Shown piece after piece: positions 1 through 41,544 of a DNA stretch of 41,544 nt. Made by a program: the position numbers and the translations under genes. Position 1 is the stretch's first letter. Each line of letters starts with the position of its first letter. The notes below the pieces were generated by a model that was not told the DNA's origin, did not search any database, and worked only from the letters and a program-made list of their open reading frames with translations. Source of the DNA: Deltaproteobacteria bacterium (GTDB lineage: Bacteria > Myxococcota_A > Polyangia > JAAYKL01); the NCBI GenBank assembly GCA_030595125.1, contig JAUVDV010000050.1, positions 1 to 41,544 of the forward strand, written 5' to 3'.

Positions 1-191
1 TTGATCCCCAGCTCCCGGGCCTTCAGGTGCGCCCGGACAATGCCGTGGACGCCGTCTCTATCGGTCAGCGCCATGGATTTGTGGCCCAGGCGATGCGCCT
101 CGTCGACCAGTTCGTCGGGATGGCTCGCGCCTTCGAGGAACGAAAAATTGCTCTTGCACCACAGCGGGGCGTACGAGGGAAAACCATACAT
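1..191 (-). CDS. dnaE2: Error-prone DNA polymerase DnaE2/ImuC, N-terminal fragment
   Basis: Only the first 63 or so codons are inside the window; the gene continues past base 1. The visible protein has the start of the PHP domain of C-family polymerases (SNFSFLEGASHPDEL, then LTDRDGVHGIVRAH), which is typical of DnaE2, the translesion polymerase of the ImuA-ImuB-DnaE2 mutasome. The position before C-K-S, usually His in replicative PHP domains, is Trp here, in line with the degenerate PHP metal sites known in DnaE2. The only plausible start is ATG at 191-189. It has no Shine-Dalgarno sequence, and a TATACT -10 box ends 6 nt upstream, so the mRNA may be leaderless. A LexA-like operator overlaps the start. 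Its partner genes imuA, imuB and lexA lie on the same strand about 1.3 kb away. Confidence 0.9.
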   Translation of the reverse strand, partial: MYGFPSYAPLWCKSNFSFLEGASHPDELVDEAHRLGHKSMALTDRDGVHGIVRAHLKARELGI

Positions 192-203
192 ATGTACAGT
201 ATA
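182..203 (-). promoter_or_regulatory. Putative LexA operator and -10 box of dnaE2
   Basis: AACCATACATATGTACAGTA (182-201) matches 15 of 20 bases of the palindrome in front of lexA (4281-4300). Its core TACATATGTA is a perfect palindrome. On the minus strand TATACT (203-198) fits a -10 box, with a weak GAGACA (225-220) as -35. The operator covers the -10 box and the dnaE2 start codon, so bound repressor would block initiation. The site is seen in the sequence; the LexA assignment is inference from the shared motif and known SOS control of this cassette. Confidence 0.65.
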
Positions 204-333
204 GTATGCGCCGAGAAAATGTCTCCCCGGTATTTGGGAAAAACGGTTGAGCCATGTTGTATGTTGGTTGAAAGCAAAACGAAAACAGTGAAGAGATAAT
301 TAATAGGGAAATTCTGGGGAAAAGGAGTTGTCG

Positions 334-606
334 ATGAAAAAGTTGGGTTTGGTAGTCGCAATACTCATCACGTTTTTGATCGGATGTGGCGCTGGCACGG
401 TGGTCCAACAAGTGCTTGTTCCACCGGCGCAGGCCAGGATTAATCCTCAGCGCTGGCAATACCATTGCGAGAAAGTCATGTGGATGGCGCCGGAAGAGCT
501 AACGCTTCTGTTTAACCGATTCGGTGCAGAAGGATGGGAGCTTTCGATGCCCTACGCCAAGGAGCAAGGGGGAACCCTGGGCGCATGCTTCAAGCGGCCT
601 CTCTAG
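334..606 (+). CDS. Small putative lipoprotein, DUF4177-like
   Basis: A 90-residue protein with a short basic N-terminus, a hydrophobic stretch and a lipobox-like L-I-G-C that would place the lipidated cysteine at residue 18. The rest (WQYHCEKV, then LTLLFNRFGAEGWELSMP) resembles the compact DUF4177 type, where a W-E/Q-Y start and a G-A/E-GWEL motif recur; no function is known. Start ATG 334 was chosen over an in-frame TTG at 328 because AAAGGAG (321-327) sits 6 nt before it. It is divergent from dnaE2 and interrupts the mutasome cassette. Whether the LexA operator also affects it is unknown. Confidence 0.7.
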   Translation: MKKLGLVVAILITFLIGCGAGTVVQQVLVPPAQARINPQRWQYHCEKVMWMAPEELTLLFNRFGAEGWELSMPYAKEQGGTLGACFKRPL

Positions 607-677
607 CCAGGTAGTTCCCACTCTTTTGGAATAGGAATCCGTATGGGTAGTTGTGTTCCTCAAAAGGGGTGTACTTG

Positions 678-1469
678 ATGAAAGCACGTGCGTGCGTGAA
701 AATGGTCGTCTGGTCGGCGGTGATGTCGATGGCTTTCATGCTCTCGAGCGTCTCGTTTGCCGCTTCGCCAACAGCCGATCAAATCAGAGATAAAGTGCTG
801 GAGTGGATAGCGACTGAAAACAAGCGTGACGTGAAATACACGTTCCGCCGCGTCGCCCACGTTGAAAAGTTGGACGGCGACGGAAAAGTCGAAGAGAAGG
901 AAAACCGCGTCTACAAGTCAGTCCTCATCGACGGACGTAATTACGAACGATTGGTCATGAAAAACGGCGCGCCCTTGTCCGGCGATGACCTCGAAAAGGA
1001 ACAGAAAAAGGAGAAAGAGTTTCGCGCCAGGCCTGAGGGGAAAAGGGGCGAGGGTGAAATCGTTTTGGACAGGGAGTTAGCCGGCCGCTACAAATTTAAG
1101 TTGAAAGAGAACGAGAAAGTGGGTGGTCGTAACTCATATGTATTGAGTTTCGCTCCCGACAGGAGCAAGAAGCTCCCCAATAAAAAGAAAGAAGACGCGG
1201 TACTCAACGCCCTGGCCGGAAAAATATGGGTTGATGAGCAGGAATACGCCATCGCCAGGATCGACGCCCGGTTGACCCGCACGGTTCGCATCGGCCTGGG
1301 ACTGATCGCGTTCATAAAGAAGGCGCGTCTGCGTTTCGAAACCCGCCGAACCGTCGAGGGCGAATGGTTGCCCCATTCCATGAAGTCCTTTTTCTGGGGA
1401 CGAACATTTCTGTTCAAACCAATCCGACATCGCGAAACCAGCCGGTTTGTCGATTTCAGAGCTGAATGA
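678..1469 (+). CDS. Exported protein, possible LolA/LolB-type fold
   Basis: A 263-residue protein with a clear signal peptide (hydrophobic stretch followed by S-V-S-F-A, cleavage near residue 28). The middle is very charged (Lys/Glu-rich, residues about 70-130). The C-terminal half alternates beta-strand-like segments, with GKIWVDEQEYAIARIDARL followed by a basic amphipathic stretch and an EGEWLPHSM segment. That pattern recalls outer-membrane lipoprotein-sorting (LolA-like) proteins, but I cannot confirm the family. Start ATG 678 follows AGGGG by 8 nt; the longer TTG start at 651 would spoil the signal peptide. It ends 4 nt before the convergent imuB stop and probably forms a unit with the lipoprotein gene upstream. 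Confidence 0.7.
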   Translation: MKARACVKMVVWSAVMSMAFMLSSVSFAASPTADQIRDKVLEWIATENKRDVKYTFRRVAHVEKLDGDGKVEEKENRVYKSVLIDGRNYERLVMKNGAPLSGDDLEKEQKKEKEFRARPEGKRGEGEIVLDRELAGRYKFKLKENEKVGGRNSYVLSFAPDRSKKLPNKKKEDAVLNALAGKIWVDEQEYAIARIDARLTRTVRIGLGLIAFIKKARLRFETRRTVEGEWLPHSMKSFFWGRTFLFKPIRHRETSRFVDFRAE

Positions 1470-1473
1470 TCCC

Positions 1474-2979
1474 CTAATCCACTTCCCCCTGCAGGAACCA
1501 CCGGCGGCGTTTTTTGTCGTAGTAGACCCACAGGATTTTGCCGCTCGCGGTTTGCGCGAAGTGGTACTCCCTTTGAATTTCCTTGTGCCACCATCCTCCC
1601 GACACGATGTACGGACCTTCGATATTGGACACCGGTTCGTGCTCCATGCCGCGCAGGTGAACCCCGTTGGGACCGGCCACCGGGCGAGCGTTCATCGGGA
1701 CGGGACGTGTATAGATGCGGCGCACGAGGGAGAGGGCCTCCTTCCGAGCACGAGCCTCTCCGTTTCCTCGGTTTTGGGGGGAGGAAGAAGAGCCCAGCTG
1801 TTCCCATCGGAACTGTGCCTCGGGCAGGTGGCCCTCGGTCAGCATGGCGCGCACCACCGAGTCGTGTCCGTACCGTGCCCGGATCCGCGCAAATGCCTTG
1901 TCGGCTGCAACGGGATCCCGTCTCCCATGATCGGAAAAGAGGCGCAGTTGCCCTGGGGTGGCCTCCACCGTACGCGCCGTCAGCGTTACCTCGATCACAC
2001 CGGCCCGAAGCGTTATCGATTCGAGTCGCAGCCTGACCAGGTTTGCGATCTGGAGTTCGTCGAGGGTCGGCGCGGCCGGTCGGATCTGCTCCACCACATC
2101 GGCGGCGTGATCGAGCGTCAGTTTTATCTCCAGTTCGGTTATCGCTTCCCCGCGGGCGGCGACCGCGCGGATCATCGGATTGAGCATTTGCTTGATGAGA
2201 AAACCGAGACGCTCGGAGTTGGTGTCCGGAAGGTCAAGTTGGGTGTGCTGGACGATCGGCTCCGCAACCGCATCGGGCTGGAGCGGCGTCCACAAGTTGC
2301 CGCTCGCCATCTCGTGGAGCCGATGTGTCTGTGCGCCGAAGCGCTCCATCAGGCCGGACGCGGGCAAGGCCAGGAGTTGCTCAACCGTGGTCACGCCGAG
2401 TTTGCCCAGATCGCCGCGAATGGTCGGGGGCAATCCCAGCATTGAGAGGGGTGTCATGCGCGTGGACGCGATCTCCTGCTTGGGATTTTGGGAGACGATC
2501 TGACCGTGTCCGCCGCGCGCCAGGGCGTACGTGCCGAACCTTGTGAACCCCACCGCCACGGTTGACTCGAAGCCGCTTTTTCTGAGCGAGTCGTTGATGG
2601 CCTTCGCCCACTTTTGGGGCGAGGAATGGATTTTGCCCATGCCGGTCGCATTGAGCCAGAACACTCCCGGTTCGTCCACGCCGGCCTCGACGTCCGGGGT
2701 GAATCGTCCGAGCCTCGTTTTGATAAACCCGGTCACGTCATCGATCGTCCGGATGGAGATGGTTCCGGCGCAAAGATCGGGGCAAAGCGACAGAGCGGAA
2801 GCATAGCGCTGGCCGGGCAGGATGCCCGAGCGCCGGGCGATTCGGTTGATCTGCAGGATCTCTCCTTGGGGAGTGTCGTGACTCACCACCGCTGTGGGGC
2901 GGCCGCTCCAGTCCCGGTGATTTCTTACCAGGATCTGCAGCGCCAGCGAGGGAACATCAACGCAGGCCAGCCGGTCCAC
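1474..2979 (-). CDS. imuB: ImuB-type Y-family DNA polymerase-like protein
   Basis: A 501-residue Y-family (DinB-like) protein of the ImuB group, the hub that links DnaE2 and ImuA to the sliding clamp in SOS mutagenesis. N-terminal ACVDVPSLALQ (residues 5-15) and VDEPGVFWLN (101-110) align with the two acidic motifs of Y-family polymerases. Residues 180-225 carry the HhH-like helices (GLPPTIRGDLGKLGVTTVEQ), then a little-finger-like region. QLRLF at 344-348 fits a beta-clamp binding motif. The start is GTG at 2979, which gives the usual short N-terminus and overlaps imuA by 23 nt, suggesting translational coupling. Oddity: canonical ImuB is regarded as catalytically dead, yet D8 and D102-E103 are retained here. 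Confidence 0.9.
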   Translation of the reverse strand: MDRLACVDVPSLALQILVRNHRDWSGRPTAVVSHDTPQGEILQINRIARRSGILPGQRYASALSLCPDLCAGTISIRTIDDVTGFIKTRLGRFTPDVEAGVDEPGVFWLNATGMGKIHSSPQKWAKAINDSLRKSGFESTVAVGFTRFGTYALARGGHGQIVSQNPKQEIASTRMTPLSMLGLPPTIRGDLGKLGVTTVEQLLALPASGLMERFGAQTHRLHEMASGNLWTPLQPDAVAEPIVQHTQLDLPDTNSERLGFLIKQMLNPMIRAVAARGEAITELEIKLTLDHAADVVEQIRPAAPTLDELQIANLVRLRLESITLRAGVIEVTLTARTVEATPGQLRLFSDHGRRDPVAADKAFARIRARYGHDSVVRAMLTEGHLPEAQFRWEQLGSSSSPQNRGNGEARARKEALSLVRRIYTRPVPMNARPVAGPNGVHLRGMEHEPVSNIEGPYIVSGGWWHKEIQREYHFAQTASGKILWVYYDKKRRRWFLQGEVD

Positions 2980-3625
2980 AGCACGGTTCCGTGTGGCGCC
3001 AGCCCGCAGCCTGGAGCTTGTCCTTGATGATATGGATTTCGATTACCCCCATGCGGCCACCCCGGAAGGAGGAAGGTTTGTTTCCTCTACTCGCCTCCGC
3101 GCGCAGGGAAACCAACGGGCCGAGCCTGCCGGAGTCGCGAGGATCGCCGGTGAGCAGAATGACGGCGGTGTCGTGCTTTTGGGCCAACCCCATGAGTCGC
3201 GCCGGCGCCCCCCTCCCGATACGGGCCTCCCTTCCGACCTCCCCGATGAGGTCCATCACCACCAATCCGAACGCGCCGGAACGGATCAACGTGTCGGCGG
3301 CCCTGGGGATATCGTCGACGAGCGGCAGGCGGATCACTGGCATAGAGTCCAGGTCCACGCCTCCCTCGGCCGCATCGGGCGGGAAGAAGCTTGAGTTTGT
3401 GGTAGTGATCCAGACGGTGCTATCGCTTTGTCGTTGAGCGTCACGCACCACTTTGAACGCCGCGGTGAGGCGGGCGGGCTCGGCGACTGATAAGATCTCC
3501 ACGAGGCGACCCGCCAGGGTGTCGAGACTCCATTTTCTTTCCTTCTTTTGATTGTGAGGGATGTCGCCCCGGCGCAGGTGCCTGGCGGCGATCAGATCGT
3601 CGAGTTTTGTCGCGACATCGGGCAC
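2957..3625 (-). CDS. imuA: ImuA-like RecA-fold accessory mutasome protein
   Basis: A 222-residue protein between lexA and imuB. It resembles ImuA, a shortened RecA homologue needed for DnaE2-dependent mutagenesis. Recognisable are the strand LVVMDLIGEV (Walker B-like) and GAPARLMGLAQKHDTAVILL, which corresponds to RecA core strands; no Walker A P-loop is visible. The C-terminus is short and ends in a Cys-Cys-Gly-Pro stretch. The start is GTG at 3625, one base after the lexA stop codon, so lexA, imuA and imuB almost certainly form one LexA-controlled transcript. Sequence conservation in this family is low, so the name rests partly on gene order. Confidence 0.82.
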   Translation of the reverse strand: MPDVATKLDDLIAARHLRRGDIPHNQKKERKWSLDTLAGRLVEILSVAEPARLTAAFKVVRDAQRQSDSTVWITTTNSSFFPPDAAEGGVDLDSMPVIRLPLVDDIPRAADTLIRSGAFGLVVMDLIGEVGREARIGRGAPARLMGLAQKHDTAVILLTGDPRDSGRLGPLVSLRAEASRGNKPSSFRGGRMGVIEIHIIKDKLQAAGWRHTEPCCGPAGLR

Positions 3626-3626
3626 A

Positions 3627-4244
3627 CTATTTTCCCAGGTATCGCCGCACCTCGATCACCTTGCCCAGAAGGGAGAGATCGCCCGTGGCTGGAACGATGG
3701 GTTCGAACGCGGGATTGGCCGGATGGAGTTCGACCCGTCGCCTGTTTTTTTTGAGGAGCTTGACCGTGGCCTCTCCGTCCACCAGGGCCACCACAATGTC
3801 TCCGGAGTCGGCGGTGGGCTGGCAGCGAACGATGACCACGTCTCCCGGGAGGATGCCCGCGTCGATCATGCTCTCGCCGGTGACCTTCAGGGCGAAGAGT
3901 TCGTCATTTGAGCCTCCGCGCTGCACGCCGATATATCCTCCGTCCGGATCCTCGATGGCCTCGGTGAGGGCGCCCGCCTGCACTTGGCCGAGCAACGGCA
4001 CCGGTACGGATGGAGGGACAAGAGAGGCCTCGGGGAGCCGATATCCCCGCGAAACGCCGGGTTCCTTGGTGAGCTTGCCCTCCTCCACCAGGATCTCCAG
4101 GTGTTCCCGGGCGGACTGGACCGACCGGAATTTGAAAGCCTCCTGAACTTCGCGTACGGTGGGCGGACGTCCGGCGATCAACCGCTCGCGCATGAAACGC
4201 AGCACCTGTCGTCGCGTTTGCCCCGGTGGTGTTCTTGCCGCCAT
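3627..4244 (-). CDS. lexA: LexA repressor
   Basis: A 205-residue SOS repressor and self-cleaving serine peptidase. The N-terminal winged helix (residues 8-70: RRQVLRFMRERL, then PTVREVQEAFKFRSVQSAREHLE) binds DNA; residues 83-205 are the S24 peptidase fold. The cleavage site is A90-G91 (QVQAGAL), the nucleophile S125 (VTGESMIDAG) and the general base K162 (EATVK), all present. Start ATG 4244 was chosen because AGGAG lies 9 nt upstream; an in-frame ATG at 4286 sits inside the operator. It heads the lexA-imuA-imuB operon and is probably self-regulated through the palindrome at 4281-4300. Confidence 0.95.
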   Translation of the reverse strand: MAARTPPGQTRRQVLRFMRERLIAGRPPTVREVQEAFKFRSVQSAREHLEILVEEGKLTKEPGVSRGYRLPEASLVPPSVPVPLLGQVQAGALTEAIEDPDGGYIGVQRGGSNDELFALKVTGESMIDAGILPGDVVIVRCQPTADSGDIVVALVDGEATVKLLKKNRRRVELHPANPAFEPIVPATGDLSLLGKVIEVRRYLGK

Positions 4245-4276
4245 AAAAACAAACTCCTTTTTTTTTGCTGTTTTAT

Positions 4277-4305
4277 TGCATACCATACAAATGTCTGGTA
4301 ATCAA
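4277..4305 (-). promoter_or_regulatory. lexA promoter with 20-bp palindromic operator
   Basis: On the minus strand, TTGATT (4305-4300) and TATGCA (4282-4277) are 17 bp apart and fit a sigma70 promoter. Between and overlapping them lies TACCATACAAATGTCTGGTA (plus strand 4281-4300), a palindrome with 9 of 10 base pairs symmetric. A related site precedes dnaE2. This position would allow LexA to repress its own operon. Confidence 0.72.
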
Positions 4306-4460
4306 TGCCGACCTTGCCGATTTTCTCCTTCCCGGAGAACCCGGTGTCGGGAGGAGGCCGCCGCCAGCCACGGCATATGAAGCCCCTCCCGATATCGGAA
4401 AATTTCATTTTTTGGGGTCACAGCTTTCTCCAAGGCGCTGTCGCGTGATATACGGCTTCG

Positions 4461-5222
4461 ATGTTCGACGGGAAGAAAATCGCGGTGGTGGTACCGGCGT
4501 ACAACGAGGAGCGCCTCATAGTGAAGGCCGTATCCCTGGTGCCGGATTATGTCGACCACGTGATAGTCGTCGACGATGCCAGCACGGACGACACCGGCGG
4601 CGCGCTTGCGAGCGGGGTGACCAGGGAAGGATTGGAGTACCTGTGTCACGAGTTCAATCGCGGTGTGGGCGGAGCCATCGTCACCGGGTACGCGCGCGGC
4701 CTCGAGATCGGCGTCGACGTGATCGCGGTCATGGCGGGGGATGCCCAGATGGATCCGAATGAGTTGCCGGTTCTGTTGAAGCCGATCGTGAGCGGTGTGG
4801 CCGACTACGCGAAGGGAGATCGACTCTCGTGGGCCGGGGTGTTTCGGGTGATGCCCCTGTTTCGATTTGTGGGAAATCACGTTCTGTCCGTGCTGACCAG
4901 ATTCGCCTCCGGTTACAAAAACGTGCGCGACTCCCAGTGCGGGTACACGGCTGTGAGCGCCGCCGCCCTCGGTCGCCTCGACCTCGAAGATCTGTACGCC
5001 AGGTACGGGTTTCCCAACGACATTCTGGCTCACCTTCATTCAGTGGGCGCTTCGCTGGCCCAGGTAACGGTTCGTCCCATCTACGCCCAGGAATGTTCGG
5101 GTATCTCTCTGTTCACGGCCCTTGTTCGCGTTCCCCTGGTGCTGTTGCGTTCCTACCTGTGCCGCAGGCGACGCGAATCCCACAAGCGCCGCACTCTGTT
5201 GGAGGCGGCCCGCCGGGCGTAG
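4461..5222 (+). CDS. Family 2 glycosyltransferase (dolichyl-phosphate-mannose-synthase-like)
   Basis: A 253-residue GT-A enzyme. Residues 7-14 (IAVVVPAY) start the nucleotide-binding fold, D38-D39 (VVDDAST) contacts the nucleotide, and MAGDAQMDP (91-99) carries the metal-binding acidic motif. The pattern is that of DPM1/DPG synthase-type enzymes that move sugar from a nucleotide donor to a lipid phosphate. No C-terminal TM pair is present, only a basic tail, so it would be cytosolic or membrane-peripheral. Start ATG 4461 has only a weak upstream SD. It is followed after 3 nt by a family 4 glycosyltransferase, so the two probably act in one surface-polysaccharide or glycolipid pathway. The substrate cannot be read from sequence. 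Confidence 0.9.
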   Translation: MFDGKKIAVVVPAYNEERLIVKAVSLVPDYVDHVIVVDDASTDDTGGALASGVTREGLEYLCHEFNRGVGGAIVTGYARGLEIGVDVIAVMAGDAQMDPNELPVLLKPIVSGVADYAKGDRLSWAGVFRVMPLFRFVGNHVLSVLTRFASGYKNVRDSQCGYTAVSAAALGRLDLEDLYARYGFPNDILAHLHSVGASLAQVTVRPIYAQECSGISLFTALVRVPLVLLRSYLCRRRRESHKRRTLLEAARRA

Positions 5223-5225
5223 GGC

Positions 5226-6446
5226 ATGTCTGCGTCGTCCCGCGTAGGTTTCATCACCACCTCGTTTCCCAGGTATCGGGGCGATCCGTCCGGTTCGTTC
5301 GTTCACGGGTTGGCCGCAGCGATGGTGGCCCGTGGGCATCGGGTGGAGGTCGTCGTTCCCCAGCCTGACGGGCCGGACGACTGGAAGGATGACGCGAACT
5401 GGTTGCGCGGTGTTCGTGTGTTTTCCGCCGCGTACGTTCGGCCCAGGAGATTTCAGCGGTTGTTTTTCAACGCCGGCGCGCCAGATAATCTCTTCGACAA
5501 TCTTCGGTTGTGGGGGCTGGTTCCCCCCGCCATGGCCGGGCTCTATTTTACCGCCCTGCGAAGATCCCGGCGATGGGACGGCGTGATCAGCCACTGGCTC
5601 GTGCCGAGCGCGCTGATCGCCGGTTGGTTGCCCCTCGGGAAGAAGCGTCACCTGGCGACAGGTCACTCGGGAGACGTACACATGATCCGGCGATCCCCCT
5701 TTAAAAATCTCCTGGCCCGCGCGGTGATCCGATCCGCGGATAAGGTGGGTTTTGTTTCGGAGCAACTCAAGAGCGAATTTGAAGATGCGCTCGGCCCCCG
5801 GCTTGCTGCGCAGAATTCGACGCGGCTCACAGTAACTCCGATGGGTGTGGATCCGGAGTGCCTTGTAAGTCGACTGGAGCGCGGAGCTGTCAGGGAGAAG
5901 CTGGGCCTGGATCGTTTCACGGTGCTCTTCCTCGGTCGGCTGGTTCCCATCAAGGGAGCGGATCTGTTGATCGAAGCGATGAGCGGACGACAGGAAATGC
6001 AGCTCGTTGTAGCGGGGGACGGGCCGCAACGGGAGCAACTGGAACGGGCGGCGTCTGCAGGAGGGGTGAACGCGCGGTTCCTGGGGGAGGTCAATCAGGA
6101 GACGCGGGCGGATCTGTTTGCCGCGTGCGACGTGTTGGCTGTTCCGTCCCGTGAGCTTGGAGATGGACGCCACGAGGGAATTCCATTGGTAGTGATAGAG
6201 GCGATGGCCGCCGGGTTGCCTGTTGTGGCGGCGGATACGGGTGCCATCGGTGAGATCGTGAAGGATGGAGAGACGGGCTTGCTCGCGGCGTCAAACGAAC
6301 AATCCGCGTTGTGCGATGCAATTTCGAAGATCGCGGACGATGAAGCGCTCAGGCAAGGACTGAAATCCGCCGGACGGGAGGCTGTTCGCGACAGGAACTG
6401 GGAAACGCTGGCGGGCCTGTTCGAAGAACTCCTTTTCAATCCGTAG
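5226..6446 (+). CDS. Family 4 (GT-B) glycosyltransferase
   Basis: A 406-residue GT-B fold enzyme. The N-terminal acceptor half begins GFITTSFPRYRGDPSGSFV, with an Arg-Gly loop typical of GT4 enzymes. The C-terminal half begins near VLFLGRLVPIKGADLLIEA (residues about 235-255) and contains the donor-binding segment HEGIPLVVIEAMAAGLPVVA, the E-x7-E motif that holds the nucleotide sugar. No TM segment or signal peptide is seen. The start is ATG 5226, 3 nt after the upstream glycosyltransferase, in the same operon. It is likely cytoplasmic and adds a hexose to a lipid-linked or polysaccharide acceptor; donor and acceptor are unknown. Confidence 0.92.
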   Translation: MSASSRVGFITTSFPRYRGDPSGSFVHGLAAAMVARGHRVEVVVPQPDGPDDWKDDANWLRGVRVFSAAYVRPRRFQRLFFNAGAPDNLFDNLRLWGLVPPAMAGLYFTALRRSRRWDGVISHWLVPSALIAGWLPLGKKRHLATGHSGDVHMIRRSPFKNLLARAVIRSADKVGFVSEQLKSEFEDALGPRLAAQNSTRLTVTPMGVDPECLVSRLERGAVREKLGLDRFTVLFLGRLVPIKGADLLIEAMSGRQEMQLVVAGDGPQREQLERAASAGGVNARFLGEVNQETRADLFAACDVLAVPSRELGDGRHEGIPLVVIEAMAAGLPVVAADTGAIGEIVKDGETGLLAASNEQSALCDAISKIADDEALRQGLKSAGREAVRDRNWETLAGLFEELLFNP

Positions 6447-6456
6447 AACCCGCCCC

Positions 6457-6485
6457 TTGACTTATAATCGACCTGACCTTAAATA
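6457..6485 (+). promoter_or_regulatory. Sigma70-like promoter for the 6570-8219 operon
   Basis: TTGACT (6457-6462) and TAAATA (6480-6485) are separated by 17 bp, starting 11 bases after the glycosyltransferase stop codon. Transcription would start near 6492 and run through the hairpin repeat at 6488-6543 before reaching the 6570 gene. Confidence 0.6.
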
Positions 6486-6487
6486 CG

Positions 6488-6543
6488 GCTGGCCTCCATC
6501 ATCTTCCCCTTCCCCTACTTCAGGGGAAGGCCGGGATGGGGTT
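6488..6543 (-). repeat. Dispersed hairpin repeat, family 1, copy A
   Basis: On the minus strand this begins AACCCCATCCCGGCC and contains the 9-bp inverted repeat CCTTCCCCT / AGGGGAAGG (6508-6516 and 6522-6530, 5-nt loop), then a GGGGAAGATGATGGAGGCC tail. Three more copies are at 13144, 32522 and 36588. This is the only copy in minus orientation. It lies in the leader between the predicted promoter and the next gene and could act as a processing or attenuation hairpin. Confidence 0.85.
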
Positions 6544-6569
6544 ATGAGCGCGAACGGAGGAGAAACACC

Positions 6570-6779
6570 ATGGATCCCAGAGAATGGCTTTTCGACAAGC
6601 GGGTCATCAGGCGTAACCTGGAGAGGGGCGTGCTGACCTGGAAGTCTTACAAGGAATACATGAAGTCCACGCCCAACCTGGTGGATGAGTATGAGGTGAT
6701 CGACCTCGAAGCTAAAGACGAAGAGGAAGCGGACGACCCGGAGGCGACGGAAGCTGCCGAGGAGATCGCCGAGGAATAG
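6570..6779 (+). CDS. Small acidic-tailed protein of unknown function
   Basis: A 69-residue protein not recognised as a known family. Residues 1-45 are mixed and helical (DPREWLFDKRVIRRNLERG, then TWKSYKEYMKSTPNL); residues 46-69 are almost wholly Asp/Glu/Ala. No signal peptide or TM segment is seen. ATG 6570 follows GGAGGAG by 7 nt, a strong ribosome site, which supports it being a real gene. It is followed after 14 nt by the DUF1844 gene and then htrA, so it is the first gene of that operon. The basic N-terminal part and acidic tail might bind a protein partner, but that is a guess. Confidence 0.75.
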   Translation: MDPREWLFDKRVIRRNLERGVLTWKSYKEYMKSTPNLVDEYEVIDLEAKDEEEADDPEATEAAEEIAEE

Positions 6780-6793
6780 AAACGGGGGTTTCA

Positions 6794-7126
6794 ATGGCCG
6801 AAGATCAGGGAAAAAAGAATCCGACGCCAGACGGCGAGGAAGAATCCGATCCGGAAGTACCCATAGACTTCACCACTTTCATCCTGTCATTGAGTTCGTC
6901 AGCGGCCTTTCACCTGGGCCTGGCTCCCCATCCCGAGCAGAAAGACTGCTGCACAAACCTGCCCATGGCGAGACAGACCATCGACATCCTGTCCGTCCTG
7001 CAGGACAAAACAAAAGGAAATCTGACCGGTGAGGAAGAGCGGTTGATGTCGGAGATTCTCTACAACCTGCGGCTGGCCTTCGTCGAGATTTCGCAAAAGT
7101 GTGGATGCTCGGAAAGTGCTCCGTAG
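6794..7126 (+). CDS. DUF1844 family protein
   Basis: A 110-residue cytosolic protein. After a charged N-terminus of about 20 residues it has the DUF1844 signature: VPIDFTTFILSLSSSAAFHLGL, an N-L-P-M-A-R-Q-T-I-D-I-L segment, and KTKGNLTGEEERLMSEILYN, ending in LRLAFVEISQKC. The family is common in deltaproteobacteria and acidobacteria and has no established function. Its last 26 nt overlap the htrA-like gene, which points to coupled translation. A Cys pair (KDCCTN) and a final C-G-C could bind metal, though this is unproven. Confidence 0.88.
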   Translation: MAEDQGKKNPTPDGEEESDPEVPIDFTTFILSLSSSAAFHLGLAPHPEQKDCCTNLPMARQTIDILSVLQDKTKGNLTGEEERLMSEILYNLRLAFVEISQKCGCSESAP

Positions 7127-8219
7127 GTCATTTATCTATATTGTAGTTGTTCTCGTTCTGGCGGGGTGTCGTCCCGTGGAAGAGAAGCAACCCGCGCCGG
7201 AGTTGTCCGGAGGCGGCGAGACCACGGTGAAGGTCGTATACCCCAACGTGCCGGGCTCCTTTGTGTCCACTGCCAAGAAGGTCAGGCCTTCGGTTGTCAA
7301 CGTTTTCACCGCCCAGATCGTCCGGGACCGCCCGCGAATGGGACTGCATGGTTTCGAGGAGTTATTCGGCTTGCCCCAGCGGGAGAGGATCCAGCGCTCC
7401 TTGGGGTCGGGCTTTATAATCGATGCTCAGGGATTTGTGCTGACCAACTATCATGTGGTGCGCGGCGCCAGCGAGATCCTGATCCAGCTACAGGACGGGC
7501 GCGATGTGCCGGCGGTTCCCGTGGGTGCGGATGCCGGGATCGACGTGGCCCTTTTGCACGTGCAAGAAACAGATCTCTCCCCGGTGAAGCTCGGGGATTC
7601 ACAGGAACTAGAGGTGGGTGAGTGGGTGGTGGCCATCGGCAACCCGTTCGGTCTTTCGCACACGGTGACCGCGGGAATCGTCAGCGCAGTTGGAAGGGAT
7701 TATCGCGACATGGGCATGGGCCAGCGGGGTTACCAGAATTTCATCCAGACCGATGCCTCCATCAATCCGGGTAACTCGGGCGGTCCGCTGGTCAACGTGG
7801 CGGGCGAGGTGGTCGGCATGAACACGTCCATCGCGGCCGCAGGTCAGGGGATCGGTTTCGCGGTTCCCATAAATATGATCAAAATGATCCTCCCCCAGCT
7901 CAAGCGGACCGGCCGGGTGGTGCCCGCGTGGATAGGAGTCGGTATTCGCGACCTGGACGCGCAGGCGAAAAAGAAAACCGGGGCAGCGTTCGGGGTGATG
8001 GTGACCGAGGTGTACGACAAGGGTCCTGCCGACCTGGGCGGAATGAAAGCGGGAGATGTCATCCTTCGTTTCAACGGCGTGTCGGTGCAGGACGCCACCG
8101 AGCTTGCCTGGATGACGAACACCGCCGGGGTCGGTCGCACGATCACCATCCAGATCCTGCGGGACGGCCGTCAGATGGAGGTCAAGCTCCAGGTTCACGC
8201 CAATCCCTTTTCGAGATGA
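7101..8219 (+). CDS. DegP/HtrA-family serine protease, predicted lipoprotein
   Basis: A 372-residue HtrA-type protease. A hydrophobic N-terminus ends in L-A-G-C (Cys23), so it should be lipid-anchored facing the periplasm rather than soluble as DegP. The catalytic triad is H118 (NYHVV), D148 (GIDVALL) and S226 (GNSGGPL). One PDZ domain covers about residues 275-368 (PAWIGVGI through QILRDGRQMEVKL); most DegP proteins have two, so this is the DegS/single-PDZ layout. Start GTG 7101 overlaps the DUF1844 gene; an in-frame GTG at 7116 is an alternative. Its role is probably cleavage of misfolded or regulatory envelope proteins. Targets could include the anti-sigma factors further right, but no direct evidence exists here. 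Confidence 0.93.
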   Translation: MDARKVLRRSFIYIVVVLVLAGCRPVEEKQPAPELSGGGETTVKVVYPNVPGSFVSTAKKVRPSVVNVFTAQIVRDRPRMGLHGFEELFGLPQRERIQRSLGSGFIIDAQGFVLTNYHVVRGASEILIQLQDGRDVPAVPVGADAGIDVALLHVQETDLSPVKLGDSQELEVGEWVVAIGNPFGLSHTVTAGIVSAVGRDYRDMGMGQRGYQNFIQTDASINPGNSGGPLVNVAGEVVGMNTSIAAAGQGIGFAVPINMIKMILPQLKRTGRVVPAWIGVGIRDLDAQAKKKTGAAFGVMVTEVYDKGPADLGGMKAGDVILRFNGVSVQDATELAWMTNTAGVGRTITIQILRDGRQMEVKLQVHANPFSR

Positions 8220-8238
8220 TGCTCGCATACCGATCCGG

Positions 8239-8278
8239 TTGATTCTCCCCGGCAGGGGTGGTACACTAGTGTTACACC
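8239..8278 (+). promoter_or_regulatory. Promoter and palindromic operator of the toxin-antitoxin operon
   Basis: TTGATT (8239-8244) and TACACT (8262-8267) are 17 bp apart. A palindrome overlaps the -10 box: GGTG, then ACACTAGTGT, then CACC (8257-8278), symmetric at 18 of 22 positions. Ribbon-helix-helix antitoxins bind such sites to repress their own operon, so this is a likely autoregulatory operator. Confidence 0.65.
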
Positions 8279-8298
8279 TGGGCAACGGGAGGTTGTGG

Positions 8299-8523
8299 AT
8301 GCCGACAGCAAAAAAAAGAATAAATCTCTCCGTCGATGATCGGTTGTGGGAAGAACTGAAACACTTGAAGGAAATCAGAGGCGCCCCATCCATGTCAGCG
8401 GTCGTCATTGAACTCACCAGGGAGGCGCTGGAACTTCAAGAGGATCTCTACTTCGCAAAGATCGCACAAGAGCGTGAGCGCGAAGCCACGATCTCCCACG
8501 ACCACCTTTGGAAAAAACTGTAG
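8299..8523 (+). CDS. Ribbon-helix-helix antitoxin
   Basis: A 74-residue protein. The N-terminal KKRINLSVDDRLWEELKHLK is the beta strand and first helix of a ribbon-helix-helix DNA-binding domain, followed by SMSAVVIELTREALEL as the second helix. The charged C-terminal helix (residues 48-74) would wrap the toxin. ATG 8299 follows GGGAGG by 6 nt; a longer frame from 8239 has no support. The stop codon touches the toxin start, the usual layout for an antitoxin-toxin pair. It should repress its own promoter through the palindrome at 8257-8278. Confidence 0.85.
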   Translation: MPTAKKRINLSVDDRLWEELKHLKEIRGAPSMSAVVIELTREALELQEDLYFAKIAQEREREATISHDHLWKKL

Positions 8524-8784
8524 ATGTGGAAAATCGTCTACAGGAAATCCGTCAGAAAAGACCTCAAGAGAATTTCACCGGACGTTCGATATATTCTTCG
8601 CAGAGCCATTGAGGAAAAGCTCATGATCGATCCCGTTCGGTTCGGGGTTCCCCTGCGACGCACCCTCAAGGGGTTGATGAAATTGCGGGTAGGGGACTAT
8701 CGGATTATTTACTCCATTCAAAAGAAAACTGTCATTGTCTCCATTATAAAGATTGGGCACAGAAGAGAAGTCTACGGGAAGTGA
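8524..8784 (+). CDS. RelE/ParE-family toxin
   Basis: An 86-residue basic protein of the RelE/ParE superfamily. The typical elements are present: WKIVYRKSVRKDLKRIS at the start, then PVRFGVPLRRTLKGLMKLRVGDYRIIYSI and a closing IIKIGHRREVYGK. RelE members cut ribosome-bound mRNA and ParE members inhibit gyrase; the R-x-G-D-Y-R-I-I-Y core and final G-H-R-x-x-V-Y favour the RelE side, with the basic residues needed for RNA cleavage present. The ATG starts directly after the antitoxin TAG, so the two are co-transcribed and probably coupled. Confidence 0.87.
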   Translation: MWKIVYRKSVRKDLKRISPDVRYILRRAIEEKLMIDPVRFGVPLRRTLKGLMKLRVGDYRIIYSIQKKTVIVSIIKIGHRREVYGK

Positions 8785-8785
8785 C

Positions 8786-8818
8786 GTTTGTCCTGCCAAA
8801 GGCGAGGCAGGCCTCGCC
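8786..8818. terminator. Overlapping hairpins between relE-like gene and folC (repeat family 2)
   Basis: Two mutually exclusive stems can form: CCTGCC (8792-8797) with GGCAGG (8806-8811), and GGCGAGG (8801-8807) with CCTCGCC (8812-8818). No T-tract follows. On the minus strand the block reads GGCAGGACAAACGTCA, sharing GCAGGACAAACGTCA with the hairpin repeat near 26872. It lies between convergent genes and may act as a two-way stop. Confidence 0.5.
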
Positions 8819-8823
8819 ACTAC

Positions 8824-10047
8824 TCACATTCTGATCGGTGGATCGCAGTGCTCGCCAAGAAGTATTCGTCTTGCTTCGCCCACGGTGAAGAGGGATCCGG
8901 TAACCAGGATGGTTGTGCCGCCGGTGTCCTTCGCCATATCGAGGGCGGTCCCCACGTCGGGAGCTGCTGGCGCTTTTCGTCTTGTTGCGAACGCCTCGTG
9001 ATCAAACGCTCTGGGGATCGGAGGTGGGGCCAGGATCATTTGCTCACAGATTGACGAGAAGCGATCGAGCATTGTGTCCACGGGCTTGTCCGAGGCGGCG
9101 CCGAAGATGATCACGTCAGGGCGTTCACCGCGTTCGCGAAGGGCGTCGAGGAGGGCGTCGACGGCCTCCGTGTTATGTGCGCTGTCCAGAATGAAACGGG
9201 GTTTTCCCTCCAGGATCTCGAAACGTCCCGGCCAGCGGGCGGATGGAAGCGCGTCTGCAAAAGTTCTCCTGTTCATCCTGGGGTCGACGATGCCCAGTTG
9301 TGCGAAGACGGCCGCCGCAAGCGCCGCGTTTTCTCGCTGGTGCCTCCCGGGCCACGGTACTCGGAGATCGTCAGACATATGAAAATCTTTGCCGCAAACA
9401 TGCAACGGAGCGCCGCGTTCGGATGTAATACGCACCACCTCGTCGAGGGCGTCGCCGGTCAGGGGCCCGCAAAACAGCGGAACCCCGGGCCGCGCGATGG
9501 AGGCCTTCTCCGTGGCGATCTGTCTGATGGTGTCACCCAGAACGGCCGTGTGATCCATTCCGATGGAAGTGACGGCGCAAACGGATGGATCGGTGATCGA
9601 GGTGGCGTCCAGCCTTCCGCCGAGCCCCACCTCCATGACAGCCAGATCGACATTCGCCCGGGCGAACATTTCCAGGGCGGCGAGAGTTGCGACCTCGAAG
9701 AATGTGAGTGGTATCCCTCCTGAACCCTCCGTGAGGGTGAGGACACGTTCGAGGGTTTCTCCCAGGGATTCCGTGGGAACCTCGCGACCGTCGATCATGA
9801 TTCTCTGGGAGAACCGGTGGAGGTGCGGCGAGGTGAAGAGACCCACGGTCAACCCCGCGCTTCTCGCGGCGTGATCGATCAGGCACGCGACCGATCCCTT
9901 GCCGTTCGTACCGGCGATCTGTGCCGCGGTGAGACTCTCCTGGGGAGAACCCAGCGCCCTCGCCGCCCGGTCGACACGGTCGAGTCCGAGCAATATTCCA
10001 CGGGATGCGAGGTCGTAGGTTTTCTTGAGCGTATTGGAGTAGGACAT
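8824..10047 (-). CDS. folC: Bifunctional folylpolyglutamate / dihydrofolate synthase
   Basis: A 407-residue Mur-ligase-type enzyme that adds glutamate to folates using ATP and, in bacteria, usually also makes dihydrofolate from dihydropteroate. GTNGKGS (46-52) is the ATP loop. FTSPHLHRFSQRIMIDG is the substrate loop typical of FolC, and EVGLGGRLDATS and GMDHTAVLGDT are the central ATP/metal motifs. The C-terminal ligase domain starts near FEILEGKPRFILDSAHN. Start ATG 10047 lies 10 nt after the Crp-family gene, so the two form an operon. Length is normal for the family. Confidence 0.95.
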   Translation of the reverse strand: MSYSNTLKKTYDLASRGILLGLDRVDRAARALGSPQESLTAAQIAGTNGKGSVACLIDHAARSAGLTVGLFTSPHLHRFSQRIMIDGREVPTESLGETLERVLTLTEGSGGIPLTFFEVATLAALEMFARANVDLAVMEVGLGGRLDATSITDPSVCAVTSIGMDHTAVLGDTIRQIATEKASIARPGVPLFCGPLTGDALDEVVRITSERGAPLHVCGKDFHMSDDLRVPWPGRHQRENAALAAAVFAQLGIVDPRMNRRTFADALPSARWPGRFEILEGKPRFILDSAHNTEAVDALLDALRERGERPDVIIFGAASDKPVDTMLDRFSSICEQMILAPPPIPRAFDHEAFATRRKAPAAPDVGTALDMAKDTGGTTILVTGSLFTVGEARRILLGEHCDPPIRM

Positions 10048-10057
10048 GGGCCGGAGC

Positions 10058-10696
10058 TTACTTGTACTGTTCCTTCATTTTGAGGAAGCTGAGAAAATCG
10101 TCGATGTCTTCTATCTTGCTGATGACCCAGTCGTTGCCGTCGAGTTGAATGAACCCAGCGCCGGTCAGCTTGAGCATTATCTTCTTGACCTCATCTTCAT
10201 CCAATCCAACCTGTTCGGCCATGGCGTTGTAGTCTGCCTTGAAGCGCAGCGCCTCTCCATCTTCGTCGTGATGGATCTTGGCGAGCCGTTTCAGGTTTTC
10301 GATGACGCGCTCCGACGAGCCGCGATAAAGAAGAACGCGGATGAGGCTGTCGGCGGACTCGAGCCTTCGTGCGAGTTTCCTGATCAGGCGTAGCGCGATC
10401 TCGGTGTTGTGCACGATCATCTCTTCGAGGACGCGCACCCCCACAACGAGCAGCTCGGCGTCTTCGTCGACAACCGCCATTGCGGATCGAGGCTGGTCCG
10501 TGAGGATTGACATTTCGCCGACGAACTCCCCGGCGCCGAGAACGGCCAGGGTCTTTTCCACGCCGCGCGACTTGACGATTATCCGTACCGCGCCCGATCG
10601 GACCACAAACATTTCGGTACCGTTTTCGCCGGCGCTGAAAAGGACTTCGCCTGCTTTTGCTGTTCTTCCGTACTTTGCAAAGAGCGGATCGCCCAT
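10058..10696 (-). CDS. Crp/Fnr-family cyclic-nucleotide-binding regulator
   Basis: A 212-residue protein. Residues 8-115 form a cyclic-nucleotide-binding beta barrel. The phosphate-binding cassette keeps G60-E61 and R70-S71 (GEFVGEMSILTDQPRSAM), so nucleotide binding is plausible. A long helix (residues 92-125) links to a C-terminal winged-helix-like region (ALRFKADYNAMAEQVGLDEDEVKKIMLKL, then GFIQLDGNDWVI). The helix-turn-helix is less regular than in Crp, so DNA binding is likely but not certain. ATG 10696 has AGGAGG 5 nt upstream. It heads an operon with folC and is divergent from the response regulator at 10867. Confidence 0.88.
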   Translation of the reverse strand: MGDPLFAKYGRTAKAGEVLFSAGENGTEMFVVRSGAVRIIVKSRGVEKTLAVLGAGEFVGEMSILTDQPRSAMAVVDEDAELLVVGVRVLEEMIVHNTEIALRLIRKLARRLESADSLIRVLLYRGSSERVIENLKRLAKIHHDEDGEALRFKADYNAMAEQVGLDEDEVKKIMLKLTGAGFIQLDGNDWVISKIEDIDDFLSFLKMKEQYK

Positions 10697-10741
10697 CTAA
10701 ACCTCCTGATGGATTTGGGCAGAATATTAGATCAGATTGCA

Positions 10742-10769
10742 TAGTTACGCTCGCTTTTTAAGTCGTCAA
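10742..10769 (-). promoter_or_regulatory. Promoter of the crp-like/folC operon
   Basis: On the minus strand TTGACG (10769-10764) and TAACTA (10747-10742) are 16 bp apart, about 45 nt before the ATG at 10696. Confidence 0.5.
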
Positions 10770-10788
10770 TGTGTAACAGTTCGTTTTC

Positions 10789-10818
10789 TTGACGAAAACT
10801 AGCAGTTGAGTTTAGGAT
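10789..10818 (+). promoter_or_regulatory. Promoter of the response regulator, with inverted repeat
   Basis: TTGACG (10789-10794) and TAGGAT (10813-10818) are 18 bp apart. The inverted repeat GTTTTC (10783-10788) / GAAAAC (10794-10799) brackets the -35 box and could be a binding site for a regulator, perhaps the divergent Crp-like protein. Confidence 0.45.
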
Positions 10819-10866
10819 TTAGCGTTCGTGTCACTCGGATGGCGGATTTTCGCCAGGGAGGATTCC

Positions 10867-11865
10867 TTGTCCAATAAATCGATTCTGTGTGTCGATGACA
10901 GCGCAACGATGCGCACCATTGTGGAGAAGACATTTTTCGCCGAACCCTACGACGTGGTGACGGTCCCCTCCGGTGAGGCTGCTATCGAGAAGGCAAAGAA
11001 AATCCAGCCGGACTTGATTCTCGCCGATGCCGGGATGGTCGGGGTGACTGGCTACGATGTCTGCAAGGCCGTCAGGGAGGAGGCCGGCATCGGGAACATC
11101 CCCGTCATCATCATGAGTGGCGTTTCCAGCCCTTACGATGAAAACAAGGCGAAGGATGTCGGCGCCACAGATCACATAAAAAAACCTTTCGACACCACCA
11201 AGCTGATCGAAAAGGTCACCGAGCTTTGCTCCGTAGCCGCACCCGCAGCCGAGCCGGCAATACCAAGAATTTCCCCGGCCCCTCCGAAGATCGTGCCGGC
11301 AGCACCGAAACCGGCACCGGCCCAGGGGGCGACGCTGCACGCTTTCCCGAACCCGGTTGCGCCAAAAGCTCCGGTTGCTCCGCCGGTTGCTCCGCCGGTT
11401 GTTCCGGCGGCCCCCGAGCCAATCAGGCCGGTCTCCCACAAAGAAACCATGGAGTTCGGCGCGATGGGCGCTTCGGGAAAACCAAAGCGGGAGGAAGTCG
11501 TTCCCATCGAGATCGACGACCAGTCTGGCGACGATGGTGACATCCAGGTGGGAACTCTCGCGGAACTTGCACAGATGAACGAGAAGGGTGAGACGCTGGA
11601 GCCCACCCACGAGGTTGATGCCCTGGAGCTCGATGAGCCGGTTGCCCCCGCGACCCCGCCGCCGAAACCGACGGCAGCAGTGGAAGAGATCATCGAGACG
11701 GCGGCCGCCGATGTGGCCGCGAAGGTCGGAGGTCTCACGCCCGAGCAGGCCGAAGCGATCCGCACGCTCACGGCAGAGGTCATCGAGCAAGTGGTCTGGG
11801 AGGTTGTTCCGGACCTTGCTGAAACCATCATCCAGGAGCGAATCGACAAGCTACTGGAGAAGTAG
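10867..11865 (+). CDS. Response regulator with proline-rich linker and C-terminal helix
   Basis: A 332-residue protein with an N-terminal receiver domain (residues 4-118): D10-D11 (LCVDDSA), phospho-acceptor D54 (LILADAGM), S84 (IIMSG) and K106 (HIKKPF) are all present. A Pro/Ala-rich linker (about 125-195) is followed by an acidic stretch. The C-terminal segment (about 280-332) contains EVIEQVVWEVVPDLAETII, a helical tail I have seen in deltaproteobacterial receiver proteins. No DNA-binding domain or enzyme domain is visible, so output is probably by protein contact. The start is taken as TTG 10867 because AGGGAGGA ends 4 nt upstream; an in-frame GTG at 10828 would add 13 residues. It is followed by serS after 10 nt. 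Confidence 0.85.
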   Translation: MSNKSILCVDDSATMRTIVEKTFFAEPYDVVTVPSGEAAIEKAKKIQPDLILADAGMVGVTGYDVCKAVREEAGIGNIPVIIMSGVSSPYDENKAKDVGATDHIKKPFDTTKLIEKVTELCSVAAPAAEPAIPRISPAPPKIVPAAPKPAPAQGATLHAFPNPVAPKAPVAPPVAPPVVPAAPEPIRPVSHKETMEFGAMGASGKPKREEVVPIEIDDQSGDDGDIQVGTLAELAQMNEKGETLEPTHEVDALELDEPVAPATPPPKPTAAVEEIIETAAADVAAKVGGLTPEQAEAIRTLTAEVIEQVVWEVVPDLAETIIQERIDKLLEK

Positions 11866-11875
11866 GCTTCCGCAC

Positions 11876-13204
11876 ATGCTGGACATCCATCGAATCCGCA
11901 ACGAGACGGAGAGCGTGAAAAGCGGTCTTGTCAGCGTTGGATCCGATCCATCGGTGATCGACAACGTGCTGGCCCTGGACAGTGATCGACGCGAGACCCA
12001 GAAGGAGGGTGATCGGCTCCGGGCCGAGTTGAACGCTGCGTCCAGGAATATCGGCAAGGAAAAGGATCCCGATCGCAGAAAAGACCTCATTGACGCGGTT
12101 TCAAAAGTGAAGCAGGCGATCAAGACCAATGACGCCAGGGTCCCACTTCTGGAAAAGGAGTTGCGCGATCTCATGCTCTCCATACCCAACATTCCGCTCC
12201 GAGAGGTTCCGGTCGGTTCGGGTGATGAGGCCAACGCGGTCGCAAGCGAGCACGGTGACAAGCCGAGCTTCGATTTCGAACCGAAGCCTCACTGGGAGTT
12301 GATGAGCGACCTGGGTATTGTCGATTTCGAGCGCGGTCAGAAGGTTTCCGGGTCGCGGTTTTACTTCCTGCGCGGCGCGGGAGCACGGTTGCAACGGGCG
12401 CTCATCGCCTGGATGCTCGACGTGCATACGGAGGAGCACGGGTACGAGGAACTCTACGCGCCCTGCATGGTTCGCGGTGAATGTCTGGTGGGCACCGGCA
12501 ACCTTCCCAAGTTCGGGGAGCACCTGTACCGCGATATCGAGGAGGACTTCTGGTTCATTCCCACCGGCGAGGTTCCCGTGACGAATTTTTACCGGGAGGA
12601 GATCCTGAACTGGAAGGAGCTTCCGCTGCGGCACGTGACCTACACACCGTGCTTCAGACGCGAGAAGATGAGCCATGGGAAGGACAACCGAGGCATCAAG
12701 AGAGGGCATCAATTCGACAAGGTAGAGCTCGTGCAGTTCGTCCACCCGGATCGGGGGAGGGACGCCCTCGACGAGTTGACCGGTCACGCAAGGAAACTTC
12801 TGGAGATGCTGGGGCTCGCGCACAGAGTGGTCAATATTTGCACCGGAGATTTGTCGTTTGTATCCGCCATCAAGTTCGACCTGGAGGCCTGGTCTCCGGG
12901 GTGCGAAGAATGGCTTGAGGTGTCGAGTTGCAGCCTGTTCCAGGATTTTCAGGCCCGCCGGGCGAAGATCAGGTTCAAGGACGAGAGCGGAAAGAACCAT
13001 TTTGTTCACACCCTCAACGGATCGGGTCTGGCGCTGCCGCGGGTGGTGATCTCGATTATCGAATCATATCAGAGGGCGGATGGTTCCGTCACCGTTCCCA
13101 GGGTGCTACAGCCCTACATGGGCGGTCTCGAAGTGATAACTCAAACCCCATCCCGGCCTTCCCCTGCGAGAGGGGAAGGGGAAAATGATCGCGGCCGACT
13201 TTGA
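11876..13204 (+). CDS. serS: Seryl-tRNA synthetase with repeat-derived C-terminal tail
   Basis: A 442-residue class II synthetase that charges tRNA-Ser. Residues 1-105 form the coiled-coil tRNA-binding arm. The catalytic core carries the TGE loop (FIPTGEVPVTN), motif 2 (CFRREKMSHGKDNRGIKRGHQF) and motif 3 (NGSGLALPRVVISIIESYQ). Family members normally end a few residues after the P-Y-M-x-G element, here PYMGGLEVI. Instead the frame runs on for about 20 residues (TPSRPSPARGEGE and on) encoded by dispersed repeat copy B, so the normal stop codon seems to have been lost on insertion. The start ATG 11876 gives the standard MLDIHRIRNE N-terminus. Confidence 0.96.
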   Translation: MLDIHRIRNETESVKSGLVSVGSDPSVIDNVLALDSDRRETQKEGDRLRAELNAASRNIGKEKDPDRRKDLIDAVSKVKQAIKTNDARVPLLEKELRDLMLSIPNIPLREVPVGSGDEANAVASEHGDKPSFDFEPKPHWELMSDLGIVDFERGQKVSGSRFYFLRGAGARLQRALIAWMLDVHTEEHGYEELYAPCMVRGECLVGTGNLPKFGEHLYRDIEEDFWFIPTGEVPVTNFYREEILNWKELPLRHVTYTPCFRREKMSHGKDNRGIKRGHQFDKVELVQFVHPDRGRDALDELTGHARKLLEMLGLAHRVVNICTGDLSFVSAIKFDLEAWSPGCEEWLEVSSCSLFQDFQARRAKIRFKDESGKNHFVHTLNGSGLALPRVVISIIESYQRADGSVTVPRVLQPYMGGLEVITQTPSRPSPARGEGENDRGRL

Positions 13205-13205
13205 A
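13144..13205 (+). repeat. Dispersed hairpin repeat, family 1, copy B (inside serS)
   Basis: AACCCCATCCCGGCC followed by CCTTCCCCT / AGGGGAAGG (13157-13165 and 13171-13179, loop GCGAG) and the GGGGAA-ATGATC tail. It overlaps the last codons of serS and supplies its stop codon region. Confidence 0.88.
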
Positions 13206-13216
13206 GGAATTGAGCG

Positions 13217-13711
13217 CTACTCGAAGATGGCCAGGATTTCCTTTTCGATAGAGGCTTCCTTTTTTCTCAAGGAGAAGGCCAGTTCGGTCATCAGAAGGGA
13301 GCGCGCAGTGTCGAGAAGACGTCGCTCTCCGAAGGATAGTTCCTTGCCTGACCGAAGTCGATAGAGATCCCTCAAGACCCGGGCGACGTCGAAGGGCGAG
13401 CCGCTCTTCAGCATCTCCATGTACTCTCGATAACGTCGATTCCACGGCTGGGTCTTCACGGCCACTTCGTCGGTCTTCAGGATGTCCAGGACCTTTTTGG
13501 CATCCTTCCTGGAAATAAGGGGTCTCATGCCGGCGGTGGCGGCGGTTTCCACCGGGACCATTATTTTCATGTTGTTTTCTAAAATTTCGAGCACGTAGAA
13601 AGAGCGTTTCTGGCCGCCCAGGGAGCGCATTTGGATGTCGGTGATCTCTCCCACTCCATGGGCAGGGTAGACTGCTTTATCGCCCTTTTTGTAAGTTTTT
13701 GCGGTAGCCAT
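13217..13711 (-). CDS. cdnL: CarD/CdnL-family RNA polymerase-binding regulator
   Basis: A 164-residue protein, the same length as Myxococcus CdnL. The N-terminal Tudor-like RNA polymerase interaction domain starts KKGDKAVYPAHGVGEITDI and runs to about residue 65 (MKIMVPVETAATAGMRPLI). The C-terminal helical domain (about 70-164) includes the Trp of QPWNRRYREYMEMLKSG that in CarD/CdnL touches the promoter -10 edge, followed by ARVLRDLYRLRSGKELSFGE. Proteins of this family stabilise open complexes, especially at rRNA promoters. ATG 13711 is chosen by family N-terminus, although the nearest AGGAG is 14 nt away. The gene has its own promoter at 13804-13832. Confidence 0.92.
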   Translation of the reverse strand: MATAKTYKKGDKAVYPAHGVGEITDIQMRSLGGQKRSFYVLEILENNMKIMVPVETAATAGMRPLISRKDAKKVLDILKTDEVAVKTQPWNRRYREYMEMLKSGSPFDVARVLRDLYRLRSGKELSFGERRLLDTARSLLMTELAFSLRKKEASIEKEILAIFE

Positions 13712-13803
13712 CAGATTAATTGCAACTCCTGAACGCGTTTCCAATATATCCCCAAAAAAAACAGTTTCTCCGTCACCCGAGATACCGTTTCAAACGGGAA
13801 CGA

Positions 13804-13832
13804 AAGATAGCATGCAGGCCAATGAGGGTCAA
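13804..13832 (-). promoter_or_regulatory. cdnL promoter
   Basis: On the minus strand TTGACC (13832-13827) and TATCTT (13809-13804) are 17 bp apart. Just downstream, near the expected start of transcription, is the inverted repeat CCGTTT-C-AAACGG (13785-13797), a possible operator. Confidence 0.6.
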
Positions 13833-14161
13833 CGCGTGTCCTGCGTTAATGAGAGGAAGTTGCAATTAGATACAAAAGAATCCGATATATATCGAAGTTA
13901 AGGAAACAGATTGGGGGGCGTCCGTCCAGGCGCATCGGGCCGGGCATTGACCGGTAATTTCATTGAGATAACGATGCCTTATGCTTATCGAGGTTACAAA
14001 TAAAGGGCTTGACTTTTCATTACAGTACCAATAACATACGCGAAAATGTAAAACATAACTTGTTGAAATTAATAATTAAAACGACTTTTGCTCGATAAAT
14101 ACACAGGGCGTAAAAAGCACCGAAATCGGACGTTTCGACAATACAAGTAAAGGGGACGACC
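13833..14161 (+). promoter_or_regulatory. Leader and promoter region of the Glt-like cluster
   Basis: This AT-rich gap holds no convincing gene. TTGACT (14009-14014) and TAACAT (14032-14037), 17 bp apart, form a good sigma70 promoter, giving a leader of about 115 nt before ATG 14162. A perfect 12-bp palindrome CGATATATATCG lies at 13883-13894, upstream of the -35 box, and may be a regulator site. The short frames in this stretch lack ribosome sites. Confidence 0.65.
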
Positions 14162-15883
14162 ATGATTGGAAAGCGACTTCTCACCAGCGGGTTGACTCTT
14201 GCGGTTCTCCTCACCTTCGGGGTTGTGGCGGGCGCGCAGGACATGGTGTTCACAACCACGGATACCGGAAACGTGGCGGCGCCTCCGCCTCCGCCTTCCG
14301 GGCCACCGAGCGAGGCCTTGGCGAACGCGCTGAGGCTTTACCAGCAGGAGCACTACGGCCAGGCGGCCGTGCAATTTCAGCGTATTGTGCAGGGCGAGAC
14401 CGGAGACCAGCCGGCCAACGTCCAGAAGGCGCAGTTCTTCCTGGGCAAGTGCTTCTACCACCTGGGCTTCTTCCAGGCGGCCCTCGGTGTTTTCGAGGAG
14501 ATTGCCATGATGTCCACAGGGCATCTCTATTTCCAGACCACGTTGCAATGGCTGGCGCAGCTGTCCCGTGAGCTCCCAGAGCCCGCAGGAATCATCGGGC
14601 TGGTCGGTCGCTACGGCGACTCGGTTTCGGTGTTGCAGGAGTTCAATAAAAAAGAGACGAGTGATCTCTATAACGAGCTTCTTTACCTCATGGGTCGTTA
14701 CTGGTACCAGCAGGGCGAATTCGGCAAGGCCCGGGATTTCTTCCTGGAGATCGACAAGAGCGATCCATCGTACGTGAGCGCGGTGTTCTTTGCCGGCATC
14801 ACGTTTGTGCGTGAGCGCAAGGCCCAGCCGTCGACCAAGGCGTTTTTATCCATTGTCGACAAGTACGAGGACATTCTCTTCCTTTCCGATGAGGAGGAGC
14901 GGTTCCTCAATCTGGCCTGGTTGTCGCTGGCTCGTATCTATTATTCCACCAAGCACTGGGACAGCGCCGTGGAAGCCTGGAACCGCATCCCACAGTCGTC
15001 CGAGTATTATCTGGATGCCCAGTTCGAGGAATCGTGGGCCTATTTCCAGGTGGACATGTACGATCGCGCGTTGGGCAACATCCACACCATGAACTCCCCG
15101 TATTTCGATGGCTATTTCTATCCGGAGTCGGTCATCCTCAAGTCGGTTATCTTTTTTGACCAGTGCCTGTACGAGGACGCTCAGGAAACGGTCGTCAAAT
15201 TCACCAACAGGTACGAGCCTATCCAGCGGGAGCTGCAGGCTACCGTGACCAAGTTCCAGGACAACCAGCAGTTCTTCGAGTTCCTGCGCAAGATTCGGCA
15301 GATGCACGAACAGGGCGAGCTGGACAAGAGCCTCGAAGGCAGCGCGTCTGTCGGCACCGACGGCGTCTCAGCCGGCGCCGGCTCCACGCAGCAGCCCGAG
15401 AAGGTAATGGGTTTGTCCCCAGAGGTGCTGGCGGTCATCAAGGGCGCCCTCGACGACCGCACACTTCTTCGCAACCTCGAGTACGTCGAGGTGCTCGAGT
15501 CCGAGGAGAAGAAGCTGGCCAAGATGCCTCCCCAGTTCGTGAACGCGGCTGCCGGGCAGCGGATTGTCCAGGATATCGCAACCGCCAAGTCAGTGGCCAT
15601 CGACAACACCGGAAACCTGGCCCGGTCCAGGTACGAGCGCCTTCTTGTCGAAATTCAGGACCTGCTCAATCAGACCACGCGTATTGAGATCGAGATCCTC
15701 AAGGCCCTTCGCGGGGAGCTGGACCTCGAGATTCAGACGGAGCAGGAGACCTCGGGGCCGGTTGTTCAGCAATCCGAGATCAAGAGTGACGCCGAGCATG
15801 TGATCTGGCCGTTCGAGGGTGAGTTCTGGCGTGACGAACTAGGGTACTATCGGCAGCCGGTTGCCAGCCGGTGCGGGAGGTAA
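14162..15883 (+). CDS. Exported TPR protein, first gene of the Glt-like cluster
   Basis: A 573-residue periplasmic protein. Its signal peptide ends A-G-A at about residue 25, followed by a Pro-rich segment (A-A-P-P-P-P-P). TPR-type helical repeats cover about residues 50-370 (ALRLYQQEHYGQAAVQFQRI, AQFFLGKCFYHLGFFQAALGVF, LLYLMGRYWYQQGEFGKARDF). The C-terminal third is helical and charged and may be a coiled coil. ATG 14162 follows AAGGGG. It is 5 nt upstream of the large TPR gene and shares the promoter at 14009. In Myxococcus the Glt region also has TPR proteins next to GltD; I cannot assign a one-to-one counterpart. Confidence 0.85.
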   Translation: MIGKRLLTSGLTLAVLLTFGVVAGAQDMVFTTTDTGNVAAPPPPPSGPPSEALANALRLYQQEHYGQAAVQFQRIVQGETGDQPANVQKAQFFLGKCFYHLGFFQAALGVFEEIAMMSTGHLYFQTTLQWLAQLSRELPEPAGIIGLVGRYGDSVSVLQEFNKKETSDLYNELLYLMGRYWYQQGEFGKARDFFLEIDKSDPSYVSAVFFAGITFVRERKAQPSTKAFLSIVDKYEDILFLSDEEERFLNLAWLSLARIYYSTKHWDSAVEAWNRIPQSSEYYLDAQFEESWAYFQVDMYDRALGNIHTMNSPYFDGYFYPESVILKSVIFFDQCLYEDAQETVVKFTNRYEPIQRELQATVTKFQDNQQFFEFLRKIRQMHEQGELDKSLEGSASVGTDGVSAGAGSTQQPEKVMGLSPEVLAVIKGALDDRTLLRNLEYVEVLESEEKKLAKMPPQFVNAAAGQRIVQDIATAKSVAIDNTGNLARSRYERLLVEIQDLLNQTTRIEIEILKALRGELDLEIQTEQETSGPVVQQSEIKSDAEHVIWPFEGEFWRDELGYYRQPVASRCGR

Positions 15884-15888
15884 CGGGT

Positions 15889-18800
15889 ATGATTCGCAAT
15901 ATCGGATTGTTCACGTTCGTTGCAGTGATGGCGGCCTGCCTGGTCCTTTTGACCGCGCACCGGGCCGAAGCGGAGAAGAAATCCTCAACCCTGACGGACG
16001 AGGAGGTCTGCATTCCCAAGGCGGTGGAGAAAGAGGTTCTCGGCTGTCCCGAGGACATCGATCTCGCCAAGGGAAAACTCGGCGGCGCTGTCGGAACGAG
16101 CAAGGCCAAAAAAGAGAAGAAGAAAAAGAAGAAGATTGAGGGACCAAGCCTTGAGAAAGGCTTTGTTCAAGACATTATCAAGTCGTCCTTCACGCGTAAG
16201 CGCGAGGTTCGCAAGCTCGATATTCTCAAAAAGGAAATCAAGCTGATCCTGCGCCTCGCCAAGCAGACGTCCAACGATAACCCCGAGAAGGCGGAGATCC
16301 TCAAGCGCCTGGCCGACGCGTACAAGGAAATGTACGACCAGATCAACTTCATGGCGCGCGGCCTCGAGGAGAAGATTTTTCGGCAGAAGAAAAAGGCGGA
16401 CAAGGCCAAACTGAAGGCACAGCAGAAGGCCCTCGACAAGAAGGCCACCGCCTACCGGGAGAAATCGATCAAGGCATACGTGGAGATTCGCAACCATTTT
16501 CCGGACTATCCGGATTACGACGAGATTCTCTTCGCCATCGCCTACGAGATCGACCAGATGGCCTCTCAGCAGGAGAACAAAAAGAAGAAGGCGAGCTATC
16601 GAGAGCGTGCCCGGATATTCTATCAGGAACTCATCCGTAACTATCCGCGTTCCAGATTCATCCCCCATGCGTGGATGGCCTTCGGCGAATATTATTTTCA
16701 CGAGGCGCTGGACGTTGAGAGGGCGATGCGCGCCTACGAGAAGGTGGTCGAGTGGGGAGAGGAAAACAACCCCAACTACGTAGTCGCCATGTACTACCAG
16801 GCATGGTGTCTGTTCAACCTTCAGGAGTTCAAGAAGACCATCAACCAGTTCAACAAGGTGATTCAATACGCTGATGCGAACCCGGAGCACCGCGAGGCAC
16901 AGGTGGTGGCCAAGCGCTCACGTATGGAAATGGTCGGAGCGTTTTCCAAGATCGGCAACCCTGCCCAGGCGTGGAAGTTCTTCCAGCGGGTCGGGGGCAA
17001 GCTGTCTCATGCCATGCTCGATAAGCTCGCCGGCCTCTATTACGATGACGGTCACTGGGCCGACGCCATCATCGTGTTCCACGAGCTCGAGAAGCTGGAG
17101 ATCGAGAACTTCCGCGGCAACGGGGGCGACGACCTTTGCCACTACCAGACCATGGTCACCAACGCGGTCATCAGTTCCGGGTCCAAAGACGACCAGGTGG
17201 TCGAAATCAAGCGCCAGATCGGCCTGTCACAGAGATTCGCGGGCGAGAAGCACGACGCCGCAAAGATCAAGAAGTGCAACCAGGACTCCATCGCGATAGC
17301 CTGGGACCAGTCGACCCAGTGGCACCTGGAGGCCGTGGGCAGCGAGTCCGCGCCGGGTACAAAAGATCATGACACAATGAAGTTGTGCATCGCCATGTAC
17401 GATGAGATTTTGGCCAAGTATCCCGGTCTGGACACTATTGAAGTCGAGGGTTTCGATGACAAGACCAGGCCCAGCCGCTACCGCGTTGCGTTCTACAAGG
17501 CGGAGCTGTACTGGACCATGGAAGACTGGGCAAACTGCGCGCCCTCCTTCGACGCTGTTGTCGACATGGATCCTGCCGGGGAATACACGGCCAGCGCGGC
17601 CTATGCGGCGGTGCTCTGCTATAACAAGGTTTACGTCCAGGAGCGCGGCGACAAAGACCGTAGCCGAAAGCACAAGCTCAAGACCGCCGACAAGTCCGGT
17701 CTCAAGTGCGACAAGACCTGCAAGAAGTGCAAGAAGAAGGAGTGCAAGGGAAAGAAGGGAAAAGACAAAAAGAAGTGCTTCAAGAAGTGTGAAAAGGGCG
17801 AAAGAATCGTTCTTGAAGTCCGCCCGCTCACCCCTCTCGAAAAGGGCATTCTCAAGTCATACAATCGATATGTTTGTTTCGTCACCAAGGGTGAAGATCT
17901 CATAAACATCAAGTATCGGCGAGCCAGAATCTATTACGAGGCAAACATGTTCGTCGAGGCAGCGGTCCTGTTCAGGGATATCGCTGTCAATCATTCTACG
18001 GACGAGATCGCGGTCTACGCGGCCAATCTCTACCTCGATTGTCTGAACGCTCTTGGGAGCATGGTCGAAAAACCGATCCCCTCCTGCTACGACAACCTCT
18101 CGGACATCGTCGACCTGTTCATCGACACCAGCAAGAAACCTGGCGTGGATCTGATGAAGGACGAGGATTTCGCCAACCAGATCAAGTCGCTGAAGGTGGG
18201 CGTCATGAGGAAGAAGGCAGAGTCTCTCACCATGCGCAGCCGCTTCAAGGAGTCGGCGGAGATTTATCTCGATATTTATCGCAATTACACCGGTGTCTAC
18301 GATGAGCGCGGAATGTGCGAGGTGCTGTTCAACACAGCCATCAACCTGGAGTCCGCGCGTCTCGTCATGTCAGCCATCAAGGTGCGCGAGAAGATGATCG
18401 AACTCTACCCCAAGTGCGAGCACTCCAAGAAGGCGGCTTACTTCATCGGACAGAACTATCACGCGCTGCAGTCATTCTCCATGGCGGCCGATAATTACGT
18501 GTCGTTCGCCAAGAAGTACTCCGGCGAGGACGAGGCCCCGGAGGCGCTCTCCAACGCTGTCATGTTTTACATCGGTCTGGGTAAACCGGATAGGGCCTTC
18601 TCAACGGTCAAGACCTTCGAGAAAAACTATTCGGGGCGTCGGACGGCCGAGACGGCCACAGTGGTGTTCAGCGCCGGCTACATTTACATCAACGATGACG
18701 AATGGGACAAGGCGCGCAAATGGTACGGCTCGTACCTCAGACGATACTCAAAGGCCAAGCTTGTCGATGAGCAGGTTCAAGCCCACGTGATAATCGGCGA

Positions 18801-19743
18801 TTCGTATTGGAATGCAAAGCGGAGAGATACGGCCAAGGCTCTCAAGTCCTACAAAAAGGCTGTGGCTGTTCACGACAAGGGCAAGGCTACGGTCACCGAG
18901 AACAAGCGCAAGGCTTCAATGTTAATCGCTCTTGCGAAGGCCAAGTATCAGATTGCCGAGGTCAGGTATTTTGCGTTCATGAAGGTGAAGTTCCCCGATT
19001 TCGCCGGCACCAAGAAGACCTCGGACAAGATCACGAAATGGTGGAAGAAGGAACAAGGCCCGGAGAAGATCAAAGCTTCTGAGAAGTGGGCCAAGGATAG
19101 GCGTCGACTCGCCAGGTGGGGATACTACGATGAGGGCAAGCCGGTGCGCGATCAAGTAAAGGAAGTCAGAAAAGAAGAGAAGAAAGAAGCTCTCGACATT
19201 CAGTTCAACTACTGGTCGCTACACAAGCTCAAGCCGTGGATCGAAAAGAAGGCGGGTCTGCTCGAAGAGACAACCAAGCTGTTTGCCGAGGTGGCCGCGA
19301 TCCATATCCCCGAGTGGGAAATGGCCGCCGCTGCGCGCGCGGGTGACATGCAGCTGCAGTTCATGAACGCGCTCTATGATTCTCCGCTTCCGCCTTCATT
19401 CAAGGGTGATCAAGAGCTCATCGATATTTACCGAGGCGCTATGGACGAAAAGGCAAAGCCTTATCGTGACGGCGCCGTCGGTGGTTTCGCACACTGTCTC
19501 AACATCTCCACCAAGGTCAGGTGGTTCAATGAGAACTCTTTGCGTTGCGAGCGCGAGCTCAGCAAACTGGAGCCTCTGAAATACCCGATATCGCAGGAGA
19601 TGCGAGTACAACCGAAGTTTGAGTTCAGTTTCTGGTCCAGGCCCGAGCCCGTACTGGCGCTCGAGACCGAGGCCGAGAAGCGAGAGAAAAAATTGACGGC
19701 ATCTGCGGCTGAGATTTCTGCCAAGTCCGCAGAGTCCAAGTAG
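15889..19743 (+). CDS. Large periplasmic TPR protein, GltD/AgmU-like
   Basis: A 1284-residue exported protein with a signal peptide (residues 1-29, ending A-E-A) and many TPR-type repeats over most of its length, including FPDYPDYDEILFAIAYEIDQ, ALDVERAMRAYEKVVEW and MFVEAAVLFRDIAVNHSTDE. Size, export and place just before the TPR lipoprotein fit GltD (AgmU) of the Myxococcus gliding machine, a periplasmic scaffold. Residues 605-640 are an unusual Lys/Cys-rich insert with Cys at 607, 611, 614, 619, 630 and 634. Lys-rich runs also occur near 75-85. ATG 15889 follows GGGAGG with suitable spacing; the GTG at 15871 would spoil the signal peptide. The C-terminus is Ala/Glu/Lys-rich. Orthology is inferred from layout and needs alignment. 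Confidence 0.85.
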   Translation: MIRNIGLFTFVAVMAACLVLLTAHRAEAEKKSSTLTDEEVCIPKAVEKEVLGCPEDIDLAKGKLGGAVGTSKAKKEKKKKKKIEGPSLEKGFVQDIIKSSFTRKREVRKLDILKKEIKLILRLAKQTSNDNPEKAEILKRLADAYKEMYDQINFMARGLEEKIFRQKKKADKAKLKAQQKALDKKATAYREKSIKAYVEIRNHFPDYPDYDEILFAIAYEIDQMASQQENKKKKASYRERARIFYQELIRNYPRSRFIPHAWMAFGEYYFHEALDVERAMRAYEKVVEWGEENNPNYVVAMYYQAWCLFNLQEFKKTINQFNKVIQYADANPEHREAQVVAKRSRMEMVGAFSKIGNPAQAWKFFQRVGGKLSHAMLDKLAGLYYDDGHWADAIIVFHELEKLEIENFRGNGGDDLCHYQTMVTNAVISSGSKDDQVVEIKRQIGLSQRFAGEKHDAAKIKKCNQDSIAIAWDQSTQWHLEAVGSESAPGTKDHDTMKLCIAMYDEILAKYPGLDTIEVEGFDDKTRPSRYRVAFYKAELYWTMEDWANCAPSFDAVVDMDPAGEYTASAAYAAVLCYNKVYVQERGDKDRSRKHKLKTADKSGLKCDKTCKKCKKKECKGKKGKDKKKCFKKCEKGERIVLEVRPLTPLEKGILKSYNRYVCFVTKGEDLINIKYRRARIYYEANMFVEAAVLFRDIAVNHSTDEIAVYAANLYLDCLNALGSMVEKPIPSCYDNLSDIVDLFIDTSKKPGVDLMKDEDFANQIKSLKVGVMRKKAESLTMRSRFKESAEIYLDIYRNYTGVYDERGMCEVLFNTAINLESARLVMSAIKVREKMIELYPKCEHSKKAAYFIGQNYHALQSFSMAADNYVSFAKKYSGEDEAPEALSNAVMFYIGLGKPDRAFSTVKTFEKNYSGRRTAETATVVFSAGYIYINDDEWDKARKWYGSYLRRYSKAKLVDEQVQAHVIIGDSYWNAKRRDTAKALKSYKKAVAVHDKGKATVTENKRKASMLIALAKAKYQIAEVRYFAFMKVKFPDFAGTKKTSDKITKWWKKEQGPEKIKASEKWAKDRRRLARWGYYDEGKPVRDQVKEVRKEEKKEALDIQFNYWSLHKLKPWIEKKAGLLEETTKLFAEVAAIHIPEWEMAAAARAGDMQLQFMNALYDSPLPPSFKGDQELIDIYRGAMDEKAKPYRDGAVGGFAHCLNISTKVRWFNENSLRCERELSKLEPLKYPISQEMRVQPKFEFSFWSRPEPVLALETEAEKREKKLTASAAEISAKSAESK

Positions 19744-19753
19744 GAGGTTACCC

Positions 19754-21337
19754 ATGCTAAAGAACGCAAAAATCATCGTTCGGGTTGCTGGGATTCTGAT
19801 AGCACTCGTAGTTCTCGGTTGCGGCGGCGCCAAGTTAGGGGGCGGTGCAGACGGCGAGACAGGTGGAGTGGACGCCGACGGCAAGCCAATAATCACCAAG
19901 GAAGCGCGAAAGGACTTCGACAAGGCAGTCGAGGCCTACAATGAGGCCAAGAAGGAAGGCTGGAACGAGAAGAACTGCGAGTCCGTGGCAAAGAAATTTC
20001 GGGCCGTGGCCAAGGGGCACAACAACATGGTCGAGGCCCTGTACAACGTTGGCTGCATATACAACGAATGCAAAATGGAAGCCAAGGCAGGGGCCGCGTT
20101 CAAGGACACGCTCAAGAAGCACGAGAAGCATCAGCCGTCCATGATCCATCTGGCCATCATCGCTCTCGAGGCGGGAAAGGCGGAGGATGGGCAGGAAAAG
20201 CTGAAGGAAGCCATCCTCGCCGGCCGAAATACGCTCGATGCAGTGCCGGCATACAACCTGGCCGCCACAATCCTCAGAGCCAAGGCCAAGGCGGGTGACG
20301 GAGATGCCTGGAAGAAGGCTCAGAAAAACCTGAGAACCGCCCTGGCTATCGATTCCAAGTACATGCCGGCATTATACCAATTGACGATGCTCTACTACGA
20401 CATTGCAGTAGAGTTGAAGAAGCCGTCGTATCTGACGCTGGCAAGCCTGGTGTTCAATCAGGCCGTCAAGCTCGATCCCGAGTACGCGCCCAACTATCAC
20501 GCGCTGGGCCTCATCAATCTCCAGAAGAAAGAGCTGGTCGAGGCGCTCAAGGCGTTCGAGGCGGCCTTTCAGAAGGACCCGAATCTCTACGAGGCCTACA
20601 TGAGCTTCGGCGCCATCAACCTGAACTTCCGGGGTTATGCCGAATCGAAGACCGCATTCGAAAAGGCTATTGGGCTCAAGCCGGGAAGTTACGATGCGCA
20701 TATGGGGCTTGGAGTGGCCGCCCGCGGACTGGGCGACTTCACGCTCGCCAAGGCGGAGTACAAGAAGGCCGCAGAGATCGATCCGGCAAGAACCGACTAC
20801 ATCTTTAACCTCGGGCTGTTGGAGATGGATTACACCAACGACGGATCGCCGGAGGGTTACGAGAAGGCGAGCAAGGTCTTCGAGAAGTTCCTGAAGAAGG
20901 CGACACCCGCTCACAAGAAGGATCCTGACGGCAAGAGGGGCAAGCAGATCTCGTGGTACAAAAAGGCGGAGAAGCGCATCAAGTCATGCGGAAAAGCCGC
21001 CAAGCAGATTCGCGAGGCTCTGAAGGAGATGGCCGAGCTCGAGAAGATGGCTGCCGAGCAAGCCATAATCGCCAAGGAAGCCGAGGAGATGCAGAAGAAG
21101 GCCGAGGAGCTCGCCAAGGAGGAAGAGGCGGGTAAGGTTGCCAAGGGTGAAGAAGTGGACGAGGCGGCCATCGAGGCAGAGCTCGCGGCGGAGGAGAAGG
21201 CAGCAGAGGAAGCGGCCAAGGCCGAGAAAGACGCCGAGAAGGCCGAAAAGGAAGCCGAGAAGGCCGAAAAGGAAGCCGAGAAGGACAAGAAGGCTGCCGA
21301 GGACAAGGAAAAAGGTACCGTGGACTTGGAGGGATAA
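19754..21337 (+). CDS. TPR lipoprotein, GltE/AglT-like
   Basis: A 527-residue predicted lipoprotein (V-L-G-C, Cys23) with TPR repeats in about residues 55-380 (ALYNVGCIYNECKMEAKAG, PNYHALGLINLQKKELVEA, LYEAYMSFGAINLNFRGYAE, SYDAHMGLGVAARGLGDFT). The last 110 residues are a highly charged Ala/Glu/Lys coiled coil containing a duplicated 7-residue block (A-E-K-E-A-E-K, encoded by two exact 21-bp units at 21242-21283). In Myxococcus, AglT/GltE is the outer-membrane TPR lipoprotein of the gliding complex and sits in this same order. AGGAGG lies 6 nt before the ATG; the spacing to the upstream gene is 10 nt. Confidence 0.86.
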   Translation: MLKNAKIIVRVAGILIALVVLGCGGAKLGGGADGETGGVDADGKPIITKEARKDFDKAVEAYNEAKKEGWNEKNCESVAKKFRAVAKGHNNMVEALYNVGCIYNECKMEAKAGAAFKDTLKKHEKHQPSMIHLAIIALEAGKAEDGQEKLKEAILAGRNTLDAVPAYNLAATILRAKAKAGDGDAWKKAQKNLRTALAIDSKYMPALYQLTMLYYDIAVELKKPSYLTLASLVFNQAVKLDPEYAPNYHALGLINLQKKELVEALKAFEAAFQKDPNLYEAYMSFGAINLNFRGYAESKTAFEKAIGLKPGSYDAHMGLGVAARGLGDFTLAKAEYKKAAEIDPARTDYIFNLGLLEMDYTNDGSPEGYEKASKVFEKFLKKATPAHKKDPDGKRGKQISWYKKAEKRIKSCGKAAKQIREALKEMAELEKMAAEQAIIAKEAEEMQKKAEELAKEEEAGKVAKGEEVDEAAIEAELAAEEKAAEEAAKAEKDAEKAEKEAEKAEKEAEKDKKAAEDKEKGTVDLEG

Positions 21338-21340
21338 AAA

Positions 21341-21360
21341 AAGTTCTTTTTTGGGAACTT
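21341..21360 (+). other. Small hairpin between GltE-like and GltF-like genes
   Basis: AAGTTC (21341-21346) pairs with GAACTT (21355-21360) around an 8-nt T-rich loop, just after the stop codon. It is too weak and lacks a T-tract after the stem, so it is more likely an mRNA processing or stability element than a terminator. Confidence 0.35.
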
Positions 21361-21424
21361 ATTGAAAAGTAGATTGTCTATCGCTGCGAAAGCGCGATTT
21401 GCAGAAAGAAGGAAGGGAAGAAAA

Positions 21425-21667
21425 ATGAAGATCCTCACTGGCATCGTGGCTGGAGTAGGTTTCATGCTTCTGGTCGGATCCGCTTTTGCTCAGGTTTCTT
21501 ACGCGGAGAAAACCGAATACTCGTTTGATGACGACGTGGTCACCGGTGACCTCGTCAGACCGGATGGAGAGTTGACCGTTGTTCGTAAGAAGGGAAAACA
21601 GCGAAGCCTGATTCGGGTGCGTCAGCATTTCATCCCGGAGATGCTGAAGTCCGTGGAGGACATCTAG
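21425..21667 (+). CDS. Small exported protein, GltF-like
   Basis: An 80-residue protein with a signal peptide (residues 1-22, ending A-F-A). The mature part is short and well structured: YSFDDDVVTGDLVRPDGEL, then VVRKKGKQRSLIRVRQHFIPE and a final MLKSVEDI. I recall this V-T-G-D-L-x-x-P-D-G / L-I-x-V-R-x-x-F-x-P-E pattern from small proteins of the gliding-motility gene cluster, and it sits between the GltE-like and FHA genes as GltF does in Myxococcus. The function of GltF is not well defined. ATG 21425 follows GGAAGGGAAG; longer frames upstream have no signal peptide start. Confidence 0.78.
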   Translation: MKILTGIVAGVGFMLLVGSAFAQVSYAEKTEYSFDDDVVTGDLVRPDGELTVVRKKGKQRSLIRVRQHFIPEMLKSVEDI

Positions 21668-21736
21668 TCCGAATCGGGGAATCGGCGGTTTGAGAAGGGC
21701 TGGTTTGCCAGCCATGAACAAAGATAGGAAAAGGCC

Positions 21737-23641
21737 ATGAGTGCACTGACAATCAATTTCAAGATCCTCAAAGATGGTGAAGTCGTCAAGGAGGAGTCTC
21801 TCTCCAGGGACGTGATCAAGATCGGCAGAATGGCGTCAAGTCATCTGCAGATTGACGATGAAGGCATCTCAAGAATGCATGCGGTCATCGAGGTATCCGG
21901 ACCTGGTGATGTGCACATCATCGATCTCGGGAGCGCCGAGGGGACTATTGTCAACGATAAGAAGGTAAACAAATCGGTCCTGGCGAGCGGGGACAAGATC
22001 ACCCTCGGAGGAGTGGAGATCGAGGTGACCTTCTCGGCCGGAGTGCAAGCGGCAGCCGCGCCCGTGGCCCAGGCCGCTCCTCCCCCCCCGGTGCCCGGAG
22101 TGGCGCCGATGTTCGGGGCTCAGGCTGCCGCTTCGGCACCTGCAATACCTGCGGCGGTTCCATCCACCGTTGGCGTTACCGCCGGATCGATGTTCATAGA
22201 TCTGAACACCGTAGAGGATGTCACCAAGCAGGCAATCGAGGTTGTGGTGATGTGGAACGGGTCAGTTCTTCAGGTCAAGCATTTCAAGGCAGACGAGAAG
22301 AAACCCGAGAATTTCTATATCGGTGAGGATTTTTCCTGCGATTTCCCGATTCCCGCAGAGGAACTGAAGGGAGCCACAAAGGTTCCGTTGGTCGTCAATC
22401 ACGTGGGAGGTGGGGCCACTGTCAGCATCCTCCCGGGCGGAAGCGGTGACATAACCTACGAGGACGGCAATCGGATTTCGATGGCGGACATGGTAAGCGG
22501 GGGCAAGGCGCAATCGTCGGCCGAGGTTCCAGGCGGATACAGTTTCGCGCTGCCTCCCAAGGCTCGTACCAAGATGGACTTCGGTCCGTGGACGTTCCTT
22601 GTAAACGCCGTACCCAACCCCAAGAAGTTCGTGGCCCCCATTCAGCTGGATTGGACGTCGCAGATCTACACCGGGTTCTCCATGATTCTGCACGCAGTGT
22701 TTCTGTTCCTTATCTACTTTATCCCGCCGGATCCCGAAGGCCTGTCTCTCGACTTGCTCGATGAGAACAACCGGTTCATCAAGTACATGCTCAATCCTGC
22801 GGAGATCCAGCAGGACGAAGTTCCCGAGTGGCTGAAGAAAGACAAAAAGGACGAGGAGCAGGGCGGTAAAGGAAAGCGTCATAAGGGCGAGGAAGGCCAG
22901 ATGGGTAAGCGCGACTCCAAGAAGACCGATAACCATTACGGGATCAAGGGGCCGAAGGACAACCCGAACCCGCACATGGCGCGCTCGATGGCCAAGGAGA
23001 TGGCAAAGTCAGCCGGTATCCTCAGCTACCTTTCGGCGGCAAATGCACCCACATCGCCCTTCGGTCAGGATACGGCTCTCGGTATCGATCCCGAGAATGC
23101 GCTGGGCGCCCTGATGGGCAACCAGGTCGGAGAGAACTTCGGCTACGGTGGTCTCGGATTGCGTGGTACCGGTCGTGGTGGTGGTGGTACCGGTGAGGGT
23201 ACTATCGGATTGGGTAATCTCAACACCATCGGTCACGGCGGCGGCGGCGGATCCGGTTCCGGATACGGACGCGGCGCGGGTGGCCTCGGCGGACGGCGCG
23301 GCAGGGCTCCCAGAATTCGTTCCGGCGCGGCGATGGTCAAGGGCTCCCTGTCCAAGGAAGTCATCCGAAGGATCGTCCACAGGCACATTAATGAGGTCAA
23401 GTTCTGTTACGAGAAACAACTTGCCCAGCGTCCTGACCTGTCGGGTCGTGTCTCAATCAAGTTCATTATCTCCGGTACGGGCGCAGTCCAGATGGCAGCC
23501 GTTGCTTCATCCACATTGGGCAACGCGCAGGTCGAGAACTGCATCGCACAGGCGGTGCGTCGGTGGACGTTCCCGCAGCCCGAGGGCGGAGGAATCGTCA
23601 TCGTGACTTATCCGTTCATGCTCACATCGCCGGAGGGCTAG
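21737..23641 (+). CDS. FHA - transmembrane - AgmX/PglI C-terminal protein, GltG-like
   Basis: A 634-residue inner-membrane protein. Residues 22-98 are a forkhead-associated domain with G30-R31, S45, H48 and N73 in place (KIGRMASSHLQI, ISRMHAVIEV), expected to bind phosphothreonine in the cytoplasm. An Ala/Pro linker (105-145) leads to a second cytoplasmic globular part, then one TM helix at about 309-331 (YTGFSMILHAVFLFLIYFI). The periplasmic part has a Lys-rich stretch, a Gly-rich tract (about 470-530) and a C-terminal TonB-like AgmX/PglI domain (about 535-634) with C557 (KFCYEKQ) and C602 (VENCIAQ), a likely disulfide. The arrangement matches GltG/PglI of Myxococcus, which links cytoplasmic signals to envelope parts. 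It is the last gene of the cluster; no gltH, gltI or gltJ follows. Confidence 0.9.
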   Translation: MSALTINFKILKDGEVVKEESLSRDVIKIGRMASSHLQIDDEGISRMHAVIEVSGPGDVHIIDLGSAEGTIVNDKKVNKSVLASGDKITLGGVEIEVTFSAGVQAAAAPVAQAAPPPPVPGVAPMFGAQAAASAPAIPAAVPSTVGVTAGSMFIDLNTVEDVTKQAIEVVVMWNGSVLQVKHFKADEKKPENFYIGEDFSCDFPIPAEELKGATKVPLVVNHVGGGATVSILPGGSGDITYEDGNRISMADMVSGGKAQSSAEVPGGYSFALPPKARTKMDFGPWTFLVNAVPNPKKFVAPIQLDWTSQIYTGFSMILHAVFLFLIYFIPPDPEGLSLDLLDENNRFIKYMLNPAEIQQDEVPEWLKKDKKDEEQGGKGKRHKGEEGQMGKRDSKKTDNHYGIKGPKDNPNPHMARSMAKEMAKSAGILSYLSAANAPTSPFGQDTALGIDPENALGALMGNQVGENFGYGGLGLRGTGRGGGGTGEGTIGLGNLNTIGHGGGGGSGSGYGRGAGGLGGRRGRAPRIRSGAAMVKGSLSKEVIRRIVHRHINEVKFCYEKQLAQRPDLSGRVSIKFIISGTGAVQMAAVASSTLGNAQVENCIAQAVRRWTFPQPEGGGIVIVTYPFMLTSPEG

Positions 23642-23752
23642 AACCCTTAGCCACTCATTCTGAAGGGTCTCGCCTTCTCCCTGAATTAACAACAGCATCA
23701 ATACAAAGACAGGAACGTTGACACCGGTTCACTCCTTGTTAAAGTCCTTCCA

Positions 23753-25012
23753 ATGAACAGCTTGAGAACCGTCAAGGGAATGCACGATATCCTGCCCGAG
23801 GAGATGCCCAAGTGGCATTTTCTCGAGGAGACCTTTCGCGAGCTGGTCGACAGGTTCGGTTACCAGGAGATCCGAACTCCCACGGTCGAGCCGCTGGAAC
23901 TCTTCGTGCGCGGGATAGGCGAAGTCACTGATATCGTCGAGAAAGAAATGTACGCTTTTGAGGACAAGGGCGGCGCCAGGCTCGCCCTTCGCCCGGAGGG
24001 GACAGCCTCGGCCATCCGATCGTATATTCAGCACAACATCGGCGGGCGCCAACCGATCTCCAAGTTCTACTATATAGGCCCTATGTTTCGTCGCGAGCGT
24101 CCTGCGAAGGGGAGGTATCGGCAGTTTTACCAGGCTGGTGCCGAGCTGATCGGAGTGGAGGAACCCACCGCGGATGCAGAGATAATCGACATGGCCGTGC
24201 AGTTCGTGGAGGCTCTGGGAATTGAAAATGTCAGTGTTCAAATAAACAGCCTGGGTGACCAGAAGACGCGCCCGTTATTTCGAGATGCGCTTGTCGAGTA
24301 TTTCGCCGGAGATCTAAACAAGCTATGCCCGGATTGTCGACGAAGACTTCAGACCAACCCCTTGAGGGTGCTCGATTGTAAGGTGCCCGATTGCATAGAG
24401 ACGGCAGCCGGGGCGCCATCTGTGCTGGATCATCTCGAAGGGGAATCCGCAGCTCATTTCAATGAACTGAAGAGACTGCTCGACGAAAACGGGACGCCTT
24501 ATCAGGTGGCAAAGAAGATGGTGAGAGGCCTCGACTACTATACAAGAACGATATTCGAGATACAGGGCGAATCAGATACCCTGGGATCGCAGGCCACGAT
24601 CGTCGGTGGCGGGCGTTACGACAACCTGGTGAAAGATCTCGGAGGAAAGCAGACTCCCACAATCGGGTTTGCCTTTGGAATAGAGAGGCTGCTTCTCATG
24701 TTGGGTTCAGGAGCATCCAGAAGTGAACGACCCACGATCTACGTTGCGGGCATAGGCGAGGGCGGGCTGGACAGGGCGGTTTCCCTGGCCAGAACCTTGA
24801 GGAAGGCGGGACACAAGATCGAAGTGTCGTACAAGGAGGGAAGTCTGAGGTCGCAGCTGAAGCGCGCGGATCGGTACGGCTCGGTCATCGCCATAATCGC
24901 GGGAGAAGATGAAGCGGCGAGGGGCAAGGTGACCTGGCGAAATATGAAGGATGGATCTCAAGAAGAGGTGTCGTTGTCCGATCTCGACAAACGTCTAGAG
25001 GCGCACAAGTGA
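23753..25012 (+). CDS. hisS: Histidyl-tRNA synthetase
   Basis: A 419-residue class II synthetase that charges tRNA-His. The N-terminus VKGMHDILPEEMPKWHFLEE is typical. LALRPEGTASAIRSYIQH precedes motif 2 (FRRERPAKGRYRQFYQAGAE). The HisRS-specific loop is RGLDYYTRTIFEI, and motif 3 includes GFAFGIERLLLML. The C-terminal anticodon-binding domain spans about 325-415. The gene starts 111 bases after the Glt-like cluster, with a TTGACA (23718-23723) but no convincing -10 at standard spacing. Its stop overlaps the GTG start of the next gene. Confidence 0.96.
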   Translation: MNSLRTVKGMHDILPEEMPKWHFLEETFRELVDRFGYQEIRTPTVEPLELFVRGIGEVTDIVEKEMYAFEDKGGARLALRPEGTASAIRSYIQHNIGGRQPISKFYYIGPMFRRERPAKGRYRQFYQAGAELIGVEEPTADAEIIDMAVQFVEALGIENVSVQINSLGDQKTRPLFRDALVEYFAGDLNKLCPDCRRRLQTNPLRVLDCKVPDCIETAAGAPSVLDHLEGESAAHFNELKRLLDENGTPYQVAKKMVRGLDYYTRTIFEIQGESDTLGSQATIVGGGRYDNLVKDLGGKQTPTIGFAFGIERLLLMLGSGASRSERPTIYVAGIGEGGLDRAVSLARTLRKAGHKIEVSYKEGSLRSQLKRADRYGSVIAIIAGEDEAARGKVTWRNMKDGSQEEVSLSDLDKRLEAHK

Positions 25013-26817
25013 TAGACAGGTACACCACCGCCGTATTGTCAGCTTTAATGCTGGCTATGATTCTCCTTCCATGCCCGGTAATGGCGGATGATTCAACTTC
25101 AGCCGCGAGCCTCGAAGAGCCCGACGACGAGAAGACAGGGGAGTCTTCCGACAAGACTGCGGTTGGGTTACACGGCATCGAGTTGAAGGAGCTGGAGGAG
25201 GACTATGAGCCCAAGCCAAAGCGGTTCATTATTCCGCCCTACTACTCCGAGAAATCCGAGCGCGTAAAAACGACGGCCGTTTTTCCTCTGTTCTACTCCA
25301 GGCAGAGAACCGGGGAGGGTGCGCGGAAAGATCTTGGGCTCATGCCCTTCTACTGGAGATACCGTGAGGGACCTTCGAGCGCCGATGTGTATTTCCCGCT
25401 GTATTGGCGTTTTCGAGATCCGGAGTTCAAGACGGATATAATTCCACCCGTTTACTACAATCGAGACGATCATGGATACAACTTGGGCCTGGCGCCGCTC
25501 TTGTTCCTCGGAAAAGACGAACGACGCAAGTCCGGATATCAGGTATTGCCGCCGTTGTTCTGGAACTTCAAGAACAAGCACGGCGGGTTCATGTGGGCTG
25601 GATGGTACTACGATTACCGAAATCGCGGCGACAGTGATCGCGGCGTTCCGCCACTGTTCTTTTCGGGCCGTAACAGGGACAAGACCTATTTGACGATATT
25701 GCCTCCGCTTTTTTGGCGATTCACCGACGAGGTGAACTACAAGACCACGACGGTGCTGCCGCCCCTTTTCTTCAAGACCAGGGAGAACGGCTGGAGCGCC
25801 GGCCTCGTGCCGTTATTGTATTTCGCCAGGGACGAGAACTGGGCGAGAACGCTGATCACGCCTCTCTATTATGGAAGCAGATGGGGTAAAGGACGGAGTC
25901 ACTATTTTCCGCCGTTGCTCACGTACTATCGTCATAGCCCAAACCTTTCGCAAGGTGGCGTCGCAATCTTTTATCACTGGTACGAGAAAGAAGGCGATTA
26001 CCTCAAGATGTACTCGCCCCTCTTGTGGCGATATGGCAACGAGAGGACCGACGACAGGAGCCTGCTGGTTCCGCCGATCTTCTACAAGCGCGACACTCCT
26101 GTTTCCGACGACACCATGGTCGGGCTCGTTTACTGGAATTTTCACGAGCACTATCGGGAGCGCACATTCGCCCTGATGCCCATCTTCGGTCACAACTGGA
26201 GCCTGCACGAGAAAAGATGGCGCACATGGGTGGCGCCGACCTTCGACGTCGGGGTTCACCCGGACGGCTATCACGCGCGCATTTATCCGATCTTCTACCT
26301 GGGCCGTGGAAAGCGGGACAACCACCTGGTGCTCGCGCCGATCTTCTGGCGATTCGTGGATGAGGAAGACAGGAACACGGTTGTTTTTCCCCTGATCTGG
26401 AACTTCCGGGATCTGGCGCACAATTCTCTGGACAGGGCGTTCTTCCCGCTCTGGTGGCAGTTCGACGATTATCGCCGCCATGACTACAAGCGTGTGGCCT
26501 TCCCGCTGGTGTGGGACTTCAACGATGAGAAGAACGACGAGAGGTCCACGGTGGTGGCGCCGCTGTTATGGAGAGATCGCGATCCGGTCAGCACCATGAC
26601 CGGGGTCTTCAATGTTGTCTTGCACAAGGGCGAGATCAAGGAGAACCCGTTCTGGACGTTCCAGATCTTCCCGTTTATTGCGATGGGTAAACCTCCCGCG
26701 CCGGAAGGCGCATACTGGTCGTTCCTGGGCGGGCTCGCCGGCTGGCGCCGCCAGGGCAGCACCAAAGAGTTGAAAATCCTCTGGATACCCTTCGACCTGA
26801 CAAAGGACGAGGAATAG
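25009..26817 (+). CDS. Exported protein built of about 23 Pro-Leu-Phe/Tyr-Trp repeats
   Basis: A 602-residue protein I do not recognise as a named family. A signal peptide ends V-M-A at about residue 26, then comes an acidic linker (30-70). From about 85 to 530 there is a repeat of roughly 20 residues, each holding a core like P-L-F/Y-F/Y-W-x-F/Y-x-D/R (PPLFWRFTDE, PLYWRFRDPE, PPLFFKTREN, PIFWRFVDEE, PLIWNFRDLA, PLLWRDRDPV). About 23 copies can be counted. The alternation of aromatic and charged residues points to beta strands, so an outer-membrane or surface beta structure is likely. The start is GTG 25009, overlapping the hisS stop by 4 nt, so the two are co-transcribed. No catalytic motif is seen. 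Confidence 0.75.
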   Translation: MIDRYTTAVLSALMLAMILLPCPVMADDSTSAASLEEPDDEKTGESSDKTAVGLHGIELKELEEDYEPKPKRFIIPPYYSEKSERVKTTAVFPLFYSRQRTGEGARKDLGLMPFYWRYREGPSSADVYFPLYWRFRDPEFKTDIIPPVYYNRDDHGYNLGLAPLLFLGKDERRKSGYQVLPPLFWNFKNKHGGFMWAGWYYDYRNRGDSDRGVPPLFFSGRNRDKTYLTILPPLFWRFTDEVNYKTTTVLPPLFFKTRENGWSAGLVPLLYFARDENWARTLITPLYYGSRWGKGRSHYFPPLLTYYRHSPNLSQGGVAIFYHWYEKEGDYLKMYSPLLWRYGNERTDDRSLLVPPIFYKRDTPVSDDTMVGLVYWNFHEHYRERTFALMPIFGHNWSLHEKRWRTWVAPTFDVGVHPDGYHARIYPIFYLGRGKRDNHLVLAPIFWRFVDEEDRNTVVFPLIWNFRDLAHNSLDRAFFPLWWQFDDYRRHDYKRVAFPLVWDFNDEKNDERSTVVAPLLWRDRDPVSTMTGVFNVVLHKGEIKENPFWTFQIFPFIAMGKPPAPEGAYWSFLGGLAGWRRQGSTKELKILWIPFDLTKDEE

Positions 26818-26843
26818 CCTTCCTGAATTTCGTCCTCGGGCTA

Positions 26844-26877
26844 TCCTGCGTAGCTCGGGGCAGCGAGCGAAGCAGGA
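26844..26877 (+). repeat. Hairpin repeat, family 2, upstream of stalked lipoprotein
   Basis: Outer stem TCCTGC (26844-26849) / GCAGGA (26872-26877) and inner stem GCTCG (26853-26857) / CGAGC (26864-26868), followed by CAAACGTC. The same design recurs at 41162-41190, and part of it (GCAGGACAAACGTCA) is found on the minus strand at 8783-8811. Confidence 0.65.
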
Positions 26878-26898
26878 CAAACGTCAACAGCAGGGCAA

Positions 26899-26928
26899 AC
26901 GACAAACGTCCTCAGAAAATGATATGAT
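26899..26928 (+). promoter_or_regulatory. Promoter shared with the other stalked lipoprotein gene
   Basis: ACGACA (26899-26904) and TATGAT (26923-26928) are 18 bp apart. The block from CAAACGACAAAC to TATGATC is nearly the same as at 41191-41224, before the second Asp-Thr stalk lipoprotein, which supports a conserved promoter. Confidence 0.6.
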
Positions 26929-26955
26929 CACCCCAATAGATGGAGGTGGGCTACG

Positions 26956-27798
26956 ATGATCGTTATCAAATATCTCTCATTAATTATAGTGCTTGCGACC
27001 GTGCTGGTTTTCGGCGGGTGCTCAGACGGTTCTTCGTCGAAGCCGGACGGCGGGATCGACTCTTCAACCGACACGGACACCGATACCGATACTGATACCG
27101 ATACCGACACGGATACGGATACCGGCCCGGTCGAGTGCGATCTTGGGGAGTACATCGGCGATTACGAGATCTTCGAACAATCGGATATTGCAGCCATCGC
27201 GGAATGCACATCGATCTCGGGAAACCTTGAAATCAAGTGCTCGTCATGCACCGACTTGGACGGTCTAAGCGCTCTCACCTCGGTGGGCGGGTACTTGGAG
27301 ATCTCCCACAACTACGCCCTCACCAACTTGGAAGGGCTGAGTGCAATCACATCGCTGGACGGGACCTTGTTCATCTTGAACAACGACGCCCTCACCAACT
27401 TGGACGGCCTGAGTGGCATCACCTTTGTTGGTGGGAGCTTGTCAATCTCCGGTAACCCAGCCCTTACCAACCTTGACGGTCTGAGCAACATCACCTCGGT
27501 GGGCGGGTACTTGTCAATTTGTTACCACGACGCCCTCACCAACCTGACCGGTCTGAGCGCCCTCACCTCCGTTGGTTGGACCCTGTACATCGACGGAAAC
27601 GACGACCTGGCGAACCTGGACGGTCTGAGCGCCCTCACCTCGGTGGGTGATGAATTTTATGTCTTCTTTAACTTTGTTCTTCCCGACTGCGAGGTATGCG
27701 ATCTGCTGGACCAGCTTACTACCGTACCAACATCGATAACTGTAACTGACAACCTCAACGACACATGCACGCCGGTTCCGGCAAACTGCCCCCCTTGA
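26956..27798 (+). CDS. Lipoprotein with Asp-Thr stalk and LRR-like repeats
   Basis: A 280-residue predicted lipoprotein (F-G-G-C, Cys22). Residues 38-56 are an alternating Thr-Asp stalk, a low-complexity spacer that probably lifts the head off the outer membrane. From about residue 75 to 230 there are six or so repeats of 24 residues with the pattern A-L-T-N-L-D-G-L-S-x-I/L-T-S-V-G-G-x-L-x-I-x-x-N, like receptor-L-domain or BspA-type leucine-rich repeats. The copies are also similar as DNA (72-bp unit), which points to recent duplication. Cys residues near the end (CEVCDLL, DTCTPVPANC) cap the array. ATG 26956 has GGAGG upstream. Likely role: surface adhesion or recognition; this is inference. 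Confidence 0.85.
   Translation: MIVIKYLSLIIVLATVLVFGGCSDGSSSKPDGGIDSSTDTDTDTDTDTDTDTDTDTGPVECDLGEYIGDYEIFEQSDIAAIAECTSISGNLEIKCSSCTDLDGLSALTSVGGYLEISHNYALTNLEGLSAITSLDGTLFILNNDALTNLDGLSGITFVGGSLSISGNPALTNLDGLSNITSVGGYLSICYHDALTNLTGLSALTSVGWTLYIDGNDDLANLDGLSALTSVGDEFYVFFNFVLPDCEVCDLLDQLTTVPTSITVTDNLNDTCTPVPANCPP
27064..27122 (+). repeat. GAYACN tandem repeat coding for the Asp-Thr stalk
   Basis: About ten 6-bp units of the GATACC/GACACG type code for alternating Thr and Asp. Third-base variation between units shows they are not freshly slipped copies, unlike the array at 41401. Confidence 0.85.
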
Positions 27799-27807
27799 AC
27801 CAACCCG

Positions 27808-27865
27808 TCCGGCACACGCCGGAAGCCTCGAAACCCGCTGAACGATTCGTCCGGAGCACTCCGGA
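27808..27865. terminator. Pair of hairpins between convergent genes
   Basis: TCCGGC-ACAC-GCCGGA (27808-27823) and TCCGGAG-CA-CTCCGGA (27850-27865) are two strong GC-rich stems between the LRR lipoprotein and lptD stop codons. Neither has a T-tract, but position and symmetry fit a two-way terminator. Confidence 0.55.
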
Positions 27866-27869
27866 GGAT

Positions 27870-29933
27870 TCACAGGTTCATGAGGTTCAGCGTGGCCATG
27901 ACGTCGGGGAACGGGGTGTCGATTCTGTGAGACGCAACCAGCCCCGCACGGATGCAGCCGCATGCTGAACGCAATTCGAGGCCGTACCAGAGCGCGTGCA
28001 ACCGGGGATCCGGAACGATGCCGACACTCGCCCCTGCATGAGCGTGGAACACCCGGGTAAAGGCCAGGGAAATCTGCTCGAATAGCTCCATCGAGTCCTC
28101 GAGTCGGCTCGTCCAGGGTCGGGTCATCGGCGGTCCGACGGCAGCCGACCAACCCCTGTCCAGATGCGCGCCACGCCCGGGGCCGTACCAGGAACCTCCG
28201 GTCGTCACGGTGTTTCCCCTTCCATCGGACGTGGAGATCTCCAGGCGGGTTGCGCTGATCTTGTTAGCTTTCTGATCCCAGGAACCACTTCCCCGAAAGG
28301 AGAGCCATTCGGGTCCCAGCGAAAGGTCGGCGAAGAGATAGGCGGGTCCGAAAGGATCGGCCCAACCGGGCAGATCGAACCTCTGAGCTATCTCCAGGGT
28401 CAGATGAGGCGTCAAGTCGCCGTCGTTTTTCAAGGTGGTTGCTATGCCGCTTTCGAGGCCGTGGCCGCGCCGTTGCCGGTCGAGCATATCAACGGTCCAC
28501 AAGGGTGAGGTCCCGGCGATCCATGGGGTGACTCGATACCTGGCGAAGGGCGTGACGATATGGCGCACACCGCCCGGTCGGCCGATGAACGGAAGATCGA
28601 TTTGCGCCGTGGCAAACATCAGGTGCCGGGTGTGATCGTCGCGTGATGATCCGTCGACAAGCCAGATTTGATGAAATGTAGAGGCGTCGACCTCGGTTGC
28701 GAAGGGTCCGATCCTGTGAGGGATGGAGATGGATGGAGCTCCGGATATGCGAAAGTGGGGCAGGGCGAGGCCGCCGCTCGCGTCCTCGAACGATACAGAC
28801 CGAGGTGTGTCGTACCTTGCCAGGGCAAGGTCGAGGCGGGGAAAAATTGAGGATCGATTGCTCAAGGGGAGTGCCGAGCCGGTGATCAGGGTGACGGGAG
28901 CGAGGACATCACCGCGAAGATGATCGCCCTCGTCGAATGTCTGGTGGAGCATTACCTGACTTTCGAGGATGAGGTTGTCTCCCTTCATGGTCATCAGCGC
29001 CCTGCTCGATGTATGAGTGAGCGCGCGATCAAGTGGCTCGAAAGAGAGATCATCGATGACCTGGCGATCTGTGACCACGTCGGTATCGACCGCCAGGGTC
29101 GCACCCTGAAGATCGGGAAAGAAATGCAAGCGGGCGCGCGCATGGTTTCGCGGAGCATCGAGGAGATGGTCGATGCGAAGGTCCGCGCTGGGCGTAATGA
29201 CCCTGGAATGTGTTTCCAGGCCTTGTGACGTTCGAGCGGCTATGTGTCCCTGGAGGATCAGGTCCTTCCTCACTGGGATTTGACCGGCCGGCCCGAAGAT
29301 GAAACCGCCAGTCTCGCTCCATCCCAGGCGGGGGACCAAAAAACCGGGCTTGTCTGGGGGGCGGAGCCTTAACCACGGAAGAATCGCGATTTTCGTATCG
29401 CCGATACGCAAGATCGGCCTTTCGAGGTCCAGATCTCCCGACCTGTGAACATCGATTGCCCTTGCCTCGATCTGGTATCCTGCCGGAGTATGCGGGCAAG
29501 CGGTCGCCCTGGCAGCCACGATTCGGCAGCCGTCTTCCTCGCATGCCAGGCGGTCGCCGGATACCTTTACCGCACCGGATGGAGTTATGATCTCGACCGT
29601 GGGAAACGCGAGTTCGAGTTGCGATTCCTCCAGATTGATAGTGCCCGTCTCCGCGTTCAGTTCCAGTTGATGCCATGTGATGCTTCGAGGGGCGGATATC
29701 TGGATGGCGCCTGAATCGAGATCGAGCACTGCCGAGCTGCAGGTCAATTCCAGATCGCCGACCTTCAGAACGACTCCGTCGCGGGCGATGACCGATCCGG
29801 CGTCCGGATCAAGAACCAGCTGTTCGGCTTCAAGATGCACGTGGGTGTCAACGTATTCCTCGGATGCCGAATGCCCGCCGCTGAGGAAGGCTGCAAGGCC
29901 CAATAAAACGCCTGAATATAGCGAGGATCTCAC
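27870..29933 (-). CDS. lptD: LPS-assembly outer-membrane protein LptD-like
   Basis: A 687-residue outer-membrane protein, shorter than the enterobacterial LptD. After a signal peptide (to about residue 23) comes an OstA-type beta-jellyroll (about 30-165: EAEQLVLDPDAGSVIARDGV, VKVSGDRLACEEDGCRIVA). The join to the barrel has the LptD-typical ILPWLRLRPPDKPGFLVPRL and GFIFGPAGQIPVRKDLILQG. The rest is barrel strands ending in a hydrophobic final strand (D-V-M-A-T-L-N-L-M-N-L). LptD inserts LPS into the outer leaflet, so the host is a diderm that probably makes LPS. The start is GTG 29933. It lies 51 nt after an exported protein gene on the same strand. Cys residues near 130-145 may form the disulfide seen in this family. 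Confidence 0.87.
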   Translation of the reverse strand: MRSSLYSGVLLGLAAFLSGGHSASEEYVDTHVHLEAEQLVLDPDAGSVIARDGVVLKVGDLELTCSSAVLDLDSGAIQISAPRSITWHQLELNAETGTINLEESQLELAFPTVEIITPSGAVKVSGDRLACEEDGCRIVAARATACPHTPAGYQIEARAIDVHRSGDLDLERPILRIGDTKIAILPWLRLRPPDKPGFLVPRLGWSETGGFIFGPAGQIPVRKDLILQGHIAARTSQGLETHSRVITPSADLRIDHLLDAPRNHARARLHFFPDLQGATLAVDTDVVTDRQVIDDLSFEPLDRALTHTSSRALMTMKGDNLILESQVMLHQTFDEGDHLRGDVLAPVTLITGSALPLSNRSSIFPRLDLALARYDTPRSVSFEDASGGLALPHFRISGAPSISIPHRIGPFATEVDASTFHQIWLVDGSSRDDHTRHLMFATAQIDLPFIGRPGGVRHIVTPFARYRVTPWIAGTSPLWTVDMLDRQRRGHGLESGIATTLKNDGDLTPHLTLEIAQRFDLPGWADPFGPAYLFADLSLGPEWLSFRGSGSWDQKANKISATRLEISTSDGRGNTVTTGGSWYGPGRGAHLDRGWSAAVGPPMTRPWTSRLEDSMELFEQISLAFTRVFHAHAGASVGIVPDPRLHALWYGLELRSACGCIRAGLVASHRIDTPFPDVMATLNLMNL

Positions 29934-29984
29934 CAGCAGAGGCTATCATAATAATCGAAGTGTTGAGATAGACTCTTGGGGGCG

Positions 29985-30632
29985 TTACTGCTGGGGAGGG
30001 ATCTCGTCGTCGATGATCGGTGTAGTCTCGGAGTGAGGTGCGCCGATACCCTTGAACGAAGGCCTGTCGCCGAAGTCACCGCCGACCGGATATTGTCCGA
30101 CCGGGAAATCGATGAACAGATAGTGGTATCCGTCATTGTCCGCGAACTGAGTAATCGCGGCTTGTGTCGACACCTTGTACTCCACAGCCAGCTCCACGGA
30201 CTTGTGAGCCCGTTTCAGATAGGCGCGGCGAACCGGCGTATTGAAGTGAATAGTCACGAGTGGGTTGCGGTTGTTTGTGAGATGGACTTTTGCGTCCTTG
30301 AACTTCAGGTAGAGTTTGTTTTTCTTGTCGGTTTTTGTGTATTCGAGTGATCTGGTTGTCTGGATGAAGATGCGAGATCCTCCGTCGGCGCGCATGACGA
30401 ACCCGGGCCAGGTTACCCATGTGCCGGGCTTGCCCTTCAGTTCCTCTACCCTTGGAAGCGTGTTCCCACCCCCCGGAACGGTTCCGTGATAGGACTGGCC
30501 GAGGAGGAGCCCCTCACCTTCTGGGTTCTGTGCGGTTTGCCAATCGTTTTGCGATTGCGCAAATGCAAGTCCCGCCACCAAAACCAGCAGCGCGGCAGTG
30601 AAGACTGTTGCAACTATAAGTACCCGAGACAT
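29985..30632 (-). CDS. Exported beta-rich protein, possibly AMIN-like
   Basis: A 215-residue protein with a signal peptide (residues 1-26, ending A-F-A). After a short linker, the part from about 70 to 185 has regular beta strands (FVMRADGGSRIFIQTTRSLE, KLYLKFKDAKVHL, PLVTIHFNTPVRRAYLKR, YHYLFIDFPVGQYPVGG), which recalls the AMIN domain of secretin and amidase partners; this is a weak match by eye. The C-terminus is short and acidic. ATG 30632 was chosen because AGGAGG sits 7 nt before it. It lies between dnaA and lptD on the same strand and probably shares a transcript with lptD. Confidence 0.72.
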   Translation of the reverse strand: MSRVLIVATVFTAALLVLVAGLAFAQSQNDWQTAQNPEGEGLLLGQSYHGTVPGGGNTLPRVEELKGKPGTWVTWPGFVMRADGGSRIFIQTTRSLEYTKTDKKNKLYLKFKDAKVHLTNNRNPLVTIHFNTPVRRAYLKRAHKSVELAVEYKVSTQAAITQFADNDGYHYLFIDFPVGQYPVGGDFGDRPSFKGIGAPHSETTPIIDDEIPPQQ

Positions 30633-30695
30633 GACGGAACCTCCTTGGCTCCACTGGATCATACCCGGAATTAGAACTCAGATGAAAAATTTGGA

Positions 30696-32021
30696 CTAAA
30701 AACCGAGGAGCCGCTCTAGAGCCACGACCTTGTTTCTGACGTTGGCGTCCTCGCCGACCAACTTGTCGATCTTCCGAAAGGCCGCAAGAGCGGTGGTGTG
30801 ATCCTTGCCGCCGAAACGATTTCCGATCTCCGGGTAGGAGGTGTTGAGACCCTTGCGGCAGAGATACATTGCTATCTGCCGGGGGAAGGAAATGGATCGC
30901 TGGCGATGGGGGCCGGTGATGTCACTCATTGAGATGGCGAAGTGCTTGCAGACGGTTTGCTGCACGTTTTCGACTGTGAGGACAGTCTGGTGCAGTGCGA
31001 TCACCTTCTTGAGCGTTTCGGTCGCGAAATCCAGATCGATGACTTGATTTTCAAGTGATGCGTGAGCAGCGAGGTTGATGAGCGATCCCTCGAGTTCCCT
31101 GACGTTTGACTTGATGGATGTGGCGAGGAACATGGCGACGTCGTTCGGTAGCGGAATACCCTCGGCTTCGGCCTTTGTCTTGACGATGGCGAGCCTGGTT
31201 TCGAGGTCCGGCGCCTGGATGTCCGCGATGAGGCCCCACTGGAACCGCGATCGGAGGCGCTCCTCGAGATCGGGGATCTCATGGGGGTACTTGTCCGACG
31301 TGAGGACTATTTGCTTGTTGTCCTCGTAGAGCGCGTTGAACGTGTGGAAGAACTCGTCCTGCATTCCATCCTTGCCGCCTATGAACTGGATGTCGTCGAC
31401 CAGTAGAACATCGCAGTTCTTGCGGTACTTGCGGCGAAACACATCCATCTTGTTACTGCGGACGGACGCCACGAAATCGTTCATGAGTTCTTCCGACGAC
31501 GCGTAGATCACGTTTTTGGAAGGGTCCTTCTTATAGACACTGTTTCCAATGGCGTGGAGCAGGTGCGTCTTGCCGAGTCCGACTCCGCCGTAGATGAACA
31601 GGGGGTTGAAATTGGCGCCTATCTTGTCGATGATTGCCAGTGACGCTGCGTGGGGGAGCCGGTTAAAAGAGCCGACAACGAAGTTCTTGAACGTGTATTT
31701 GGGGTTGAGCCTCGATGGTCCCTTAGGGCTTCTCTGGGGCTTCGGTTCTGCTGGAAGTTCCTCTCGTACAGCCTGCACTGTTTCATTATTGGAAAGAGAG
31801 AAGTCCACCTCGATTTTTGTGCCGGTTTGCACCAACATGGCTTCCTTGATGAGTTCGAGATAGTTGTTCGATAACCATTCCTTGAAAAAGTTGTTTGGTA
31901 CATGGAGGACGAGTCGGTCGTCGATGAGATCGGCCTCGGTAATAGGGATGAACCAGTTATCGAAAACTTGTTCGCTCAATTTACCGCTGATCCACGCTTT
32001 TGCTTTTTCCCAGGTTTCCAT
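30696..32021 (-). CDS. dnaA: Chromosomal replication initiator DnaA
   Basis: A 441-residue AAA+ initiator. Domain I is residues 1-75 (WEKAKAWISGKLSEQVFDNWF). The linker is 76-108. The AAA+ core has Walker A 145-152 (GGVGLGKT), Walker B with D209-D210 (VLLVDDIQFI) and sensor motif LTSDKYPHEI. The C-terminal DNA-binding domain contains SYPEIGNRFGGKDHTTALAA, which reads DnaA boxes. ATG 32021 gives the standard N-terminus and has AAGG upstream; an in-frame GTG at 32075 would add 18 residues. A DnaA box at 32056-32064 just upstream suggests self-control. No dnaN is adjacent; two envelope genes follow. Confidence 0.97.
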   Translation of the reverse strand: METWEKAKAWISGKLSEQVFDNWFIPITEADLIDDRLVLHVPNNFFKEWLSNNYLELIKEAMLVQTGTKIEVDFSLSNNETVQAVREELPAEPKPQRSPKGPSRLNPKYTFKNFVVGSFNRLPHAASLAIIDKIGANFNPLFIYGGVGLGKTHLLHAIGNSVYKKDPSKNVIYASSEELMNDFVASVRSNKMDVFRRKYRKNCDVLLVDDIQFIGGKDGMQDEFFHTFNALYEDNKQIVLTSDKYPHEIPDLEERLRSRFQWGLIADIQAPDLETRLAIVKTKAEAEGIPLPNDVAMFLATSIKSNVRELEGSLINLAAHASLENQVIDLDFATETLKKVIALHQTVLTVENVQQTVCKHFAISMSDITGPHRQRSISFPRQIAMYLCRKGLNTSYPEIGNRFGGKDHTTALAAFRKIDKLVGEDANVRNKVVALERLLGF

Positions 32022-32520
32022 TTGAGCCTTATTGTGTTGACAGTTAGACAACACCTTTTCCACAGAACCATTCACAGCGGAGCAGTTGTTCAGTGTCGGA
32101 CAAGTACTTCCTTCCCTCTGTTCACCTTCTCGCGTTTGAATGCGATCTGGCAGCGGTAGCGGGGGTTGTAACCTGACTCACCGTTGGTAGCAGTTTTTTT
32201 CAACGGCAAACAACCAGAAAATGCACGAATCGTCCATCTTGGCGTTTTGGCTCGTTTTTTTTTATGAAAAAAAATAACAATCCCTTTCGTGCCAGTTTGC
32301 AATGTTGTCGTATCGCGCGTCATTCTGTTAACTGACTGGAATTTAACATATAAATACCAACCAAATTGTAATGTAAAAATGTCAACACCAAAATTGCCAA
32401 AAAATCAATTGAGGGTTTGTGCTGTGGAAAAGAAAGGTGGGTTTTACATTGTTTTTCTCATTCTCCGGTGTGTTCAATAGCTGCCGAATTGACCGCATCA
32501 GGTGTGAATCTGTTCAGCGA
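32022..32520. other. Candidate origin of replication (oriC) next to dnaA
   Basis: A non-coding stretch of about 500 bases. Two copies of the near-consensus DnaA box TTTTCCACA occur in opposite orientation: 32056-32064 on the plus strand and 32431-32423 on the minus strand. Between them is a very AT-rich part (32255-32415, with A- and T-runs and many TAA/AAT steps) that could be the unwinding element. Location beside dnaA supports the call. I did not find further perfect TTATCCACA boxes. Confidence 0.6.
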
Positions 32521-32521
32521 A

Positions 32522-32585
32522 AACCCCATCCCGGCCTTCCCCTGAGGTAGGGGAAGGGGAAGATGATGGAGGCCGGCTTCAAAAA
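32522..32585 (+). repeat. Dispersed hairpin repeat, family 1, copy C
   Basis: AACCCCATCCCGGCC, the stem CCTTCCCCT / AGGGGAAGG (32535-32543 and 32549-32557), then GGGGAAGATGATGGAGGCCG and a CTTCAAAAA end. It lies between the candidate origin and the PorV-like gene. Apart from loop bases it is almost identical to copy A. Confidence 0.88.
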
Positions 32586-32642
32586 CCCGGAGGTTGGTCG
32601 GAAAATGGACTTTGTTCTTTTCGTGTTGATACGCTTTGTTCC

Positions 32643-33566
32643 ATGAGATTTTGTCAGACGCCTGGAATAGTTGGTTTTATCATTGTGTTGGCAGTGGCGA
32701 CATGCGCAGTGGGTGAGGAACCGCTATACGGGACTTCCAGGACGATGGATCCCAGGACCCTCGGATTGGCGGGGGCTTCTCTGGCAACGCCGTCCAGTGT
32801 TTCGGGCCTGTACCTGAATCCGGCCACCATCGCCATGGCTCATATTTATCACTTGAACCTGATGTACCAGTACACGGGGCAGGAAAATATGCACATGGGC
32901 GGGATCGCGATCGTCGATTCCGTGACGTCATCGACAATTGCGGCGGGTCTGGCGGTCAACTACCTCGCCGCCAATCACGATCACACCCACCACCAGTCAT
33001 GGGACGGGAGATTGGCTGTAGGTGGGAATATTGGAGATGTGTTCTTCATTGGCCTGACAGGGCGGTATATTCGCGTGGAGCACGATTTGAAATCGGCGGA
33101 TCTAGGGCCGAACGGACGACCGGCCATGCCCTCGTCCGGAAGCCAGCAAGTGGACGGGTTCACGTTTGATGCGGGCGCCGCGCTGAATGCCGGGAATGTC
33201 CTGCGCATCGGCGTGACCGGTTACAACTTGAGCAACACGGATAGCATCTACGCGCCCCTGCAGCTCGGGAGCGGTGTGGCGGTTTCCCTGGTCGAAATGT
33301 TGAACATCGAGGCGGATGTTGTTTTTGATTTCACCAGTCACGAGAAGGTGAACGAGGAAATACGCGCAGGGCTCGAGCTCCTCGTCGCGGGGCGGGTTCC
33401 ATTGCGATTGGGTTACCTTCACGATGTTTACTATCACATCAACTCCATCGCCGCCGGCGTGGGCTATCTCGACAAAGCGTTTGCCATCGATCTCGGCTAC
33501 AGCCAGGAGCTGAGGCAAGGCGGAAGATTTCAACTCGCCTTGGGAGTTCGCATCTTTATAGGCTAG
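32643..33566 (+). CDS. PorV/FadL-like outer-membrane beta-barrel protein
   Basis: A 307-residue exported protein with a signal peptide to about residue 24. The mature start has the pattern seen in PorV/UPF0164 and FadL-like barrels: DPRTLGLAGASLATPSSVSG followed by LYLNPATIAM. Paired strands rich in alternating Gly and aromatic residues follow to the end, which closes with R-F-Q-L-A-L-G-V-R-I-F-I-G. A His cluster (NHDHTHHQSW) is near residues 110-120. Substrate unknown. The upstream gap holds repeat copy C. It is separated by 75 bases from the ECF sigma gene. Confidence 0.8.
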   Translation: MRFCQTPGIVGFIIVLAVATCAVGEEPLYGTSRTMDPRTLGLAGASLATPSSVSGLYLNPATIAMAHIYHLNLMYQYTGQENMHMGGIAIVDSVTSSTIAAGLAVNYLAANHDHTHHQSWDGRLAVGGNIGDVFFIGLTGRYIRVEHDLKSADLGPNGRPAMPSSGSQQVDGFTFDAGAALNAGNVLRIGVTGYNLSNTDSIYAPLQLGSGVAVSLVEMLNIEADVVFDFTSHEKVNEEIRAGLELLVAGRVPLRLGYLHDVYYHINSIAAGVGYLDKAFAIDLGYSQELRQGGRFQLALGVRIFIG

Positions 33567-33641
33567 TATCCCTGAGTGGAGGATCGTCCCGGCGGGAACA
33601 AACGCCGGGATGTGCGCTTGTCACGTTGCAGGGGAGTTCAG

Positions 33642-34229
33642 GTGGTTGGAAACGCTGAAAAGCGGCTTGTTCGAAAGTTGAAAGCCCGGGCGCCGGGCGC
33701 CTTCGAGAGCCTCATCGAGAACCACCAGTCATCTGTATTCAACTTGTTGTACCGCATGCTCAGCAACCGCGAAGAAGCTGAGGATCTCGCCCAGGAGGTC
33801 TTCATCACGGTCTTCAAGCAGATAGAGTCGTTCAGGGGTGATTCGAGCCTGGCCACATGGATATACCGGATCGCATCCAATCACTGCATCAACCGGAAGA
33901 AGTATCTCGCCAGGAGACGGCACTACGACAGCAAGTCTTTCTCTGATCTGGAAGATCGAGTGCAGCCGGCCCAGGGCAAGTCGCCCATATCGGGGCAGGT
34001 ACCGAGGCCGGACGAGATGGCGGAGGGGTTTCAGATGGAGCGCCTCGTACAGGAGGCGATCTCCGGGTTGGATGAGGAGCATCGCCTGGTCCTTGTGTTG
34101 AGAGACATTCAGAATCTCAGCTACGAGGAGATCGAGAAAATTGTCGATGTTCCGGCGGGCACCGTCAAGAGCCGGTTGCATCGAGCGAGAATGGCGCTAA
34201 AGGAAAAGCTGGCGCAGCATTTGAGGTAG
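33642..34229 (+). CDS. ECF-type RNA polymerase sigma factor
   Basis: A 195-residue sigma70-like ECF factor. Region 2 (about 18-90) includes NREEAEDLAQEVFITVFKQI and FRGDSSLATWIYRIASNHCI; region 4 (about 140-190) includes EHRLVLVLRDIQNLSYEEI and VPAGTVKSRLHRARMALKEK. The loop between has a Pro/Gly-rich insert. The start is taken as GTG 33642 because GGGGAG is 5 nt upstream; an in-frame GTG at 33576 is an alternative. It is followed after 2 nt by a zinc-finger anti-sigma factor, so it is probably held inactive until an envelope signal. Confidence 0.9.
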   Translation: MVGNAEKRLVRKLKARAPGAFESLIENHQSSVFNLLYRMLSNREEAEDLAQEVFITVFKQIESFRGDSSLATWIYRIASNHCINRKKYLARRRHYDSKSFSDLEDRVQPAQGKSPISGQVPRPDEMAEGFQMERLVQEAISGLDEEHRLVLVLRDIQNLSYEEIEKIVDVPAGTVKSRLHRARMALKEKLAQHLR

Positions 34230-34231
34230 TC

Positions 34232-34648
34232 ATGGACCACGATCGCGCAAGAGAACTATTCACTGCATATCACGATGAGGAACTGTCCTCCAGTGAAGTC
34301 GAGGAGCTGGAGTCCCACCTTGCGGCCTGTAAAGAATGCTCGGAGGAGTGGGATACCTATCGCAGGACCATGGAGGAAATATCGGGCCTGCACAGGTTCG
34401 CCGCCCCTGGAGGTATGACTGAGGCGGTCGAACAGAAGATCAAGCGGCGCAGCAAGGGCAGGTTTTTCGGTGAGCAGCGCTCCTTCAGCACTCAGTTCGC
34501 GATAGTTTCCTTCATCCTCATCCTGCTGTTCATGCTGGCCTACCTGTTGATGACCGAGGTCACGGAGATTACGGTCCTCGAGGAAGACGATCCGATCACG
34601 GACGGTAAAACCCCTACGGCGCAGGAGAGAGACGCAGGGGCAAGATAA
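34232..34648 (+). CDS. Zinc-finger anti-sigma factor (membrane-bound)
   Basis: A 138-residue protein. The zf-HC2 zinc motif H29-x3-C33-x2-C36 (ESHLAACKECSEEW) lies in the N-terminal anti-sigma domain. A TM helix at about 89-108 (FAIVSFILILLFMLAYLLM) anchors it in the inner membrane, with only about 30 residues in the periplasm. It starts 2 nt after the ECF sigma gene and should bind that sigma factor. Its 3-prime end overlaps the convergent anti-sigma gene by 35 bp. Confidence 0.85.
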   Translation: MDHDRARELFTAYHDEELSSSEVEELESHLAACKECSEEWDTYRRTMEEISGLHRFAAPGGMTEAVEQKIKRRSKGRFFGEQRSFSTQFAIVSFILILLFMLAYLLMTEVTEITVLEEDDPITDGKTPTAQERDAGAR

Positions 34649-35819
34649 GCTCGATCGCTCCGTCCGAAGGTGGCGGAAAGACCATCCCCTTGAACGTCCT
34701 GGACAGACAGGTCTCGAGTTCGGGCCACTTTTCGGTGCCCTTCAGGCGAACTTTCGAGACATGCCCCTTCTCGTTCACGTCGAGCCGGGCCGTAACCGAG
34801 ATGGTCGTATACAGGGATGGGAACCTCTTGAGAGATGTCTCGTAACAATTGGTGAGTTTGGGTTTGGTGTGGCTCATGACCTCGCGGACGACACGTTTTG
34901 ATAGTGTTCCTGCGGGGCGGTAGAGCCTGGTCTCCAGCGCACCTGCGTCAGCGTGGATCGGATCTCCTGTGGGAGATGGGGTCTCCATGAGGGGGAGGAG
35001 GCGTTGCCTGTCGATGGTCGATGAGGAATTCGGCAGTCGCCACTTGTCGACGGAGAGTGAAAACTGATCCGTGTCGGAGATCGGCAGGACCTCGCCGGAT
35101 CGGACCCGAATCTTCGGGCTCGCGCCGTCACCGATGGAAAACTCAGCACTGCCGGAGAAGATGGCGAACGAGGCGCCGGCCGCAAGAACGATCAACTCGC
35201 TTTCGAGAGCGCCGGGCGGAACGGTAATAAGAAAGACACCTCTTTCCAGGCTGACGGTCGGGGTTTGAATGTTGGATGATACAAGATCCAGCACCGAGGA
35301 AGGACCCATCTCCAGTCGCGCATCGAGCCCCAGAGCGAGGCGAACGCCGCCGTTGTCGTCGGTGCCGACCGGGGCTCCGCAGTGAAGAGCGGTGCCCTTG
35401 GGAGTGCAGCGAACCGCCCCAACGGTGTCGGCGACTGTGATCTTCAGTTGCTCAGGGAGAGTCGCGGACGGTGTGGAATGCGGTAAAGGTTTCACATGGA
35501 GATCGGGCACAAGGAGGGCCAGGGCCACAAGTGCAGCAGCAGCAGTGGTCAGGGCCAACGGGAACCATGCTACTCCGGCTGTTTCGGTTTCTTTCACCTG
35601 ACGGATCGCGCGCTCTATCCCCGCGTCGATCGCGCTCCAGTCCGGCTCGACAGGAGCAAGCGCGGCGGCTGCGGCATCCTTGAGCGCCGTCAAGGTCGAG
35701 ACCTTCGCCGTGCATGCCGGGCACTCGACAAGATGTGCGTTCAGGCGAACCCTGTCATCATCGGCGAGGTCGTGGTTGACGAGGGCGAAGGCCTCGCGAT
35801 CTTTGAGGCATCGCGTCAT
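34614..35819 (-). CDS. Anti-sigma factor fused to an AgmX/PglI-type C-terminal domain
   Basis: A 401-residue membrane protein. The N-terminus has a zf-HC2 zinc motif H29-x3-C33-x2-C36 (NAHLVECPACTAK). One TM helix is at about 83-106. The periplasmic middle (120-260) is beta-rich and resembles a FecR-type domain (VSLERGVFLITVPPGA, IRVRSGEVLPI). The end (306-398) matches the C-terminal domain of the FHA protein at 21737: L-S-K-x-V-x-R start, C325 in N-C-Y-E and C371, a 46-residue spacing versus 45 there. It overlaps its sigma gene by 4 nt (ATGA), so the two are translationally coupled. It should hold the sigma factor and sense an envelope partner through the tail. Confidence 0.87.
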   Translation of the reverse strand: MTRCLKDREAFALVNHDLADDDRVRLNAHLVECPACTAKVSTLTALKDAAAAALAPVEPDWSAIDAGIERAIRQVKETETAGVAWFPLALTTAAAALVALALLVPDLHVKPLPHSTPSATLPEQLKITVADTVGAVRCTPKGTALHCGAPVGTDDNGGVRLALGLDARLEMGPSSVLDLVSSNIQTPTVSLERGVFLITVPPGALESELIVLAAGASFAIFSGSAEFSIGDGASPKIRVRSGEVLPISDTDQFSLSVDKWRLPNSSSTIDRQRLLPLMETPSPTGDPIHADAGALETRLYRPAGTLSKRVVREVMSHTKPKLTNCYETSLKRFPSLYTTISVTARLDVNEKGHVSKVRLKGTEKWPELETCLSRTFKGMVFPPPSDGAIELILPLRLSPAP

Positions 35820-36469
35820 CTGGATTCCCCCTCGAAGAGCGAGCCCTCGAACGCGGGTTCCTTTGCGAGGCGCTCGTAAAAGGCCTTGCGGGCGTAAAAC
35901 AACCTCGTGCGAACGGTCAGCGCGGGCGCACCGACAACGTCGGCGATCTCCTGGGAAGACATTCCCTGAAAGTCAGCCAGGATCAACACCAGCCTCTTTT
36001 TCGGGGCCAGCGTATCCAGAACTCGTTGCACTGCGGCTTGCCGATCCCCGAGCATGGCCTCCTGTTCCGGCGTATCGGGTCCCTCATCAGGATTTGAAGC
36101 GACGTTGCGGGTGGGGTCGTCATTGAAGTGGAGGCGAATCCTCCGGCCCTTCTTCCTGATGTACTGGAGGGTTACGTTGAAAGCCACCCGGTGGATCCAG
36201 GTGGAGAGTTTCGACGTTCCCCTGAAACTGTTGATGGATTTGAAAACCTGGAGAAAGGCGTCCTGGACTACCTCGTCGCGGTCGGCGGCGTTGTTGATCA
36301 TCCGGGAGACGACACCGTACACAATCAGGCGATGCGCGTGATATATCTCGCGAAATGCATCCGAATCACCTGCCTTGCAGCGTTCTACTAGATCCACATC
36401 CGGATCATCGCCCGCATCCGTGTCTGGGTGAAAGGTGTATTCCATGAATACTGCAACGGCGGCTACCAT
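35816..36469 (-). CDS. ECF-type RNA polymerase sigma factor
   Basis: A 217-residue ECF sigma factor. Region 2 (about 25-95) includes DSDAFREIYHAHRLIVYGV, EVVQDAFLQVFKSINSFRG and LSTWIHRVAFNVTLQYIRKK. Region 4 (about 145-200) includes PKKRLVLILADFQGMSSQEI and GAPALTVRTRLFYARKAFYE. The linker is acidic. ATG 36469 has GGAGG about 11 nt upstream; ATG 36445 is a shorter alternative without a ribosome site. Its stop overlaps the anti-sigma start. The pair is convergent with the first sigma/anti-sigma pair. Confidence 0.9.
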   Translation of the reverse strand: MVAAVAVFMEYTFHPDTDAGDDPDVDLVERCKAGDSDAFREIYHAHRLIVYGVVSRMINNAADRDEVVQDAFLQVFKSINSFRGTSKLSTWIHRVAFNVTLQYIRKKGRRIRLHFNDDPTRNVASNPDEGPDTPEQEAMLGDRQAAVQRVLDTLAPKKRLVLILADFQGMSSQEIADVVGAPALTVRTRLFYARKAFYERLAKEPAFEGSLFEGESR

Positions 36470-36587
36470 TGTTTTGCTGTCCTCCGGTTTCGATATGTTT
36501 GTTGCCGGAGGCAGCCGTGCCGTTCACCAGGAAGAATAACCCATAGTTGTACTTGACCGAAACCATCTCTGGTAAAATGATCATATC

Positions 36588-36651
36588 AACCCCATCCCGG
36601 CCTTCCCCTGCGAGGGGAAGGGGAAAGTGTTGGAAGCCTGCTTTAAAATGA
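36588..36651 (+). repeat. Dispersed hairpin repeat, family 1, copy D (start of cls-like gene)
   Basis: AACCCCATCCCGG, stem CCTTCCCCT (36601-36609) / AGGGGAAGG (36613-36621) with a 3-nt loop, then GGGGAAAGTGTTGGAAGCC and a CTTTAAAATGA end. Its G-rich right arm doubles as the only strong ribosome-binding-like sequence of the next gene. Confidence 0.87.
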
Positions 36652-37829
36652 CCGATAGGGGAATCAATACTACAGTGGAAGAGCAGACCAGGAGTTCCTG
36701 GGCGAGGTATTGCCTTTACCAGGACATCGTTTCGGACTCCCACGATGTGACCTTGTTGATCGACGGCGTGCAGGCGTTTCCATCCATGATCGAGGCCATC
36801 GAGGGAGCGTCGAAGACGATTCTGATGGATAGCTACATCTTCAACGATGATTCGGTCGGAAGGATGTTCGCTGCGGCATTGGGTGAGCGCGCGCAGGCCG
36901 GAGTCGCCGTGTACCTGATCGTCGATGGTTTCGGGACGATCAACGTGCCGGCGTCCTTCTTCGATGATCTGCGCGATTCGGGCGTCAGGGTGCTGGAATA
37001 CAGGCCGGTCGCGCCCTGGCGTAAGGGATGGGGGATCCTCAGGAGGAATCACCGCAAGCTCCTGGTCGTGGACGGCAGGATAGGTTTTCTGGGCGGCATC
37101 AATATAGGAGACGAGTGGCTTTCAGTGGAACGAGATGGGCAAGGTTGGCACGACATCCATGTCCGCGTGTCGGGGCCGGGGGTGAGGGATCTGTCCTTGC
37201 TCTCCATGTCAACCTGGAGGGTTCACGGGGACGTGATCCTGGACCCTCGACTCTTTCTTGGTGATGGTGAGCCCGCTGGAAATACGAGAATCGGGATCGT
37301 GGGTTCGAGGGAGCGCAAGAAACGCAAAATTATCAGGCGATCGTACCTCCACGCCATCAAGAACGCGCGTGAGTACATCTACATTGCAAACGCGTACTTC
37401 ATCCCCGGGCTCGGTTTTCGCCGGGCGCTTCGAAACGCGGTCAGGCGCGGCGTCGATGTACGCGTCATGGTCCCCGCCCGTGGTGATATTCTGCCGGTGC
37501 AGCTGGCAGGTCAGGCGTTGTTCGGAAGGTTGATGCGCCGGGGCATCAAGCTGTTCCTGTGGCGCGAGGCCGTGCTCCACGCGAAGATCGCGGTCATCGA
37601 CGATGTGTGGGCCACGGTGGGGAGCTTCAACATCGATCGACGATCCTGGTCCATGAACCTGGAGGTAAACGCAACTGTAGTCGATCGCGCCTTTGCCATG
37701 AATCTCAAGGCCGTGTTCGAGAAAGATCAGGAGAAGTGCGAGAAGCTGGACCGTGTGAAATGGCGTCGACGTTCGTGGTTTCAACGCCTGGTGGAGCGTT
37801 TTTTCTATCAATTCAGAAAACTGATGTGA
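36627..37829 (+). CDS. cls: Phospholipase D-family cardiolipin synthase
   Basis: A 400-residue PLD-superfamily enzyme with two HKD motifs: H142-K144-D149 (NHRKLLVVDG) and H318-K320-D325 (LHAKIAVIDD), each followed by the usual G-x-x-N/S element (GGINIGDEW, GSFNIDRRSW). Together they form one active site that joins phosphatidyl groups to make cardiolipin. There is no N-terminal TM pair, so it resembles the ClsB type; the basic, aromatic C-terminus may bind the membrane. GTG 36627 sits just after the G-rich arm of repeat copy D (GAAGGGGAAA), while ATG 36648 is an alternative start at the repeat's end. Either way the first codons come from the repeat. Confidence 0.9.
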   Translation: MLEACFKMTDRGINTTVEEQTRSSWARYCLYQDIVSDSHDVTLLIDGVQAFPSMIEAIEGASKTILMDSYIFNDDSVGRMFAAALGERAQAGVAVYLIVDGFGTINVPASFFDDLRDSGVRVLEYRPVAPWRKGWGILRRNHRKLLVVDGRIGFLGGINIGDEWLSVERDGQGWHDIHVRVSGPGVRDLSLLSMSTWRVHGDVILDPRLFLGDGEPAGNTRIGIVGSRERKKRKIIRRSYLHAIKNAREYIYIANAYFIPGLGFRRALRNAVRRGVDVRVMVPARGDILPVQLAGQALFGRLMRRGIKLFLWREAVLHAKIAVIDDVWATVGSFNIDRRSWSMNLEVNATVVDRAFAMNLKAVFEKDQEKCEKLDRVKWRRRSWFQRLVERFFYQFRKLM

Positions 37830-37890
37830 TGTTGCTGGCAACCCGGTTAATATCGATCGCAATAAATGGTTTCACATTAAGGAGACAACT

Positions 37891-39906
37891 ATGTGGTTAT
37901 TGAGGATTGTATTGTGTGCGTGTTTTCTTACTGCCGCTCTTGGCGCGAGCGCGCAGGAGCTGGATCGTGGTCATAAATTGCTTGTTCCCAGCGTGATGGT
38001 GTCACAGGACGAGCTGGCCAATCCCCATCTCTATTACCCTAGAGTTACCGAGCGTTATATTGTCCCTCCAGGGGTTCTGGGGCCGCCTCCACCCGTGGGA
38101 TCGGTGCGTCCCGGTGAGTTCGATCCCCTCGACTCAACCCTGATCACCGTGATCGGGGCAGACCAAGTTTACGGGCCAATGTGGGTTGATATGGTGGAGA
38201 CATACGCCAACGCCGGTCATACCTGGATCATCATCCCCGATGGTGAAAAAGACAGTTTCAAGGGTCAGCTCGACTCTGCGGGTATCTCGGACGGCGATTA
38301 CTCTTTCCTCAACTATCCGGTCAACACCATCTGGGTTCGCGATTACGGCCCGGAGTTCGTGATGGACACCAGCGGTGAAAGATACATTTTTGACTCGTAT
38401 TATTGGGGCAGGCCTCTCGACGACCAGGTGCCCATCATCATGGGTGGAGGCGACTGGCTCAACTCCGACGGGTCGCCCGTGGAGGTCAACACCAACGAAC
38501 ACGAGCTTGCCGGTGGAAATGTCATGTCCGACGGCGCCGGCACGTGTTTCTTTTCCCATATAGTGTACGGGCTTGAGAAACCATCCGGCTGGAGCGATGA
38601 GGATGTGAACAATCTGATGGCCGAATACCTCGGCTGCGAGCAGATGATCGTGCTCAACCCCATTTGCCTGGATATGACAGGGCACATCGATCTGTACGCC
38701 AAGATGATGGGGCCCACGTCGATTCTACTTGCGGAGTATCCCGTTGATACCCACTTCGACGGGACGGTGGATTCGGGGGTTACCAGCGGCTACTGCTCCA
38801 CCCCGGACATGCCCAACGACTACCAGGATCAGGAGGACAACCTGGCCATCATCCAGGCGTCCACAAATATCGACGGCGACGCCTGGGAGGTCACCAGGCT
38901 CCAGTTGCCGGAACCTTACGACAGCTCCGGGTGGATCTATCGCTCTTACATGAACTCGGAGATCATGAACAACTGGGTAGCCATGCCCTCCTTCTACGTG
39001 GCCCATGGGGATGAGACCGCCCAGGACCTGCTGGATCTGGAAGCAGCAGCCATAGCAGCGTACGAGACGGCCCTTCCGGGCGTCAACGTGGTGGCCATAG
39101 ACGCGGATCACATGAACGGGAGCGGCGGCGCGATCCATTGTATCTCTCACGATATCCCCCAGGAAATGGGTGGCAACTGGACACCTCCGGCCGAGTACTG
39201 CGGTGACGGCGTTATCAACGGCGACGAGGACTGCGACGGCGATGACATGGGCGGCGCCACTTGTGCGGACTACGATCTGGGCGTGGCCGACGCACTTATG
39301 TGCAACGTCGATTGCACCATCGATACCTCGCAGTGCGGCGGGCCGGATTGCGGTAACGGGATTCTGGACGACGGCGAGGAGTGCGACCCGTGTGCCCTGG
39401 AGCAACCGGCCTGTTCCGACTGGAATCTCGGCGCGGGCAACGTAGGTTGCCACCCGGACTGCACATTCGCTATCGTCGACTGTCCGGAGGCTTCGGCGTG
39501 TGACGCCGCTGCCGTGGAAGATCCGGGCGTGGTGTGTTGTCCCGATACGCCGCCGGCCAACTGCGCGGCGGACTCCTGGAGCTGGTCAAGTCAGGACAGC
39601 TTCTACGGGTGCTGCACGCAGGATCTCAAGAATTCGATCTGGTGCGAGGGTGCTTCGTACAACAACCGGTCCTGCGACGGCGCGTGCTGGTTCATAGCCG
39701 GTGGCCCATTTGTGGATTGCGATGATCATGCCATCCCAGGTCCGGCGGACGAGGTCGATTGCTCCGGAGTTGACTATCCAGAGGCGGATGCGGGCACGGA
39801 CGCGGGCACGGATAAGAAAAAGGACGACGGCTGCGGTTGCGCTTCGGTCGGATCCCCTTCGGTTTCCAACGTGCTGTCAGTTATTCTCTCGATACTCCTG
39901 GGATAG
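37891..39906 (+). CDS. Secreted agmatine/peptidylarginine deiminase-like enzyme with Cys-rich repeats and sorting tail
   Basis: A 671-residue secreted protein. A signal peptide (1-21, A-S-A) is followed by a deiminase domain (about 60-430) of the PAD_porph/agmatine deiminase family. Visible active-site elements are WVRDYGP with D151, GHIDLYAKM with H265 and D267, and GGAIHCIS with the nucleophile C417. The usual Glu of the E-G-G-N motif reads Ala (LAGGNVMSDG). Residues 438-530 hold two Myxococcus-type Cys-rich repeats (CGDGVINGDEDCDG, CGNGILDDGEECDP), then further Cys-rich sequence, an Asp/Thr/Lys stretch and a C-terminal D-G-C-G-C plus hydrophobic tail similar to MYXO-CTERM signals but without the final Arg cluster. 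AAGGAG is 6 nt before ATG. The substrate may be protein arginine, since it is exported. Confidence 0.87.
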   Translation: MWLLRIVLCACFLTAALGASAQELDRGHKLLVPSVMVSQDELANPHLYYPRVTERYIVPPGVLGPPPPVGSVRPGEFDPLDSTLITVIGADQVYGPMWVDMVETYANAGHTWIIIPDGEKDSFKGQLDSAGISDGDYSFLNYPVNTIWVRDYGPEFVMDTSGERYIFDSYYWGRPLDDQVPIIMGGGDWLNSDGSPVEVNTNEHELAGGNVMSDGAGTCFFSHIVYGLEKPSGWSDEDVNNLMAEYLGCEQMIVLNPICLDMTGHIDLYAKMMGPTSILLAEYPVDTHFDGTVDSGVTSGYCSTPDMPNDYQDQEDNLAIIQASTNIDGDAWEVTRLQLPEPYDSSGWIYRSYMNSEIMNNWVAMPSFYVAHGDETAQDLLDLEAAAIAAYETALPGVNVVAIDADHMNGSGGAIHCISHDIPQEMGGNWTPPAEYCGDGVINGDEDCDGDDMGGATCADYDLGVADALMCNVDCTIDTSQCGGPDCGNGILDDGEECDPCALEQPACSDWNLGAGNVGCHPDCTFAIVDCPEASACDAAAVEDPGVVCCPDTPPANCAADSWSWSSQDSFYGCCTQDLKNSIWCEGASYNNRSCDGACWFIAGGPFVDCDDHAIPGPADEVDCSGVDYPEADAGTDAGTDKKKDDGCGCASVGSPSVSNVLSVILSILLG

Positions 39907-39919
39907 TCCGCGCGGCCTC

Positions 39920-41041
39920 TTACCTGGGTCTCTGGCCGGTGAGGGCTTTGGGCGCGCCGGGCATGCTCTCCACGTGAATTGTCTGGGTGGGGTAGGCGAA
40001 GTCGAGGCCCATCCCGTTGACACAGGTCATCAACTTGAGCATGAACTCCTGCTTGGCCTGCAGGAACTCGCCCCACACGGTGCTCTTTGTGAAGCAGTAG
40101 ACGAAGATGTCGAGGCTGGAGGGGCCGAAGTTGTCGAAGTTGACCAGGTAGAAATCGCTGTGGATGTTGTCGTCCTCATCGATGATCTTGCGGATCGCCA
40201 GGACCAGATCGTCCAGTTTCTTCGGTGGGGTGGAGTAGGTGACGCCGAGGGTCATCTTGATGCGGCGCTTCTTCATGAGGGACCAGTTGTTGACCGTGTT
40301 TGTGGTGAAGGTGGCGTTGGGAATGGTGATAAGGCTGTTGGCGAAGGTTCGAACGCGAGTGGTGCGCAGGCCCACCTCTTCGACGGTTCCCTCTGTCGCC
40401 CCGGTCTCGATCCAGTCGCCGATCTGGAACGGCTTGTCCAGGAAGATGATGATGGAGCCGAAGAGGTTGGCGACCGTATCCTTGGAGGCCATGGCCAGGG
40501 CCACGCCGCCGATGCCGAGACCGGCGAGAAGGCTGCCGACCGAGTAGCCCATGTTCTGGAGGATCATCACCGCCCCGATCAGGTAGAGGAAGACTTTCAG
40601 GCTGCGTCGGACAATGGGAACGAGCTGGTCGTCGAGCTTGCTCTCGGTCTGCGCCGCCTTCTCCTCCCACCATCCGGTGAGGCCCTCCACCAGTCGAGCT
40701 CCAAACCAGACGACCAGGACAATGGTTGTGGCCGACAGAGCGGCCCTCACGAACTTCTCGATGTTGACGGGCTCCTTTGGGATGGGAAGGATGACGATCG
40801 CCAAAAAGAGTCCCCCCAAAACCACGGCCCACTCCACCGGCTTGGAGAGCGCGATGAGGAACATGTCGTCGAAAGGCATCTTGGTCTTCTCGGTGAGCTT
40901 GATCAGACGGCGGAAGATGATCGCGGCTATCTTCTTGCCGATGAACCCGACGAGAATGGCGCCCAGCGCGGCCAGATATATCCACAGGGCTATGCCCATC
41001 AGGGGCGTATTCATGAACTCAATTACTTTTCCGATTTCCAT
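39920..41041 (-). CDS. mscS: MscS-family mechanosensitive ion channel
   Basis: A 373-residue inner-membrane channel. Hydrophobic helices lie at about 15-40, 70-87, 100-122 and 150-165, then the pore-lining TM3 at about 168-195 (LLAGLGIGGVALAMASKDTV) with the Gly/Ala pattern that packs the pore. The conserved beta domain follows (FGSIIIFLDKPFQIGDWIE, TVEEVGLRTTRVRTFANSLI, IPNATFTTNTVNNWS) and a C-terminal alpha-beta domain. It opens under membrane tension to release osmolytes. ATG 41041 has GAGGTGAG upstream. It is convergent with the deiminase gene, with 13 bases between stops. There are more TM helices than in the E. coli MscS. Confidence 0.94.
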   Translation of the reverse strand: MEIGKVIEFMNTPLMGIALWIYLAALGAILVGFIGKKIAAIIFRRLIKLTEKTKMPFDDMFLIALSKPVEWAVVLGGLFLAIVILPIPKEPVNIEKFVRAALSATTIVLVVWFGARLVEGLTGWWEEKAAQTESKLDDQLVPIVRRSLKVFLYLIGAVMILQNMGYSVGSLLAGLGIGGVALAMASKDTVANLFGSIIIFLDKPFQIGDWIETGATEGTVEEVGLRTTRVRTFANSLITIPNATFTTNTVNNWSLMKKRRIKMTLGVTYSTPPKKLDDLVLAIRKIIDEDDNIHSDFYLVNFDNFGPSSLDIFVYCFTKSTVWGEFLQAKQEFMLKLMTCVNGMGLDFAYPTQTIHVESMPGAPKALTGQRPR

Positions 41042-41161
41042 CGTCTCACCTCATGTTCGATTGACCGGCACACGGTATCATATCTTTCTCGGGAGCATAC
41101 AAGGGTTTGATTGGCGATCGGGTCTGAGGCACATTCCCGATGATACAGCCCGACTCGTTCA

Positions 41162-41190
41162 TCCGCCATAGCCCAAAGGGCGACGGCGGA
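41162..41190 (+). repeat. Hairpin repeat, family 2, upstream of second stalked lipoprotein
   Basis: Outer stem TCCGCC (41162-41167) / GGCGGA (41185-41190) and inner stem GCCC (41171-41174) / GGGC (41178-41181), followed by CAAACGACAAAC. It has the same layout and downstream sequence as the copy at 26844-26877. Confidence 0.62.
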
Positions 41191-41193
41191 CAA

Positions 41194-41223
41194 ACGACAA
41201 ACATTCTCCAAAGATGCTATGAT
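41194..41223 (+). promoter_or_regulatory. Promoter of the second stalked lipoprotein gene
   Basis: ACGACA (41194-41199) and TATGAT (41218-41223), 18 bp apart, with the same intervening pattern as at 26899-26928. Confidence 0.58.
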
Positions 41224-41249
41224 CGTTTTTTCAATGGAGGGGAAAGACG

Positions 41250-41544
41250 ATGAACAGAATACATTTCTTTTTAGTGAACCTGCTCGTGGCCGCATTCTTG
41301 TGCACCACCGGCTGCTCGAACGACCCGTCGCGCGGCGACGGAACGACCGACTCTGACTCCGACACGGATACTGACACCGATTCTGACACCGATACAGACA
41401 CTGACACCGATACAGACACTGACACAGACACTGACACCGATACAGACACTGACACAGACACTGACACCGATACAGACACTGACACAGACACTGACACCGA
41501 TACAGACACTGACACAGACACTGACACAGGCCCGATCATGTGCA
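41250..41544 (+). CDS. Asp-Thr/Ser stalked lipoprotein, 5-prime part
   Basis: The gene runs off the right end; 98 codons are visible. A hydrophobic N-terminus ends in T-T-G-C (Cys22), an acceptable lipobox. From residue 33 to about 93 the protein is an alternating Asp-Thr (some Ser) stalk of about 60 residues, then G-P-I-M-C begins a head domain. The same layout (stalk, D-T-G-P, Cys) is found in the LRR lipoprotein at 26956, whose stalk is only about 19 residues. ATG 41250 follows GGAGGGG. The promoter and upstream hairpin are shared with that gene, so the two are paralogues at least in the 5-prime part. The head type cannot be told. Confidence 0.82.
   Translation, partial: MNRIHFFLVNLLVAAFLCTTGCSNDPSRGDGTTDSDSDTDTDTDSDTDTDTDTDTDTDTDTDTDTDTDTDTDTDTDTDTDTDTDTDTDTDTDTGPIMC
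41401..41520 (+). repeat. Four exact 30-bp tandem repeats in the stalk
   Basis: A 30-bp unit starting CTGACACCGATACAGACACT is repeated four times without a mismatch (41401-41430, 41431-41460, 41461-41490, 41491-41520). It keeps the frame and codes for 10 residues of Asp-Thr. The flanks have degenerate copies of the same 6-bp step. Confidence 0.95.

Follow-up and report, generated by a model that had tools for sequence, protein, structure and literature searches.

What does a block of Glt-like genes do when the rest of the Glt machine is not beside it, and what would drive it? The window analyzed here, a stretch of 41,544 nucleotides, contains from 14162 to 23641 five genes in a row, all on the plus strand, followed by hisS at 23753. 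The initial annotation had read these genes as a trans-envelope module arranged in the order of the Glt region of Myxococcus and directly followed by hisS, and both the order and the boundary proved real. The features are as follows:

14162..15883, plus strand: gltC/nfsC-like gene, exported TPR protein, 573 aa (GltC model NF033756, signal peptide)
15889..19743, plus strand: gltD/nfsD-like gene, large exported TPR protein, 1284 aa (TPR content, position, homology)
19754..21337, plus strand: gltE/nfsE-like gene, TPR lipoprotein, 527 aa (GltE model NF033758, lipobox VLGC)
21425..21667, plus strand: gltF/cglF/nfsF-like gene, small exported protein, 80 aa (CglF model NF033764)
21737..23641, plus strand: gltG/nfsG-like gene, 634 aa (GltG model NF033760, tail model NF033768, FHA fold)
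23753..25012, plus strand: hisS, the boundary gene, with its own promoter-like site at 23718-23745

Upstream, CarD lies at 13217-13744 and no gene was called from there to gltC. For the gltD-like gene, an alternative GTG start is possible 18 bases upstream of 15889.

Family membership of the five proteins

In NCBIfam profile searches, the top curated match of the C, E, F and G proteins was the corresponding Glt family. The GltC-like protein matched NF033756 at 4.4e-72 (243.7 bits, cut-off 450), the GltE-like protein NF033758 at 5.7e-26 (91.4 bits, cut-off 225), and the GltF-like protein NF033764 at 7.6e-19 (67.5 bits, cut-off 90), CglF and GltF being two names for one protein (PMC4488436). The GltG-like protein matched NF033760 at 1.1e-133 (447 bits, cut-off 650), and its AgmX/PglI tail matched NF033768 at 112 bits, which exceeds that model's own cut-off of 40. 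The GltD-like protein gave no NCBIfam GltD match and was assigned from position and homology: it is 25% identical over 873 aa to the gene at the gltD position in the genome of a distant family (G060), in which the neighboring GltC and CglF score over the curated cut-offs, with CglF in the same position as gltF in the window. Because all the matched proteins fall below the NCBIfam equivalog cut-offs, they cannot be equated one by one in function with the Glt proteins of Myxococcus xanthus, and the block appears not to reach equivalog-level identity with the gliding machine. At the superfamily level, homologues of GltC, GltD (by position and homology), GltE and GltG are encoded together, GltF is present though below its cut-off, and GltG combines an FHA domain, one transmembrane segment and an AgmX/PglI tail; judged by these sequences, the block belongs to the Glt/Nfs-type trans-envelope transducers.

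The predicted architectures agree with these assignments. Signal peptides were predicted for the GltC-, GltD- and GltF-like proteins, and the AlphaFold model of the GltC-like protein (pLDDT 76.5) displays a TPR superhelix with a long C-terminal helix. The GltG-like protein consists of the FHA domain, a second beta-rich domain (at about residues 160-295 in the model), a single transmembrane segment at about 308-332, a disordered glycine-rich linker and an ordered AgmX/PglI (TonB-like) C-terminus. The FHA fold (Z 17.6 at residues 3-103) was the only domain listed by structural re-alignment, there at residues 1-102, and the linker keeps the overall confidence of the model modest (mean pLDDT 65.9). 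Searches of the PDB with GltG and an AglR-type protein as queries returned only FHA domains and TolQ/ExbB.

Compared with a locus of the same genus, the five genes have dN/dS values of 0.00-0.12 (gltC 0.056, gltD 0.084, gltE 0.12, gltG 0.065), and the GltF-like protein is identical in that comparison (L045) although dS is 0.21. Since these values lie in the range of hisS (0.075), the five genes are in use, under a purifying selection similar to that acting on hisS.

Other origins of the block were also considered. A chance string of TPR genes was ruled out by the family E-values, the order kept in approximately 30 loci and the dN/dS values, and pseudogenes were rejected. Recent horizontal acquisition was rejected too, as the block is common to members of the window's family, four of which carry yraN upstream like other families.

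A proposed ancestral gene order and its split after gltG

We examined 45 gltG-type genes from the phylum with at least 7.5 kb of upstream sequence, calling genes in the collected loci with a codon-usage caller (GC-rich DNA gives shadow ORFs). In 30 of these 45 loci, C, D, E and F lie upstream of gltG, while most of the others are orphan gltG-like paralogues. Distant families (G060, G065, G137, G091 and G156) have this C-D-E-F-G order too, so the linkage, on which the annotation of the block had been made to depend, is strongly conserved. Of 284 genomes from the phylum, 196 contain a match to the GltC model at E < 1e-60. The initial annotation had taken the first gene for an extra exported TPR protein placed before the Glt genes; it is instead the GltC homologue, and gltC is a founding member that heads the block in this phylum. 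The window's own GltC copy just misses the E < 1e-60 threshold in the 284-genome search.

What follows gltG divides the loci into two groups. We compared 29 loci in which E and F precede gltG and the sequence extends at least 3.5 kb beyond it. In 22 of them, the next genes encode a TPR lipoprotein of about 290 residues and a giant TPR protein, in that order, and none of these 22 has hisS there. The other 7 loci all belong to the window's family and have hisS after gltG, and no locus of the 29 has both hisS and the lipoprotein-giant pair after gltG. The window's genome has nevertheless kept this pair: on another contig (C170), a TPR lipoprotein of 291 aa adjoins a giant TPR gene of about 3880 aa, whose product is 39% identical over about 2940 residues to that of the gltG-linked giant gene of locus L061.

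We hypothesize that the ancestral operon read gltC-D-E-F-G-TPR lipoprotein-giant TPR gene, and that in the window's family it was cut in two, with the first five genes coming to adjoin hisS. Since yraN lies upstream of the block in many loci, four of the window's family among them, the block would stand at an old inherited site and the split after gltG would have come later. The loci were gathered by similarity to the window GltG, and the intact operon in other families is therefore described for a sample and not a census. Consequently, the suggestion that the module might be an ancestral version is right for the gene order, but not for the stripped neighborhood of gltG and hisS, which appears to be derived within the family (22 versus 7 loci). 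We take the giant TPR gene as the counterpart of GltI, the large scaffold that works with GltG (PMC13104615), on account of its size, TPR content and linkage; no GltI model matched the giant TPR protein on C170.

This arrangement can be set beside three known systems. In M. xanthus, the gliding (Glt) and spore (Nfs) machines are encoded by homologous gene sets (PMC3169522). M. xanthus Glt (cluster G1, gltD-J; cluster G2, gltK-B-A-C) with AglRQS shares with the window homologues of GltC, D, E, F and G, the D-E-F-G order, the domain layout and the predicted locations. However, its gltC sits in the second cluster (PMC3169522) whereas gltC heads the block here, gltH, gltI, gltJ and the motor are not alongside in the window, hisS comes after gltG, and the window proteins score below the equivalog cut-offs. 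Like the window, the Nfs genes (nfsA-H) form a single cluster with C-D-E-F-G together and encode a Glt-like transducer using a motor encoded elsewhere; the window block differs in lacking the nfsA/nfsB barrels and nfsH alongside. Finally, in the Agl/Glt core complex of gamma- and deltaproteobacteria, gltC, D, E and G lie with aglR, Q and S in one region (PMC3169522). The four transducer families are the same as in the window, but the block has no motor genes, its GltG is of a separate lineage, and it includes gltF, which the core complex lacks and which was reported only in Myxococcales and Bdellovibrionales (PMC3169522).

Machine parts and motors elsewhere in the genome

The initial annotation had also described the module as lacking the rest of the gliding machine. 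This holds for the window, which has no gltH, gltI, gltJ or motor gene, but only in part for the genome. Besides the giant TPR gene in the GltI role, a 507-residue protein encoded on contig C50 has the layout of GltJ, with a zinc ribbon, a GYF domain and an AgmX tail, at just 110 bits against the GltJ cut-off of 450. Across 59 genomes, no match to the GltJ model NF033761 attained the cut-off, and the matches scatter over the zinc-ribbon and tail domains, so we did not score the presence or absence of GltJ from it. On contig C186, MglB lies immediately upstream of MglA, which matches M. xanthus MglA (6hjh) over its full length at 2.9e-105. A profile search of the same genome with the CglE model (NF033755) gave no match over the cut-off. 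Seven ExbB/TolQ-type genes are present in the assembly, and only on contig C2 is one ExbB-type gene accompanied by two of the ExbD type. This AglRQS-type motor, unlinked to the window block, is part of a complete core cluster in the order C-D-E-R-Q-S-G. In a genome of the same genus (G002), the core cluster is followed by a Poly_export/SLBB lipoprotein gene (L146, 3.6e-19), and the same polysaccharide export gene is recognizable by sequence in the window's own genome (L014) and in G065 (L143).

A motor adjoining the block was seen once in the family: in G006 (L051), gltG lies next to an AglR-Q-S triplet. At L080, another gltG-type gene is located about 6 kb from a triplet. In a small ExbB tree, AglR of G006 forms a group with the stand-alone AglR proteins of G033 and L080. 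The C2 type stands outside this group, and so does a third type, which belongs to what we call cluster B. When 14 genomes of the family were searched with the G006-type AglR, that type was found in G006 only; the best matches in the other 13 had about 34-40% identity, the level that the C2 and cluster-B types would be expected to give. In the window's genus, the gltG block has no linked motor. Most of these genomes are metagenome bins and single absences are therefore weak, while the absence of the G006-type motor from 13 genomes is stronger.

Cluster B occurs in G002 and in G005 and encodes R-Q-S, a GltG-like protein, an OMP_myx_plus barrel, GltC-like and GltD-like proteins, and a surface lipoprotein related to MtsD/CglD. 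The window's assembly, 203 contigs with a completeness of 95.3%, does not contain it. In the GltG tree, which like the ExbB tree contains no M. xanthus Glt or Nfs sequence, the window protein falls in the cassette lineage, apart from the core and cluster-B GltGs.

In M. xanthus, a single AglRQS motor powers both the Glt transducer in gliding and the Nfs transducer in wrapping the spore coat (PMC3858216), and the interaction of AglR with GltG/NfsG as well as the sharing of the motor have been described (PMC3858216; PMC3169522). The lack of a linked motor therefore does not mean that there is no motor. As the assembly has a single AglRQS-type motor, that of the C2 core complex, the block probably shares one, as Glt and Nfs do; most likely this would be the C2 motor, or else a cluster-B motor missing from the assembly. 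A more speculative model is that the window's family of uncultured Myxococcota switched motors, having lost the gltG-linked stand-alone AglRQS in all but one sampled genome, that the transducer now runs on the motor of the core complex tied to polysaccharide export, and that the conserved TPR lipoprotein works with the giant TPR scaffold as a partner not described before. We regard this model as doubtful.

Function of the block

From the genes, domains, order and conservation observed here, and the partner genes present elsewhere in the genome, we consider it probable that the five genes encode the trans-envelope transducer arm of a force-transmitting surface machine of the Glt/Nfs type, which runs on another AglRQS-type motor, and that they originate from the split ancestral operon. 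In our model, GltG is an inner-membrane protein whose FHA domain faces the cytoplasm and whose TonB-like tail reaches into the periplasm, and it would take motion from a proton-driven AglRQS-type stator. GltD, GltE, GltF and GltC would relay this motion across the periplasm to outer-membrane partners, and a surface cargo, either a polymer or an adhesin, would be moved as a result. For force transfer and cargo, the model draws on M. xanthus Glt and Nfs, where the AglR-GltG contact and proton-driven movement were shown (PMC3169522, PMC3858216).

Sequence alone cannot tell gliding from polymer transport, and the readings below differ in what the arm would move and with which motor. A non-motility role, already raised in the initial annotation, is plausible since Nfs is such a Glt-like machine in M. 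xanthus (PMC3169522, PMC3858216). The block could act in this manner as a transporter moving or packing surface polysaccharide, in the way that Nfs handles the spore coat, and share the C2 motor. That the assembly's sole AglRQS-type motor sits in a core cluster, and that this cluster carries the polysaccharide export lipoprotein in G002, with the gene also visible in the window's own genome and in G065, fits this reading, and the nfsA-H cluster implies the same C-D-E-F-G order. Yet no sugar gene adjoins the block, and gene order alone cannot separate Nfs from Glt because C-D-E-F-G is the ancestral order. We see this as a serious possibility, though one that we would not favor.

It is rather unlikely that the block serves a true gliding machine, in which the split genes (the giant TPR gene, the GltJ-like gene and MglBA) still cooperate and the surface parts were overlooked or have diverged. 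The close similarity of MglA to its M. xanthus counterpart, with MglB upstream, the protein of GltJ architecture and the giant TPR gene still together with its lipoprotein partner would all suit such a machine. They are set against the missing CglE, the low GltJ score and the absence of a gltG-linked motor from the window's genus; moreover, MglA functions in type IV pili and polarity as well. We regard as improbable a block working with the motor of cluster B, lost from the window's assembly through incompleteness: the cluster looks self-sufficient, since it encodes GltC-, GltD- and GltG-like proteins itself, even though it occurs in close relatives, including one of the same genus, and the assembly is incomplete and in many contigs. 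The preferred reading remains the transducer arm of a Glt/Nfs-type machine on another AglRQS-type motor.

The gliding and spore-coat machines were proposed to have arisen from a conserved core to which parts were added (Luciano et al. 2011, PMC3169522; Wartel et al. 2013, PMC3858216), and Glt-like modules serving other surface transport without gliding were proposed in the same studies (PMC3169522, PMC3858216). The following appear to be new here: an ancestral order that is wider and has a TPR lipoprotein gene separating gltG from the giant gene; a split at gltG that is specific to the family; and, in that family, a motor type linked to gltG that is nearly absent. A literature search, which was not exhaustive, found no paper on any of these. 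The recurrence of the C-D-E-F-G-lipoprotein-giant TPR order in far-apart families of the phylum extends the picture of a core with additions, and one family shows this order being dismantled while the five genes of the window remain under selection. These genomes offer natural test cases for which parts must stay linked and for whether one motor can serve several transducers.

Core complexes and motor clusters elsewhere in the genome and in relatives

A second, complete core complex, with the gene order gltC-gltD-gltE-aglR-exbD-exbD-gltG, lies on contig C2 of the same assembly (locus L014, 6367-18261). Upstream of it lies a gene for an ECF sigma factor together with one that probably encodes an anti-sigma factor, and in relatives the core complex is followed downstream by a gene for a polysaccharide export lipoprotein. 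The extreme start of another contig, C142, carries a GltD-like fragment (L020, 142-894; 52% identical across 65 residues), which may be the terminal part of a further gltD copy truncated by the assembly.

A further motor-bearing cluster, here called cluster B, was found in relatives (L139, 303-7107, and L140, 2806-15647) and is absent from the window's own assembly. It combines motor genes R-Q-S with a GltG-like gene, GltC-like and GltD-like genes, an outer-membrane barrel, and a surface lipoprotein with TSP3 repeats that is related to MtsD/CglD. Finally, in the region 5831-8387 of L034 (minus strand), the GltJ-like gene on contig C50 of the window's own assembly adjoins genes which, as judged by eye from their translations, resemble those of the export-apparatus proteins FliQ and FliR.

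Genes downstream of hisS

In family loci that extend that far, hisS is followed by a gene for an exported protein with many PLFWRF-like repeats and no clear family (602 residues in the window, 25009-26817). The window also encodes a lipoprotein with long Asp-Thr runs (DTDTDT) past its lipobox (26956-27798), a type very common in this genome, where it occurs at many loci.

GltG-type domains in other proteins

An orphan GltG paralogue (L016, 11317-12750, minus strand) has no FHA domain and retains the second domain, the transmembrane segment and the tail; similar orphans in other genomes adjoin ECF-sigma-like genes. Proteins encoded in L017 (5588-8095, minus strand) and L018 (5859-10115, minus strand) match the marine sortase-target (VIT/VWA) family, and the one from L017 has a GltG-type tail at its C-terminus. 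In the window itself, at 34614-36469 on the minus strand, an ECF sigma factor gene adjoins a gene for an anti-sigma protein whose C-terminus is the AgmX/PglI tail domain of the GltG type. The combination of an anti-sigma factor and a Glt tail in one protein is an unusual fusion.
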